A DNA stretch of 64,000 nt. Source: Blepharisma japonicum. Lineage: Eukaryota; Ciliophora; Heterotrichea; Heterotrichida; Blepharismidae. The notes beneath the pieces are model-generated. The model searched no databases and was not told the DNA's origin. It was given only the letters and a program-made list of their open reading frames with translations. The stretch spans positions 124,001-188,000 of the forward strand of contig CATKHK010000068.1 of NCBI GenBank assembly GCA_949751835.1. Reading direction: 5' to 3'. This document shows, in pieces, positions 1 through 64,000 of the stretch (position 1 is its first letter; the number at the start of each line of letters is the position of its first letter). A program made the position numbers and the translations under genes.

Positions 1-2
1 TC

Positions 3-761
3 CAAAAAATCGAAATCGGAGATAATACCATAATCCAAGACCTCGTAACAATAAGAAGAAATGACGGAAAAACAGACCCAATTGTTATAGGGAAGAATGT
101 ATTTATAGGACCTGGCTGCAAGATTGGCGGATGCACTCTTCATGATCATAGTTTTATTAGCATGGGAAGCACAATTGAAGATGACTGTGTTGTTGAGAGC
201 TATGGATTTCTAGCTGCTGGAGCTGTTCTTGCAAAGGGCTCAAAGGTACCATCTGGACAAGTTTGGGCAGGAAGCCCAGCTCATTTCTTAAGAGAAGTCA
301 CCAATGAAGAAAGAGATGCCATCTATGAGCATATTAACGAAATAAGTCAACTAGCTGATGTTCATCATGAGGAAGCTGAAAAGCCATTCGAAACTGTTTT
401 CTTAGACGATTGGGAAAAAGATCGAAAATTCCACAGAAACCATATAGAAACTTTGCTAGACAAGCTTGAAGAGCTCGACATTTCTTCATACCCTCATGAT
501 GCCCCAGAAGCTGAGTTCATCCACGGCAACCAAAGATGGAACTACAATGAAAGGCAGCAAACTGAAAAGATAAGCACCAGGAACTGGAAACCATTCAATG
601 AAGATGGTGTTGTATTTCCAGATGATTGGAAAGTTTATGGAGAAGACATGGACAGATATGAAAGAGCCAAAAAGGTATTTGATGCCCCTCCTCCAGCTTA
701 TGAAGCTCCAAATGCTCCTTCAATCTCTAAAGACCAAACCCCATGGACTAGAAGATATTAA
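3..761 (+). CDS. Gamma-carbonic-anhydrase-like protein (partial, 5' end missing)
   Basis: The frame is open from the left edge and ends at TAA, so the start lies outside the window. The first ~90 visible residues read as a left-handed beta-helix of hexapeptide repeats, with GGCTLHDHSF, SMGSTIEDD and then AAGAVLAKGSKVPSGQVWAG, the usual closing turns of gamma-class carbonic anhydrases. In plants and protists such proteins form a matrix domain on mitochondrial complex I; that role is inferred from the family. The helix is followed by a charged C-terminal extension of about 150 residues, longer than in bacterial or plant members. No TGA codon or intron is seen in the visible part. The next gene, on the minus strand, ends 29 bp away (convergent). 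Confidence 0.85.
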   Translation, partial: QKIEIGDNTIIQDLVTIRRNDGKTDPIVIGKNVFIGPGCKIGGCTLHDHSFISMGSTIEDDCVVESYGFLAAGAVLAKGSKVPSGQVWAGSPAHFLREVTNEERDAIYEHINEISQLADVHHEEAEKPFETVFLDDWEKDRKFHRNHIETLLDKLEELDISSYPHDAPEAEFIHGNQRWNYNERQQTEKISTRNWKPFNEDGVVFPDDWKVYGEDMDRYERAKKVFDAPPPAYEAPNAPSISKDQTPWTRRY

Positions 762-790
762 ATAATCATATCTTAGTCATAAATTATTTA

Positions 791-1804
791 TTATATGTCA
801 GTCCACTTAATTCGTTTCCCGTCTTTAAACTCCCCTTTTCTTTTAGGCCCATTCATATGTCCTACTTCGCCTTGTCCGTGCTGTTTTCCTGCTTTCCATT
901 GACCCGAGTATACTCTACCATCAGGCCAATAAAAGGTTCCGAAACCTTCTTTTTTATCATTTACATAACACCCTACATATTTTCTTCCGTCTGGCCATTG
1001 GAGTTCTCCTTTTCCATGCATTTTATTGGCTTCCCATTGTCCATCATATACTCTTTGATCAGGCCAATGGTATCTCCCTACCCCAGCAATTTCGTTATTT
1101 TTAAAATTTCCTTCATACCATGCCCCATCTGCAAAATTAAGTTTTCCCTTCCCATTTTTCTTCCCGTTCGAATAATGTCCTTCATATCTTGCTCCATCAG
1201 GCCACATTTCAATTCCGTTCCCATCTTGTTTATCATCTTTTCATTCGCCAACATATTTTGCACCATTCTTATTAGTGTATTCCCCAAATCCATTGATTTT
1301 GTCGTCTTTTCATTCACCTTCATATACATCTTGTTCTACATGTATGAGTCTTCCAAGTCCATGGGCTTTATCATTATATCATTGACCTTCATATTTAGTT
1401 TGGTCTGAGCTTATTTGTGTGCCGATTCCGTGACGCTTCCCATCTTTCATCTGACCAGTGTATTTGGAGTCTCCAATAGCAATTTCGTCGACTCATTCAA
1501 TGCCATCTTCTTCTAATGGAAGAATGATGGCTCCGCGGATTTTTAAAACGCTAGGGTCATCGCTTATTTTTGGCTTGGGAGATTTGAGCTCTTTTCTGGC
1601 GAGGTAGCCTCGGGCTGCTGATTGAAGCACTTTCGGGGAAATTTGTACAGGAGGAGGAGGCTCAGCGTGGAGGATTGGTTTTTCTGTAATATTTATTTCA
1701 ATTTCGTCTATGGCTGGCTCTGAAATGTTTCGTGCTGAAACTTGTCCAGGCTCTTCTTCAGGCTTGGAATCACAATTAAAAAGAAAAGCAGTGCAGTTTC
1801 CCAT
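791..1804 (-). CDS. MORN-repeat protein with acylation signal and IQ-like motif
   Basis: This 337-residue protein is continuous only if TGA is read as Trp; four in-frame TGA codons fall where MORN repeats have Trp (e.g. YEGEW, YVGEW). It begins MGNC, a strong N-myristoylation plus palmitoylation signal. A short region LQSAARGYLARKEL (about residues 73-86) resembles a degenerate IQ calmodulin-binding motif. About nine MORN repeats (pattern YxGxWxxxKxxGxG) fill residues ~110-325. MORN arrays commonly bind membranes or scaffold cytoskeleton; a cortical or ciliary membrane scaffold is likely but inferred. Stop is TAA and there is no intron. The upstream flank is an AT-rich gap of 313 bp that would hold the promoters of this and the divergent gene at 2118. 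Confidence 0.88.
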
Positions 1805-2117
1805 TTAATATTCAAGGAAAATCTGATATATGAAAGGACGTTAAATAAATAAATGGTCTTTTAAAATCGTTTAGAATATGTAGGAATTATTGATGGAGGA
1901 ATTTATAAATGTTTTTTATTTAGTTTTGCATGTTAGTATAGATAAATATTGGCAAAATGCTTAAATAATTGTCTTTTTCTCTATTAAATGCATTTAAAAT
2001 AAATATTTTAAAGCAAAATGTGCCTTATATGATTTTAATCATGAATATCAGCCTAAAAGTTTAAAATTTGTAAAATTGTCAAACAGCCCTTTTTATCTCG
2101 TTTACAAATCTACTATA
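1805..2117. other. AT-rich divergent intergenic gap
   Basis: No gene is seen on either strand. It separates two divergent genes and so must contain both promoters. It consists of A/T runs and short non-coding fragments. The TTG at 2076 extends the right-hand frame but the first ATG is at 2118. Confidence 0.6.
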
Positions 2118-2738
2118 ATGTTTCAAACTCCTCAAGAATCTAAACACAAACCGAAATACAACCTTTCAGAAGCTTCTCAAAAACAGCGAACTTTGTGCAG
2201 AACCATCTTCAAGTCTAAGAGAATTTTAAAAAAACCTTTTTCTAAACGATTTTCATTAGAAGATTTAAGCGAAGTTATCGAAAAAGACCAAACCAAAGCA
2301 GCAACCACTCCAATTTCATCAAAAATAAGCAAAAATAATCCCAGAAGCTCCTTGCCACCTATGAAAAATGTGAATTCAGCACTTACCCAAGTTGGAGAAT
2401 GCAGCAAACTATCCTTTATAAACACACCTCAATTTAAAACATATGGAAAACGAAAAAGAAGCGAAATTGAGACTGTAGAAATAAAAAATGCAAAAAAAGA
2501 ACTCAGACCAGTCACAAAAATCGTAACTGAGCTGTATGACCCGAAGCTAGAAAAGTCTGATTACTATAAATGCTTGAGAGAAGGAGAAGTCAGTAGCGTT
2601 AAGTTGAAGGTTGTGGGCTCAGAAATAGGAATTGATGAAGATTGCTTGACAGATGATGAACAAATTTTAAATTGTAGGCTGCCTTTGTCATCTCAGCTAG
2701 TTGAAGCGATTTTCAATGTAAATGTTGAGGTTCAATAA
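2118..2738 (+). CDS. Hypothetical basic protein
   Basis: I do not recognise this 206-residue protein. The start is taken as the ATG beginning MFQTPQESKH; a longer in-frame reading from TTG at 2076 has no ATG. The N-terminal two thirds is basic and Ser/Lys-rich (KSKRILKKPFSKRFS; YGKRKRSE, a possible nuclear localisation signal). The last ~70 residues are more acidic and look partly folded (TEIVTELYDPKLEKSD-like stretch, then EDCLTDDEQ). No membrane segment, TGA codon or intron is seen. Codon use is clearly coding compared with the flanking AT-rich gaps. A nuclear role is only a guess from the basic clusters. Confidence 0.7.
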   Translation: MFQTPQESKHKPKYNLSEASQKQRTLCRTIFKSKRILKKPFSKRFSLEDLSEVIEKDQTKAATTPISSKISKNNPRSSLPPMKNVNSALTQVGECSKLSFINTPQFKTYGKRKRSEIETVEIKNAKKELRPVTKIVTELYDPKLEKSDYYKCLREGEVSSVKLKVVGSEIGIDEDCLTDDEQILNCRLPLSSQLVEAIFNVNVEVQ

Positions 2739-3267
2739 TCTGGTTAAATGTAATTATTCTATTGTTTTCGTGGAATGCAATAATTTCTTTATTTTTAAAA
2801 GCAGTTTTTCTAATAATCAATTAATTCTTTATAAATAATAATATTATTCTTCTATTTTGATAAAGCTGATATTACTCTTATCTTATTTTTAATTAAAGAT
2901 TGAAGAATTATAGATGCTTCATGTTGGCTAAGATAAAATAAATTCGAAGGATATTTGTTTGAAAAGGAGTTTTATTTAAAAATTTACTCTATTTAAATAG
3001 ACTAAACAATGTAAAAATTTTAAAATCAGTTTCAAAATGCTTAATGAAAATTAAATCTTAAGAAAATATCAATGAATATTAATAGTGTCTAAAATCTGAA
3101 ATTGGTAAATAAATTAAGATTTATCGTCAAGATATCAATGAAAATAGTTCCGAATAATTTTGATTTAGCATAATTTTGTATAAATTATATATTACAAAAC
3201 TTGAGCCCTTAATCCATCTTTGGTTGACATATTTTATCCTTTAGTGATATTAACGAATTAATTGTTA
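2739..3267. other. AT-rich intergenic gap
   Basis: No gene or RNA is recognised in these 529 bp between two plus-strand genes. It has many stops in all frames, poly-A/T tracts and no obvious repeat. It should contain the 3' region of the left gene and the promoter of the right one. Confidence 0.6.
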
Positions 3268-4872
3268 ATGCAGGAAATTAAATTAACTGAAAGTCCAGAA
3301 CGAAATTCAAGAAGATCAGTAACCCCACATAAACGGCTTCTATCTTCTGAAAATTTTTCATCAACTAACACCAGATCAGAGACTCCATCTCGAAAAAGTT
3401 TGGCATCTGAAAGATATCATCAAAGAAGTACAGTTTTTGACGCCACCATTGAGCAATCGTCAATTGACCAAGGATATATGACTCCGACCCATGTAACTAT
3501 AGATTTAAATAGATCTCCTACAAAGCAAAGAATAACTAGGACTTTTTCGTCAACGGTCTTTTTACCTCCAGAACCAGTAGTTTTAACGGTCAGTCCATAT
3601 AAGCCTAAAGACCACAGTGTTCATGATTTATTTGGCAGTGAAGAAATAGAATGGCATTCTAAAAGAAACACAATCCCTGGCTATGAGCCTAATTTTCAGC
3701 CAAAATATAAAGAAATTAATCCAACTGTCACAAAAAACGAAGACATGTATGGAAAAGCTTCAGAATTTTGTATTCCAAAAAGTGAATTGGAAGAAATTCC
3801 TCCCTCAAATTTAACTGCAAAAGATGTGTATATTAAAAGCCATCCTTCTGATAGAGAAATGAGCCCTTCAGCTAGGAAGTCTCTTGATATAGTATCCCAA
3901 GTTTTCCCAAAAGAAAATGAAAGGATTAAGAAAGTGACTATAAAAGAAGAACCCCAAAATAATATAAAATCTATAAAAAGAGAAGAGCCTCCAAAAAATG
4001 CAAATATAAGAGAATATAACTCACTTACACCAAGAATTATGAGATCAGAAAGATTTGAGGAATCACAAAACACTCCATGCAGGGTTAGGCTGATTAAAAG
4101 ACCGCACAAATATGATGAGAACACTGAAATAAATATCCAAAAAACCACAAGAGAAAGTCTTGAAGAGCCAAAAGAAGGAATTAAGCCAATCCAAAAACCG
4201 CAACCAAGCAATGCGCAGTGCCAAGCTATAATCGCAAAAGAGCTCAAAATGAGAGAATTAAATCTCACAAACATTCCTTATGTAAAAGACGAGCATAAAT
4301 TTGAAGATTTTGAGCTTACTGGATTATCTCCAAATACAGATGAAAGAAATATCAGAGACCTATGCAAGGGAGTTCACGTTGTGAATATAACTCCTCGCTA
4401 CAATAATATCACTGGAGAATGCACTGGCTCAGCAATTTTATCACTAAGATACCAGCCTATGTACAAGTCAATTGAAAATCTTCAATTAAATTGTATTGAA
4501 AAAGGCTTGACTTTATCCCCATCCAAAAAAGACGTTGGGAAAAAAAATAATTACACAGAGCTCTCTACAAGGAAATTTTTAGACAATATTTTGAAGCCTG
4601 AAGAAAAAAGAATTATTGATAAATACGCAACGCCAAGGGTGCAAAGACCAGATTTAGTATCTTCAGACGATGTCTATGGAAGTAGCCCAGGCGTTGGAAG
4701 AATCAGCTATTTTACTCCAAAATCTCCTGACAAAATGAGAGCGTCACTGGACTCTTGAAGCAAGGTAAAAAACACCCCTAGTAAAAGCCCAATGCGGTCA
4801 ACATCCAGATTGAGAGCAGCCAATTTCATGAAAAATACCATTTCGTCCTGTAATAAACTGAAAAAGGTGTAA
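3268..4872 (+). CDS. Hypothetical disordered protein with a possible RRM-like segment
   Basis: The 534-residue frame starts at the first ATG (MQEIKLTESP), passes one TGA at 4756-4758 and ends at TAA. Reading TGA as Trp adds 38 basic residues in the same style as the rest. Most of the protein is Ser/Pro/Lys-rich with repeated TP and SP sites (RSVTPHKR, RSETPSRK, YMTPTHV, FTPKSPDK), suggesting phosphoregulation by proline-directed kinases. One segment around residues 345-405 (starting FELTGLSPNTDERNIRDLC) has the strand-helix-strand look of a divergent RRM; this is weak. No family is recognised. It ends 49 bp from the convergent minus-strand gene. Confidence 0.72.
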
Positions 4873-4921
4873 ATAACCTAATAATTAATTATTGCAATTT
4901 TATCTTTAAGCTTTAGATTAG

Positions 4922-5305
4922 CTAAGAGGAATATTTGATCTTGTAGTCTTTTCCACAGTCTGGGTTGTCACTCCAGCATAAGAAGTTGTTATTTCATTCT
5001 CCTCTGATCTTTTTCAGGTCTCTTGCCCATTCAAAATATTCAAAAGGTCTTTCAGCGTGCTTTATTATGGAGGTGCTAAGTTTGCTTGTTCCTTTCTCGG
5101 TTCTATAGTAATTAATGAAAGAAAGCACAGGAGCAATCGCTATTGTTAAGCAAAAGAAAAAGGCAGGGGTGTTTTTCAAAGAATGATCTATCATACGATA
5201 CTTGGTGTATGCGAAATTAAGTCTTCTAAATGGTCCTAATGTGGGCTGCCACTTCATGAGCTCAGAAGTGTCCATACCTCTTGGATCTGGTCTATATTTC
5301 ACCAT
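4922..5305 (-). CDS. Small single-pass membrane protein, possibly a complex I NDUFB4-like subunit
   Basis: The 127-residue frame begins MVKYRPDPRG, passes a TGA at 4994-4996 and ends at TAG. One hydrophobic helix (TPAFFFCLTIAIAPVLSFI, about residues 46-64) is preceded by a basic-aromatic stretch (FRRLNFAYTKYR) and followed by YYRTEKGTSK. This layout (aromatic/Arg segment, one membrane helix, then a charged tail ending near a Phe-Glu-Tyr) resembles mitochondrial NDUFB4/B15, an accessory complex I subunit. The resemblance is by eye and could be chance; the safe description is a small one-span protein. No cleavable signal peptide is apparent. Confidence 0.7.
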
Positions 5306-5739
5306 TTTAAAGTTTATTGAGAAAATTTGAGATATTGTTTAAAATAATTAATGGGTTCATCACTTGTAAATATTATCAGTGTCTAAATTAACCTAAAATA
5401 TATGCAAGTGTTCCTCTATGATCTCTTTGGGCCTATTCTTAATATTTAATTTGCAATGTAGAGATACTGGATTTACTTTTTTAATAATTTTCTTTTAATT
5501 TTTATAGCAAATCTAATAATTCTATTTAGATTAGTCATTTTCAGATATAGAGATTCCTTTGAATAGCGCTGCAAGGGCAGGCCATTCATGCTGGAATTCT
5601 CAAGTCAGTCAACCAACTGAGGAATCTCAGCTTAAATGGTTTGCCTTTGAAGTGTAATTCAGGAGATCTTTCTATGTTAATTAGGCTAATAATGTTTATA
5701 TAAGCACTGATATTTAATAAATTAGTTTACACTTCGATT
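5306..5739. other. Intergenic gap containing the orphan coding-like fragment
   Basis: These 434 bp lie between two minus-strand genes. Apart from the fragment at 5531-5671, the DNA is AT-rich with no recognised gene, RNA or repeat. Confidence 0.6.
5531..5671 (-). pseudogene. Orphan coding-like fragment (46 codons, no start)
   Basis: Within a gap that is otherwise AT-rich, this stretch is clearly richer in G+C and keeps one minus-strand frame open for 46 codons to a TAA, with three TGA codons and one TGG all read as Trp. The residues look protein-like (LSWDSSVGWLTWEF, HEWPALAALFKG). There is no ATG in frame, a TAG lies directly upstream, and no 15-16-nt intron joins it to the coiled-coil gene that ends 69 bp upstream at 5740. 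It may be a decayed gene tail, or a last exon whose connection I cannot see. I do not recognise the family. Confidence 0.35.
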
Positions 5740-7122
5740 CTATATCAAAGTTGAGCTGTTTGGCGGAGGTGTCATAAATTGCACTTGATTTCCTAACGCT
5801 TTTTCTTCTAATTTAGACTTGCTCTCCTGAACTGTTTTTTTCCTTTCATTTTTTGTTTTTGACTTGCATAATTTCGCCACAATAGCATTTACTTTAAGAC
5901 TAGTCCTTGTTGGGACTCTTTTAATATGCAGGAACGTAATAATTTTGCTTAAATCTGGCCTTGGTGTTAAGTCCTCTACATTTGTGCTTCTAAAATAGAG
6001 TTCAGAGTTTTCTGCAGTTAATTCAGAAATTCTTTTTTCTAATTCTTCGCTTCCATCGTAAGCTTGTTTTAATTTAATTACTAAATTCGAATAAGATGCC
6101 ATCACACTTTCATGTTTTATTTTTAACTCATTGTGCTCTTTTTCTAATTTTTGGTATTCAGTGTAGAAATAATCATAGTCAAGCTCAGTCCTTTTAACTT
6201 GTCATTCTAGATCTTTTATAATTTCTTTTTCATTGCTATTAGTCCTTCTAACTTTTTGGACTGTTATTTCCATATCACTTGATTTTTTTACATAAAAGTT
6301 CAGCTCTTCTTCAATTTTTCTAAAATCACTCATTAAATTTGCAGTTTCTTTTTCAGAGTCTTCTTTAGCCTTATTTAAATCAAGTATGGTTTGGTTTAAT
6401 TGGTTAATTAAAGCGTCTTTATCTTCTATTTCTTTCATTAATTTCCCACCTTTGTTTGAGCTCATTTCCTTATTTTGTTCATACTTAATTCTCAGTTCTG
6501 AAAATCCCTCTTCAAGTATCTGATAAAGATAAAAATATGGAATTACTTTCTCGCTATTGGAAATAAGATAGATATTTTTATCATGGAGATGATCTAAAAT
6601 ATAAGTATTGATGTCTTCTTTTTCAATAAAAATTGCCCTATTTAAAAAATCCATAATTATTTTAGCTTCATTTTGATACTTCACTTCATTCCTCAGCAAT
6701 ATTTCAACAGATTTTAATACAGCGTTTACCATTTTAAGAGTTATCTCTTTTCCAGTCTCTTTGTAAAGAGCTTCGATATTAATCATAATATCATTTTTCG
6801 CTCTTTCATTGCTTTTCCTCATATATTCTTCATCATGACTTTCGTCATTATTTCTCAGAGAAATTCGGCTTTCTCTATTTTTTAAGAGAGCCTGCTTTAA
6901 TTCGTCAAAGATAGGCTTTTTCTTAAGAAAATCCATTCTTTCGACAGATTGGCTTCCGTTTAATTTTTTGCGATTTGTCTTTACTCTGCTATCTTTTTTA
7001 CTTATATCTTGTTTCATCTCAGACAAATTAGAAATTCTTCGATTTGTTTCAAAGCCACTCGTTAAGTTATTAGGATTGGCTAAAAGATGAATAGCAGGAA
7101 AATAAAAGTCTTTTGCTTCCAT
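5740..7122 (-). CDS. Coiled-coil protein, possibly TSNAXIP1-like
   Basis: This 460-residue frame is one gene when the TGA at 6202-6204 is read as Trp; the coiled coil runs through that site without a break. Start is taken as the ATG at 7122 (MEAKDFYFPAIHLL); a second ATG at 7017 is possible. A helical, conserved-looking region spans about residues 100-215 (EALYKETGKEITLKMVNAVL and after), then a long coiled coil (~215-375), then LTPRPDLSKIITFL and a basic tail. The TPRPD motif after a coiled coil recalls axonemal TSNAXIP1-type proteins; this is tentative. Only 10 bp separate its ATG from the divergent CFAP97 gene. Confidence 0.78.
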
Positions 7123-7132
7123 AATTGTAAAA

Positions 7133-10100
7133 ATGCATAGGGCAATACCTGTTAGCAACAAGATCCTATCCAAAAAATGGGATGAGCATACCAACAAGGT
7201 GCATCATGATAAACTAAAAAATATAAGGTCCCAAGTGGATTCTAGCTGCCCGGTTACTTTCGGCCAATTAAAAAGAAAACCGAAAAAGGAACAGTTAGTT
7301 GAGGATCGGTATACAGAAATTGAAAGAGAAAATAGAATTTTGCTTGAAAAAATGTCCCAGATCATGCAAGGAAAAGGAAGTAGAAGTGAAAGTAGAAACA
7401 AAAAAAGTTTGAACCAAGAAAAAAGAAGAAGAGATTTGGTGCAAATTACCATTGAAAATCATGCAATGTTGAAAAGATTGCAAGATAAACAGCCTTCTTA
7501 TAATGTCCATAGGTGGGAAGAAGAAAGAAAACAAGTAGAAAAAAGGCTGCTTAATATTTGTGAATATCCATACAGATTGGGAGCCACTGAAGATTTAAGA
7601 GGGATAAGAAAGTTTTCTCAAGATGGCAGAGGTTCTAATATTTCAGCTGGAAGCAGACCTGTTATAAGTGCTAATTCTAGAAAAGGCCCAAGAAAGCTTT
7701 CTCCAATAAACAAAAAAACCCAAAAAACAATTGTTTTCAAAAAAGGAATCAATATTGGAGCACGATACTTTTTAGTAGAAATGCAGGTTGGAAGAGGCTC
7801 AATATGAATTTTCGCTCATGATGTCGAAAATCCTGAAACCTTCAGTTTGGAGCTACCATACAATGAAGCTTTAGAACTGATGGACGGCAAAGAAAATTGG
7901 AATATATTGGCAGCTTCTTTAAGCCTGGAACAAGGAGAACTAGTATTAATTGATACAAGAGATATTGAAGTCCACAGTGGAAGCCAATATATATTCAGAG
8001 AGTTAAGTGGCCAAAAATCATTACAAGAGCTTGGAAATACAGCTCAAGTAAAGCCAAGTAGAACTGAAGAAGAGCTGCCAAAAGAGCAGTCTTCAAGATC
8101 ATCTAACCCTTTTGATAATTCTAAGTCACGATCCTCAAGATCAATAATAAAAGACACTCTTACTGAGGAGTCAAAATCCAATAAAAAAATTTCAAAAGAA
8201 GGCCAAGAATTTGATGGATATAATTCATATTCATCAGAAGAGCAAAATTTCAAGGACGAAAATCAGTTTGGGACTGAAAAAAGTGAAAATCAAGAAAAAT
8301 CGTCAAAAACTGGCTCAAAAATAAAATTTTCAAGGAAAAATTCATCAAGTGATGAAGGGTCACCTGAAGTAGAAGACAAAGAAATAAACACTTCAAGAGG
8401 TCCATTTATATCAGCTGGAGAGCGGTCTATTATAAGAGAAAACAGCAAAGGGCGAAGATTTAATTCAGAGATGAGATATGACCCAGGATGGGACCCTACC
8501 TTTGACGAAAGCAAAGATATGCTTAATAGCCACATTCAGCAAGAATCATTGACATCTAGAGAAGAGGGAAATTCTTCAATACAAAAATCTTATAATGAAG
8601 GAAATGAAAGCGAAGAAGAAGAAGAAGAAGAAAATGAGGGCGAAGAAGAAAATGGCAGTGAAATAGAAGAAAGTGGAGAAATTATGAATGAAAATGAACA
8701 AGAAGAAAGCGGATTTGTAGAGGAAAGTAAATTCAAAGAAAGCAGCAGAATTTCAGAAAGTGGGAAATCATTGAAAAGTAAAACAGAAAATAAGAATGTG
8801 TATTATGATGAGATTGAAAAGGAGTCTGATAAAGGAAGTGATGTGTCTGAAGGAGAAAATGAAGCGGAAATAGCAAAAAAGCTAGATGAACTGAAAAGCT
8901 ATTCTTCAAATAGAAGTTCTAATTATTTGAATAAAAATAGCGAAACACCTTATAAAGAAGAAAATTCTGAGCAAAAAGAAATTGCTGTTGAGCAGCGATC
9001 TATTCAGAATAGATCATCTTCAAGCATTCAGAATAAATCATCTGCAAGCATTCAGAATAAATCATCTGCAAGCATTCAGAATCGATCATCTGCAAGCATT
9101 CACTCTCCACAAGTTATTGATAAAGAATCAATTTTGAAAGACCAAGAACAGCCAAGCTATGAAAATCAGCCTTCAAAGGACCAAAACATCGCAGAGGTAG
9201 CTCCAAGTCAGCCTGAGCACTATTATGAATCAGAATTATCTTCAATTCCACAGCCATCTAACGAAACAGGATTCATGGAAGAAGATAAATCCAATAATCA
9301 GATGATCAGCGCCGAAGGCTATATGGGAGAAAATGAAAACAGCAACGAAGAAGACTCAAATGTATCAAATAGCTCACAACATGATATTAAAATCAAAGAG
9401 CCTTCTAATTTTAGCATTAACCATGAAATAATATCAGAAAGCCCAAGAGAAGCAAACGAAAAATCTCCAGAGCAAAATTTAATTCAATTTAGCGAACATG
9501 ATGTGATACAGCATAAGAGCCCTTTTGAAGATATAAGTTCTATTCAGCAAGAAATGAACCATGAAAGCAGCTCAAACCAAATAATTAGTGGAGAACTCAA
9601 TATGAATGAAGGCGAAAAAGTTTCAGAAAGCCATCATAGCCAAATGGACATTCAAAATGAAAGTAATTTTGAATCTTTCAAAGAAAATGAGCTTCAAATG
9701 GAAAATGAAGCAGAAGCCTTACAAGAAAATGAGCTGCAAATAGAAAAGGAAGAATCCTTAAATGAAAATGAAGCCCAAGAGTTCTTAAAAGAAAGTGAGC
9801 ACCAAGAGGATTTGCAGGCAGAAAATGAGCATGAAAGCATGCAAATGAAAAATGAAGAAATAGCAGAGCCTTCAATTGAGCATCAGAAGAATTCGCAAAT
9901 AGAGCATGAAGAAATAGTAGAACCCCAAATCGAAAAAGAGATAGAAAATGAAGAATTAGCAGAGCCTTCAATCGAGCATCAAGAGAATTTACAAATTGAA
10001 AATGAAGAGCAAGCAGAGCCTTCAGTAGAACACCAGGAGAATTTCCAATTAGAAAATGAAGCGCAAGCAGAGCCTTCAGTAGAGCACCAGGAGAACTATC

Positions 10101-10834
10101 AAATTGAAAATGAAGTTGGATTTGATGCTTTACAAGAAAAATCACATCAGGAGAGTTTCCAAATGGAAAACGAAGTGTATGAGGAGACTTCAAAGCAAAT
10201 TAACCTTATAGAAAATTCAAGAGATTTCGATTCTTCAAAAATAGAAGAGCCCTCAGAAGAGCAGCCGAGCCAAAATGGAAAAATGACCCAACAAGAGCTT
10301 GAGCCTTCTCTACAAAATATTTCTCAAAATGAAGCTAATACAATCAATATACTAGAAGAGCCTAAACCTTACCAAGAGCTAAATGCAAGCTCGCTTAATG
10401 AAACTTTTGAGCGCACTGAGACTACTCCAATCCAAAAAAACCCAGAAACAAACGAATCTGACTTTGAAATCAACGCTGAAGTCAATATGATTGTGGAGAA
10501 CAAAAAGAAATTCGGCTACGTCGATTCTGTGCTCCCTCCAGAGCATCCAAGCCATTTATTAAGTGCCAATGACATGCTAGGGTCCCCTATAAATAGAGAA
10601 GTCGGTATTTCTACTCAACTAATGATGGCTTCAGACTACGAAAACCTCGAAAACATCGCAGAAGAGCCTGAAAACTTATTAGAAGCCCATATAGAGCCTG
10701 AAAACTTATTAGAAGCCCATATGGAACCTGAAAACTTATTAGAAGCCCATAGCCTACATATAGAGCCTGAAAACTTTGAAATTTCAAATGAAGCAATTGC
10801 TGATAAATCCCAAGAGGAAGATAAATTAACCTAA
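7133..10834 (+). CDS. CFAP97-family protein with long acidic repetitive tail
   Basis: The frame is continuous over 1233 residues after reading TGA at 7805-7807 as Trp, and ends at TAA. Residues ~60-145 match the CFAP97/Hemingway (KIAA1430) domain: IERENRILLEKMSQIM, a Ser-Leu-Asn turn, then RRRDLVQITIENHAMLKRL and a PSYNVHRW end. Members are ciliary or flagellar. A second folded-looking block follows at ~200-300. The remaining ~900 residues are acidic, Ser/Glu/Gln/Asn-rich and contain three tandem repeat families. Typical CFAP97 proteins are a few hundred residues, so the tail is the unusual part. Start ATG 7133 lies 10 bp from the opposite gene; the end is 8 bp from LAMTOR2. Confidence 0.85.
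9002..9097 (+). repeat. Four 24-nt tandem units inside the CFAP97 gene
   Basis: Four near-identical 24-nt units encode the 8-residue repeat IQNKSSAS with Lys/Arg and Ala/Ser variants. The middle two units are almost identical in DNA, indicating recent tandem expansion within the coding frame. Confidence 0.9.
9860..10125 (+). repeat. Degenerate 54-nt coding repeats in the CFAP97 acidic tail
   Basis: Several imperfect units of about 54 nt encode an 18-residue pattern AEPSxEHQENxQxENEEx. Units differ by scattered substitutions and one partial copy, so they are older than the 30-nt array further downstream. Boundaries are approximate. Confidence 0.75.
10664..10775 (+). repeat. Three 30-nt tandem units near the CFAP97 C-terminus
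   Basis: Three consecutive 30-nt units (10664-10693, 10694-10723, 10724-10753) encode EPENLLEAHI/M/S and are nearly identical in DNA; a partial fourth copy follows a 9-nt spacer. This is recent in-frame expansion. Confidence 0.9.
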
Positions 10835-10842
10835 AAGAAATT

Positions 10843-11247
10843 TTATTCTCCTTCAGCCAATAATGCTTGAAATGACGGCTGCAGTGACAATTTGACCCTA
10901 TTTGCCGTTTCTATAAGTTTCCCTATTTCTCCTTGTCCTTGTATGCAGAGACACATCATTCCTAGGCTTGTTGCGATAATTCTTCCAGCTTCTGCTTCAA
11001 TAATCATTAAATTTAATTCGTCTTCTTCTGCTTGGCCTCCAGCTTCACTTGAAGGAGCATTAGCTTCATAATCACACCAAATAGTTGACGCAATTGCTCC
11101 AGAAGTTTTTACATTATCTTGATCATTTGCGGAGGCTAATAAGGCTCCTTCTTTGTTAACTAAACTGAATAATAGTTACAAAATATTATCAACTCCTTGG
11201 CTTAAAGCATTTTGAAGTGTTTGAGTAAGAGCCTTTGCGTTAAGCAT
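10843..11247 (-). CDS. LAMTOR2: LAMTOR2 (p14) roadblock-family Ragulator subunit
   Basis: This 129-residue gene appears only after removing a 15-nt intron (11165-11179). It starts MLNAKALTQTLQNALSQGVD, close to the animal LAMTOR2 start, and keeps the roadblock/LC7 order: VNKEGALLAS, GAIASTIWCDYE, a central acidic loop, IIEAEAGRIIAT, LGMMCLCIQG and a final helix ending in LLAEGE. Length matches the ~125-residue family. LAMTOR2 pairs with LAMTOR3 in Ragulator, which anchors Rag GTPases and mTORC1 at lysosomes. It ends 8 bp from the convergent CFAP97 gene, and its ATG is 23 bp from the divergent repeat protein at 11271, so the promoter is very short or shared. Confidence 0.92.
11165..11179 (-). 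other. 15-nt intron in LAMTOR2
   Basis: On the minus strand it reads gtaactattattcag. Unspliced, the frame meets TAA within it. Removing it joins DNI to FLVNKEG, restoring the second beta-strand of the roadblock domain. Confidence 0.92.
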
Positions 11248-11270
11248 GTTGATTTTTTATTACAAATACA

Positions 11271-12767
11271 ATGGAAGGAGGTTATATGGCAAAGTCAGAA
11301 CGCTTGAAGCTAGCTCAAGAAGTAAGGAGCACCCATTTTTCTATGGGAAACAGAGGCCCAGATTTTAATTCGACTTCTCATGAAAGCTATCATAAGCAAA
11401 ATTTTGAAATAAGTAAAGTGGATAAAAATCATGTCAAAGACATAAAAAGTTCACATTTTCAGTTAGGAGATGCTTTACACCCTGGAGTTATGAAAACAGA
11501 AACTAAAGATAACTACAAACATTTTCAAAATATAGATAACGTTGATGTAAAAGCGATCAAAGATGTACTCAGTAATTCTCATTTTACACTAGGAAACAAT
11601 CCATCTGTTTTTGCAACTACTTCGTCTATGTATAAGAAGTATCCAAAAGATGCAGGAGATCAGAACATTCAAAGAGCGGAAAGTGAAAAACAGCTGATGC
11701 AGCACAATTTTAAGTTTGGAACGGATAGTGATACAAAAGAATCGATTTTCAGGTCTGATTATTCGCCTAAATCTGTCACTAAAATGAGTGATTCAAATTT
11801 ATCTACTCTTAAAAAAGAGCTTAGGGCTTCCCATTTTCAGGTAGGCTCAAATGAAACTTCTTATCTAAGCACGGCCCAAAAAGACTTTGGGCCTAAGCCA
11901 CGATGCAAATCTGAGATAAGTAAAGGAATCAGCAACGATCAAAAAAAAGAACATTTTCAATTAGGGGTAGAAAAATATGGGCTTTCATCTACCTCCCAGC
12001 TCTATTTCACCCACAAAGAAGCCCCAAAACAAGCTTTAAATCAAGAAAATCTTAACGATTTAAGAGTCCATCATTATTCATTAGGAAATGAAAAACCATT
12101 ATATTCTGTCACTTCTCATTCTACATTTAAAGCGAAAGACCCAAATACATTAACAAGCTCTCAAAGTTTGGCATATTTAAAAAAAGACCATATGAAATTT
12201 GGTAATGATCCTTCACATTTTCAAACTGTCTATAATTCAACCCATTATGAACTCCCACATGATGAAAAAAGTATAGCGAGAGATAGGCTTGCTGACTGTC
12301 AATCACATATAAATCTTGGCTCTGACCCGGTTGTAGCCCAAAGCATCAATAAACTGACTTTTCAGCCTAACTATGGAGCATCCCCTGGGAATTTAGACCC
12401 AAAATTAGCAAAGGAGCTAAGGAGTCACCATTTCCACTTAGGAATTGATAAAGATCTGTTTAAAACTACATCAAGTTTGTATGGGGTTGGAAAAGGAGAG
12501 CATGCTAGGATTGATAAAGATAAAGTAAGTGACCTCAGGCAAGCTCACTTTGCCTATGGGTCAGATGCACCTCAATTTGTGTCAACTACTATGAAAGATT
12601 ACAAAGCAAGTCCGCCTAAAAATTCAGTTTTGCATAAGAACTTAGCAAAGCAGTTAGGAGACCATAACTTTGTTATGGGAGAAGAATCTGGGGATTGGAA
12701 CACAATTCATAAAAGTTCATTTAAATGGATAAAGCCAGTGCCGAGTGTGAAATTTCAACAATGATAA
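11271..12767 (+). CDS. SAXO4/TEX45-like axonemal repeat protein (12 repeats)
   Basis: The 498-residue frame starts at ATG 11271; a terminal TGA is read as Trp and followed at once by TAA. It consists almost wholly of twelve ~40-residue repeats with the pattern L-x2-HF-x-LG-x(8-10)-TS-x4-Y, e.g. SHFQLG, SHFTLG, HHYSLG, SHINLG, HNFVMG. The same HFxLGxD...T...Y pattern occurs in PPP1R32/SAXO4 and TEX45, proteins proposed to bind axonemal microtubules. A microtubule inner or outer protein of the cilium is therefore likely by family resemblance. No membrane segment or coiled coil is seen. It is divergent from LAMTOR2 with 23 bp between the ATGs. Confidence 0.82.
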
Positions 12768-12856
12768 TTTAAGTAAAAGTAGAAATAAATTGCTATATAT
12801 GAGAATTAAAAGCTAATAATAAAGCCTATTTATTAAAATTATAAGGAATATAAAAT

Positions 12857-13651
12857 ATGTCTGGGCCGTTTGCTGCACTTGTAAGCGATGCTATTTCTGC
12901 ATTAGAATTAAACCCTACTGATTCTAGAACTGTCTCAAAAGTCGACATCCAAAGAATCGCAGATTTGATTGGAAAAGAAATAAATGACGAAGCAATTGAC
13001 GACTGCTTGCAATATCTCTACTCTAAAAAAAGCCTTGGATCTGGATTTAAGCCTAAATACCTAATAAACTGGTTCTCAAAACACTACGGTGAAATTTCAT
13101 ACTCACAAAGCCCAGTTTCTTATCAATTCCAAGACAGACAATCCCAAATCCACAAATCAGTTACCAACCGATCTCCAAAAGTGCCTCAAAACAACACAGG
13201 AAATCCTGTTAAAGACTCTTGTAACAACTTAATCCAATATCTTGATAGCCTAGAAGACCCTGATTCTTCATTTATTGCTGATGACCAAAATATAAAAAAA
13301 TTGATAACAGAATGTTTAACACAATTTGAAAGAAAACCAAAAGCCAGGCAAGCTTTGCAAAAGGCTTATGAATTAGTGGAAGAAAATTACAGAAGCGAGC
13401 AAGCTAAAAAAGGAGAAGAATTTTCGAATTTGTCAAAAATTAGGCTTCAGACAACTAAAAATAATAGAGTTTCGAAGTTGCAAAAGGACGTTGATTTTTT
13501 GATGAAAAATCAGCCAAATTCAAACATTGGGTCTGGGATTTATTTTTTGCTGAGTCCTGATTGGAATGCGAAACCGAAGCCTCCGACTTCACTACTGAGA
13601 CCAGCTCATAATAAAAGGTTAAAAGAGCTGCTGCAAGAGCCATCTATATAG
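12857..13651 (+). CDS. Hypothetical helical protein
   Basis: This 264-residue protein starts MSGPFAALVSDAISALEL and ends at TAG. No known domain is recognised. Residues ~25-80 look like a small helical fold (VDIQRIADLIGKEINDEAID then YLINWFSKHYGE), possibly DNA-binding or EF-hand-like without clear calcium loops. A Ser/Asn/Gln linker follows, then a helical region (~115-220) and a short conserved-looking tail (GIYFLLSPDWNAKP). There is no TGA or intron. The gene lies 89 bp downstream of the SAXO4-like gene on the same strand. Confidence 0.72.
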   Translation: MSGPFAALVSDAISALELNPTDSRTVSKVDIQRIADLIGKEINDEAIDDCLQYLYSKKSLGSGFKPKYLINWFSKHYGEISYSQSPVSYQFQDRQSQIHKSVTNRSPKVPQNNTGNPVKDSCNNLIQYLDSLEDPDSSFIADDQNIKKLITECLTQFERKPKARQALQKAYELVEENYRSEQAKKGEEFSNLSKIRLQTTKNNRVSKLQKDVDFLMKNQPNSNIGSGIYFLLSPDWNAKPKPPTSLLRPAHNKRLKELLQEPSI

Positions 13652-14245
13652 TTGTGATATTTAAAACATTTTATATTATAATATTGAATATTTATTATAT
13701 GTCTGCAGCATTGATGATAATTACAATAATTGGTATAATCATATACAATATATTTTAAGATTTCATAATTTAAACACATATATTAATTTAAGATACTCAG
13801 AATATTAATATTATGAAAAACCTTTTTATTGTACTTGCTTAGCCTGTAAACTTCTAGCATTTTATTTTGCATACTATCATGATAAATTGGTTGAATATGA
13901 TCGTTTTGATAAAAGGGCTACAATTAATTACAAGCATCAATAGCGTTCCTGATATTATCATTAAATCTGAATTTCAATGTCTTACATTGTGAAAATTTTC
14001 ATCAATTAACTTAACTATTTCAAATCTCGCACTTATAGATATAGCGAAGCAAAATACTTTGCTTATTTTTTTCTCATTATATTAAATAGCTCTTTGAATT
14101 AATCCAAAGCTTGATTCAACCTCTTTTCACAGCATATATAAAATCATATTTAACTACTTAAATTGACCTTAATTTTATTTTTTCCTGTTTATAAAGTTCC
14201 ATTGTTTCTTTTCAGTATCCAACCAACATTAAATTTAACGGATAA
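13652..14245. other. AT-rich intergenic gap
   Basis: No convincing gene in 594 bp. One plus-strand frame from ATG 13897 stays open for about 60 codons if TGA is Trp, but its composition (hydrophobic, AT-driven codons) and lack of similarity make chance likely. The rest has stops in all frames. Confidence 0.55.
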
Positions 14246-14959
14246 ATGGTTAAGGTACACCTTAAGCTTAAAAGTAGCCAAAATTCAATAGTAGTTTGCA
14301 AGGATAATCTTAGTAAAAAGCGAAGATCATGAACAATTCAAGAAGATCAAGCAATAAAAGACCTCGTGCATCAAATAGGCACACAACAATGGGCTATAGT
14401 AGCTGATCGTCTAAACTCAATGTTCGATCTTCCTGGCAGAACAGGCAAGCAGTGCCGAGAGCGTTGGCACAACCACTTAAATCCATGTGTAAACAAGCAA
14501 GCCTGAAGCCTAGACGAAGAATTTTTGCTTTTTCAATCCCATCTCTCCCTAGGGAACAAGTGGGCTGAAATTTCAAAATTACTTCCAGGAAGAACTGACA
14601 ATCCAATTAAAAATCATTTCTACTCTTCATTAAAAAGACAATATAGGAAGCTAAATGGAATGGACGGGACCAGAGAAGAATTAAAACAATGCGACGAGTT
14701 TTTAACGAGTTGTATTGTGTCGTCCATTTTAAAAAGAATTAAACAAAAGCAAAATAAAATTCATGAAGTTGAAGCTGAGGATAATTTAGCGTCAGCCTCG
14801 ACAACAGAGTATGGAAATTTTACACCGATAGGTGAAGATTTTGACTTAATTGAGTATGCAAATTATGGAAATCAATTTGGTCAGGAAGAGATGTATGAGG
14901 AAGCTTGGGAATATAGGGATGAAATGCTTTTGATGCCATTTGAAATTTTTGAAAATTAA
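14246..14959 (+). CDS. R2R3 Myb-type DNA-binding protein
   Basis: The 237-residue frame starts at ATG 14246 (MVKVHLKLKSS) and contains two TGA codons, both at conserved Myb tryptophans (RRSWTIQED and KQAWSLDEE). Repeat R2 (about residues 28-80) ends in GKQCRERWHNHLNP, the signature of animal/protist Myb; R3 (81-130) ends in GRTDNPIKNHFYSSLKR. The remaining tail is acidic, ending EIFEN, and could act as a transactivation region. It is nuclear and presumably binds an AACNG-type site, as for the family. A second R2R3 gene of exactly the same CDS length lies at 62609-63322. Confidence 0.9.
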
Positions 14960-14998
14960 TTAATTTAAATGTAATTTGAATTTTTTTATATACGTTAT

Positions 14999-15811
14999 TT
15001 ACCTACTCATTAATGGGATGCGGCTTTTCACTTTGAGTTTTTCGATTTCTTTAGCCTTATCGACATCGAGCTCACTAATAGTGATTTCGATTTCTTTGTT
15101 CATATTTTTCTTCATCTCATCAATAACAAGCTTTATGATTTCATTACTGCCCATTTCATTTGTTTCAGAAATTTGTGCTGCGTAGGTATCTTTGATAGTC
15201 TGCACTCTTTTAAGCTTTTCCAATATGTATTTTTCCATGATTTTTTCAAGGCTCTCTTCGAACTCCCTTAAATCATCCATATTTGGTATCCCTCCACAGA
15301 TATCACTTTCAAAAAATGAATCAATACTTCCTGTCCTACTTCTAATTTTATCTCTCCTCTCTTTAACCTTAGTTTCCAGCATAACATCTTGCTTTTTCAA
15401 ATTTTCTTGTATCAGAACTTTAGAATTTAGGGATTCATGGGAATATTCTTTCATAACGTTTTCTACCCCTCGAAGTTCTGTTAATGTCATTGAACGGTTT
15501 GTAAAGGTTCTGATCAGAGGATTCTTCCTTCTTTTTGGCTCATTTGTATACTGAAGAATATTTTTTACATCTTTTCGATGTAGCAAGTTCTGTAGTCTTT
15601 TTGAGTATGCTTTGTATCTCATATCTCTTATAGACTCATAATACTCGATAGCTTTCTAAATATTTCTTACAGAATAAAGAGCTACGATAGAATTCACAGA
15701 CTCCATGTCACAGCTATTGTCGATTTTCAGTTCAAGTTCTATGATCTCTTCTGCGAAATTTGGGGGCAAATTTTCTTTAACTGAAAAAATTGTTCGTTTT
15801 CTAGTTGTCAT
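14999..15811 (-). CDS. Hypothetical helical/coiled-coil protein with one intron
   Basis: The gene encodes 265 residues after removal of a 15-nt intron at 15656-15670. The first exon starts MTTRKRTIFSVKENLPPNF and the second continues KAIEYYESIRDMRYKAY. The middle (LIRTFTNRSMTLTELRGVEN) is basic and the C-terminal ~100 residues form a charged coiled coil (FEESLEKIMEKYILEKLK). I do not recognise a family. It ends with TAA 39 bp from the convergent Myb gene. Evidence for the gene is the long frame across both exons and the in-frame intron; function is unknown. Confidence 0.75.
15656..15670 (-). other. 15-nt intron
   Basis: On the minus strand it reads gtaagaaatatttag and carries an in-frame TAG at its 3' end. 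Its removal keeps the frame and joins VALYS to KAIEYYES. Confidence 0.85.
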
Positions 15812-16128
15812 ATTTAAATATGTGACAGTTAATTTTATGGAAAATATACGATTCTTTAGGGAGATGATAAACTTGAATTTTTATTGACTAAATTTGTGAT
15901 GGTTTCTCCACTTTAACTATATAAATTTTTAATTCTTTCGTTTTAAAAAATAGCCTGTATCAAAAAATAAAATAAAATCATCCAGAAGCAAAAGAGATAT
16001 TAGGTGAATAAGCGCTAGAGATCCAGACATTATCTTGACTAAATTTCCCAGCTTGATTCTTAACTCATATTAATTATATTCTAATATTTAATTATTCTCT
16101 AATCAATATTTGAAATAAATTCAATCCA
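15812..16128. other. AT-rich intergenic gap
   Basis: These 317 bp upstream of the minus-strand helical gene and downstream of the next minus-strand gene hold no recognised gene or RNA. It should contain the promoter of the gene starting at 15811. Confidence 0.55.
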
Positions 16129-16872
16129 TTAAACTGATCCTCTCTTTTTAAGCTTTCTCTCATTCGGCTTCAGCGCTACAGGATGAAATGGCACTTCAGG
16201 GTTATATCTCTTCCTGTACTCCGTATCTCTCATATTCCCATGCATCTCTTTTACAGGCAGCCATCCATGTCCATCAAAAAGTGTTGAATTCTGCACAAAC
16301 CCTGATGCTTGAGTTGACGGTCTCTTTGAGCATTCCGTATTTTTCCAGAACCCAGAATTTGTTGACCTATAAAGCCTCGGCCTTTCTTTTTCTTGATTCA
16401 GAAAAGTTGACCTATAAGTGGTGTCCCAATTATGATTCGCTACATTTGGATGCTCTTTAGGAATAGTTGCTTGGCCATGGAAATGGGAAACTCTATGATA
16501 CTCATCGTCAAGCCCTCCTCCAAATTTATATAAAGTTCGGCCAATTGAAGTAGTCGTGAAGGGGCGATTCGGAAAATACTGTGTAACTCTTTCCGGAAGG
16601 TACTTTTCTCTTGTCAATTGTTCACGGGATACACGTGCGAAGGTCTTGGCGAAGTTGTTATCGGAGACTGAGCCTGGGATATAACCTGCATAGCCAGGGT
16701 TTGCAGTTGTTTTTGGAGATAATGGACGCTTTTGAGACATATCCACATAGCTTGTGCGATAGTGATTATTATCGGTTCAGGCTCCGAAGTCAGATTGGTG
16801 GAGGTCAATTTTTTGCTTTGGAAGGTCTTTGAGAGATTGAGATTTGTAAGGAGTGTTCAAATTTCCTAGCAT
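16129..16872 (-). CDS. CIMIP2/FAM166-like ciliary microtubule inner protein
   Basis: The 247-residue frame starts MLGNLNTPYKSQ at ATG 16872 and passes one TGA (Trp in DFGAWTDNN). It has the hallmark NPGYAGYIPG motif (about residues 60-69) followed by FAKTFARVSREQLT, the pattern that defines CIMIP2/FAM166 (formerly DUF2475) proteins. The rest is Tyr/Pro/Arg-rich without helices (YFPNRPFTTTSIGRTLYKFG; RYNPEVPFHPVALKPNERK), typical of proteins lying along the inside of doublet microtubules. No membrane or enzymatic motif is present. Stop is TAA. The axonemal role is inferred from the family. Confidence 0.78.
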
Positions 16873-17395
16873 GCTGTTATTTTTCTATTTATAACCATTA
16901 ATGAGTTCAAACTTGAGATAGAAAAATTATAACTCGCTCAGAAAGTAAAAGAGAGACTGACTGATTTTTTATTCACACTTATTTTAATTTTAGAAGAAAA
17001 TTGCTTGTAACTTCCTAAACAAAAAATACACATTTTAATTAGTATAGGGTTTTAAGCTGAAATTGCAAGATTGTCATATAAAATAATTTTTTAAGCTGAA
17101 ATTCATGCTGTTGATATATGCCACTAGAGAATATTATAAAGAATTTATATTGTAATAATATATAGAAATATATTAGCACAAGAGAATACCAAAAGACTTG
17201 AAATATTTTTCGAAATTCAACATCATAAATATTCGCATATTTTTCTTGAATTTTCTTTAAATATTATATTTTTCTAAAGCATCATAATAAATTTATAAAA
17301 TTAAATCAATTTTTGCCTCCAAATTTGCTTGTTTCATATTTCGATCGTTTGAATAATTCAAAGGATTCTTAGATTAAATTTCATTTACAATAAAA
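16873..17395. other. Divergent intergenic gap
   Basis: These 523 bp hold the promoters of the CIMIP2-like and NUP210 genes. Nothing coding is recognised. A short direct repeat (tttaagctgaaatt, near 17052 and 17092) is present; it could be chance in AT-rich DNA. Confidence 0.55.
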
Positions 17396-20300
17396 ATGGT
17401 ATGGACACTTCTTCTTTTTATTTGCTCGTTGTCCCTATCAAATGCAGGCACTCGCAAAATAAGTGATGTTTACTTACTATTACCACAAACGCTCCATGCT
17501 CCAAACGCTAGACATGTTCATTACAAAATCCAAGCCTACGAAGGATGCTATCGCTGGAGTACGGCCAATCCAAAAGTAGTCGCCCTTACAGAAATCTCTG
17601 GTGGAATATTACCAATGAACTCAGAAGGTTCAGATACAAACCTTATGCGAGATTCTTATGGGAAAAATTGCTATCCAGAATCAGTGTTAGAACCTGTGGC
17701 TACTGTGGATCGCCCGCCAGTCACTCTTGTTACTGCAGCCGATCAATGTAAGATTTTATATAGTAAATAATGGCCAGATCCTCAAATGTGAGGTTAAGGT
17801 AGAAAAAATTGTCCGCTTAGAGATTTTGACCACAGTCAAAAGTTTCAGAGTCCAAGATCATCAGCGACTATTAGCACAAGCCTATGATGCCGAAGGCAAC
17901 GTGTTTTCCAGCTTAGAAGGGCTTCGATTCAGATGGCAGATCGTCTCAGGCTCTGACGCTATGGGAATTCCAAGGCTTAAAGACTCTTTAGTCACTTCAA
18001 GCGAAGTGAGACGCGAAATCGAGAACTCAAACTATCAAAGTGATATCATTCTTGTCGAAGGCAAGTCTACAGGCATTGCAAACATCACTCTCAAGATTGA
18101 AGAGCCTGGCTACGAAGACATCCCAGTAGCTTGGACAATAATTTCTATCTCCGAGCCATTCGCAATAATCCCTTCAACTGAAATCATCGTCCCAGTCAGA
18201 TCTTTCGTCAAATATAGAATTTTCAAGGTTTTTGAAGGGAAATTATATAAAGAAATCGACCTGCCCAGCAAAGAATTCAAATGGTCAACCCCTTTTTCTA
18301 AACTTTTAGAAGTAAAAGACTCAGGCGAGCTTTTCACTTTAGACGAAAAAGGGATTGGGCATATTGTGGTTCACGACACAAAAATAGAAAGCAACACTCT
18401 TCAATGTGAAGTCAATGTGGTAGCCCCTGACAGAATGGTTATTATTGTTGAGCCTTATAAAGCAGAAAACCCACCTAAACGAAGTTACAATGCAGAAGAG
18501 TTTTTAGAGCTATCTAACCCTAAAGAGCCTCCAAAGTCCAACTGAAATTTAATTTCAGGGCAAACTTATGCTTTAAAAATTAGGCTTTTTTGGAGGAATA
18601 AAGAAATTTTGATACCAGAAAATGCTAATTTCAAGGTCACCTTTCAGCAGCCAGAGTTTTGGGACGTAACTTCTAAATCTCAGAATGGGGATTATTTGGT
18701 GGTGATACCTAAATTAGCCCCAGACTATGTGAATAATATTTTGCCTACAAAAATCTATGGGAAGCTAGAAGTAGTTAAAAGCAGAAATTCAAAGCTTAGA
18801 GATTGGATCCCAGATCCAGCTATTACTGATACAGAAGATGTAACTATTTTGAAGCCTGTCAAAATCATTGAAGAAAGAAGACCTGTTTTGCTTCCTTATT
18901 TCGCAGTGCTTACCCAAGCTCCAGATAGAAAAGGACATCTCGCTCAAGAGTATAAGCTAAAAGTCCAAGGCGGCTCTCCTTCTTTACAATGGGAAACCAG
19001 CGATTCCTCAGTTGCCTCAGTTACTCCAAATGGCATTGTATATGCCCACAGACTAGGAGCTACCATTATATCAGTTATAGACGCCAGCAATAATAACAAT
19101 AGAGACTCCATCACAATAGAAGTTGCAATGGTCGAAAAATTAATTTTTAAAGACGACAGAAAAGAAATCATAAAAGACCACTCTGAGGTCTCTGAAATTG
19201 TAGGACTTGCCTCACAGAGCCGAAAATTCCATAACTGCTCGTCAATTTACTTAGATTGGGAAGTCAGAAAAGGCCAAGATATTGTAAAAGTACTTGAAAA
19301 AGGCACAGTTACAGAAAATAAAAGATCTGATGGTGTTTGTGAAATAAGAGGACTAGGGGGGGCAAATGAAGGCCAAGCGCTATTAAGCGTCAAATTGATA
19401 CACCAAGCGACTGAAATCAGCTCAAAACAGCCAGAAATAAGGCTTAGCTCAGAAGAAGGGAGAATTGGAGTTTTCCTTCCTTTGTCATTAGGAGTTGAAG
19501 AAAAAGTGGAGGTTTCTGGGAATAATATTACAAGGACGTTTATTTATGAGAAAAATGCAATTGTGCTGACACCTGGGTCAAGTGCGGCTATTCCACTTGT
19601 AGGAGGTCCTTTGTCATGGGACGATTTCCCACAATATTTCCATGAGCAAGCTACTGATGAGCAGCGATATTTAAATATCCAAATCCAAAGCAAAAAGCTA
19701 CCTAGAGATAGAAGAACACTATATGTGGCCTGCCCAGCAGGAGTAAAAAACAAAGATTTCTCAGTCCAAATTTCAGTTTACAATGAAAAATTTGAAGAAC
19801 TAAGAGCTCCAGGTCTCTCAACACTAAACTTAGCAGTAGGGTGTTATTTGCCGAGCACCCTGACCCTAAATTGGCTTAATGACAAAGATTACCTTAACGA
19901 CATAAAATGGAAAGCTCTGCCTACATACTACGACAGATTCAATAGAAAACTCCCTTCAGCCTTTTCTGAAGGCTACTGGGTGATCCTTCACAATCAAGAA
20001 CTTAAAGTTAACCTGACTCTCTGGGACAATAAATCCCGCTTGTTCTACAACTTCTCAAGCTCTCATTTAGAATGAAGTTCTGATAAGCCAGAACTAATTT
20101 CTTACCTTAACTATGAAAACCCTATCCACCAAAAAGCTACACTAATTGGTATTGATGAAGGCCCAGTCACTTTAGAAGCTAGAATCAATAAACTTCAAGA
20201 CGGGACTGTTCTTTATCCATCAGTCTCAGCTAATCTACACAATGAAGTTGTTAAAAACGTAGAAATTTCGCCAAATTCGTACTCTTTGTACCTCCACAAG

Positions 20301-23183
20301 CAAAATGTAATAGAGCTGTATATTAATTATGGCTCTGGACTATTTGAAATTTCTAGCAATTCTTCTGATATTATCCAATACGCATATGACGGATATCGAA
20401 AAATCTCAGTATTCCCTAAGCGCTCAGGAAGAGTCAGTATAAGAGTTGACGATAAAGGACTTCCAGGCTCCATCCCAGCATTTTCTAATATTCTTGTATC
20501 AAGCTTAGCAGCAATGGAACTTAAAGAAGGTGGTTTAATTCAAGTAAACTCTACAATTGTGCTTCAGCTGACTGCTTTAGACTCAGAAGGCCGTCCATTT
20601 AACTTAAACGAGCACAAATGGATGAACTTGGAGCTCCAATTCGGCTCAAGTGACGCATTTAAAGTAATCAGTGTTTCTGACAATTTTTATGAATGGGTGC
20701 TCAAAGGGGTCGTTGTAGGTGATTTCCAAGTCTATGCATATGGAAACAAAATGAAGATTGGCGACGATACGTCTACACAAAGGAGTAATATTGTCCTTAT
20801 TGACGTATTTCCACCATTAGAAATAATCCCACCTGACGTACTTTTGCTGCCTGGGTCGAAATATACATTAAATTACAGAGGAGGTCCTGACCCTTCAAAG
20901 TATACATTTTACCAAATTTATTTGAACTGGATAATGACAGATGATAAAGTCGCTATTATTGATTCTACAACAGGTCTTTTAACTACTCTAAAAGTAGGGG
21001 AAACACCTATTAATTTACAAATGTTGAGGAAACGAGAAGTGCTAACACAAGCTTTTGGAAGAATCAGAGTAAAGCTCGCTACAAGTGTAGGAATCTTAGG
21101 TATGGGCCCTGGTAGATCAGTCTTAAAAGACAGCGCTACAAGGCTAGTAGCTGTAATCTACCACAATGGTGAAACTTTTACAGATGGAAACACCAATATT
21201 GACTATACCTGGAAAAGCAACAGCCCAACTGTATACTCTATTTTCCAAGAAGGCGAAGATGTCGGCAAACAAATAGCAGTAACAGGCTTAGCCTTATCAG
21301 GTGGCAAAAGTGATATCACCTTGCATGTAGAAATCCACTACCCTACTGATTACAAAGGAAATGAGCATCTTTTTAACTCAAAAGTAACAGCCTCAGTCGA
21401 CCAAAGCTTGATTTCCCAAACCCCATCTCACCGTTGTATATCTTATTTATCCTATGACTGTCAAGAAGAGTTCTCTAGGTGGATGGACTCTACCATTTTC
21501 CTTATGCCAATCCATTCTCAATTTAAGCTGCCTTCTAATAAAGAAGACAAAGCTACATTTAGGTGCCTTGAGTGCAGAGAAGAGCTCATAAAAGTGTCTG
21601 ACCAAGGAGTAGTCACAGCTGGCTCACAAAAAGGTGAAGCCAGCATTATTATTCACCATGCGAGAGTTAAAGGAGATTTCCACCCTGTCAATATTGCAGT
21701 CACTGATATTGAATCTATTTTGATAGATAAAGCTTATTTGTCAAGATCAATGGCCCTCGGGTCTGAGCTGGAATTTAGCGTGATTTGTCAAGATTTAATG
21801 GCAAGAAGTTTCCCTGCTGGCTTTGAGTATGGGGTAGATATTGGGCTGGAGGTATCAAATTCAAGGGTGGTGCAAGCGTCATTGGAAAATAGAAATTCTA
21901 CGTTGAAAATTAGGTCACAGTATGTAGGAGATACACTTGTAAAGGTTTTCTTGAATAGCAACCCATTGGTGAAAGATATCATTTTGGTATCAGTAAGCTC
22001 AGTTATGAGACCTGTAGCACCTGTTTTGTTGCATTTAGGAGGAGAAGTACAGTTCCAGACAACACACTCGACACCTGCAGGAGTTGAAGGCAGCTGGAGT
22101 GTAGAAAACCCTAATATTGTGTCTATAGACAGCCGCGGTTATGTCAAATCTCTACAAGAAGGCGAAACCTACATCCATTACAAAGAAAAGAGCATGGACC
22201 TCAAAAGCTTAGTCGTCGTAAGCAAGGTAAAAGCTATAAATCTCGCTCCTGGCGCTCCTTCCCACATAACTAACTACGAAAAGCATCCCAACTACCAAGA
22301 AAGCTACAAAATTCCTCTAAAACTTTACATAGACACCGAAAAAACAAAAGAATTGACCCCTACAAGAGACGAAGATAAAAAGTTAATAAAACAAAACATC
22401 AGCATGAGATGCATAACCCCTAGTCATTCTGAATGGGTAACCATTAGCAGTGCAGAAGATAGAGCAAGCCGATCAGAAGAGCCTAACAGCTACTCTTGTA
22501 TTATTACTCCTATTCAAAATCCTGTTTCTATCTCTATCCCTCCTAAAGAAATTGCAATAAAAGCCATTTTCAGTGCTAAAGATAAATCACTATATACACA
22601 AGAAGCAACAATTTATCTTCCATTTATATCAAAATTCGTGATTCCAACGTCAGATAAACAAGTTATCTTGTCAGGAAGAGTTACCAAACATGTAGTACAG
22701 ATAGGTGGAAACTGTCAGACTATACAGGCAAATTCTGATTTATCGTTAATTACTGTTCAAAAATCAGAAGTCAGTGGAAAATGCCAGCTAGAAATTGGGA
22801 TTATGGGAGCTGATACTGATATGAGGCAAAGGAAAGTGGAAATTATTGATAGTGTAACGGGGCAAAAAGAAGATATTTATGTGACTTATTACGTGGAAGC
22901 TGGGAAAATTGACACGTCAGCACCGTTTAGCTTGCATGATTTGCTAGTTATGGTAGCTTTAGCGTTTTTAGTTTACATTCTTTATTATTTTTTCAAAAGT
23001 TCTCCACCTGGACATACACCAGTGAGGATCCCACAAGCCCAGTCTGGAATGCATCAGCCGAGAGCTCCTCAGGCCCATTTATTCCAACAGCCTTTAAGAC
23101 AAACTCCAAATATATCCGCAGGACCAGCTTCATCACCTGGATCATCAGCTTATAAACAAACAGCGTATAGGCCAAACTATTAG
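17396..23183 (+). CDS. NUP210: Nuclear pore membrane glycoprotein NUP210 (gp210)
   Basis: After removing a 16-nt intron (17748-17763) and reading two TGA codons (18543, 20073) as Trp, the gene encodes 1923 residues, close to the ~1890 of animal gp210. It has an N-terminal signal peptide (MVWTLLLFICSLSLSNAG), then YEGCYRWSTANPKVVAL, which matches the gp210 N-terminus. The lumenal region is a long series of bacterial Ig-like (BID2) domains, e.g. LQWETSDSSVASVTPNGIVY. A single transmembrane helix lies at about residues 1840-1862 (LLVMVALAFLVYILYYFF) and is followed by a ~60-residue Pro/Gln-rich cytoplasmic tail. This is the expected topology of gp210, which rings the pore on the lumenal side. 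Stop is TAG. Confidence 0.95.
17748..17763 (+). other. 16-nt intron in NUP210
   Basis: It reads gtaagattttatatag. Unspliced, the frame stops 6 nt later; spliced, it continues as LNNGQILKCEV. It is the only 16-nt intron seen here. Confidence 0.93.
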
Positions 23184-23516
23184 GTAAATTAGAATAAAAT
23201 TTAATTCTTTGGTAATAATTGGGTTTTTAAAATTAATCTTTTAATTTTATCGCATTATAAGGTAAAAATTATTTTTATTATAAACAAAAAATTCAAAAAA
23301 TTTCTTTCTTGGTAGTTCAAAAATAATATCCTACTTATGAAGTATTTAAAATATAATGTATTATTATGCTTAGAAAACTTGTTAATTATATAAAATTTCG
23401 AGGATTTCAAATTTTTTAAGGCATAAATTATTTAGTGTTCAGACACTATGCGTTTTTTTATGATAAAAAGCTCATCCATATTTTAATTTAAAACTGGCAT
23501 AGAAATAAACATTAAA
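23184..23516. other. AT-rich intergenic gap
   Basis: 333 bp between two plus-strand genes with long A/T runs. No gene, RNA or repeat recognised. Confidence 0.6.
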
Positions 23517-24236
23517 ATGATATATGAAAATTTTGATTTATCTGGGTATTTCCCAGCAGCTATGGAAGCTTTTTTGCATTCAACATCAGCTTCTATAGGT
23601 TTCACGCCAAATTTCTTTCCTTTTTATTTTGTCGATCCAATGATTAGCCAGCCTTCGATGCTCTCACAAACAGTTTCTCCAATAGTATTAGAGGACTGCA
23701 AAGCCAATATTATTGAAAAACCAGAAGAAAAACTTCCAAGCCCAAAGGCTTTATTAGTGAGAAGAAAGTTAAGGAGGTCCTTAAAATCTAAGAGGTGGAC
23801 TTTTAGCGAAGATACACAGCTGATAGAACTAATAAAGATCTATTCTTTAGATTGGTATAAAATTTCTGCAGAAATGAAAAATAGAGCTCCAGATGCTTTA
23901 AAAAACAGATTTTATGGAGTATTAAAAAAGAACTTACCAGCTGAATTAATAAAGGAGCTAGAGTATTCAATTAGGGCTACAAGACAGACAAAGAAAGATT
24001 CTAATATAAAAACTTGTATTACTGATGAGTGCATAAATGAAGCAAACACAAAAATAATAGAAAGCAGCATACAAGAATTAGAAGCAGACTTACGGCATTC
24101 TGAAGTTATGCCAAAAAATGAAAAAAAAATTCTTTTAGAAAAACTCAAAGGAAATATGGACAAACTACAAGAACATTTAGGCCTTGTAAGAAACGAGATT
24201 CTTACATTGAGCACAAAATCGCTTGCTAATAAATAA
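23517..24236 (+). CDS. Single-repeat Myb/SANT protein
   Basis: The 239-residue frame starts MIYENFDLSGYF and ends at TAA with no TGA or intron. A single Myb/SANT repeat occupies about residues 90-137: SKRWTFSEDTQLIELI, then DWYKISAEMKNRAPDALKNR, with Trp-Trp-containing helices and a typical recognition helix end. The N-terminus is hydrophobic-aromatic and unordered. The C-terminal ~90 residues are predicted helical/coiled coil (IQELEADLRHSEVM, LEKLKGNMDKLQEHLG), probably a dimerisation region. A nuclear transcription regulator is likely; target unknown. Confidence 0.82.
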   Translation: MIYENFDLSGYFPAAMEAFLHSTSASIGFTPNFFPFYFVDPMISQPSMLSQTVSPIVLEDCKANIIEKPEEKLPSPKALLVRRKLRRSLKSKRWTFSEDTQLIELIKIYSLDWYKISAEMKNRAPDALKNRFYGVLKKNLPAELIKELEYSIRATRQTKKDSNIKTCITDECINEANTKIIESSIQELEADLRHSEVMPKNEKKILLEKLKGNMDKLQEHLGLVRNEILTLSTKSLANK

Positions 24237-24574
24237 TGTGACAAAAATTAATTTTAAGCATAAATATCTGTTATTCCAGTTTCATTTTTTTTATCTATAA
24301 TAAAAATATATAAATTTTCAAAAAATAATCAATATTTTCATCATTAATTATACGTTTTTAACATTCTTTTAATAAATTATTCATTTTATTAGAAGAAATT
24401 TAAGTCTTAATTTAAGACAAAAATTATTCATAATTTCCTATATCTATGAGCTATTAATTATGCAGATTTTTCATATAAATTAGCCACCTTAAATGAAATT
24501 TTAAGGCAAATTTCAACTTTCATTGCCATTAAGATTGCATATTCATTAATTCCATTGAGATTTATCATTTCTAA
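24237..24574. other. AT-rich intergenic gap
   Basis: 338 bp between two plus-strand genes. Stops occur in all frames. Nothing recognised beyond AT-rich sequence. Confidence 0.6.
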
Positions 24575-25390
24575 ATGCATAAGTTTCACAAGCCTTCGAA
24601 AAGCTCCGAATCTCTTCCTTTTATAAGAGTCTCACAACCTCACGGGAACAATTTAAACGTCGCGCTTCGGGTTTCCAGATTTTCAAACTATGTAATTATG
24701 CAATCTCAATCAATTAAAATAAAAAAACGATTGCCTAAACAACAGAAACTTGACCTCTCAGCAACTCAACAGCAAAGGCTAGGCAATTATTTTGTCAACG
24801 TTAGTACAGAAACTACAGAGAATGACAATATTTTATCTAATCATTTAAATATCACAGCTTATACAGAAATAGAAACTCCAAATGAATTGAATAAATCACA
24901 TTCATTTATATTAAGAAATAGTGAAAGTCCTAATCGCCTTAAAAAATGCATAGAAACTGACTCAGTTTCTCAGCAGAATCGACAGAAAATTATCACAAAT
25001 TTAGTAATGCCAGCAATAAAAAACCCTTCAAACAGCTCGATTTTCGATAAGAAAAATATGAAAAAAACCAAAGCAACTCCATTTTTGAATGTTTCTCAAA
25101 TGACACTAACGTATCAAAAAAGTCCGAAAAAAGAAAGAAATGAAGAAAGCCCAATAAGATTAAGAAGAAAATTTATAGTTGAAGACCCAGAATATTTATC
25201 TTTTGATAATTCACTGATTGATAATAAAAAGAAAACATTTCCTTTGGACTCTATATCAATTAAGAAAAAGTTAGCAGTCAAACAAATTAAAGTAAATGCT
25301 GAAAAAAAAGTAAAAAAGAAAAATTCACTTAGTTCCTGGGATGCGCTGACAAATAGATTAAATTCTGCAAGCAATTTTATTATTGTTTAA
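24575..25390 (+). CDS. Hypothetical basic disordered protein
   Basis: This 271-residue protein starts MHKFHKPSKSSESLP and ends at TAA. It is Lys/Ser/Asn-rich with several short basic clusters (KIKKRLPKQQK, KKKLAVKQIK, EKKVKKKNS) and SP sites (SESPNR, YQKSPKKE, ESPIRL). No domain, membrane helix, TGA codon or intron is seen. Its low complexity and spacing of SP/TP sites resemble the disordered cytoskeletal or nuclear orphans seen elsewhere in this window. The ATG choice is uncertain because the N-terminus is unordered. Confidence 0.65.
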   Translation: MHKFHKPSKSSESLPFIRVSQPHGNNLNVALRVSRFSNYVIMQSQSIKIKKRLPKQQKLDLSATQQQRLGNYFVNVSTETTENDNILSNHLNITAYTEIETPNELNKSHSFILRNSESPNRLKKCIETDSVSQQNRQKIITNLVMPAIKNPSNSSIFDKKNMKKTKATPFLNVSQMTLTYQKSPKKERNEESPIRLRRKFIVEDPEYLSFDNSLIDNKKKTFPLDSISIKKKLAVKQIKVNAEKKVKKKNSLSSWDALTNRLNSASNFIIV

Positions 25391-25498
25391 TTTTAAATTT
25401 ATATAAAATGGAATTTAAATTTTTTATATAGATTAAAATTATTATTCTATTTATTTTCCATTAAAAATAATCAATTTATTAGACGTTTTACATTTAAA

Positions 25499-26596
25499 TT
25501 ACATTATCTTAGGCTCAACACTAATCCTTTCGTTTATATGAGATAAATTGCTTTGAATTTCAATTTCAGAGTCAGCTTTTCCATGCATAGGCTTTAGCTT
25601 ATATGCTTCATGGCTTGGAACAATATTTATATAAAACATATCATCAACTTCAGGCCCTGTATAGTTAAAATGAGGTGGTGTATTAGTGTTGCATAGCGAA
25701 GCTACTACATTTGTAAAACAAGACTCTCGATATGGATTTTTGTATGGAACTTTTCATGTATTTTTAAGCTGCTCACTTGACGTTTGGTTTGTAAATAACA
25801 AATACATATGAAATCCACAGAGCCCAAGCAAAAATCACATTTCCTACATACCAAATACTAAAAAGCTGTACGCTGCTAGAAAAGTTGAAACAGCCCCATC
25901 ACTGAGTGCTTCTGAAATAGCTTGGCTTTGATCAGATTTTCCATCATCATCTTTTATCAATAATATTAAATGCACAATCGATCCTACAAAATTGATTGCT
26001 ACAAGAATAGAAGTACTTGTCAAAAAAATTACGAAATATTTATAATTCCTTTTACCTACACAGTTTCCTATCCAAGGGCAATGATGATCAAATTTTTCTA
26101 CACAAACATTGCATTCAGAGCAATGTGAACATCTTGGCGGCCTCACTATCATGCACGTTTGACAATATTTTAGCTTCATCAAATTACTTCCATGTGGAAC
26201 TTGTGCGAATTTATGCTCAATTGGTGAAAATACAGCTTTATTTGTAGCGATATGATAAGGAATCGTATAAGTTCTTGCAGGTCCTTTGGAAAATGGAGGC
26301 TCTTGGCGAGGCAAAAATCCAGGATCAGTTGTAGATGTGATAAACATATAAGAAATGCTTATAAGCTGTAAAAAAAGCGATAAAGGTAGAAAAAATGATA
26401 ATCCTTCATACTCTAAAAGCTTTACACATGTAGTAGTTAAAAATAAAGTTGCAGGGACATTAATTAATACAAAAGAAATTCACGCTCTTCAATAATCAGG
26501 CCTACCTTAAAATCACCCCATAATTATCCTTCCTTTGCAAAAGAATTTATTATCCCCTGGTCATTGATGATAAGCTTTTCTCTGTGTTTTCTTCAT
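25499..26596 (-). CDS. DHHC-type protein S-acyltransferase
   Basis: The gene encodes 355 residues after removing two 15-nt introns (26502-26516 and 25844-25858) and reading several TGA codons as Trp. It has the order expected of plant/protist DHHC enzymes: [19 protein letters not shown], two membrane helices, TTDPGFLPR, then the cysteine-rich domain [17 protein letters not shown]...[14 protein letters not shown], two more helices, and [10 protein letters not shown] (the TTxE-like motif) followed by NPY. The DHHC core here is DHHC itself, with the catalytic Cys. It palmitoylates membrane-protein cysteines; the location is probably Golgi or plasma membrane. The ATG lies 44 bp downstream of the RPB2 stop on the same strand. 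Confidence 0.94.
25844..25858 (-). other. 15-nt intron (DHHC gene, intron 2)
   Basis: On the minus strand it reads gtatttggtatgtag and ends with an in-frame TAG. Splicing joins YSFL to [12 protein letters not shown] within the fourth membrane helix. Confidence 0.92.
26502..26516 (-). other. 15-nt intron (DHHC gene, intron 1)
   Basis: On the minus strand it reads gtgattttaaggtag, with a GTG 5' end unlike the usual GTA. Splicing restores the family motif GRIIMGPDYWRAW exactly across the junction. Confidence 0.93.
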
Positions 26597-26640
26597 ACTT
26601 TATTATTTAATTCCAGAATTATTTAATTTCCAATTATTAT

Positions 26641-29600
26641 TTAACTAATCGAGGTATGAAGCCTTGGTGCAATATGCATTGCCATGAGCTCTTGGAATAG
26701 CAACTTGCAGGCGTAGGGGATGAATATTTGTGAAATCCTGGTATTTTTATTTTTACATTGCTTGCATTGGAACATGTTTCTATCTAAGTTGGCAATGGCA
26801 AAAAGCCCACAGTTTTCACAGACGTGGACTCTATAAGCGTCACTAGCTTCAAATAGTCTTTCTTTAAGAAATCTGGCAGCGCCATGAGAAATCATACAAT
26901 CCCTTTCCATTTCTCCGAACCTAAGCCCACCATCTCTAGATCTTCCTTCTGTAGGCTGCCTTGTAAGAGACTGAACTTGTCCTCTAGCTCTTGAGTGGAT
27001 TTTGTCGTCGACCATATGTTTAAGCCTCTGATAATAAGTTGGCCCAAAGAAGATTTGTGAAGCCAGCCTATTTCCAGTATGGCCATTATACATTACTTCG
27101 TTTCCACGTAACTGGTATCCTAAAGCATGCAGATCTCTTGATATATCTTCTACAGTCACACTTTGGAATGGGGTCCCATCACCTTCTTCACCTCTTAGAC
27201 AGGCAACTTTGCTGGCTAAACATTCAATTAAATGGCCAATTGTCATACGGGATGGAATTGCATGAGGGTTCACTATAATGTCAGGAGAAATCCCTTGCTT
27301 TGAGAATGGTAAGTCTTCTTGTCTGAAGGTTTGGCCAATTGTCCCTTTTTGGCCATGACGACTAGCGAATTTGTCACCAATTTGTGGGATTCTGATAGAT
27401 CGCATTTTAATTTTGGCAAATTTGTGGCCTAGATCGTCGACTGTTAAGAGTACAGAATCAATGATACCGCTTTCGCTGTGCCTTAAACAGATAGAAACAT
27501 CTTTTCTGGTCTGCCTATTAGTGGCGCCAAATGCGTTTAAAGCAGCTGTTTTGCCTATAATGACGTCGTCGCCTGATACTCTTTGTCCAGGAATGATAAG
27601 ACCGTCTACATCTAATTTGTCGTAACAACCATCACGGGTTCCTACTGTGGTTTCTTTGGCAGGGATATGGAATTCTTCGTCAGCTCCTCCAATAGTTTTA
27701 GCTTGGTTTTCATAAGTTCTGTAAAAAATTGACCTGAAAAACCCTCTATCGATTGAGGACTGATTCATGATGACGGAATCTTCTTGATTGTAACCTGTAT
27801 AACAGGCAATTGCGACAACTGCATTGCAGCCACTAGGAAGCTCTTTGAAATACATAAATTCCATAGCACGGGTCATGACTAAAGGTTTTTGGGCATAGTA
27901 AAGTACATGGGCCAAAGTGTCCATTCTTAGCTGATAGTTACTTGTATAGATTCCCATAGCTTGTTTGCCCATAGCACTTTGGTAGGTATTTCTAGGGCTT
28001 TGATTATGGTCTGGAAATGGGATGATAGAAGCACAGACTCCTAAAATCATAGAAGGGTGGATTTCACAATGTGTATAATGGTACTTATTCCCTCCTTCAT
28101 TTAATTCTTTCATAGTCATTGCAATCAGCGACGTCTCCTCTTCTTCAGTATCCAAAAACTCAATCAAACCCAATTCTGTGCATTTATCAAAGCTCAAATG
28201 GTCTGGCCTTTCTCTTGGCAGCTTCATTTGTTCTATATAATATCTTGACATTTTAATTTTATTATTTTCTGCAATAAAAACTGGTCTTTGGATTCTTCCA
28301 GAGTCTGAGTAAATTCTGATTTCTTTATTAGGTATATCTCTAACTATAGAAACTTGTTTAGGAAGCATCCCCCCTCTTCTGCAGTTTACAAGGGTTTTTA
28401 CTAGATATTCAGCATCTCCATGGATTCCAATCCAGCTTCCATTAAAAAACACTTTAGTCCTATCATGGATGTTTTTGACGCTGAGTTCTACAAGGTTTTC
28501 TGTATTAAGTTCTTCAAGCATTCTTTGTAATTGTGAAGAGTTGCATGAGACTGAAATGTGGGCCATTAAGGTCAGATTTTTTACAAGACCGCAAGCTTGG
28601 CCTTCTGGGGTCTCTGCAGGACAGATCATGCCCCAATGGGTGTTATGAAGCTGTCTTGGCTTGGTAAGTTTGCCTTGCTTTTGTAAAGGGGTGTTAAGTC
28701 TTCTTAAATGAGACAAAGAAGAAGAAAAAGTAAGCCTTGATAAGACTTGGCTGACACCAGTTTTAGAGACAGCGCCTGTTTTGTCCTGCATCCAGTTTCC
28801 AGTTGCTAAGGCATATCTTAAGCCACTAGTAATGATATGTTCTTTTACAGCAGCTACCAAGTTAATATCATGCTGAGAATCGACTTGTTTTTTCATGACT
28901 TCTTGAGCTGTCTTTGTAAATCTTCTAAAAAGCTGCCTGAATAAATTAGCAAGCAGCGAGCCGGCCAGGTCTAGTCTTTTTTTCCCATAATGATCTCTGT
29001 CATCTTCTTTATTTCTCCCTAATGCTGCATTGCATAGCCTATGGACCATATATCCTACGAAAAATGCTTTTTTGGTCTCATATTCAGCGGAAACACTGAC
29101 GTGTGGTAGCATTTCTTTTTGAAGTAAATCTTTTGCATATATAATTCTTTGCTCTTGAGATGCTCCTACAGAGTTACCTCTTCTTCCTATAAAATCTAAA
29201 GCTACTTCTTGTGAAGGGATTACAAAGGCTTCTTCAAGTGATGGCTTAAGCAGCTCCATCATTCTTACATCAGCAGAATCATAACAAATATGACTAATAA
29301 TGTCTTTATCAGCTACAAAACCCATAGCTCTAAACAAAATGACCACTGGAACATCTGATTTTATATATGGCAAATTAGCCCTGATGACTTGCTCATGGGA
29401 AGATTTCACCTTATGCGTCAGTCTAATAGAGAATTGTGACGGTACTTTATTACTCGACTCATTTTGTGACCTAATTTCAGCAACCCAGGAGTACTTGGAA
29501 GGCTGAGACCTATGAAAAACATATACAAAGTTATTGGCCATTTTTTCTTGAGCCACCAAGACCTTCTCTTTCCCATTGATAATGAAGTACCCTCCTTGGT

Positions 29601-30114
29601 CAAAGACACACTCTTTATATGTGATCCTTTCTTTTTCTGTCTTATTGCTTAACGCGCAATAGTTAGACCTAACCATGATGGGGATTCTGCCAATGAAGAC
29701 TCCTTTTTGCTCTTCTTCGCCCTCTACGTGCTCTCCTCGGCCTTCATAGTTGACGATTGACTGCTTTTGGACGTCGACCAAGAGGTTGGAAGCATATGTA
29801 AGATTGCGGAGACGAGCCTCATGAGGAAAGATCAGGTTGGAGCTCCCGTCTTGTTCTTTAAGGACAGGCCTTGCACCGAGGGTTGCTTGTTTGAAGCTAA
29901 TGACGTAACGAAGTTCTTGCTGCTGTCGCTCACCTGGGCGGTATTGACGCTCCGGGATGATGGTGATTTCGGCAGAGTCTTCGATGATTTCTTGGATTGT
30001 GTGGAGGATAAAGTGATTGAAGGAGGATAGCTGCTGGCTGACCAAGCCGTTCTCTTTGAAGTATTCAGATATCACAACCCACGCGTCTTCTTGAGAGATC
30101 TCTTCGTCTTCCAT
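26641..30114 (-). CDS. RPB2: RNA polymerase II second-largest subunit RPB2
   Basis: One uninterrupted frame encodes 1157 residues (yeast 1224, human 1174). The N-terminus ([20 protein letters not shown]) is the Pol II form of this subunit rather than Pol I or III. Conserved blocks include [72 protein letters not shown] and [16 protein letters not shown], which contribute to the active centre and hybrid binding. The C-terminal zinc site is CENCGLFAI...FQCKQCKN. It forms the polymerase core with RPB1 in the nucleus. There is no TGA and no intron, although it has many Trp codons (all TGG), in contrast to most neighbours. Confidence 0.98.
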
Positions 30115-30435
30115 TTTTTATTAACAAACACGCTTCGCCCAGATCGAGGAATTTGGGGAATCCCTTAGATAATTAATTAAGAAAGGCATAAGTTTTTTAT
30201 TTAGATTAAATCTTTGGGATTGTCTGAATAATCCCTAACTGCGTATTTCACAAGTATCAATATTTTTAGTTAAATCCGAATGATTTTATGACTTATAATA
30301 AGGAAAAAAATCAATAAAATTTATAATTTTTGTAGGATTTAACAAAGAGAGTTTAAAGAAGCAGTAATATAAATCCATAATTTATTAGTTTAATTAATGA
30401 TAGGAATAATGATAGTTTTATAAAACAAAGAAAAA
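30115..30435. other. Gap upstream of RPB2
   Basis: 321 bp between the RPB2 start and the end of the next minus-strand gene. It should hold the RPB2 promoter. No gene or RNA is recognised. Confidence 0.6.
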
Positions 30436-31500
30436 TTATTGAGGATCATTGTAGTATGTTTTAGTGCCGCTTCTTCTATAAGAAGGCCCCTGCTGGCTTT
30501 CTTCTGCTGGCTCTTGCTTCTTTCTTTGTGCCCTAGCAGCCCCAGGCACATCCGGATTATTAAGAATCGAAGATTTCCCCGGACTAAGTCCACTTTGCCC
30601 TCCTCTACCTCCAGGACTTCCAAATCCTCCAATGCTCATATTCCCTCCTGCAGTCTCAGTCTTGATCTGGCTCGTTGAAAAATTCCCATTTCTCATACTT
30701 TCATTATTAAAAAAAATGGGCACGTTTTCAAAGCTCTTCGTGATTTCTGGCTTTTCCATCATAAAAGTGCTAAGCTCATGCCCTTCCACTCTTTCTCTTT
30801 CCCTCGTCATTTCTTCTTCATTCTGCCTTTCAATTAAAAACTCCAACTCATTTACCGCTTCCTTCATAATCGCTCTTTGCAAAAATACCCCAAAAGCTTC
30901 TTCTAAAGCAATTTCATTTAGTCTATCCTTTTCACTTTCTACACAATCCACAATTAAATCCATAATATGTTCATATATAGCAGTCTCTAAGCAGTCTTCA
31001 AAGAATTGCTCTATTCCTAGCTCCCATCCAGCTTCACTTATGATTTCTTCACAATAAATAGGAACAAAAACATTTCTTATGAGCCCAATTACGTTGGCTT
31101 CATACATGTAATCTTCAGCTTCTTCTTTGATTACTTCTTTAGCTAAAGGCTCAATCATCATATCAATCGTTTTTTCTGTCAGAGAATTGGTAACGAGCAC
31201 TAAAGGGTCAAAGGTTCCTGCGACGATTTTTTCTTCGACGCGATTTCGAAGATAGTCATTAACAATGTATTTAGTAGTTTCTTTAACAACTTCTTGGCAA
31301 GCGTTGTTTATTAATGAAGATTCAATTCAGTCAGATAACATAACTAAAAGTCGATGATTAGGGGAATAAAGACTGTAATCTCTGTAGGCTTTATTTGTGT
31401 TGATTATTTCGTAGATTATGTCTAGCAGGGCATTGTCTTCGATGTAGTCTTGAATTAAATTGTCAATTAATTCGTAAATATCTCTGTCATTTAATGACAT
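30436..31500 (-). CDS. Hypothetical helical repeat-like protein
   Basis: The 354-residue frame starts MSLNDRDIYELIDNLIQDY at ATG 31500, passes one TGA (LSDWIESS) and ends at TAA. The first ~235 residues are all helical and acidic, with recurring similar segments (e.g. ELIDNLIQDYIED, TKYIVNDYLRNRVEEK, IEPLAKEVIKEEAEDY, YCEEIISEAGWELG), suggesting an old internal duplication of a ~45-residue unit. The C-terminal ~110 residues are Gly/Ser/Pro-rich and unordered (GGFGSPGGRGGQSG). I do not recognise the family. An acidic helical scaffold with a flexible tail is all that can be said. Confidence 0.75.
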
Positions 31501-31678
31501 TGAGGTAGTTTAATTTATAAAAATATGCAATATAAAGTTTTAAGATTTTACTATGGCATACAAATAAAGGGTTAGATATCTTAAAGGTTTAGAAGGATAT
31601 CAACTTCATGCTATTATACAAGTTTTAAATATATATTATAAATGTGCATGCTTAGCAAACTTCAAATTAGGATTTATT

Positions 31679-33643
31679 TTACACTAAATGTTCTAAGCAC
31701 TTTCTTCTGTTTTCATTGTCTTCAAAAATAGCACATACCAGATGCTTCACCTCATTTATAGAGAATTTTCCTTTAAATCTGCTTTGCTCATGAAAAACTA
31801 CAATAGTTGCGAGATCTGTATCAAGTAAATCCAACAAAAGAGCCAGTCTTTCCCACTGTTGTGAGAATTGAACTGGTGATTCCCCTAAAAATACATCTTT
31901 TAATTCGAATACCTTTCATAGCAGCTGCTTTAAAGGTGGTGTATCTTCCATCACAATATCTTCTAATTTCATAGCCAACGGCACCAAATATCCTATCAGT
32001 ACATCTACCATATTCCCGGTGCTTTTAAAATAATCACGCTTACTGAGCACTTCTCTTCACACTCCACAGCACTCATGTATCACTCCAATCGCAGAATTTA
32101 AAATCCTTTCCATTTCTGAATAATTCGCCTCAATTTTATGAAATTGCAGTTTTCTCACAAAATTCAGCATTTTTTCTCTATAAAAGTCTTTCATTTGAAA
32201 AAAGACTTGATTTGCTTCAGATTGGAAAATAGGGATAAGGTCAGCTAAATAAATGGCATGCTGGAGGTTAGGAGGCAAATGATGAGAATAATGAGCTGGA
32301 ATTAGTATCAAATGATGGATTAGATAGAGACAGTTATTGTAAAATAAACAAGTTGGTAGAAGCTGGGTGGATTTTGAAGCAATTGTGAAGTGTTTTAAAG
32401 CTTTGTATAGCATAAAGCATTCTCGAGCTAGTCTGAGGGATTTTAATAAGTCTGCTTCAGGGAGTATTAGAGAATCGTCTAAAATTTTGTAAATTATTTC
32501 TACGATTTTTTTTGTACTTTCAGAAATATGCATTGTAGGGAGCTTGTAAAAATGGGTATCAGCTTTCTTTTTGTCTGAAGTTATCATGATGGAGCTAATA
32601 GTTCCTCTCTCAGTTGTGTCAGAAACTTCTAAGATTCTTATATCTTCAATTAATATAAGCTCTCTTACTTTACCCATAACTTGGGTTTGTGTGTATTTTA
32701 CCTTTATGGCTTTTCAGCTCAGCACAATATTTGATAATTCTTTATATGATTTATCAACTATTTGATGATCTGAAATTGTGGCTTCAAAATCTTTGATTAT
32801 TTCATGTATTTCTTGGTAGCTTTGGCTAGGATCATCAAGCTCTTGGATAGTTTCCTCTATTTTTGGCTTTAAAAGTCCTATTATGTCAATGAATTTCAAT
32901 GCGTCAATTGAAAATTCATTTATTTTCAAATTTTCACACAAAAAAAGTAAAAACTCTTTTAGGTTGTTTAGGAGCAAAAATAAAGGACTTATTTTGCTTG
33001 ATTCTTTGCTAAACAGCTTTACTCCATTATTACCAATATTTTCAGCAATTAAATGATCTTGCCTCTTGCATAACTCGATTCCTCAGTTAATTAGAAAGCT
33101 CATTTTTTCTTCAATATATCCTAACTCTGTCAAGTTTTGAATAATTTCTTCAATTCTTATGCATTTTTCACCTTTATTAAACTGTGAAAACACAGTTATA
33201 GAGTCTTTCTGGTATTTAATTAGCTCAGCTCATACATCTTCTACAGCTGCTTTTAACCGCCCTTGCCAATTTATTATTTTTTCTGCTATTCTTTGCATAA
33301 GCTCAGAATCCGGATCTCTAACACACTTAATTTTTTCTTTAGCATTATTAAAGATCACAATAGCATCAGAAATCGATCCTTTAAGCACTGTAGGAAAAGT
33401 CTCAATAGCAGCGTGAATATTTGCTAGAATTTTGCATAAATTCAAATCTTTTCATGATTTAAAATCGTCACCCAAATTTAATTCAAGCATTTTCAATTCA
33501 ATCTCAGCGATTTGGTTCTCAATTTCATTTATACTTGTCTCGCTCTGCAAAAACGCCGGCTTTCTCGGGTCTGTAATTTCTATCAAATTTTGTTTTTGCA
33601 GATCTACGTCTATTATGAGTTTGTTCAATTCGGCGGGATCCAT
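31679..33643 (-). CDS. ZW10: ZW10 / Dsl1-type tethering and kinetochore protein
   Basis: This 654-residue gene is broken into pieces under the standard code but continuous when about six TGA codons are read as Trp. The N-terminal ~200 residues are helical (MDPAELNKLIIDVDLQKQN; INEIENQIAEIELKMLEL). The C-terminal half matches ZW10: TCLFYNNCLYLIHHLILIPA, HAIYLADLIPIFQSEANQVF, GVWREVLSKRDYFKSTGNMV and KFSINEVKHLVCAIFEDNEN. In the family it acts in the NRZ/Dsl1 complex tethering Golgi-to-ER vesicles, and in the RZZ kinetochore complex in animals; the vesicle role is the more likely shared one. Ends at TAA. Confidence 0.88.
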
Positions 33644-33678
33644 TTTGATAATAAACTTACCCTAATTAATTACACTTA

Positions 33679-34420
33679 CTACAATGAAAGTGACTCCCCA
33701 TTCCTCAGCGCTGCCAAATCTTGCACTTTTTTATCTTTATCACTCTCAGTTACTGCATACAAATTACAAACAATATACGGGAGCCTCTCATGAACAATAG
33801 CTTGTAGCGCATTTTGGATATTATAATTCTTAATATGCAGAATTTTGCAAGCATCTTGTTCATTAAAAGGTATAAGAGATTTAAGATACGAGCGCTCCCA
33901 AAGCTGTCCAGCCTGACGTAAATAATCATCAACTGCAGTGACTGGGAGTCTATGACAGTCCCAAACTTTTTGGCACTTTGAGCTTGGAATTGATATTTGT
34001 CCAAACGCAGGGAGGGATGACTGAAATTGAGTTCCTATCCTTGTAATTGTCCCTGATTCCGGGTCTTCCTCTTCTTCTTCGCTGCTAGGGTTCATAAAAT
34101 CTGTTATTTGGCGGAGCTGGGGGACTGGGTCAATATACTCTCGCTTGGGAAGTGCAAATTGTTCTTTTTGCTCCTTTAGGACCTGAAGAGCTTCATTGAG
34201 TTTTTCTTTGGTCCAGTTCTCTGCTTTGGCTTTGTCTCGTAACTTAATCTCTTTTTGACATGGTGGACAAAACCATGTCTCTTCGTCAACATCTCTTTGG
34301 ATACCTAAGCACTGGTTAGCGTACGTTAAAGTGGTAGGATGAAGGACAGTGGTCGCAGCAGATGAGGTCGCCACGTTTCCCACAAATCTTACAAGTGTCA
34401 TCATTTTTGACTTCTGCCAT
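33679..34420 (-). CDS. PHD-finger protein (needs a 13-nt intron)
   Basis: The start ATG 34420 opens [20 protein letters not shown], but the frame hits TAA after [11 protein letters not shown] second frame continues with [18 protein letters not shown]. Removing the 13 nt at 34312-34324 joins them in frame to give 242 residues and a perfect PHD finger: C10, C13, C22, C25, H30, C33, C47, C50, with the required C-x4-H-x2-C spacing. After the finger come a charged helix, an acidic stretch and a C-terminal region ([20 protein letters not shown]) that recalls an ELM2/SANT-like co-repressor motif. A nuclear histone-reader role is inferred. Stop is TAG; the next gene, ZW10, starts 35 bp downstream. 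Confidence 0.85.
34312..34324 (-). other. Candidate 13-nt intron in the PHD gene
   Basis: On the minus strand it reads gtacgctaaccag, with GT and AG ends and an internal TAA in frame. Its exact removal restores H-x2-C of the PHD finger and an integral codon count; a simple +1 shift at the same place would put four extra residues between H and C. Confidence 0.7.
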
Positions 34421-34684
34421 ATTTTGTATATGTGTGACATTCTCTATCATTAATTTAAATCTCAGAAAACCAAGCAATTAATAAACCTATAATAAAAAAA
34501 TTGACGGTGAATTTTAGCTGATAATGGTATAAATAATAAAAAAAAGAGCATTTTTCTTATTTTTATAGAAAATTTACATTTAATTGTCATTAGGACGCTC
34601 TATTAAAGCGTAGAGGATATTACTGATTATTATTTTTTCATTAAAAATTCTTTTCCTGATTCAATTTTCCTGGAAGTTATTTAA

Positions 34685-36697
34685 ATGGAAGTCTACGAGG
34701 TCGTCAAAAGTATCGGAAGTGGGAACTTTGGCCAAGTTTACCTAGTCAGACACAAATACGAAGGTCGAAACTATGTTGTCAAGAAGATAAAGACTAGGGA
34801 TATGAACGACAAAGATAGAGAAAACACAGAGCAAGAGGTCAGGCTTCTCCAAAAGCTGAGACATGCAAACATTGTCGCTTATAAGGACTCATATATAGAT
34901 AGAGAACAGTATCTATGCATTGTAATGGTTTACTGCGAAGGTGGGGATATTTATTTGAGAATAAAAGATGCCAAAGGGAAGAAATTCAGTGAAGCTCAAA
35001 TTTTAGAATGGATCGCCCAGATTCTTTTAGCGTTATTATACCTACATGAGAGGAAAATACTTCACAGGGACCTTAAAACTCAAAATATCTTTATAAAGAA
35101 TGGGAAAATAAGGCTAGGAGATTTTGGGATCGCAAAAGTCCTTGATGGCACCAAAGATTTTGCGAATACTTGTATAGGAACTCCTTATTATATGTCTCCG
35201 GAGCTGTTCAAAAATAAGCCTTATTCATATAAAAGTGACGTCTGGGCTTTTGGGTGTGTTATTTATGAGATGATGAACTTAAGGCATGCATTCGACGCAC
35301 AAAGCTTGAATGGGCTTGCGATGAAAATTTTAAAAGGAAGCTACCCGCCTACCTCACCATTTTACTCTAAAGGCCTCCGTGATATAGTCACCAAAATGCT
35401 TTCAGTCAATCCAAGCCAAAGGCCTACACTTATAGACTTATTAAACATGCCACTAATAAGACGTCATGTCGTCATTTATTTGCGTGACTGTTTAACTCCA
35501 ACCACAGAGCCTAAAGACCTCGATGATATCAATGTAGATTCCCTCAAAGACCAAGCTGAAAGATATGGGTTAATGCCGCTTATAAACGGAGAGTCCAAAA
35601 TGCCTCAGCCAATCCAAAGGAGTGAGCAACAAATTGAAGCTAAACTAAAAAAAGAAGAAGAAGAAAAACAAGAAATGGAAGCTTTATTGACAAAATTAAC
35701 CACCCAGAAAAAAGAAATAAAATCAAAATTAAAACAAAATAGCAGCAAAACGAAACAACAGGAGTCAGAAAAAGCAAATGAGCTTGAAAAGCAACAAAAA
35801 CAAAAGCAAGTGGATGCAGAAAAACGAAGAGATGCACAATTGCAAGAAAAAAGAAAAAAAGCTCAAGCTTATAGCAAAAGATTAGATGAAAATAATAAAT
35901 CTGAAGAGGACAAGAAACAAGAAGAGTCCACAACTGCAAGAGATAGAGTTATTGCAGAAAAAGAAAAAAGGAGAAAAGAAGAAGAGGACAGAAAAATTGC
36001 GGAGCTTATGCAGATACACCAGCAGAATCAACATAATAGGCAGGTTGCAGTTGAAAAGCACCAGGCACAGTTTAGGACTTCTTCTATATTACAGTCTGCT
36101 CTTACTTATGAAAAAGTCGCCCCAAATCTTACAGAAGAAGAGCTAAAAGAAGTAGCGGAGTATGAAGAAGGGTCAACTGAAGAACAAACTGATGAAGAAG
36201 AGCTTAAAAAGATTGAAGAACTGAGGCTTATTAATCAGCAAGTTAATGATATGAAAGAAAGAATTCAAGTTAAGACTATAAGGATAGAAGAAATGAGAGA
36301 AAGTTTGAGATTTTCGACGTCTGGGATGTCAGGGTTTGAGCCTGAGCCTCCTGAAGAGATTGAAGAAGGCAATGAAGAAAATGTTACAGAAGTAAATTAT
36401 GGAAACTTAGAAGCTGTAGAAGAAGTGGAAGAGGAAGAGGCAAAAGAAGAGCTCCCATCATGGCATACAAAGCTTAGAGAAAGGCTAAAGCTTCTACAAC
36501 AGTAATTTCTATTTAGTAAATGCGAAGCTGGAATTGGCCACCAACTCTATGAAAGAAGCATAAATCTTCTTAAAGAAATGTCCGGGCATAATAACAATGA
36601 TATAAGGATCGCTTTAATTGAATTGCTAGGCGGCCAAAATATTGGATATTGGGTCATTCTTGACCAGATAATATACATTGAAAGCTCTTTAACCTAA
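34685..36697 (+). CDS. NIMA-related kinase (NEK)
   Basis: The gene encodes 665 residues after removal of a 15-nt intron (36501-36515). The kinase domain (residues ~4-260) is complete: GSGNFGQVYLV, catalytic Lys in YVVKKIK, HRDLKTQNIFI, DFGIAKVL, TCIGTPYYMSPE and DVWAFGCVIYEM. It resembles the NEK1/NEK-family kinases linked to cilia and cell cycle; ciliates have many NEKs. A long basic coiled coil (~310-560) and an acidic region follow. The spliced second exon adds about 60 residues (AGIGHQLYERSINLLKEM...) that look folded and similar to NEK1-type C-terminal ends. No TGA is used. Confidence 0.93.
36501..36515 (+). other. 15-nt intron in the NEK gene
   Basis: It reads gtaatttctatttag. Retained, it gives an in-frame TAA; removed, the frame continues for about 60 conserved-looking codons to TAA at 36695-36697. 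Confidence 0.9.
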
Positions 36698-36719
36698 GAA
36701 TTGTAATCATTTTAATAAT

Positions 36720-37271
36720 ATGAAGCGCACCACTGTTTATGACAGAAATTTAAAAGCCAAGCGCGAGGTCTCTGTTAGCTCTTTTCACTTTCTTTTCTCG
36801 GAAATAGTCCAATACTGCTTAGCAAAAGCAAATAGTGATGCCCAAGAACTAGAGCGACAATTAGAAGAGCTCGGCCAGCCCCTTGGAGCAAAATTTTTAG
36901 AGTTGGTATGCTTTAGGGACAGAAATTCTAAAAAAGATATAAATGTGATAGAGTGCTTAAGATTTATCCATGGGCCTCTCTGGAAAACACTTTTTAATAA
37001 AAATGCTGATGAGCTTGAACAAAACACAGAAGAGCATGACACGTTTATGATAAGCGAAAAAGAGCCGAGCCTCTGTAACCAATTCGCTTGTCTACCAAAA
37101 GGTGACGACTATTTGAACTGTGGAGCATTTGTTGCTGGAATTATTGAAGGAATTTTAGCCTCTGCCAATTTCCCTGCAAAAGTTTCAGCTATTTTTAAAA
37201 ATGATGAGGAGTCAAGGAAAACTGTTTTTCTAGTGAAATTTAATAGTGATACAATAGAAAGGGATTATTAA
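36720..37271 (+). CDS. TRAPPC5: TRAPP complex subunit TRAPPC5 (Trs31)
   Basis: A full-length 183-residue Bet3-family subunit starts 22 bp after the NEK stop. It has VSVSSFHFLFSEIVQYCLAK, ELERQLEELGQPLGAKFLEL, LRFIHGPLWKTLFNKNADEL, and DDYLNCGAFVAGIIEGIL, the conserved order of Trs31/TRAPPC5. It is a core subunit of all TRAPP complexes, which activate Rab1 (TRAPPII/III also Rab11) in ER-Golgi traffic. No intron or TGA. Its stop is only 7 bp from the convergent TMEM43 stop, so the two transcripts must overlap. Confidence 0.95.
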   Translation: MKRTTVYDRNLKAKREVSVSSFHFLFSEIVQYCLAKANSDAQELERQLEELGQPLGAKFLELVCFRDRNSKKDINVIECLRFIHGPLWKTLFNKNADELEQNTEEHDTFMISEKEPSLCNQFACLPKGDDYLNCGAFVAGIIEGILASANFPAKVSAIFKNDEESRKTVFLVKFNSDTIERDY

Positions 37272-37278
37272 TTACAAA

Positions 37279-38325
37279 TTAAGTGGCAAGAATGAATCCT
37301 ATAAGTAATAATAGTGTTGAAAAAATGCGAATAATGTATTGTTTTGTTCGACGGTTGCTTAGCTTTCTTTCTAGGAGTTTATCAGCAGAAATAATGCCAC
37401 TTTCAACAGTTAAAAGTTTCCCTTCATATCTAGATAGTGTATCTCCATCTTGGGCACCCAAAATACTAACAGCAGTGCCTATATGTAAAACTGAATATTT
37501 AATCCTATAATCTCCTATTTCAGGCTTGTATTCTCCTTCAAGAGCATCTTGTATAGTAAGATAATAATAAGTTTCGTCATAATAGATAAAGTATTTATTC
37601 AAAGAATCATATATTGGGGTTGGGTGGACCAATCTCAGTTTTTCTCTTATAGGAATTTTTTTTAAAATTTCTCTTGACATTCTATAAGGCCCTATAAAGG
37701 CTTCAGGCTGGCATGAAAAAGTAGCATTTTGCAGTTTTGGGTCCCAGTCTGGGTTGTGGTGGTCTTCATTAGAATTGAAATGGGAAGAATTTATCTGCGA
37801 TCTTGCCCAGACTTGTTTATAATCAATTGCTTTTAGGCCATCTTTTATTGTTTCTTCTTGCCATTGATACATTTCTACTTGCCTTTTAAGCAACAGCGCT
37901 TCAGAAACTGTTACTATAGGCAGAAAAGGGTCTTGGAGATAAAAAGGCATGCCAACTTGTAGGTTTCCTGCGACAAATATTAATTTCCCATTATTTCCTG
38001 AGTCAATAATAGGTGGCGCATCGATAACCACATTCAGACATTTGTTAAGGAATTTTTGGGTGATTTGATAATTCCATTCAAAATATCCTCATATAGCTCC
38101 TCCGACTACAAGAATAAGGATCCCAAGCACTAATCCTACGACTGAGGCTGAATTTGAAGGTGCCTCAGGAATTGAAGGCAAATCGCTATAATTTTCTGAT
38201 CCAGATTCTTGGATCGTGTTTTCTGTAGTGATAGAACTGTCTGAGTTATTTGAAGGATAAGTGTAAAACGCACTGCAATAGCAGAGTAATAAGCAGCATA
38301 TCCAATTGACAAAGTGGAGAACCAT
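37279..38325 (-). CDS. TMEM43: TMEM43-family membrane protein
   Basis: The 348-residue frame starts MVLHFVNWICCLLLCYCSA (signal-like) and passes a TGA at 38089-38091 just after a membrane helix (VVGLVLGILILVVGGAI). It then follows the TMEM43 (DUF1625/LUMA) pattern: NNGKLIFVAGNLQVG, DPFLPIVTVSEALLLKRQVE, MYQWQEE, SSHFNSNEDHHNPDW, and IGPYRMSREILKKI. The C-terminal helix is IIRIFSTLLLLIGFILAT. Animal TMEM43 sits in the ER and inner nuclear membrane and interacts with lamins and emerin; the function in ciliates is unknown. Stop is TAA. Confidence 0.88.
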
Positions 38326-38422
38326 TATTTAATGTCTATTACGCTTATAAATCTTTTTTCAGCTATATTTTGAATTTATTCTAAGTTGTAAAAATGCATA
38401 AATTATAAGCTTATTTTAGAAA

Positions 38423-40486
38423 ATGCAAGAAAAATATAAACTCCCAGCTTGTTTGAGCCAGAAAGATTTAAGAAGAACTAGCCAGGCTACAACTCCTTCT
38501 TCAAGGCAAGCCAAGACACCTAATCTAAATCGAATTTTTTCAGAATCAAAACTATATTCGGCTACAACAACGAACCTTTACAAAACTAATTTTAATACTA
38601 GCCCACCTGATCAAACATATCTTACCAAAATAAGGCCAAAGCACATTAGAATCGATAAAGAAAGGCTCTATGAAGAAAATCTTGCTTATAAGCATATGAT
38701 AAATGCATTAAGCGAAGAAAATACAAAATTAAAAACCAAAATATCTCAAATGGATCACGAGATGCAAGAAAAAAAATTATACCCAAATACACCTATTACA
38801 ACTCAAAAAGGAATATCCCATGTGCATTTAATAGAGAATTTAAAAAGCACAATAAAAGAACTTCGAAGTGAGCTGCAAACAAAAAACATAGAATATGAAG
38901 AGCTGAAACGCTCGGTAAGAGTCACAAAAATGAACGAAGTCACTGAAGAGCTAAAACAATATATTAATGAATGCAAAAGATTGAAAAGAGTCAATGATAA
39001 GCTGCAAGAAGATTTAAATAATCCTCCCAATTCAATGGAAGGCTTAGCTGGGTTTACCGCATATGGAAAGCTGAAACTAGAATTCGAGCAGCTTGAAAAA
39101 AGTTTAAGACTCTATCAAGAATCTGATAAAATGAAGACTGAACAGATTGCAGAGCTTAAAAGATTATTTAACCAAAGTGAACAAGGTGTATTAATTATTG
39201 ATGAAGAGCCAGTTTCTAAGAGATCTCATATAAGTTCTGAGACAAATGACCAAAATATCAAGGAAATAAATAAAACAAATCTTTCAAAGAAAGAAGTTCT
39301 GATACCTTTAGAAGGAAATAATGAATTTATTAAAAATGAAGCAGGAGATATAACTAATCGAGCGAAATTGATTTTGAAGAAGCTCCATATATTTTTGAAG
39401 GTAAATAAATTGCAGCCTAAAGACTGGGTTGAGAAAATTCCTAGATCAATTCAAGGAATATTGTCATTAGATGAACTATGAAAAGCATTAGATACCGGAA
39501 AAGTACCTTTAACTAATGAAGAAGTCCATGTACTACTCCAGCATCTTGGAGAAAATGACAGTCAAATTTTATGTTCAGTATTAGTTGACGAACTTAATGC
39601 AATGGACCTAAGAAAACCTTCAATACCATCCAGCATCCTAGAAATCGGAACCCCAAAACCATTTTCAAAAAGCGATGCTCAGACAATTTTAGGAGAAATT
39701 CAATGCAGACTAGTCCTATTCAATATAAAAGACTTGAAAAAATCATTAGAAAATGACCTTAAAAATGACTCTTTTACATTTTCAGAATTAATTGAAATTT
39801 TTAATGACAAATATTTAACAATCGAAAAAGATGAAGACAGGACAAAGCTTGCTAAATATTTTCTTAGCAATAAAATAAGTATTTCGAAACAAGAATTGAT
39901 TAATTTGATTATAAGTGAAACAGAAGAATGGAAATTTTTAAGTCATAGTGAAATTGATTGTGCAATTAAAGGAATTAAAGCAAAATTATGGGAAGGCTAT
40001 GATGACCTGCTAGCAAGAATCAAAAAAAAATCTGCAAGCGAATTTGTTCCGGTTTGAGATTTAATTGATGAAATGAAAATATATGGATTTATAAGTACAC
40101 ATGAGCAAATAATATTTTGCAAAGAACAGTTTTTCTCATATGAAAAATCAATGAATAGAGTACCGTATGTGCAAGCACTGAAAGATTTAAATAAATTAGT
40201 GGTAAAAATCAAAGCAAAAGAGAATTCATTTATAGAGCCACAAGAAAGCTCAATTGAAATTAATAAAGATGAAGAAATCTCTGAGTCTCATAATGAAGAA
40301 AATAAAGAGTATATTTATTCTCAGCTAGAGCCTGTTCTTTCTGAAGATGAGATTGAAATTAGCAGAAATATTCTGGAAAATAATAAAGAAAACTCCGCAA
40401 GATCTATTTTAGAGATACCTGATGAAACTCATGCAAAAACAAGTGAAAAGCCTTCGTTCATTGAAGAGAAAATTGAAGAATTATAG
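38423..40486 (+). CDS. Coiled-coil protein with EF-hand-like C-terminal half
   Basis: Two TGA codons (39479, 40055) are read as Trp to give 687 residues ending at TAG. The N-terminus is Ser/Thr-rich with TP sites. Residues ~75-260 form a long coiled coil (YEENLAYKHMINALSEEN; LVECKRLKRVNDKLQED-like). From ~310 to 580 a series of helix pairs (e.g. PKDWVEKIPRSIQGILSLDE; VPLTNEEVHVLLQHLGEND; EDRTKLAKYFLSNKISISKQ) resembles degenerate EF-hand pairs with few calcium ligands. The tail is Glu-rich. No specific family is recognised; a ciliary or centrosomal scaffold is a guess. ATG is 97 bp from the divergent TMEM43 ATG. Confidence 0.8.
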
Positions 40487-40685
40487 AATTAACAAAATAA
40501 TCTAGTTATGCCCATTTTTAATTTATGAGATAAAATCTATTAATAAAATTTTATAAAGGAAATATGCTAAATGCATTATAAAAAACCTCATCGCTTAATT
40601 CTCTTAACGAACTTATTTTTATTCATTCTTTACTTAAAAACAAACAAATAATTTGAAATATTTATTAATAAATTATGACTTAAGC

Positions 40686-41963
40686 TTAATTCTGATGATA
40701 TCTCATAATTTCCTGTATGAAATACTCTCTCAACTGTTGAGCTGTAATATTTTCCACGTGCTCAAACTCAAAATCTGCAGGCACTTCGGCATCAACTTCT
40801 TTTTGCACATCTCTAACAGTATCAAAATAATTATGCCTCAATGCTTCAATGCAAGAAATTCTATTTCTTGGGTTAAACAAGATCATATGTTCCATCAATT
40901 CTATTAGTGCTCTATCTGAATGTGGGTAAATTAAAGCTAGGCTTTTCTTTTCTCTGGTTCCAAAAGAATTCAAATAAATAAGTGCTTTATCGTCAGTAAT
41001 AAATTGCTTATCATTATCGTCAGGAGTCCCAATTACTTCAAAAATCACGTTTAGCTGGTCACTATTGCTTGAAGGGAATCCAGCTCTTCTCATTTTGGTA
41101 TGATGGTCTGGGGATAGTGGGAAACAAGAATTCCCTGGGAAAAGTGGGCTTCTATCCATAAAAGTAGGCGCGTTCTCTCTAAGCATCCCACATAATTCAG
41201 CAATGACGCATCCTAAACTCCAAACATCAATTGCTTTGGTGTATTCTCTTTCTAACAAAATTAGTTCTGGAGCTCTATACCATCTGGTAACCACATGTCC
41301 AGTCAATTCAGTTTTTGTCTGAAGCCCTGGCTTGCTTCTCACCAGTTTTGGTTTTCCTTGTGCCTTTTCTGGCTTTGGGTGTTTATCAACTGGGTGTATA
41401 TCGTCTTGTTCCATTTCCATATCAAGACTATCTTTATTCTCCTCAGTTACACTTCTAGCTAAGCCAAAATCGCAAATTTTTACTTCACAATCTTCGTTCA
41501 ACAGTATATTTGCAGGCTTGAGATCTCTATGTAGGATATTTGCACTGTGAATGTATTTAAGCCCACAAATAATATTGTAGGTAATTAGCTGGATATGGTC
41601 TTCTTGTAAGTGAACTGGGCTTTTGATTAGTTTTTTAAGGTCAGACTGGGCGTGCTCCATAACTACATAAAGCTCATTGAATGTTTGAAGATTCTTTGGA
41701 AGCAGAATTTCACGCATTTTGACTATATTAGGGTGGTTGAGATGCTTTAAAATGCTGACTTCACGCAGAAGCCTTTTACAGTCGATCAAGTCGTCGAAAA
41801 TTTTGGTCATCTGCTTGATAGCGACACGTTGGCCTGTAGGGACATGTCTGGCTTCACAGACCATTCCGTAACTACCTGAGCCTAGTTGCTTTATTATTTG
41901 GTAGTTTGGGCCGACGTCCCAGTCTATCACATTGCGAGGTATGTTGAGCTTTTTTCCTGCCAT
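40686..41963 (-). CDS. Atypical MAP kinase with TGH activation motif
   Basis: The first ATG (41963) gives 425 residues starting MAGKKLNIPRNVIDWDVGPN. The kinase core is intact: GSGSYGMV, K50 in VAIK, HRDLKPANILL (145-155), DFG (165-167), RWYRAPELILL and the MAPK-type insert near LFPG. Between DFG and the activation lip is a ~45-residue charged insertion. The TxY dual-phosphorylation motif is replaced by T-G-H (221-223), followed by VVTRWYRAPE. This pattern matches the alveolate MAPK2 group (TSH in Plasmodium MAP2). It is probably not regulated by Tyr phosphorylation. No TGA or intron. An upstream in-frame TTG is not used as the start. Confidence 0.93.
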   Translation of the reverse strand: MAGKKLNIPRNVIDWDVGPNYQIIKQLGSGSYGMVCEARHVPTGQRVAIKQMTKIFDDLIDCKRLLREVSILKHLNHPNIVKMREILLPKNLQTFNELYVVMEHAQSDLKKLIKSPVHLQEDHIQLITYNIICGLKYIHSANILHRDLKPANILLNEDCEVKICDFGLARSVTEENKDSLDMEMEQDDIHPVDKHPKPEKAQGKPKLVRSKPGLQTKTELTGHVVTRWYRAPELILLEREYTKAIDVWSLGCVIAELCGMLRENAPTFMDRSPLFPGNSCFPLSPDHHTKMRRAGFPSSNSDQLNVIFEVIGTPDDNDKQFITDDKALIYLNSFGTREKKSLALIYPHSDRALIELMEHMILFNPRNRISCIEALRHNYFDTVRDVQKEVDAEVPADFEFEHVENITAQQLREYFIQEIMRYHQN

Positions 41964-42745
41964 TAAGTTTGTAAAACCGATTTTCAAATGTCAATATATG
42001 GCGTTTAATTATTGACTTAAATTCAAAAAGTATGGCTTATTAGATGAGTTTGACATGGGTTATTTGTATATTATTTATAAATCTACAGAGAGGATTCAAT
42101 ACAGAATAAAGAATTTGAATTTTTAGGTGAAATTGAATCAGAATCTGCATAATGAAAATAAAAGAATCTATAAATTAGGCTTGCAAACGGTAATTTAAAT
42201 TATAACTAAAAAACGAAAATCATGCAGTTTTAGGCATTTCCGTATTAGTTTTTTTTAAAATTTTTAAACTCATCAGTTTTGTAAACAATAAAAGGATTTC
42301 AAATAGGGTATTTTATTTTTCCTATTAAAACATTTGTTAGATAAAAATAGTTATCAATTGATTTTAAAATAATTTTAGTGTTATTACAATAAGAAAAAAT
42401 AATACAAATATTTTTTCCAGTTATTTAGATAGCGTATAAGAAATAGCCTAATTATTTCTCTAGGCAATCCCTTCAAGTGAAAAAAATAAGCAAGACTATA
42501 GCGCAATAAATTGATCATTCTCAAAATCATCAATATTATATAAGATATAATTACTATTATATGAGAAGATATTAGCATAAAATATATCTCGTAGTGCACA
42601 TATTGATAGAATAATACACTTATATATTCCAAAATAATTTTAAAGTGTAGAGACTAAATCTATAGGCATGCACGTTAATGAAGTGTAAATGTGCAATAAT
42701 TGCATCAAACTATAATCTAGAGTAGTTTATAATTAATTCTTATAA
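41964..42745. other. Divergent AT-rich gap with weak open frames
   Basis: 782 bp between the MAP kinase and TPR starts. A plus-strand frame at 41998-42129 begins with ATG and reads 43 codons (MAFNYWLKFKKYGL and on) to TAG if TGA is Trp, and a minus-strand frame at 42384-42632 is hydrophobic and lacks an ATG at its start. Neither has similarity I recognise; both may be chance or decayed. No RNA gene was recognised. Confidence 0.5.
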
Positions 42746-44659
42746 ATGTGTGACGACCTAGAAGCTGAACTTTTAAATGATATCGTAACGCGGCGAAGAC
42801 GAATGCAAATTGACCCTAAAAAGCCTCGAAATCACCGAAACTACCGTGAGTGGATGGACTTAGATAACGTGATTTCTATATGCTCTCGGAAACTTCATAA
42901 TGGTCAATATCATCAAAAAGCACTATATATCCGCGCATCAGCCTACCTAAAGCGTGGATGGTTCCAAGAAGCAATAGATGATTGTGAAGCACTAATACAA
43001 AACGATAAAACCTTTGTAGGCGGCTATTACATTCGCGGGCTGGCTTATGAAAGGTTAGGTGAAATTGATAAAAGCATTGAAGATTTCACTACAGTCCTAA
43101 AGCTTGATCCAAATCATATAAATGCAGCCTATGCGCGTGGAACATGCAGAAATAGAAAAGGTGATTATTTAAAGGCCATTGAAGACTATTCAATGGCATT
43201 AGAAAAAGATACTGAGAGATATTCATTATCCCCAAAAAGAGAAAGAAATACGCATTCTAGCTCAACAAGTTCAAGATTAAGCACAGGGACAGCTGAAGAT
43301 CTAAATATTTATGATAAATATCAGGATATAACAGCAAGCCTTTTAAGGACTTTTCCAGAGGAAAAGACTGTCAGAATTAGCCTTCTCAATCAAGATCACG
43401 AAAATAAAAAATCTGTAGAGACTTGGTTTACTCAAGGCTGCTTGGCTAAAAAACAAGGTGATTTTAATAGGGCCTGCATGTGCTATTCTGAAGCTTTAAA
43501 GCTTAGCCCAAATCATTTCAAATCAATCTTTAACCGAGCTTTTGCTTATCACAAATTAAAAAAATTCGAAGAAGCTATTTCAGAATACACAAGAGCTATT
43601 GACCTAGAGCCAAACAATCCTTTTCCATTTTACAATAGAGGGATAACTTATGATTGCCTTGAAGATTATGAGTCCTCTATTCGGGATTTTTCAAGCGCAA
43701 TAGCTTTGGATCCTGCTAAACCAGATTTTTATTATAATCGAGGCTTTGTGTTTAGAAAGCTTGGAGACTATCAAAGCGCAATATCTGATTATTCTATTGC
43801 AATAAAATATGATCCACATAATATGAAAGGGTATTTTAATCGAGCATATTGCAAAGAAATGCTAGACGAACTTAATGATGCTGAAAATGACTATGAAAAT
43901 GCGCTGCATTTTCAGCCTGATCACCTAGGATCTTTAAATGGTCTTGCTACAGTTCAAGAAAAGCTAGGTAAATATCAAGAAGCGCTGCTTAATTTTGAGC
44001 AGGCGCTGAGGATTGATAATAAATACGCCCCAGCTTATAATGGTAGAGGACTTGTGTGGAATAAATTATCAAATTATGAAAAAGCTTTGGCTGATTTTTC
44101 TAAAAGTATAGGAATAGACCAAGAAAATCCTATATATTGGCACAACCGAGCTTGCTGTAAACGAAATATCGGCAATGTTGAAGAGTCCTTAGAGGACTAC
44201 AAAATTGCTATTGAGCTTGACCCTATGAATCCTCTATTATACGCTAATAGAGCTCTAGCTTTTCGCAAGCTAGAAAGATTCAAAGAAGCTGCTGATGATT
44301 ATTCCAAAGAAATTGAGCTAAAATCCTCAGTAAAAGCTTACAATAATCGTGCATTTTGTTACTCTAAGATAAACCAGCACAAACTTGCTATTGAAGATTA
44401 CAACTATGTGATTTCCGTTGAACGAAATAACACCCAAGCACTTTTTAATAGAGCAATTTCTTATGAAAGAGTCAATGATTTTGAAAATGCCATAAAAGAT
44501 TTTAATGCTGTAATTTTATTGGAGCCTAATAACGCCAATGCATATTTTAGCAGAGGCTGCTGCTATGAAAATCTTGGAGAATTAGATATAGCAATTTGTG
44601 ATTATTCGTTGGCGCTAGAATTAGATACCAAAAATGGAGGAAAACATAGTGTAAATTAA
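42746..44659 (+). CDS. TPR-repeat protein
   Basis: A single 637-residue frame begins MCDDLEAELLNDIVTRRR and ends at TAA, with no TGA and no intron. It consists of about fifteen TPR units with the classical 34-residue pattern, e.g. YIRGLAYERLGEIDKSIEDF, FNRAFAYHKLKKFEEAISEY and YFSRGCCYENLGELDIAICD. A Ser/Arg-rich insert (about residues 150-215) separates an N-terminal group of four TPRs from the C-terminal eleven. The regular spacing (A-Y-N-R-G...L-x-P-N) is like protist TPR scaffolds that mediate protein complexes; a specific partner cannot be deduced. It ends 11 bp from the convergent potassium-channel gene. Confidence 0.92.
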   Translation: MCDDLEAELLNDIVTRRRRMQIDPKKPRNHRNYREWMDLDNVISICSRKLHNGQYHQKALYIRASAYLKRGWFQEAIDDCEALIQNDKTFVGGYYIRGLAYERLGEIDKSIEDFTTVLKLDPNHINAAYARGTCRNRKGDYLKAIEDYSMALEKDTERYSLSPKRERNTHSSSTSSRLSTGTAEDLNIYDKYQDITASLLRTFPEEKTVRISLLNQDHENKKSVETWFTQGCLAKKQGDFNRACMCYSEALKLSPNHFKSIFNRAFAYHKLKKFEEAISEYTRAIDLEPNNPFPFYNRGITYDCLEDYESSIRDFSSAIALDPAKPDFYYNRGFVFRKLGDYQSAISDYSIAIKYDPHNMKGYFNRAYCKEMLDELNDAENDYENALHFQPDHLGSLNGLATVQEKLGKYQEALLNFEQALRIDNKYAPAYNGRGLVWNKLSNYEKALADFSKSIGIDQENPIYWHNRACCKRNIGNVEESLEDYKIAIELDPMNPLLYANRALAFRKLERFKEAADDYSKEIELKSSVKAYNNRAFCYSKINQHKLAIEDYNYVISVERNNTQALFNRAISYERVNDFENAIKDFNAVILLEPNNANAYFSRGCCYENLGELDIAICDYSLALELDTKNGGKHSVN

Positions 44660-44670
44660 AAACACATTTA

Positions 44671-46755
44671 TTATTCTTTATCTTTAAATTTAAAATCTAT
44701 TTTTGGAAGTTTTATACGGGCTGATATTTTAGGCTTAGGAGTAAATCCAACACCTTGGGCCATTTCTTCTTGAGCTTGTTCGGAGACTGATATGATGGTA
44801 TCAAATACTTTTTTGCATATAGATTCCATTTGCTTAATATTTTCGGAAAGCTCTGGAGCCATTTCTATTTGGCTTTTTACACTTGTGTGGATATTTCTGA
44901 CTCGGGTAGCTTCGTCTATAATTTCTGCTTCTTGGTGAATGAAAAAAGTGTTTTTTCCTGATAAATGGCTTAAAGTTCCCATTTTTGAGTTTATTTCGAT
45001 GAGGGTTTCTAGCTCTTTTCGGCATTCTTTAATTCTTTTTATTCTTTCTGTTGCAATTGTGGTCATTTCGTAATGAATGTCAGGGAATTCTTCTAATAAT
45101 GACAGAAGATCTTTTTGGCTAACTGTTAATAAATCGCATAATCCAAAGGCCATGGTATCGCAAATCCTTGACATTGGTATAACTATTTCAATTTCACCAA
45201 TATAAGATCCTTTTAAAAAGGATTTATATACAATTTCATTCTTTGGAAGCACTAAATTAATTCTCCCAGTTATAATAAAATACATTTCGTCAGCATAGGT
45301 AGCTTCTTGGTAGAGAAATTGTCCATCAAAAGCTTGCATAGGCTTCATGAGCGGCATAATGCTGACTATAAATGATTGGTCTTTTTCTTTGAGAAATTCA
45401 ATATTATTTACAATTCCATTATACATAGAAATTGCCACTTCATATTTTAGTGACCTCGGAATATCATTAAAAAGTGCTTTATTATTTTTTCACACATTGC
45501 CAGAAAATACGTTATATTTTATTGCTGCCCTTATTCTCCTTTTACAGTCTTCTGAAATCCCGCTTTCTTTTGAAAATTCGTGCATTGCTGCTAATTTCGA
45601 AGAAAAAATCGCTTCTTTTGTGGTTAATCCTGATATAAAAGTAGACAGAGCTCCTAACCCAAAAGAATAGATACAGACTCCAATCATAATTCATATAATT
45701 GCGACGGTTATTTCTATATTATTTCCAGGCAGAATATCTCCATATCCTACAGTCACTAGGGTATAAAATGTCCAATAAGTAGAAGCTATATACTGAGTTG
45801 ACCAACCTTCGTCTAAATATTGATGCCTAAACACCCAAGTTGTGCAATCAAAATCATTAACTTTTGCGATGTAAAATCAGACACAGCCCATAATATGTAT
45901 TGATATTATCAATGACGCAAAAAATTTAAAAGTTTTTATGTATCTTGTATTAATCTGCAAAAGATCCTGAATTTTTTCAAAAAGTGCGCTATTCTCATAC
46001 TGTCTATACATTTTCACAACTCTCATTATTTTTACAAGTTTCAATAATTTCGGAAATTTGGCTAATTTTAGTAAAGAATTGTAAGATTTTTTCTCTGAAG
46101 AATGCTTTGGAGTGGTTTCATACTCAACAAGAGTCATAGGTAAGCTTGCTATAGCATCTAAAATAAACCAAGTAAATATATATTTCCAAAAATTAACTGA
46201 GAATTTTGGATTGTAATTTCCATAGTTATCGTATTCAACGCTAAACATGCACACAAAAACATCTGTAATAAATATAAAATCCAAAATTAGTTCAAAAATT
46301 GTTCATCCATCAAAGAAAACCGGATCTGTAAATGCAAGCCTTCACGGCATGATTGAAATGGTATAAATTAATAAAGTTGAGATAAGGACAGTTCAAAATT
46401 TTTTAAACTTAGAAGCTGGGCCAATTTGGTACCAGGAAAGCTCAGCTTCTTCTTTTGGTGACTCTTTTTTTTCTTTTTTGAATTCAGATCGAGATTTCAG
46501 CCTTTGGGTTTGTATATCTACATATTCAATAGAATTGATATGGGCATCAGTTATTTCATCTGATGTTCCGTATAGTATTATCTCTGGGTAAAAATTTTTG
46601 ATAAAGTTTTTGATAAAATTTTTAGCTTTTAGTTTGAATCGAACTCTTTGTCATACCTCCTTGTATTTGGATTCAAAAGTTTCTGCAATATCTGTTTGTG
46701 CAAGGGAGTAAGGGAAGTTTTTGTGAGTTTTAGGATATTGAGGGCTCTTATCCAT
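44671..46755 (-). CDS. Cyclic-nucleotide-type voltage-gated potassium channel
   Basis: The 694-residue frame starts MDKSPQYPKTHKNFPYSL and includes several TGA codons at Trp. Residues ~125-410 hold six membrane helices; the S4 segment is Lys-rich with few Arg (KLAKFPKLLKLVKIMRVVKM), and the pore has TLVTVGYGDI, the K+ filter. The linker (SGISEDCKRRIRAAIKYN) and a C-terminal cyclic-nucleotide-binding fold (GQFLYQEATYADEMYFIITG, KGSYIGEIEIVIP, SRICDTMAFGLCDLLTVSQK) follow, as in EAG/HCN/CNG-type channels. The Arg at the cAMP-binding position is kept, but neighbouring residues are unusual, so ligand binding is uncertain. Expected at plasma or ciliary membrane. Confidence 0.93.
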
Positions 46756-48203
46756 TGTAATTTAGTATGGTTTCTTATTATTGTTATTTTTACTTTTTCA
46801 CAATTTATTTGATCTTTAATTTTTTGAGAATTAGAATAAAAATTAAATTAAGAAAAATTGAATAAAAAAGAAATTTTGTAGTATTCCAGCTGTGGGACAC
46901 TGAAGGATATTCAATTATCTACTCTAATTCCTTCATAATATATTATAGGCTCAAACGGATCTTTGTCCTTTTTGCATCTTCATAAGTAATTATTCTTCAA
47001 TTCTGAAGATCTGCTTTATTTTTAATAAGGAAAATTGTTGTGCTTTTAATTAGCAATTGTTTATTAAGCTCAGTTTTTCAATAAGCGGCAGTGTCTAATG
47101 CTGAATGATTTACCAAATCTATTACAATCTTGCGGATGAGTTAGGAATGATTTATATAGAAGCCTCGATAAATTTAAAGATAATGTAGATAAAGCATTTG
47201 AAGTTTTAATTAGAAACATATTGAATTAAATGTAAAACCAAATTATTTTTGAAATAGCTAAATTATTAAAAGTATAAATATATTTAATATAGAAATAGAT
47301 AAAATAAGTTAAAACATTGTTATCTAAAATATATCTGCTATGGTAAAAGTTCAATAACGTACAGAGAGAGCTAAAGATCAAATTCACATGCAACATTTGT
47401 TTCTAGTCTTCTGCTATGCTGCAGTCTCTTTTTGTAGGCTTAATGGGCATTGAAGACTATATAACTATTTCATCGTAGTCTTGCTATTTCTTTAATTTCC
47501 ATTAATTAACTTTTAAAAAAACAATGACTTAATTCTAACATATAGAAGAATTAAACTAGCTCGTCAAAAATATTTTTAATGAGATCTTTAATTAATTATA
47601 CGATTCTGAAAATGAAAATCCAATATGTGCCATGTATTAATTACAAATAATTATAGTTATTTTGCTGATAAATCAAAAAAATTTTGATATCAATATATTG
47701 TGTAGCTATAATGCTGCTATTAATTAATTATAGTTATTATAAATGGGGAGCTTTGCATTTTACTTTTAAAATAAACCACTTATTATATAAACATAAAATA
47801 CAGGAGAAGCTTGCATAAATTTGATAAAACAACTTTGCATTAATTTAGCTTTATCTTTCAATAGAAGAGCGCTTATTTAATGAGGTAAAATATTTTTTAA
47901 AATTAAAATAAATAAATAATATAAATAGTATTCACAAGCTTTCTCAATTCTACCATGCCTTTTCTGCCATAGCATAATTGATAAGCCTCTTCATTCAAAG
48001 TAGTGCATAAATTCTTAAAAATTTTTAATAGCTAATTTATGAATAAAATCCTTTAAAGTTTATTTTTACTGCTTTACATTAACAACTATATTTAAAAAAC
48101 AATTGATTGAAAATTTTATTTACTTTTTAATTAAAAATATTTTATATATAGAGATAGGACAAATTAAATATTAAAATATTCTTATTAATTAATGAAGTAT
48201 CAT
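46756..48203. other. Largest gap in the window, with a decayed Rab copy
   Basis: 1448 bp between the potassium channel start and the RING gene end. Apart from the Rab relic at 46872-47229, it is AT-rich with stops in all frames. A somewhat G+C-richer patch near 47935-48010 shows no gene I can identify. Confidence 0.65.
46872..47229 (+). pseudogene. Decayed Rab-family GTPase copy
   Basis: Consecutive pieces in shifting plus-strand frames follow the order of a Rab GTPase C-terminal half: NFVVFQLWDTEG (the WDTAG switch II motif), then in the next frame LIPS..IIGSNGSLS (compare the LIPSYYRGS region), then VSNAEWFTKS, then DELGMIYIEASINL (the EASAK-type G5 motif), then DNVDKAFEVLIRNILN before TAA. 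At least three frame changes and several stops break it, and the P-loop half is missing. No 15-16-nt introns reconnect the pieces. It is a truncated, non-functional copy. Confidence 0.78.
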
Positions 48204-48530
48204 TTATGGCAAACCTTTTAAGATATCATCAGGGACATTATCAAGATCGAAATCAAATTTAAACTCAACTTTTGGAATTAATTGTCTCTTATAATTTTCT
48301 ACCAAATTCGCAAGTGGAACACAAGGCTTATAAAATCAAGGTCGTCTTTGCTTGAATTTTGTTTGGCATAATGGGCATTTTGAGGTCTTTTTTTCTCCGT
48401 TTTCTTTTGCAATTTCTTGAAGCTTTAAAATACATTTTTTGCAAAAGCAATGTCCACAATCTAGACAAATAGGAGTATCAAAAATATCTAAGCAAATTGC
48501 ACACTCAAGAGAATCGCTTCGGATATTCAT
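48204..48530 (-). CDS. Small RING-finger protein
   Basis: The 108-residue frame starts MNIRSDSLECAICLDIF and passes a TGA at 48336-48338. Residues 10-55 form a full C3HC4 RING: C10, C13, C25, H27, C30, C33, C52, C55, with DCGHCFCKKC. Such proteins are usually ubiquitin E3 ligases that recruit an E2. The C-terminal ~45 residues (RRPWFYKPCVPLANLVENYK, then an acidic end) resemble the piece after the RING in TRIM-like or RNF-type proteins, but no further domain fits in this length. No intron. The gene is isolated between an AT-rich gap and a divergent orphan gene. Confidence 0.85.
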
Positions 48531-48765
48531 AATCTTGTGTTAATGAATTTTAAATTTATTTTAAAAGCGGGAATTTTCTATTCAATATTTATCAAAACAT
48601 TCAAACTAATATTTATAAATAATAAGAATACATTTCGCAAGAATAATAAATGCATGAGCTTATAAACACCTTTGCATATGATATAACTCTTTATTTTTCC
48701 ATATAATACAATAGCCACATAAAATAATCTTAACCTTAAAGAAAAATTTAACGTAATACTCTAAA

Positions 48766-49794
48766 ATGGCATCAAAAAAGGTTTTCAATTTCAACAACAC
48801 CTTTTCTACTCTAAGCAATGAAGGATCAACTTTTATGGAAAGCACCCAGCAATTTTCATCAATTTTAGATGATCATGAAAGTTTTGACGAAGAAAATCAA
48901 TCTCACTCTTCATTTAGTAATACAGATCATTCAAAATCCATTTCCTATAAAAATTTTCTGTCTGGAACTTTAAGTCGAGTCAATACTTGTATAGAAAAAA
49001 AGAAAAATTGGTTAGAAGAAGAAAAACGAAAAAAATTTCTTGAAGAGGTCTCAAATCTTCAAGATAAGCCGAAAATAAACAGTTATAGCAAAAAATTATT
49101 AACTTCTAAATCTCCGATCCATAAAAGAGTTAATGATATCATGAGAAGTAAAAGAGATAAAATTAAAAACATGCAATTAGAGTTTCAGCTGAAAAAAAGA
49201 ACAGAAGAAAAACAAGCATGCACTTTTCAGCCAAAAAGTGCAAATACAACTCCTCGACGCACAGCTGAACAATTTATCCAACAAGTCGGGATTTGGCACA
49301 ACAAAAAACTTCAGAATCTAAAAAAAGACCAAACTGATAGTGAAAAAACCAAAGAACTAGAATTTACAAAAAATCCTTTAATAAATAAAAAATCACAAAT
49401 ATTAGCACAAAAGGTATTTTCTAAATAGAGATCTAAAACACCTGTTTTTGATAGGCTATATACAAACAAGAAAAATACTTCTAAATCTCCATCTCCATCA
49501 TTTACACCAAGAATATATGAGAAATCTTTGGAACTTTCTCAAAAGCTAAGCTTATCAGGTGTTTTCGAGAGGCTTTACCCTGATTCGAAATCTCAGACAT
49601 TAAAAAATTTAATACATAGTAACTCACGAACTCCTACTCATGAAAAATCAACTAAAATGCTTAGAGACAAGTCAAAAGAGAGGATGGGGCTATATAAAGT
49701 TAATACAGGAAAAGGAGCTATCCTAGAAAATTCTGTAAATGAGGTAAAGTTTCAAAGTTCCATGAGATTTCTACTGAACAGTTTAAAACAGTAA
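48766..49794 (+). CDS. Hypothetical basic protein with one intron
   Basis: Two exons joined by removal of a 15-nt intron (49414-49428) encode 337 residues, from MASKKVFNFNNTF to a TAA after LLNSLKQ. The protein is basic and Ser/Lys-rich; a short helical segment (IMRSKRDKIKNMQLEFQLK) and a conserved-looking block (CTFQPKSAN, RTAEQFIQQVGIWHNKKLQ) occur before the intron, and SPSPSFTPRIYEKS after it. The TFxPK...R-x-x-x-QFx...W pattern recurs in ciliate and other protist cytoskeletal proteins of unknown function. No membrane segment. Family not recognised. Confidence 0.78.
49414..49428 (+). other. 15-nt intron
   Basis: It reads gtattttctaaatag between codons; retained, its last three bases are an in-frame TAG. 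Removing it joins AQK to RSKTPVFDRLY with no frame change. Confidence 0.88.
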
Positions 49795-50213
49795 ATAATA
49801 AAAATTGCTGAACATCTTTTTTTATGGAATAATTCTTAAGTATCTTTCGTTTTTTATTTCAATTTTCATTAAAAGAATAAAATAATTAAAAGCATAAAAG
49901 ATATATCCAAAGGAATAAAGTTAGCAACTCAAATCTATTTATTTAATAATTTCTTCCAGTTTTTGCATATATAAAAAATCTTTTTTGTTTTTGAAGACCG
50001 TTCTGCATATATTATTCTAGCAACCCAAAATTTTTTTCTCACCCAAGCACTCCAAATCACTATAAGAAGAATAAAATATCTTCTAAATCTATGCTAAAAA
50101 TATATCCTTATATTTATCATAAAAATTTTATCTATAAATATCTTAATTTAAATTATATTTGATCTCAGCAGAATTCGATATGATATAACCGATTTCTTAT
50201 TAGCCCTATAAAA
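49795..50213. other. AT-rich intergenic gap
   Basis: 419 bp between two plus-strand genes; no gene, RNA or repeat recognised. It should contain the promoter of the Ariadne gene. Confidence 0.6.
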
Positions 50214-51845
50214 ATGTCAAGTGAAGAAGATGAATGGGGGTGGGACGAAGATGAAGAAGAAAATGATTGGTACGCTTCGGAAGAACTCCCAGATTTATCA
50301 CGAGGGGTTTCCTATGTCCTTATGAGCGAAAAAGATATAGCTGAGCGCCAAATGCAAGCAATCGCCAAAGTTTCAGATCTTTTAGGTTTCACGAATTCCC
50401 AAGCTGCAGCACTTCTTATAAAATATGACTGGAATCCTCAATTAGTCTGCCAAAAAATTACTGATTCTAGATTCGATGATATTGCGATTCTTGACAGAAA
50501 AACATCGTTTCGCAGGTCAAATGAAAGCCAAACCTGCATGGTTTGTTGCCAAAGAGTCAAAGGCTTTGATATGAGAGGCTTGGACTGTGGGCATATGTTC
50601 TGCAAACATTGCTATACAGGATATCTCACAGAAAAGTTAAATGAAGGAGTTTCATCAGTATTTTCTACATGCCCTATGGACGGATGCAAAATGATTGTGC
50701 CTGAAGAACTATTTCAAGACCTCCTTCCTGGACAACTTTTCCAGAGATACAAACGATTTTTGCTAAGATCTTTTGTTGATAATCGCCAAACAGTGAAATG
50801 ATGCCCAGCTCCAGGCTGCCAATATGCAGTTGAATACCCCAAAATGAAAGCTAAAGATATCATCTGCAAATGCGGCTACTCCTGGTGCTTTAAATGTGGA
50901 AAAGAAGCTCATCGTCCTTTAGACTGTGAAAAACTTAATAAGTGGAACGAAAGAAACTCAGGAGTTAGCCTATCTGGAGAAGATGATTGGCTTGTAGCAA
51001 ACACAAAGCAATGCCCAAGCTGCAAGGTCAGGATCCAGAAAAACCAAGGCTGCATGCACATGACTTGCAAGTGCGGGTATCAATTCTGCTGGCTTTGTGG
51101 TGGAAACTGGACAGAACATGGCGAAGCTACAGGAGGTTTTTATAAATGCAATAAATTTGAAGCCAAACAAAAAAGAGGAGAGCTTTCAGCAGAAGAACGC
51201 AAAAGAGCTATAGCTGCCCAAAGCACCCAACGTTATGAGCATTATTTTAACCGTTTCATGGAGCATAAATCCTCAATTCGCTTCGCAAAAGAAAAAAAAT
51301 CAAAAATGCTTGCAAGTGTTGAAACAATGAAGCAAATTTTAACTGGGTATTCAAACGATTTTACTTTTATAGGAGAAATCTGCGACCTGATTATCAGCTC
51401 TAGAAGTTCTTTATGCTACTCTTACCCTCTTGGATTTTTCTTAACTTCTCCTTCTAAGCTGAGATTTTTTGAATTTGTGCAGGCTGAGCTTGAAAATTCT
51501 TTAGACAAGCTTGACGAGTTTACTGATAAAAACTTAGACAACTATGTAAGCGTAACTGAAAGCGGGTGTAGACTTGACCAGGAATTTTTTACATATAGAA
51601 GTGACGCTTTAAGACTTGCAGGAGTGGTCAAAGAACATATCAATAAATGTTTAACTGAAATGGAAAATGGCTTCCCTGATGTATTAGGGATTGATGAGTA
51701 TGGGAGAACAGAAGAAGAATTGGTGTTTTCATTAGAAGATGAGTCGCTATCACATTGGATTTGCAGCTCATGCACTTATGCGAATGAAAAAGGCAAAACT
51801 GTCTGTGATATTTGTCAAACAGCAAGACCAACACTACGTAATTAG
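50214..51845 (+). CDS. Ariadne-type RBR E3 ubiquitin ligase with C-terminal RanBP2 zinc finger
   Basis: A 543-residue protein, continuous when TGA at 50799-50801 is read as the conserved Trp in VKWCPAPGC. It has an acidic N-terminus, a UBA-like region (ISDLLGFTNSQAAALLIKYD-type), RING1 (CMVCCQRVKGFDMRGLDC...CPMDGC), IBR (CKCGYSWCFKCGKEAH), and RING2 (QCPSCKVRIQKNQGCMHMTC), in which the Cys of GCMHM is the catalytic thioester residue. An Ariadne helical domain follows, then a RanBP2/NZF finger (WICSSCTYANEKGKTVCDIC), an arrangement seen in plant ARI proteins and absent from human ARIH1. In animals such ligases work with neddylated cullins. Stop is TAG. Confidence 0.95.
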
Positions 51846-51866
51846 CGTCAAATATTATTTTAATCA

Positions 51867-53816
51867 TTATTCTTGAACAGCAAAAATGTCCCCTCTTCCT
51901 TCTAGTTCTCTATTTCTTTTTATTAATTTATTTTTTTCTAAGGTCATTTGGTTGAGCAGCTTGGTATAATAAGCAGTAATCGCTTGATGCTCATCTCTCC
52001 ATTTTTCGCCTAGTTTAGAATGTGAGGCTACAAATTCATTATATTTTTCTTCTGCCAATCTTTGTCTTTCTCTTGCTTCTGAGATATTTCTTTCAACATC
52101 TGCAAGTTTGGCATTATAGCCTGCCCCTAATTCTTGAGTTTTTATATAGTAATCGTCTCTCAGCTTATTAAGCTCTTCTACGAGGTTGTCTCTTTCTTTA
52201 GAAACTTCTTCGAACTGTCCTTTATGTCTTCTGCTTTCTTCTTTGCTTCTTTTTAAGGATGCTTTTATTGACTCAATTTCTCTATTTGAAGAATGTATCA
52301 GATTTTCATAATTTTTTTTCAGCCTGTCTCATTCTTGTCTTTCATATCCATACTGTTCATTTTGGGTCTCCAATAATCTTTTTTCAGTCAGCCTAACTTC
52401 TTCAGTCTCCCTCATCCTTCTTTCGTATTCATCCAGTCTATTATTTATGCGTTTTTGTTCTTCTTGAAGTACGTTTTCAGCTCTTTGCACATCTCTTGCT
52501 AATGACGAGTTATCTCTGGCTAGTCTTTCTGCTTGTAGCTGCAGCTCATTATTTTTTTCTTGTATAGATTTCAGCTCATCATCTCTTGTCGCTATCAGAT
52601 TTTTATGTTTATTCCTCATAGAATCAATCATAATATCAAATTTTGCTTTTTGTTCACCAAGCTCAGTCCTCAGCTGTTCATTTAGCCTTTCAATTTGTCG
52701 CTGGTACTGTTGGTCCTTCATAGCCATTCTGTCTCTTTCTAAAAAGGCGTCTTCTACCCTTTGCTTAGCGTCTCTTTCTCTTTGATCTAAAGCTTCTTCT
52801 TTCTGCTGATATTTTGCGAGTTTTTCTTCATAGCTGGACATGATTTTTAGAAGGCTTTCGTATTCGATTTTAATACTGTCATATTCGCGCTTATAATAAT
52901 TAGCTTGGTCTTTGGCTTCTTCTAAGTCTCTTTCTTGCATTATTGATTTATTTGTTAGATCTTTGTCCCTTAACGAATTATTGTGGGCTTCTTGTATCAG
53001 CATTTCTATTTCTTCAGACTTTTTAGCATCAATTTCTTCATATGCTTTTCTATAATAGTCTCCATTCTGTTTGGCAAGCCTCAGCTCATTTTGCAGCCGA
53101 TTTATCAGGGTGTTTTGTTCTTCTCTTTCCCTTTCAAGGTTTCCAAGCCTTTCTTGAGATTTTTTCAGTTTTTCTTCAGCGATTTCTTTGTAGCCTCTGA
53201 TTTCTTCTTCATTCATCTGCAAATTTCTATGATCAGAAATAAGCTGTTTTAGCTGAGACCCATATTTTTCTGCAGCCTCGTCCCTATCCTTGGCTACTCT
53301 TTCTAATAGTTCATTTCTTGTCTTAAGGGCTTCAAGCTGTTCTAATAATAAATTATTTTCTGTTGATAATAAATCAAGACGCTCCTGCATTTCGTTTTTT
53401 TCTTCTAAATAGAACGCAGCACCAATGCCGCTGTTGTCTAGCTCTTTGCGCTCGCGCTCTAACATTTCGTGCCATCTACGGTCCATCTCTTCACGCAGAG
53501 ATGAGTTTTCAGCTGTAAGGCGCTTTGTGTGCTCTCCTATATCTATTAAATTTAATTTAGCTCTTTCCAATGCAGACTCCAGCTCGTGAATTCGGTTATC
53601 ATAGGCTAAAAGTAAAGGGGAAAGAAAAACTGTATTCGCCGCCCATGGAGGTATAGCTTGGTCAACTAATAAGTCAGATTGTGCTGGGAGCTCTTGGCTT
53701 TGATTGATTTGATATCTCCTAAGCTCTTGGTTTAGCCGATTATTAAGGTCATGCAAGTCATCATTTTCTCTCTGGAGGCTTGCGATTTTATCTTGAAAAA
53801 TTTGAATGTCTGCCAT
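51867..53816 (-). CDS. Long coiled-coil protein
   Basis: Reading TGA at 52329-52331 as Trp gives 649 residues from MADIQIFQDKIASLQREN to a TAA 21 bp from the convergent Ariadne stop. Nearly the whole length is coiled coil rich in Glu, Arg, Leu and Asn. The exception is a short ordered stretch near residue 55-75 (IPPWAANTVFLSPLLLAYDN), a PPW...LSPLLLAYD motif of the type found in centrosome/basal-body coiled-coil proteins such as CEP89-like ones; I am not certain of the family. Probable role: basal-body or transition-zone scaffold. Confidence 0.82.
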
Positions 53817-53923
53817 AATATTTATTCAAACGATGAATTAATCTTTAATTTCAGCCTTTTCCGACACTTAGTAAGTCTAAGAGTAAATAAATTTTTATTT
53901 AAATTATCAGTTATAATTAAGAA

Positions 53924-54718
53924 ATGACTGCTGTTTGCACACCAAAAATAGACTCTCCTAATAACTCAAGGATATTATCAGACCATGAAGAAGATAAACA
54001 GAATTATTTTGCTGACCATAATATGAACCCTACAATAGCTTTGGATAGGAGAGGGACATATTCGAGAAAGCTGTTTCACAAAATCCCTTTGAAATATTGG
54101 TGGTACACAATATTTTTTGTGATTTTTTTAAACCAAGTGTTAATTTTAGGAGCATTAGCAACTCCTCGCTGAGTTAAGCAAGGAGATGAGCCCAATAGAT
54201 GAAAAGGAGGGCTAATTAAATGTGGGTCTTGCAATGGTAGATGGGAAGGAGAATATTATATTTCAATCTCAAATAAAGCTTGTGATAATGATATGGACGG
54301 ATACTGCGATACTTTTTCAATGCTACTCCGAGCAGGCATAGCTACCGCTATATTTGAAATTCTAGCACTTTTATTTTTAAATATATGAGAAATGCTTATT
54401 TTTGTGGAACTCAGAGGAATTTTTGTATTAAAAGACTGAATTGTTTATTTCGTTGTAGCTGCAGCTTTTATATCAAACACATTTGGAATTGCGGTTTGGT
54501 TTGGAGTCACTGGGGCTACATTTAATGATGATTGCCACAAAGCTTCAAGTATTAAAAACAATGAAAAAGTCTGCGCGACAGATGGGCCAATTTTAATGAT
54601 TGTTGCTGAAATTTGGATACCAATTACATGTATGTTTTTTTATTGGGTTTATAATAAAAGGTGGTCAATTGTGCCAACCGAAAGTGCATCAGAGGCAACT
54701 ACAGGAATTTTAAGATAG
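53924..54718 (+). CDS. Four-transmembrane-span protein of unknown family
   Basis: The 264-residue frame has four in-frame TGA codons and ends at TAG. After an unordered N-terminus of ~60 residues it has four hydrophobic helices (starting YWWYTIFFVIFLNQVLILGA; IATAIFEILALLFLNIW; IVYFVVAAAFISNTFGIAV; ILMIVAEIWIPITCMFFYW). The first loop is Cys-rich (KCGSCNGRW..., CDNDMDGYC), and another two cysteines lie in the second loop, typical of extracellular disulfide loops as in tetraspan/claudin-like proteins. No exact family is recognised. Length and topology suggest a surface tetraspan membrane protein. Confidence 0.8.
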
Positions 54719-54857
54719 TATAATTATCATTTTTAAAGGAAAATGACTTATAATTATTGTGATCTATATTATGCTATTCTAAATTAATTTTTTTTTAAGA
54801 CGTTTATGATATTTGTAAGGTCATTTGTTTTCTTTAAGCCAAAATTACGCCAAATAC

Positions 54858-56237
54858 TTATATTTTATTATTGTTGTTTTCTATATCTGTCCGCTGTTTT
54901 ACATATTTTCCATCAACTCCTTCCTCTTCTTCATACTCATTTTTTGATCTTTTATAATATGATTGCATGATAGGAATTGTCCATAAAATCGAAAAAATGC
55001 ATACAGTGATCATAAAATTAAAAACAGCGTCCCAACTGTACTCTTGCAATGCTCCGATCTATATGAAATTTACAATAAATTGGCCTACACTAGCTCCGAT
55101 ACCTCCTGAGCCATCTACGATACCAGCTATCGTTGCTTTGGCTTCTTCTTTGTTAGCATTTGCTTTGGCTTGGCCTAAATCAGCTGCCACAACTGAAGAA
55201 ATAAAACATGTGAGCCCGCCTAAGGCTGCCCCGAGTAGTGGTATTAATATAAAAAAATACCACAATGTGTCAGAAGTGCCTAGTTTTAAGCAAAATAACA
55301 GTGGAATTGTAAGAACTATCACAGGAGTTGTAACTAAGATTCTATCTTTTGTTTTGTCACTGAGTCAGCCTAATAGAATAGTTCCTATTGTTCCTCCGAC
55401 GTCATAAGAACCGACCATCAGACCCATTTTCTCACCTTTTATCCCGATTTTTTTTTCTAAGAAATAAGGAAGCCACATCATTAATCCATAGTTCATCATT
55501 TTGATGCCTGAATAAGTCAATGAATAAAATATTACCCCAGGTATCATGCAAGCTTGCCTAATTGGAATTCTTCTTCGTTCAGGAATCGCTTGGATTTCTC
55601 TGGGGCTGACTCCAGTACTTGTAATCAACGCAGAATCAACTTTGTCATCCACAGTTGACCAAAATGCAACAGCCACCAATACAAGCAGAGAAACCATTAA
55701 AACTGTTACATATTCCCAGCCTACCCCTTCAGAGTACAGCCCAGCTGCTACCTGTGATCCTACAATATTTCCAACTACAGTATTTGCACTTCAAAGTCCT
55801 AATATTTTTCCACGGGAACCTTTAGAAAACCAAGTCCCCATAATAGCTACAGTGCCCGGCCATACAGCAGAAAAAAAGAATCCTAAAAGTCCGAAAAAAC
55901 AAATATAAGCTCCTGGATGAGTAACATTTAATAGTGCTAGTAAAATAATCTGCTTAGAACTTACAATCAAAAATACACCGCCAGCTGACAGCATTGATAT
56001 TGAAACAACCATAACAACAGGATATGAATCTCCTAATATCCCACTAATAAAATTTCCTGCTGCATAGCACATCAGAAAGACCATATCAAAACTTCCTAAC
56101 CAAGTAGAGGAAAATCCCAAAGTCTGATTTACTTCTGGCTTCGCCATAATTCAGCTTTCAAGCACAGCATGCCTTGACAAATTGCATAAAAAACTCAAAA
56201 TAAAGACAATAAATTGGGACTTGACAAGCCGATTCAT
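54858..56237 (-). CDS. SLC37-type sugar-phosphate/phosphate antiporter (MFS)
   Basis: The 459-residue gene appears as four fragments under the standard code but is one frame with TGA as Trp, from MNRLVKSQFIVFIL to TAA. It has about 12 membrane helices in two halves around a cytoplasmic loop. Motifs of the organophosphate:Pi antiporters include NLSRHAVLES, GSFDMVFLMCYAAGNFISG, GLLGFFFSAVWPGTVAIMGT, WFSKGSRGKILGLWSANTVV and DVGGTIGTILLGWLSDK. Family members (SLC37A1-4, bacterial GlpT/UhpT) exchange glucose-6-phosphate or glycerol-3-phosphate for phosphate, usually at the ER membrane. The exact substrate cannot be read from the sequence. Confidence 0.92.
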
Positions 56238-56351
56238 ATTTAAATTGCCGACTTAAAAATAAATTTAAAAAAGCAATTTATCATTTTAATATATATAAAT
56301 AATTATTATAGCATATAATGCTTGATTATTAAATAAATTTATTGGGCATGA

Positions 56352-57383
56352 TTATTCAATCAGCTCAAACACATCTTCAACTGTATTTTCTGCCAGCTCT
56401 AGCTCTCCATCTATTTCTGCAATAAATTTGTTTATCTTTGAGTTATCCACTATTGACTTTTCTTCCTTGATTTTTCTTTCTTCAATGACCTTTATAGGTG
56501 AAATGCTCATCACAGGAAATTCAACCACTGGGATTGCCTGATTTTCACTATCTTTTTCTGCAACCATTGAGGCTAAATTGTTTAGCTCCCACTTCGCTAT
56601 ATCAGTCCTCAGCTTTATGCCCATTTCTTTATTTTCTTCATTTGCTTCTTCTTTTATTAGGGACACTCCTGGCCTCCTTGAAAACAATTTATGCTTTTTA
56701 TATCGGTTTGTCAAGGCCAGTTCCACATATTTTGTCCTTTCAATTTCTCCATTCTGGCCATATTTTATTATTTTTCCTGGTATTTCTGAGCATGGAGGTG
56801 CTTGTGAGCCTTCAAGTTTAAATGATCCATCTAAATATTGGCTTCCATCTTGCAAAAAATTTGCAATTTTAATATTTTTGTTTTGAATATACAAACATAA
56901 GCTTTGCTTAATTCTATTATACCCAGCAGAGTGATACATATGATAAGTGTCCATTGCGATTTCTTTGGCGTTTTTTATCAAATTTTCTTCATCAGTCCCT
57001 GGCACTAGCATTTTTAAGTCTTCTATTGATTTCAAAGTAATAGCAAAAAGCTCTTCAGGGTATATTAAATTCAATAAATACAGCTTGAGATTCATAATCA
57101 TCATTTTAAAGAGTTTGTCTATTCCATTTCGTGGCCGAAGTGGAGAGGTTTTAAATAGTCCTTCAAAAAACTCTTTAGTTCGTTTTATAGTAAAAAGCTT
57201 TTGGGGTTTAAATAGCTCTTCAATTAGGGCATATGAATAAAGTCGGGAAATAAGGTCTTGCTTTAGTTTCATTCCTTTCTCTTCTGATATGTTTTGTTCA
57301 GTTATTCGGTTGTTTAGAATTCTTATCATATCGGCACCTAGAAATATAATGAGAATTGGAAGACTGGCATTTTCATCGCTCAT
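56352..57383 (-). CDS. OSCP1: OSCP1 (NOR1) family protein
   Basis: One uninterrupted 343-residue frame starts MSDENASLPILIIFLGADMI and ends at TAA. It matches the OSCP1 order: a short N-terminal strand (LPILIIFLGADMIRILNNRI), QNISEEKGMKLKQDLISRLY, EELFKPQKLF, SIEDLKMLVPGTDEEN, SAGYNRIKQSLCLYIQNKNI, and KIANFLQDGSQ. OSCP1 is linked to basal bodies and Golgi in protists and to organic-solute transport in animals; the cilium link fits this organism. The C-terminal third (SLIKEEANEENKEMG, then AIPVVEFPVMSISP) is more divergent and acidic. No TGA or intron. Confidence 0.9.
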   Translation of the reverse strand: MSDENASLPILIIFLGADMIRILNNRITEQNISEEKGMKLKQDLISRLYSYALIEELFKPQKLFTIKRTKEFFEGLFKTSPLRPRNGIDKLFKMMIMNLKLYLLNLIYPEELFAITLKSIEDLKMLVPGTDEENLIKNAKEIAMDTYHMYHSAGYNRIKQSLCLYIQNKNIKIANFLQDGSQYLDGSFKLEGSQAPPCSEIPGKIIKYGQNGEIERTKYVELALTNRYKKHKLFSRRPGVSLIKEEANEENKEMGIKLRTDIAKWELNNLASMVAEKDSENQAIPVVEFPVMSISPIKVIEERKIKEEKSIVDNSKINKFIAEIDGELELAENTVEDVFELIE

Positions 57384-57630
57384 ATTTGTGAAAATGTTAG
57401 ACTGCTCGAAAATTAATAATAAAGAATTATTCGCTAGTTGTGAATAAGAGAGAAAAATGAGATAATTAGGGGTTTATGTTAAAAATATTAAACAGCACAA
57501 AAATCTCTTTAGTTTCTATAAAATCAATCGTTAAATGCCTTTATTCTATTAATTTATTTAACTCATATTATAAAATATAAAGTCTCCTCCATATATTTAG
57601 TTTAAATTTGTTGATGCTTTGTATTTTAAT

Positions 57631-58779
57631 ATGGAAACAACACTAATAGGTGCAATTAAAGTCAAAGATGGACTTTTTATAGGCGATGAATTCGCTGCTC
57701 AAGACCTAGAATTCGTTGTCGCTAACAAAGTAACTCATATTATAAATTGTGCAGCTCGACAAGTCCCAAATCATTGGGAGCCAATTGGAGTTAGATATAT
57801 ATCATTTTCATGACTAGACCATGACTCACAAATATTATTGGACTCAAATGACAAAAATATTACCACGATTTATCAGTTTATTGAGCAAACTTTAAAAGAA
57901 GGAGAAAGCGTACTTGTGCATTCTGTTAGAGGAGTTTCGAGATCTGCTGCCATTATTACAGCTTATTTAATTAAAAGATACCAGTGAGGCTTAAATAAAG
58001 CTTTGGAGTTTTTATATTCGAGAAGGCCAGATTTAGACATAAAACCGAATTTCATTAACCAGATCGCTGCATTTGAAAATAGACTAGTCAGGCAAGGAGA
58101 AGGGCCAAGATCTCGAAGCTGGAATGAAAGTGAAAATAATAATCAAGATACTGAAGAGCTCGTATTGAGAAATACTTTTATAAATGCACAAATGGGTGTA
58201 GTTGCTGAGACCAGACCAAGTGGGGATGGAGGGCCAAGAGATACAAAGATCAACTGATCTATAAAAGCAGCCGACCCAAATGCGAGTTGTAAAAATCCAG
58301 TCGAAAATGGCTGTGTTATACTAAAATCATGCATAAAAGGAAGCACTAAAGAAGCCAGGGCACCTTTATTGTCTCAGTCAGCCCAAAAACAGACAAAAAA
58401 AGGTAAAAAGGATGCAAATTCTCAAGAAGGAAGTCCTGCAAAGCCGTCATTTCAGCCTTATTCTGTAAATGAGGAATCTAAAACAACGAGATTTGACAAT
58501 TTTGGAATCCCTAATGAGCAATCAGTTCCTAAAAAAATTCAGATAACGCCAGTAGCAAAACTCCAAGGAAATTTTGTGCAAAAAACTAAAGAAAAGCAGC
58601 CAAGTAACCCAAATACAAAAATTAAAAGGCCGATAACAGCTCCAAGCAAACGACCGCCATCGCCTAAAACGAGGGCGAGAGCGACAAATCTTGGAAGGGA
58701 GTCTTTAAATCCAAGAGTCGATATAGGGCCGAAAATAAGCTCTTATGATGCATTAAAGAAAGCAGGGAAATTAAAATAG
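57631..58779 (+). CDS. Dual-specificity pseudophosphatase (catalytic Cys replaced by Ser)
   Basis: The first ATG (57631) gives 382 residues with three TGA codons as Trp, ending at TAG. Residues 1-160 are a DSP fold (KVKDGLFIGDEFAAQDLEFV; VTHIINCAARQVPNH; VRYISFSWLDHDSQ), ending in the P-loop. At the active site, however, it reads H97-S98-V-R-G-V-S-R-S: the essential Cys of HCxxGxSRS is Ser (codon tct, 57922-57924). It is therefore a likely pseudophosphatase, like STYX proteins, that could bind phospho-sites without hydrolysis. The rest is Ser/Lys/Pro-rich and unordered with TP/SP sites (FQPYSVNEES, APSKRPPSPKTRA). Confidence 0.9.
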
Positions 58780-58921
58780 ATTATAATTCAAGATAATATA
58801 AATAATTATTGTAAATTTGAATAATTTTTAAAATAATTTATAAGAAGATTAGAATAATCATCTATAAAGGCATGAATTTTAATGCGAAAGCGCCAGTTCT
58901 TATGGTGAGCTATAAGAATTA

Positions 58922-59947
58922 ATGCTTTATATAATGATGTATCAAGATGAAATTTCTAAGGATTCGTTTGAAACAAACAAATTTGTAAACTCACCTAAAA
59001 ATAGGAGACTAAAATACAGAGACTTGAGTTTTTCTGACACAAAACATGAAAATAGTCCTAAAAGTCAGAATAGGCTTGATATTCATAAAAAAGATAGATC
59101 ACTTTCTATAGGAAAAGAAAGGCTGACTCCATTGAAAATAAAACTAAATACAGACTTTTTAGCGAGGAACTCTGATGAATTTAAACATCAAAGCCAAATC
59201 GAGCCATTACCTGAAATAAATGTTACTCCAATACGTTGGAGAAATAATGAAAGCGCTTTAATAAATGAGAGAAGAAATTCGCCAACAAGCCCGATAACGA
59301 CAGGACCTATCGATTTAAATGAAAAAAAATTAATAAATTTATTTAAAACAACCCAAGACAATGACTTTTTACGCTCCAGAATGAAGTCTAGAAATGAGAA
59401 ATTTTCAGCTGATTATAAAGCTAATTACATAAAACACACCAGAGAACAAGAAGTAAAAAAAATGATTAATAAAACAAAAAAATTACAATATGAAGACCAG
59501 ATAAATCTGAAAATAAATAATTTAAAAAAAGATAACGAGGAGCTACAAAAAATTAAATCACCGACGAATGCAGAGATTAATGAAGCTGCTGCGATAAAAG
59601 TTGAAAAAACTGCCTTAGAAGAAGCGATAGAAAAACAAAAAAGAGAAAAAGAAATGAAAAAACAACAAAAATTGAAAGAAGAGGAAGAAATGATAAAAAA
59701 ATGGGCACATGAAAAACTTGCTGAAAAAAAGGCAAAAAAGGAAAAAGAAAAACAGCTTAAAATGCTTGCGAACGAACGGGAAATTCAGGTTCAAGAAGTC
59801 CAGCTGTCTAAAATGAAAGAAAAAGAAGCATCAGTTATGGAAACTAAAAAAATTCTGATGAAAACGATGAAAGATATGGAAGATTTTGAGGTACGCAGAC
59901 AAGAATTTTTCAGACGAAAAAATTTAATAAGCCCAGAACTTGATTAA
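58922..59947 (+). CDS. Hypothetical coiled-coil protein
   Basis: The 341-residue frame starts MLYIMMYQDEISKDS (a later Met is possible) and ends at TAA. The N-terminal third is Ser/Pro/Arg-rich and unordered; from about residue 150 a Lys/Glu-rich helix continues to near the end (KKQQKLKEEEEMIKKW, EKEKQLKMLANEREIQ), with a short ordered end (RRQEFFRRKN). No family is recognised. A 16-codon upstream frame ends in TAATG overlapping this start. No TGA or intron in the coding region. Could be a cytoskeletal or ciliary coiled coil. Confidence 0.72.
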   Translation: MLYIMMYQDEISKDSFETNKFVNSPKNRRLKYRDLSFSDTKHENSPKSQNRLDIHKKDRSLSIGKERLTPLKIKLNTDFLARNSDEFKHQSQIEPLPEINVTPIRWRNNESALINERRNSPTSPITTGPIDLNEKKLINLFKTTQDNDFLRSRMKSRNEKFSADYKANYIKHTREQEVKKMINKTKKLQYEDQINLKINNLKKDNEELQKIKSPTNAEINEAAAIKVEKTALEEAIEKQKREKEMKKQQKLKEEEEMIKKWAHEKLAEKKAKKEKEKQLKMLANEREIQVQEVQLSKMKEKEASVMETKKILMKTMKDMEDFEVRRQEFFRRKNLISPELD

Positions 59948-60091
59948 GATAGTATGAATAAATCAATTTTACAGTAATATTTCATTATTATTTTATATAA
60001 ATCTAAAAATTTGAAAAATTAATATTTCTCATTATTTACTTTAACAAAAGCAGGCTATATATTATAAACTAATAAGATTATTAAGGAAAAT

Positions 60092-61975
60092 CTATTTTGT
60101 CTGTGATGTTCCCAAAAAATTTTGAATTAAACCATAATCTGCCTCACTGACTCCTCGCACATACTTTTTAGTTGTAATAATAACCTCGCTGAAAATAATG
60201 CACTGAGGCTTCTTCCTTGTTTGGAATAAAACTGACGTTGGGTGAATGTGAATGATTTCTCTATCTTTAATTGTCCGATAATGTGTCCCATCAGCTGACA
60301 AAGATGCTGAATTCATATAGTAACCTTTCGCAAGACATTTGAGGATATTCTCATTTGGAGCATGGACTAATGTAGGGTTATATTTTTTTAGGTACTGTCT
60401 AAGCTGCTTTCTTATCATACTAGCTCTTTTTATTGAGATTCTATTAAGTCCATGGGTTTTGCATCATGATTTTGTTTTATTTTTTCGTCATTCCTGGTAT
60501 ATTTTTAAAAATGTCAAGTGGTCGCCTTCACTGCATTTAAAAATCTGCATTGCATTGGCTTCTTTTCGGTTAAAATAGCACAAATTTTCTACACTTAGTA
60601 AAGCAATAATAGTCAAAATATCTTTTGTGCACTGCAATTGCGGCTCAAGAGACGCAAGTAAAATTCTAGCAAGGACAGGTGGTACTGGCAGCTCAGCCAT
60701 TTTTCTCCCAAGTAAAGTAATCTTTTCTTCACTATCTAAAGCGCCCAATCCTCTTAACTCTTGAATCGCTTTTTCTATATAAATATCATCTGGTCTATCC
60801 ATAAATTTAAACAATCTTGGGTCATGCCCAATAATTTTCAGCTGCAAAACCACATTTCCTAAATTCGACCTTGTAATTTCAGGTTTTGAATATTCCTCAA
60901 ACCCATTAAACTCTTCTGATGTAAAAAGTCTAAAGCAGATCCCTTCACTCTCTCTCCCCGCTCTTCCAGCCCTCTGTTTTGCAGCTGCTTTACTGATTTT
61001 TACAATTTTCAAGCTTTCCATGCCTGTTCTTGGGTCATAATTTCTTTCTTTTACTACTCCAGAATCAATGACATATTTAACTCCTGGAATTGTCAAAGAA
61101 GTTTCTGCAATATTGGTCGCTAGAATTATTTTCCTTGTGTTTTCGGGAGTATGCTCAAATGCTTTCATCTGTAGATGTGAAGGCAAAGCAGCATACATAG
61201 TACAGACTATAAAATCCATGGAATTAATAGGGAGAAGCTTTCTTTTTCGTAATAATATGGCTTGGACGTCCTCAATTTCTTCTTGGCCAGTTAAAAATAC
61301 TAAAATATCACCAGCAGGATAATCAAGGTGCACCTGGACTATCCCTATTACTGTCGCATCAATATGGTCTGGCTCAGGAACAGCTGCATTGAGAATTTTC
61401 ACAGGAAAAGTCCTACCATGTACTTCAATTATTTCTCTACTGGAAAAAAATTCTGCAAATCTCTGTGCTTCAATAGTGGCAGACATAATAATGATTTTTA
61501 TATCATTTCTTTGGGTTATTAGTTCTCTAATAAGCCCTAATATAATATCAGTATTTGTGGTGCGCTCATGAGCTTCATCAATAATTAGAAAAGAATAATT
61601 CCTCAAAATTGGATCAATTAAGGATTCTCTAATAAGCATCCCATCAGTTAAAAATTTTATTTTTGTGTTTTCTGAAGTTTTATTTTCAAAACGGACTGAA
61701 TAGCCTATTAAAGAGCCTATTTCAGACTGCCGCTCATAGGCGACTCGTTTAGCTACAGATATAGCTGCAATACGTCGTGGCTGGGTAATTCCAATTAATT
61801 TGTCTGAGTTGAGGGAAGATTCAAGGATATATTGAGCTACTTGAGTAGTTTTTCCAGAGCCAGTTTCACCAATTAGAATAGTGACTTGGCTCTTAGTAAT
61901 TGTTTCGAGGATCTTGTGTTTGTATTTGTAAATGGGAAGAGATTTTCTCTGCTTTTTAATGATCCCTTTGACCAT
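60092..61975 (-). CDS. DEAH-box RNA helicase
   Basis: The 627-residue gene is continuous through three TGA codons (e.g. 60488-60490) and ends at TAG. It is a compact DEAH helicase: GETGSGKT (residues 36-43), TQPRRIAA, DEAH (133-136), SAT (165-167), LTGQEEIE, TNIAETSLTIPGVKYVIDSG, and QRAGRAGRE, then the winged-helix/ratchet and OB-fold region (VENLCYFNRKEAN; GDHLTFLKIYQEW; HPTSVLFQTRKKP). The short N-terminus and general pattern are close to DHX33/DHX35-type helicases in RNA processing or ribosome biogenesis; the exact subfamily is uncertain. Confidence 0.94.
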
Positions 61976-62122
61976 ATTTTATCTTGATTTCCCACAAATT
62001 GTTTTAAGATTAAAAATAAGTTTGTTTTAACTAAAAATTGTTTTGATTGGATTTTCTCTTACAAGTAGATATAAATTTAGACATATTTTAAACAATATAA
62101 AATTAGTTAAATTAAGAGCTTA

Positions 62123-62377
62123 TTAATCTTGGTCGGAACCTTCATTGCTGTCACTAAAATCAGAAGGAATTTCATCTTCTTCTTCAGATTCGCTTTTTCT
62201 TTCTTTTTTCTTATTTAATTTACTGACTTTTTCTTTCCCTTTCCCTTTCCCTTTTCGTTTTATTTCTGAATCCGTTGACACAGCGCTTACTTTTTTAGCG
62301 GGCCTTTTTGCGAGCCTTCTATGTGGGGTTTTTGAGGCTTTGACTTTTGTTGAACTCTGCTGTTTAGTTCGTGCCAT
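62123..62377 (-). CDS. Small protein with histone-H3-like N-terminus
   Basis: This 84-residue frame begins MARTKQ, identical to canonical histone H3, and continues QSSTKVKASKTPHRRLAKRP in place of [20 protein letters not shown]. It has no histone fold: after ~35 residues come a Lys/Gly stretch (KGKGKGKEK) and an acidic Ser/Glu/Asp tail (SESEEEDEIPSD). The shared region (ARTKQ plus a spaced PHRRLAK run) could be recognised by readers or modifiers of H3 lysine 4, but this is inference. It could also be an unrelated basic-acidic protein that matches only by its first six residues. Stop is TAA; no intron. Confidence 0.75.
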   Translation of the reverse strand: MARTKQQSSTKVKASKTPHRRLAKRPAKKVSAVSTDSEIKRKGKGKGKEKVSKLNKKKERKSESEEEDEIPSDFSDSNEGSDQD

Positions 62378-62608
62378 TATTATTTATAAGCTCAGTCCCC
62401 CTATCTATTTATAGTGAATATTATGCGATAGCAGTTTATAGCTAACGTCTATGCTCCATATTTAAAGCAAATATATGGCTTAATTCAATTATTATAAAGT
62501 TTCCTCTGTTAATAATAGTCTGCTTACTTTAAATACAAATTCTATTCACTAAAATATAAAAATTACAGGAATTTTTGCGAAAATTTATAAAATACTAAAA
62601 ATATACTC

Positions 62609-63322
62609 TTACATATATAAAAAAGAAGTCGGAGAATTTTGCTGAGAATTCTCTTCTGAATTTTCTTCATATTTAATCCCGTTATTTTCTTCATATTTAA
62701 CCTTATCAAGCTCATACTCATAAAATCCTGGAGTATTAACATTTTCTCCTCCAGAGCTGTCACTATACTCTCCATCCCCTTCTCCAACTTCTCCTCCTTT
62801 TTCTTCCATAATATCTCCTACAATTTCTTCCACGTTATCATTTTTTTTTGATTTTTTAAAAATACTTTTCCATCTATTTTTCACACTATTTTCTGTCCTT
62901 CCTTGAAGTTCTCTAGAAATCAAGCTTCACCTATTGCCAAACTTCTTCTGCAATGATAAAATCTTTATGTCTTCTTCTAAAGATCATTCTCCTTTCTTTA
63001 GATTTGGGTTCAAATGGTTATACCAGCGTTCTCTGCACTGTTTTCCAAGCCTAAATTCTTTGCCTCTATGTAATTTTTCATTTAACGATAAAGCTATAGC
63101 TTTTCAGCGCTTTGGGCCTCTATTGTGTATAAGCTCTACAAGTATTTCATCTTCTCTTTCTGTTCAAGGATGTCTTATACTATTATTCCCATCATTGACA
63201 TATGGTCTGCATAAGGGATAATATTTTCTGAAAACTCTGTCTATTTTGCAAGGGACCATCCATAAGCCTTCGTCGTCAAGCTCATAGGGCATATGAGAGC
63301 TTAAGTTTTCTTCTAATTCCAT
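62609..63322 (-). CDS. R2R3 Myb-type DNA-binding protein (second copy)
   Basis: The 237-residue frame starts MELEENLSSHMPYELDDE and contains four TGA codons, all at conserved Myb Trp positions (HPWTEREDE, KRWKAIALS, GEWSLEEDI, NRWSLISRE), while ERWYNHLNP uses TGG. R2 ends in GKQCRERWYNHLNP and R3 in GRTENSVKNRWKS. Two such repeats followed by an acidic/Asn-rich tail (about 90 residues) place it with the gene at 14246-14959, with which it shares the exact length of 714 bp; the two R2R3 blocks are similar but clearly diverged. A nuclear transcription factor. Its ATG is 30 bp from the divergent UBA5 ATG. Confidence 0.9.
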
Positions 63323-63352
63323 TAGGAAAATTCTTATAATATAAATCATATA

Positions 63353-64000
63353 ATGGAGGCTGAGATAGAGAGGCTTAAAGGGCTGGTCGAAGAGCTGAAA
63401 CTTGAAAATGAGCAGCTTAAAAGTAAAAGCCAAAGGCAAAAAATCCAAGAAATGAGTCAAGAAGTCCACGATGATAACCCTTATTCAAGACTTATGGCAT
63501 TAAAAAGAATGGGAGTAGTAGAAAACTATACAGAGATTAGGAATTTTACTGTTCTTATTGTAGGTCTTGGAGGGATAGGTTCAGTTGCTGCAGAAATGCT
63601 CACAAGATGTGGCATTGGGAAATTAATTTTATTTGATTATGACAAAGTGGAGCTCGCTAATATGAATCGGCTTTTTTTCCGCCCTGATCAAGCCGGCCTT
63701 AGCAAAGTTGAAGCTGCTAAACAAACTTTACTAGAAATAAACCCAGACGTTGAAATTGAAGCATTTTCTTACAATATCTGCACGATGGAAAACTATGACC
63801 ATTTTATCCAACAAATTTCTACAGGTGGTAAGAATGGAGAAGCAGTAAATCTTGTATTGGCTTGTGTCGATAACTATGCTGCAAGAATCACAATGAATAG
63901 GGCATGTGGAGATTTAAACCAAGTCTGGATGGAGTCAGGAGTTTCTGAAGATGCTATGTCAGGGCATATCCAAACTATATACCCAGGAGAAACAGCTTGC
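63353..64000 (+). CDS. UBA5: UBA5-type UFM1-activating enzyme (partial, 3' end missing)
   Basis: The frame runs from ATG 63353 to the window end (216 codons visible). After an N-terminal coiled coil ([20 protein letters not shown]) it has the adenylation domain: [36 protein letters not shown] (ATP-binding Gly loop), [36 protein letters not shown] and [18 protein letters not shown]. It ends [10 protein letters not shown], matching the animal UBA5 sequence just before its CAPP motif. The catalytic Cys is expected beyond the window and cannot be checked. No TGA or intron in the visible part. UBA5 starts the UFM1 conjugation cascade. Confidence 0.9.

Follow-up and report, generated by a model that had tools for sequence, protein, structure and literature searches.

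A putative 13-nt spliceosomal intron in a PHD-finger gene of Blepharisma japonicum, present in two diverged gene copies

The donor, the branch point and the acceptor of an intron must be handled by large snRNPs, and in the shortest introns this has to be done within a few bases. The closest described systems are the introns of heterotrich ciliates. In Stentor coeruleus, 8173 introns have 15 nt and 633 have 16 nt, and the branch A is mostly the 10th base of the former or the 11th of the latter (PMC9505925). In Blepharisma stoltei, with a genome of 41 Mbp, 66% AT and UGA coding for Trp, introns are predominantly 15 and 16 bp (PMC9942806). About 95% of heterotrich introns are given as 15 bp and the remainder as 16, and in Loxodes introns below 16 bp are negligible (PMC11441545). 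Outside the ciliates, mikrocytids have introns of 16-17 nt (217 of the 224 in Mikrocytos mackini are 16 bp; PMC10245619) and the Bigelowiella nucleomorph has introns of 18-21 nt (PMC10245619, PMC12316389). The mikrocytid introns are likewise minimal, spliceosomal and narrow in length, but they belong to an unrelated lineage and are longer than 13 nt; those of the nucleomorph are also very short and spliceosomal, but they are at least 5 nt longer and come from another lineage. Two of these papers take as their shortest comparison the 15 nt of Stentor or the 15-16 nt of heterotrichs (PMC12316389, PMC10245619).

Two other reports bear on how a tiny intron is to be judged. A search of human RNA-Seq down to 10 nt returned 655 canonical introns below 50 nt; its authors propose that RNA folding helps or, for non-canonical introns, that other enzymes carry out the removal (PMC5435141). 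Some of the 655 may match 13 nt in length, but they are sporadic events in a genome whose introns are long. In Arabidopsis, 103 introns annotated at 30 bp or below were tested and none was supported (PMC6161759). Also, ribosomal frameshifting at stop codons has been reported in Euplotes (PMC10235951).

Here we analyse a 13-nt candidate intron in the heterotrich Blepharisma japonicum, located in a stretch of 64,000 nt (the window). It seems to lie two bases under the heterotrichs' usual minimum of 15. Like the introns of Stentor and B. stoltei, it has GT...AG ends and an A five bases before its end; unlike them, it is 13 nt long and GC-rich, with the candidate branch A at position 8 (or 9) and a CTAAC core. 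The preliminary description of this candidate gave known heterotrich introns as 15-16 nt, with which the Stentor and B. stoltei papers agree, and placed it, if real, among the shortest introns known. This is fair against the 15-nt minimum of the heterotrich papers. Our searches of open-licence papers turned up no 13-nt spliceosomal intron; of two matches to a "13 bp intron", one was an intronic deletion in ATM and the other what its source terms a polymorphism of the DGAT2 3'-UTR. We do not claim the shortest intron ever, as the lengths of the 655 human introns bear on that question. Unlike the Arabidopsis introns, the candidate rests on a duplicate under selection; nevertheless, that precedent still counts against it.

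The candidate, its gene and a diverged duplicate

Table 1. The candidate intron, the exons on its two sides and the other predicted introns of the window
Feature	Position	Strand	Remarks
13-nt intron candidate GTACGCTAACCAG	34312..34324	minus	from sequence; identical in the duplicate
Exon 1	34325..34420	minus	32 codons; zinc ligands 1-5 of the PHD finger; ATG at 34420
Exon 2	33679..34311	minus	210 codons + stop; zinc ligands 6-8 and the rest; starts CLGIQRDV; stop ending at 33679
15-nt intron GTAACTATTATTCAG	11165..11179	minus	predicted, comparison
15-nt intron GTAAGAAATATTTAG	15656..15670	minus	predicted, comparison
16-nt intron GTAAGATTTTATATAG	17748..17763	plus	predicted, comparison
15-nt intron GTATTTGGTATGTAG	25844..25858	minus	predicted, comparison
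15-nt intron GTAATTTCTATTTAG	36502..36516	plus	predicted, comparison
15-nt intron GTATTTTCTAAATAG	49414..49428	plus	predicted, comparison
15-nt intron GTAAATTTCATATAG	55059..55073	minus	predicted, comparison

The candidate (Table 1) has the GT...AG ends of a U2-type intron, with the donor GT at 34324-34323 and the acceptor AG at 34313-34312. Inside it is an in-frame TAA at 34318-34316 (GTA CGC TAA), at which the exon-1 frame stops if the 13 bases are not removed. Their exact removal joins 32 codons to 210 codons and a stop in phase 0, and both the frame and a conserved protein with the zinc spacing C-x4-H-x2-C are restored. The length, strand, ends and internal stop that had been described were thus confirmed in the sequence, together with the statement that exact removal restores the spacing, the frame and an integral codon count. 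The spliced protein scores 34.8 bits with Pfam PHD (cut-off 24). An ELM2-like stretch in exon 2 is weak (16.8 bits, under the Pfam cut-off of 21.7), and the NCBIfam search gave nothing useful. In 84,980 prokaryote genomes there were 163 pattern matches but no relative. TGA apparently codes for Trp: 31679-33643 of the window is one frame of 654 aa with six TGA, while no ORF listed for this region by the standard code exceeds 206 aa.

When the 45.2-Mb genome was searched, a second copy of the gene was found on another contig (C29:64804-65542). It carries the identical 13-mer in the same place (C29:64900-64912), and the 13-mer occurs only twice in the genome, in the window and in this duplicate. 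Over the 116 bases of the initial match, identity between the copies is 85%, with 13/13 intron bases unchanged; on the upstream side, their DNA similarity reaches 11 nt beyond the ATG at 34420. In the proposed frame, 15 of the 32 codons of exon 1 differ between the copies, and these comprise 15 synonymous and 0 non-synonymous differences; in the other two frames, 15/15 and 13/15 differing codons are non-synonymous. Over the whole gene (242 codons), dN is about 0.10 and dS about 1.75, a rough value near saturation, with dN/dS 0.056; for exon 2, dN is 0.115 and dS 1.55. Given the synonymous-only differences in exon 1 and the low dN/dS, both exons are selected in frames that are joinable only by the removal of 1 mod 3 bases or by a frameshift. 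Also, a one-off assembly error is unlikely, since the diverged duplicate has the same 13 bases in the same place. This largely answers the worry about an assembly indel that had accompanied the first description. On the other hand, the full identity of the 13 bases is less striking when we consider the tandem duplicates of C1, because one of their three intron pairs is also fully identical (15/15); another is identical at 12/15 and the third is a length variant, 15 vs 17.

Two alternatives have to be weighed against these values. The gene might contain no intron, with an uninterrupted protein translated from an ATG at 34440 or 34404 in the frame of exon 2. No stop interrupts this frame across exon 1 in either copy (33679-34443 in the window), and such a start was chosen by a gene model in the window. 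Yet there is no sign of selection on exon 1 in it, as 15/15 differing codons change the amino acid, and five zinc ligands would be lost; we regard this start as highly improbable. It is nevertheless instructive for annotation pipelines. Because the exon-2 frame is open through exon 1, a gene finder working without RNA would place the start at 34404 or 34440 and miss the PHD finger. The second alternative is that both genes are decaying and share a frame lesion, or that an identical assembly error was made twice. One neighbour gene of the duplicate block is indeed broken, so that the block has lost genes. However, an exon 1 with silent changes only, the low dN/dS and the same 13 nt on two contigs with diverged flanks are hardly what decay or error would leave, and we consider this extremely improbable.

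The duplicate block itself (L002, C29:63329-66444) corresponds to 33613-34431 and 37265-37827 of the window, and the order of the PHD gene and the gene at 37279-38325 is kept. Between those two genes, no match to the kinase-like gene at 34685-36505 or the gene at 36720-37271 was found in the duplicate block. Of the gene at 31679-33643 only a remnant is left, in which the start MDPAN runs into a stop (L002:2250). A duplicate block with such gene loss suggests an old segmental or genome duplication. The length-variant pair of C1 consists of the 15-nt intron GTAGGCTCTATTTAG (L040:6416-6430; C1:266416-266430) and the 17-nt GTATAGGCTCCATTTAG in the tandem copy about 1.6 kb further on; the mismatch may reflect a 17-nt intron, damage to the copy or an incorrectly assigned first exon.

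Zinc-ligand spacing and other ways of joining the exons

The frames of the two exons leave several joins open, and it is the spacing of the zinc ligands that separates them. In 15 other PHD loci, the genome has 16 matches to the PHD motif, all of them H-x2-C. They were counted with a regular expression allowing 1 to 9 residues at H-x-C, over fetched loci rather than a full PHD census, and one of them (L017, plus strand) differs from the search hit of its locus. When CHD4 (ccdtcpssyhihcl) is aligned to the spliced protein, there is no gap at the junction. Against both comparisons the spacing argument of the preliminary description holds.

We enumerated the GT/GC...AG excisions of 4-119 nt whose donor falls after the ATG and before the first stop and that leave a long open frame. 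There are 36 in the window copy and 35 in the duplicate, and in both copies all eight zinc ligands are kept only by the 13-nt one. In all the others, including a 16-nt GC...AG excision and those of at least 40 nt, zinc ligands are lost or exon 1 is out of frame. By a hand count, seven 13-nt registers could restore H-x2-C. In motif score, 79 of 527,948 13-mers are at least as intron-like as the candidate, which comes to about 0.001 over the seven registers, so the fit of the 13-mer is beyond chance.

Other segments could be removed in place of the 13 nt. One is the 16-nt GC...AG GCTAACCAGTGCTTAG, which is shifted by four bases in the direction of transcription; another also has 16 nt, with AA...AG ends; and the third would be an internal eliminated sequence (IES) of 10 nt, bounded by TA and left in the assembly. 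The frame is restored by each of the three, introns of 16 nt are usual in this genome, and the GC...AG option is present in both copies. However, removing the GC...AG segment deletes the sixth zinc ligand (product HFNVRIQRDV), and this segment has no A at n-5. The AA...AG segment lacks a GT donor and gives H-x1-C, although its product still scores 30.4 bits with Pfam PHD (76-aa piece), above the cut-off. The TA-bounded version gives H-x3-C when read by hand. IESs are mostly TA-bounded, and for an IES both 13 nt and 10 nt are far below the Blepharisma range, which is reported to begin at about 65 bp (PMC9942856). A different excision of this kind is therefore quite unlikely.

A programmed +1 ribosomal frameshift at CGC-UAA-C would need no excision; the 13 nt would stay in the mRNA and be translated as VRNQ. 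In both copies the exon-1 frame runs into the TAA of the 13-mer and the +1 frame continues without a stop, much as in Euplotes, and a 21-nt run from TTTAAC to TG is identical between the copies. The product also passes the Pfam PHD cut-off, with 29.7 bits (81-aa piece) against 24, but this is 5 bits less than the spliced protein. Without splicing, the codons of His and Cys are 19 nt apart, so that a +1 shift leaves six residues between them. The resulting H-x6-C, with four extra residues in the zinc site, stands against the H-x2-C of the other PHD motifs found, and the protein would hardly be a sound one; that a +1 shift would not restore the spacing had been pointed out at the outset. Frameshift sites of the Euplotes type have AAA before the stop, a context that is absent here. 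A frameshift also leaves the GT, the AG and the A at intron spacing unexplained, and we judge it very unlikely. On the strength of the sequence, the 13 nt are very likely a genuine spliceosomal intron conserved in two copies. As splicing is read from the DNA here, the cautious "possible" of the preliminary description is still the right word.

Comparison with other introns of the genome

In 264 kb we ran a length-neutral gene model, in which any GT...AG of 8-40 nt is allowed at equal cost. At the mildest setting it predicts 60 introns, 29 of 15 nt and 7 of 16 nt, and none of the 60 has 13 nt. With six decoy end pairs at the same setting there are 38-42 calls each, with a maximum of 3 at 15 or 16 nt; the decoy maximum at any one length is 5 (13 nt in CT...AC and 24 nt in GT...GA). 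From this distribution, the peak at 15 nt is real and the calls of scattered length are for the most part noise. The preliminary description counted seven other introns of 15-16 nt in the window, and the mildest setting finds the same, six of 15 nt and one of 16 nt (Table 1), while a stricter setting finds 5/7 of them. A second model, with motif scores and 15 further loci included, made no 13-nt calls among 55, 41 and 34 calls at three settings. The candidate at 34312-34324 is called by neither model; the first started the gene at the ATG at 34404, in the exon-2 frame. DNA searches with two window genes carrying 15-nt introns matched only the window itself.

For comparison of the motifs, we pooled 39 predicted 15-nt introns, consisting of the 29 called at 15 nt and 10 trimmed from longer calls whose first 15 nt form a GT...AG. 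An A at n-5 is found in 38/39 of them (29/29 called, 9/10 trimmed), and in the 13-mer likewise, so that its candidate branch-point A has the genome's usual spacing, that of the 15-nt pattern. Among the predicted 16-nt introns, the A is at n-5 in 2/7 and at n-6 in 4/7. In the 13-mer, the branch candidates are A8 (34317, n-5) and A9 (34316, the bulge of CTAAC). On the other hand, both copies fall short of the length of the heterotrich 15-16-nt class, and the 13-mer is not A+T-rich as that class is: its GC content is 7/13, while the 39 introns average 24% with a maximum of 47%. Its motif score is low, with 2/39 of the pooled introns scoring as low or lower. The stop inside it says little, since TAA or TAG occurs in some frame in 45/46 introns; this is often only the terminal TAG, and another one is present in 37/46.

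CTAAC is found in 0/46 of the other predicted introns. The motif GTANNCTAACNAG occurs at ten places in the genome, two of which are the PHD gene copies; of the eight others, the two that were read are not convincing as introns. The motif is rarer than its reverse (10 vs 79 places), but no inference can be drawn from this, as CTAAC and GTA are rare in the genome anyway.

Some of the other short calls deserve a remark. A 10-nt and a 12-nt call in C1 (47462-47471 and 120267-120278 of L024-L043 joined) lie near gene ends, are unsupported and were set aside. Also, at its mildest setting the motif-scoring model crosses the stop of the PHD gene through an 18-nt GTAAGTGTAATTAATTAG (33662-33679 of the window). 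This call is probably noise, judging from the duplicate, at whose stop no such GT...AG is evident.

Spliceosomal RNAs and a possible route of splicing

Of the snRNAs of a U2-type spliceosome, U1, U2 and U6 are present in the genome, all with hits over the cut-offs. There are three U2 genes over the cut-off, with GUGUAGUA, and a U1 with ACUUACCUGG. An ordinary U1/U2/U6 spliceosome would then remove the 13 nt from the mRNA. With A8 as the branch, there would be two bases fewer between donor and branch than in the 15-nt introns, while the distance from branch to acceptor would be kept, giving a lariat loop of 8 and, as in Stentor, a tail of five bases. With A9, the canonical bulge, one base would be lost on each side, and the loop and the tail would be 9 and 4. 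The CTAAC core would pair with GUAGUA of U2 around the bulged A better than the usual branch sites here, and this better pairing may offset the lost spacing.

It seems likely that the 13-nt intron is spliced via such an 8- or 9-nt lariat loop, helped by the full CTAAC-U2 pairing. Having survived unchanged in both copies at a dS of about 1.7, it would be functional and under selection, and the constitutive spliceosomal floor would be lower than the 15 nt of the heterotrich papers. If this is true, a 13-nt intron in two copies moves the lower limit of intron length; it would suggest where the slack lies and provide a natural test of the minimum lariat size.

A second U1-like gene was observed at L050:1501-1661 (C17:419159-419319), with 61.8 bits under the Rfam cut-off of 69.5. 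Its 5' end has TCAATTACAATGG in place of TCACTTACCTGG. This TCAATTACAATGG would pair with GTAATT, the commonest donor (8/46), and the mean number of pairs out of six is 4.67, compared with 4.43 for the usual U1. The gene may be a variant U1, and it could equally be a pseudogene.
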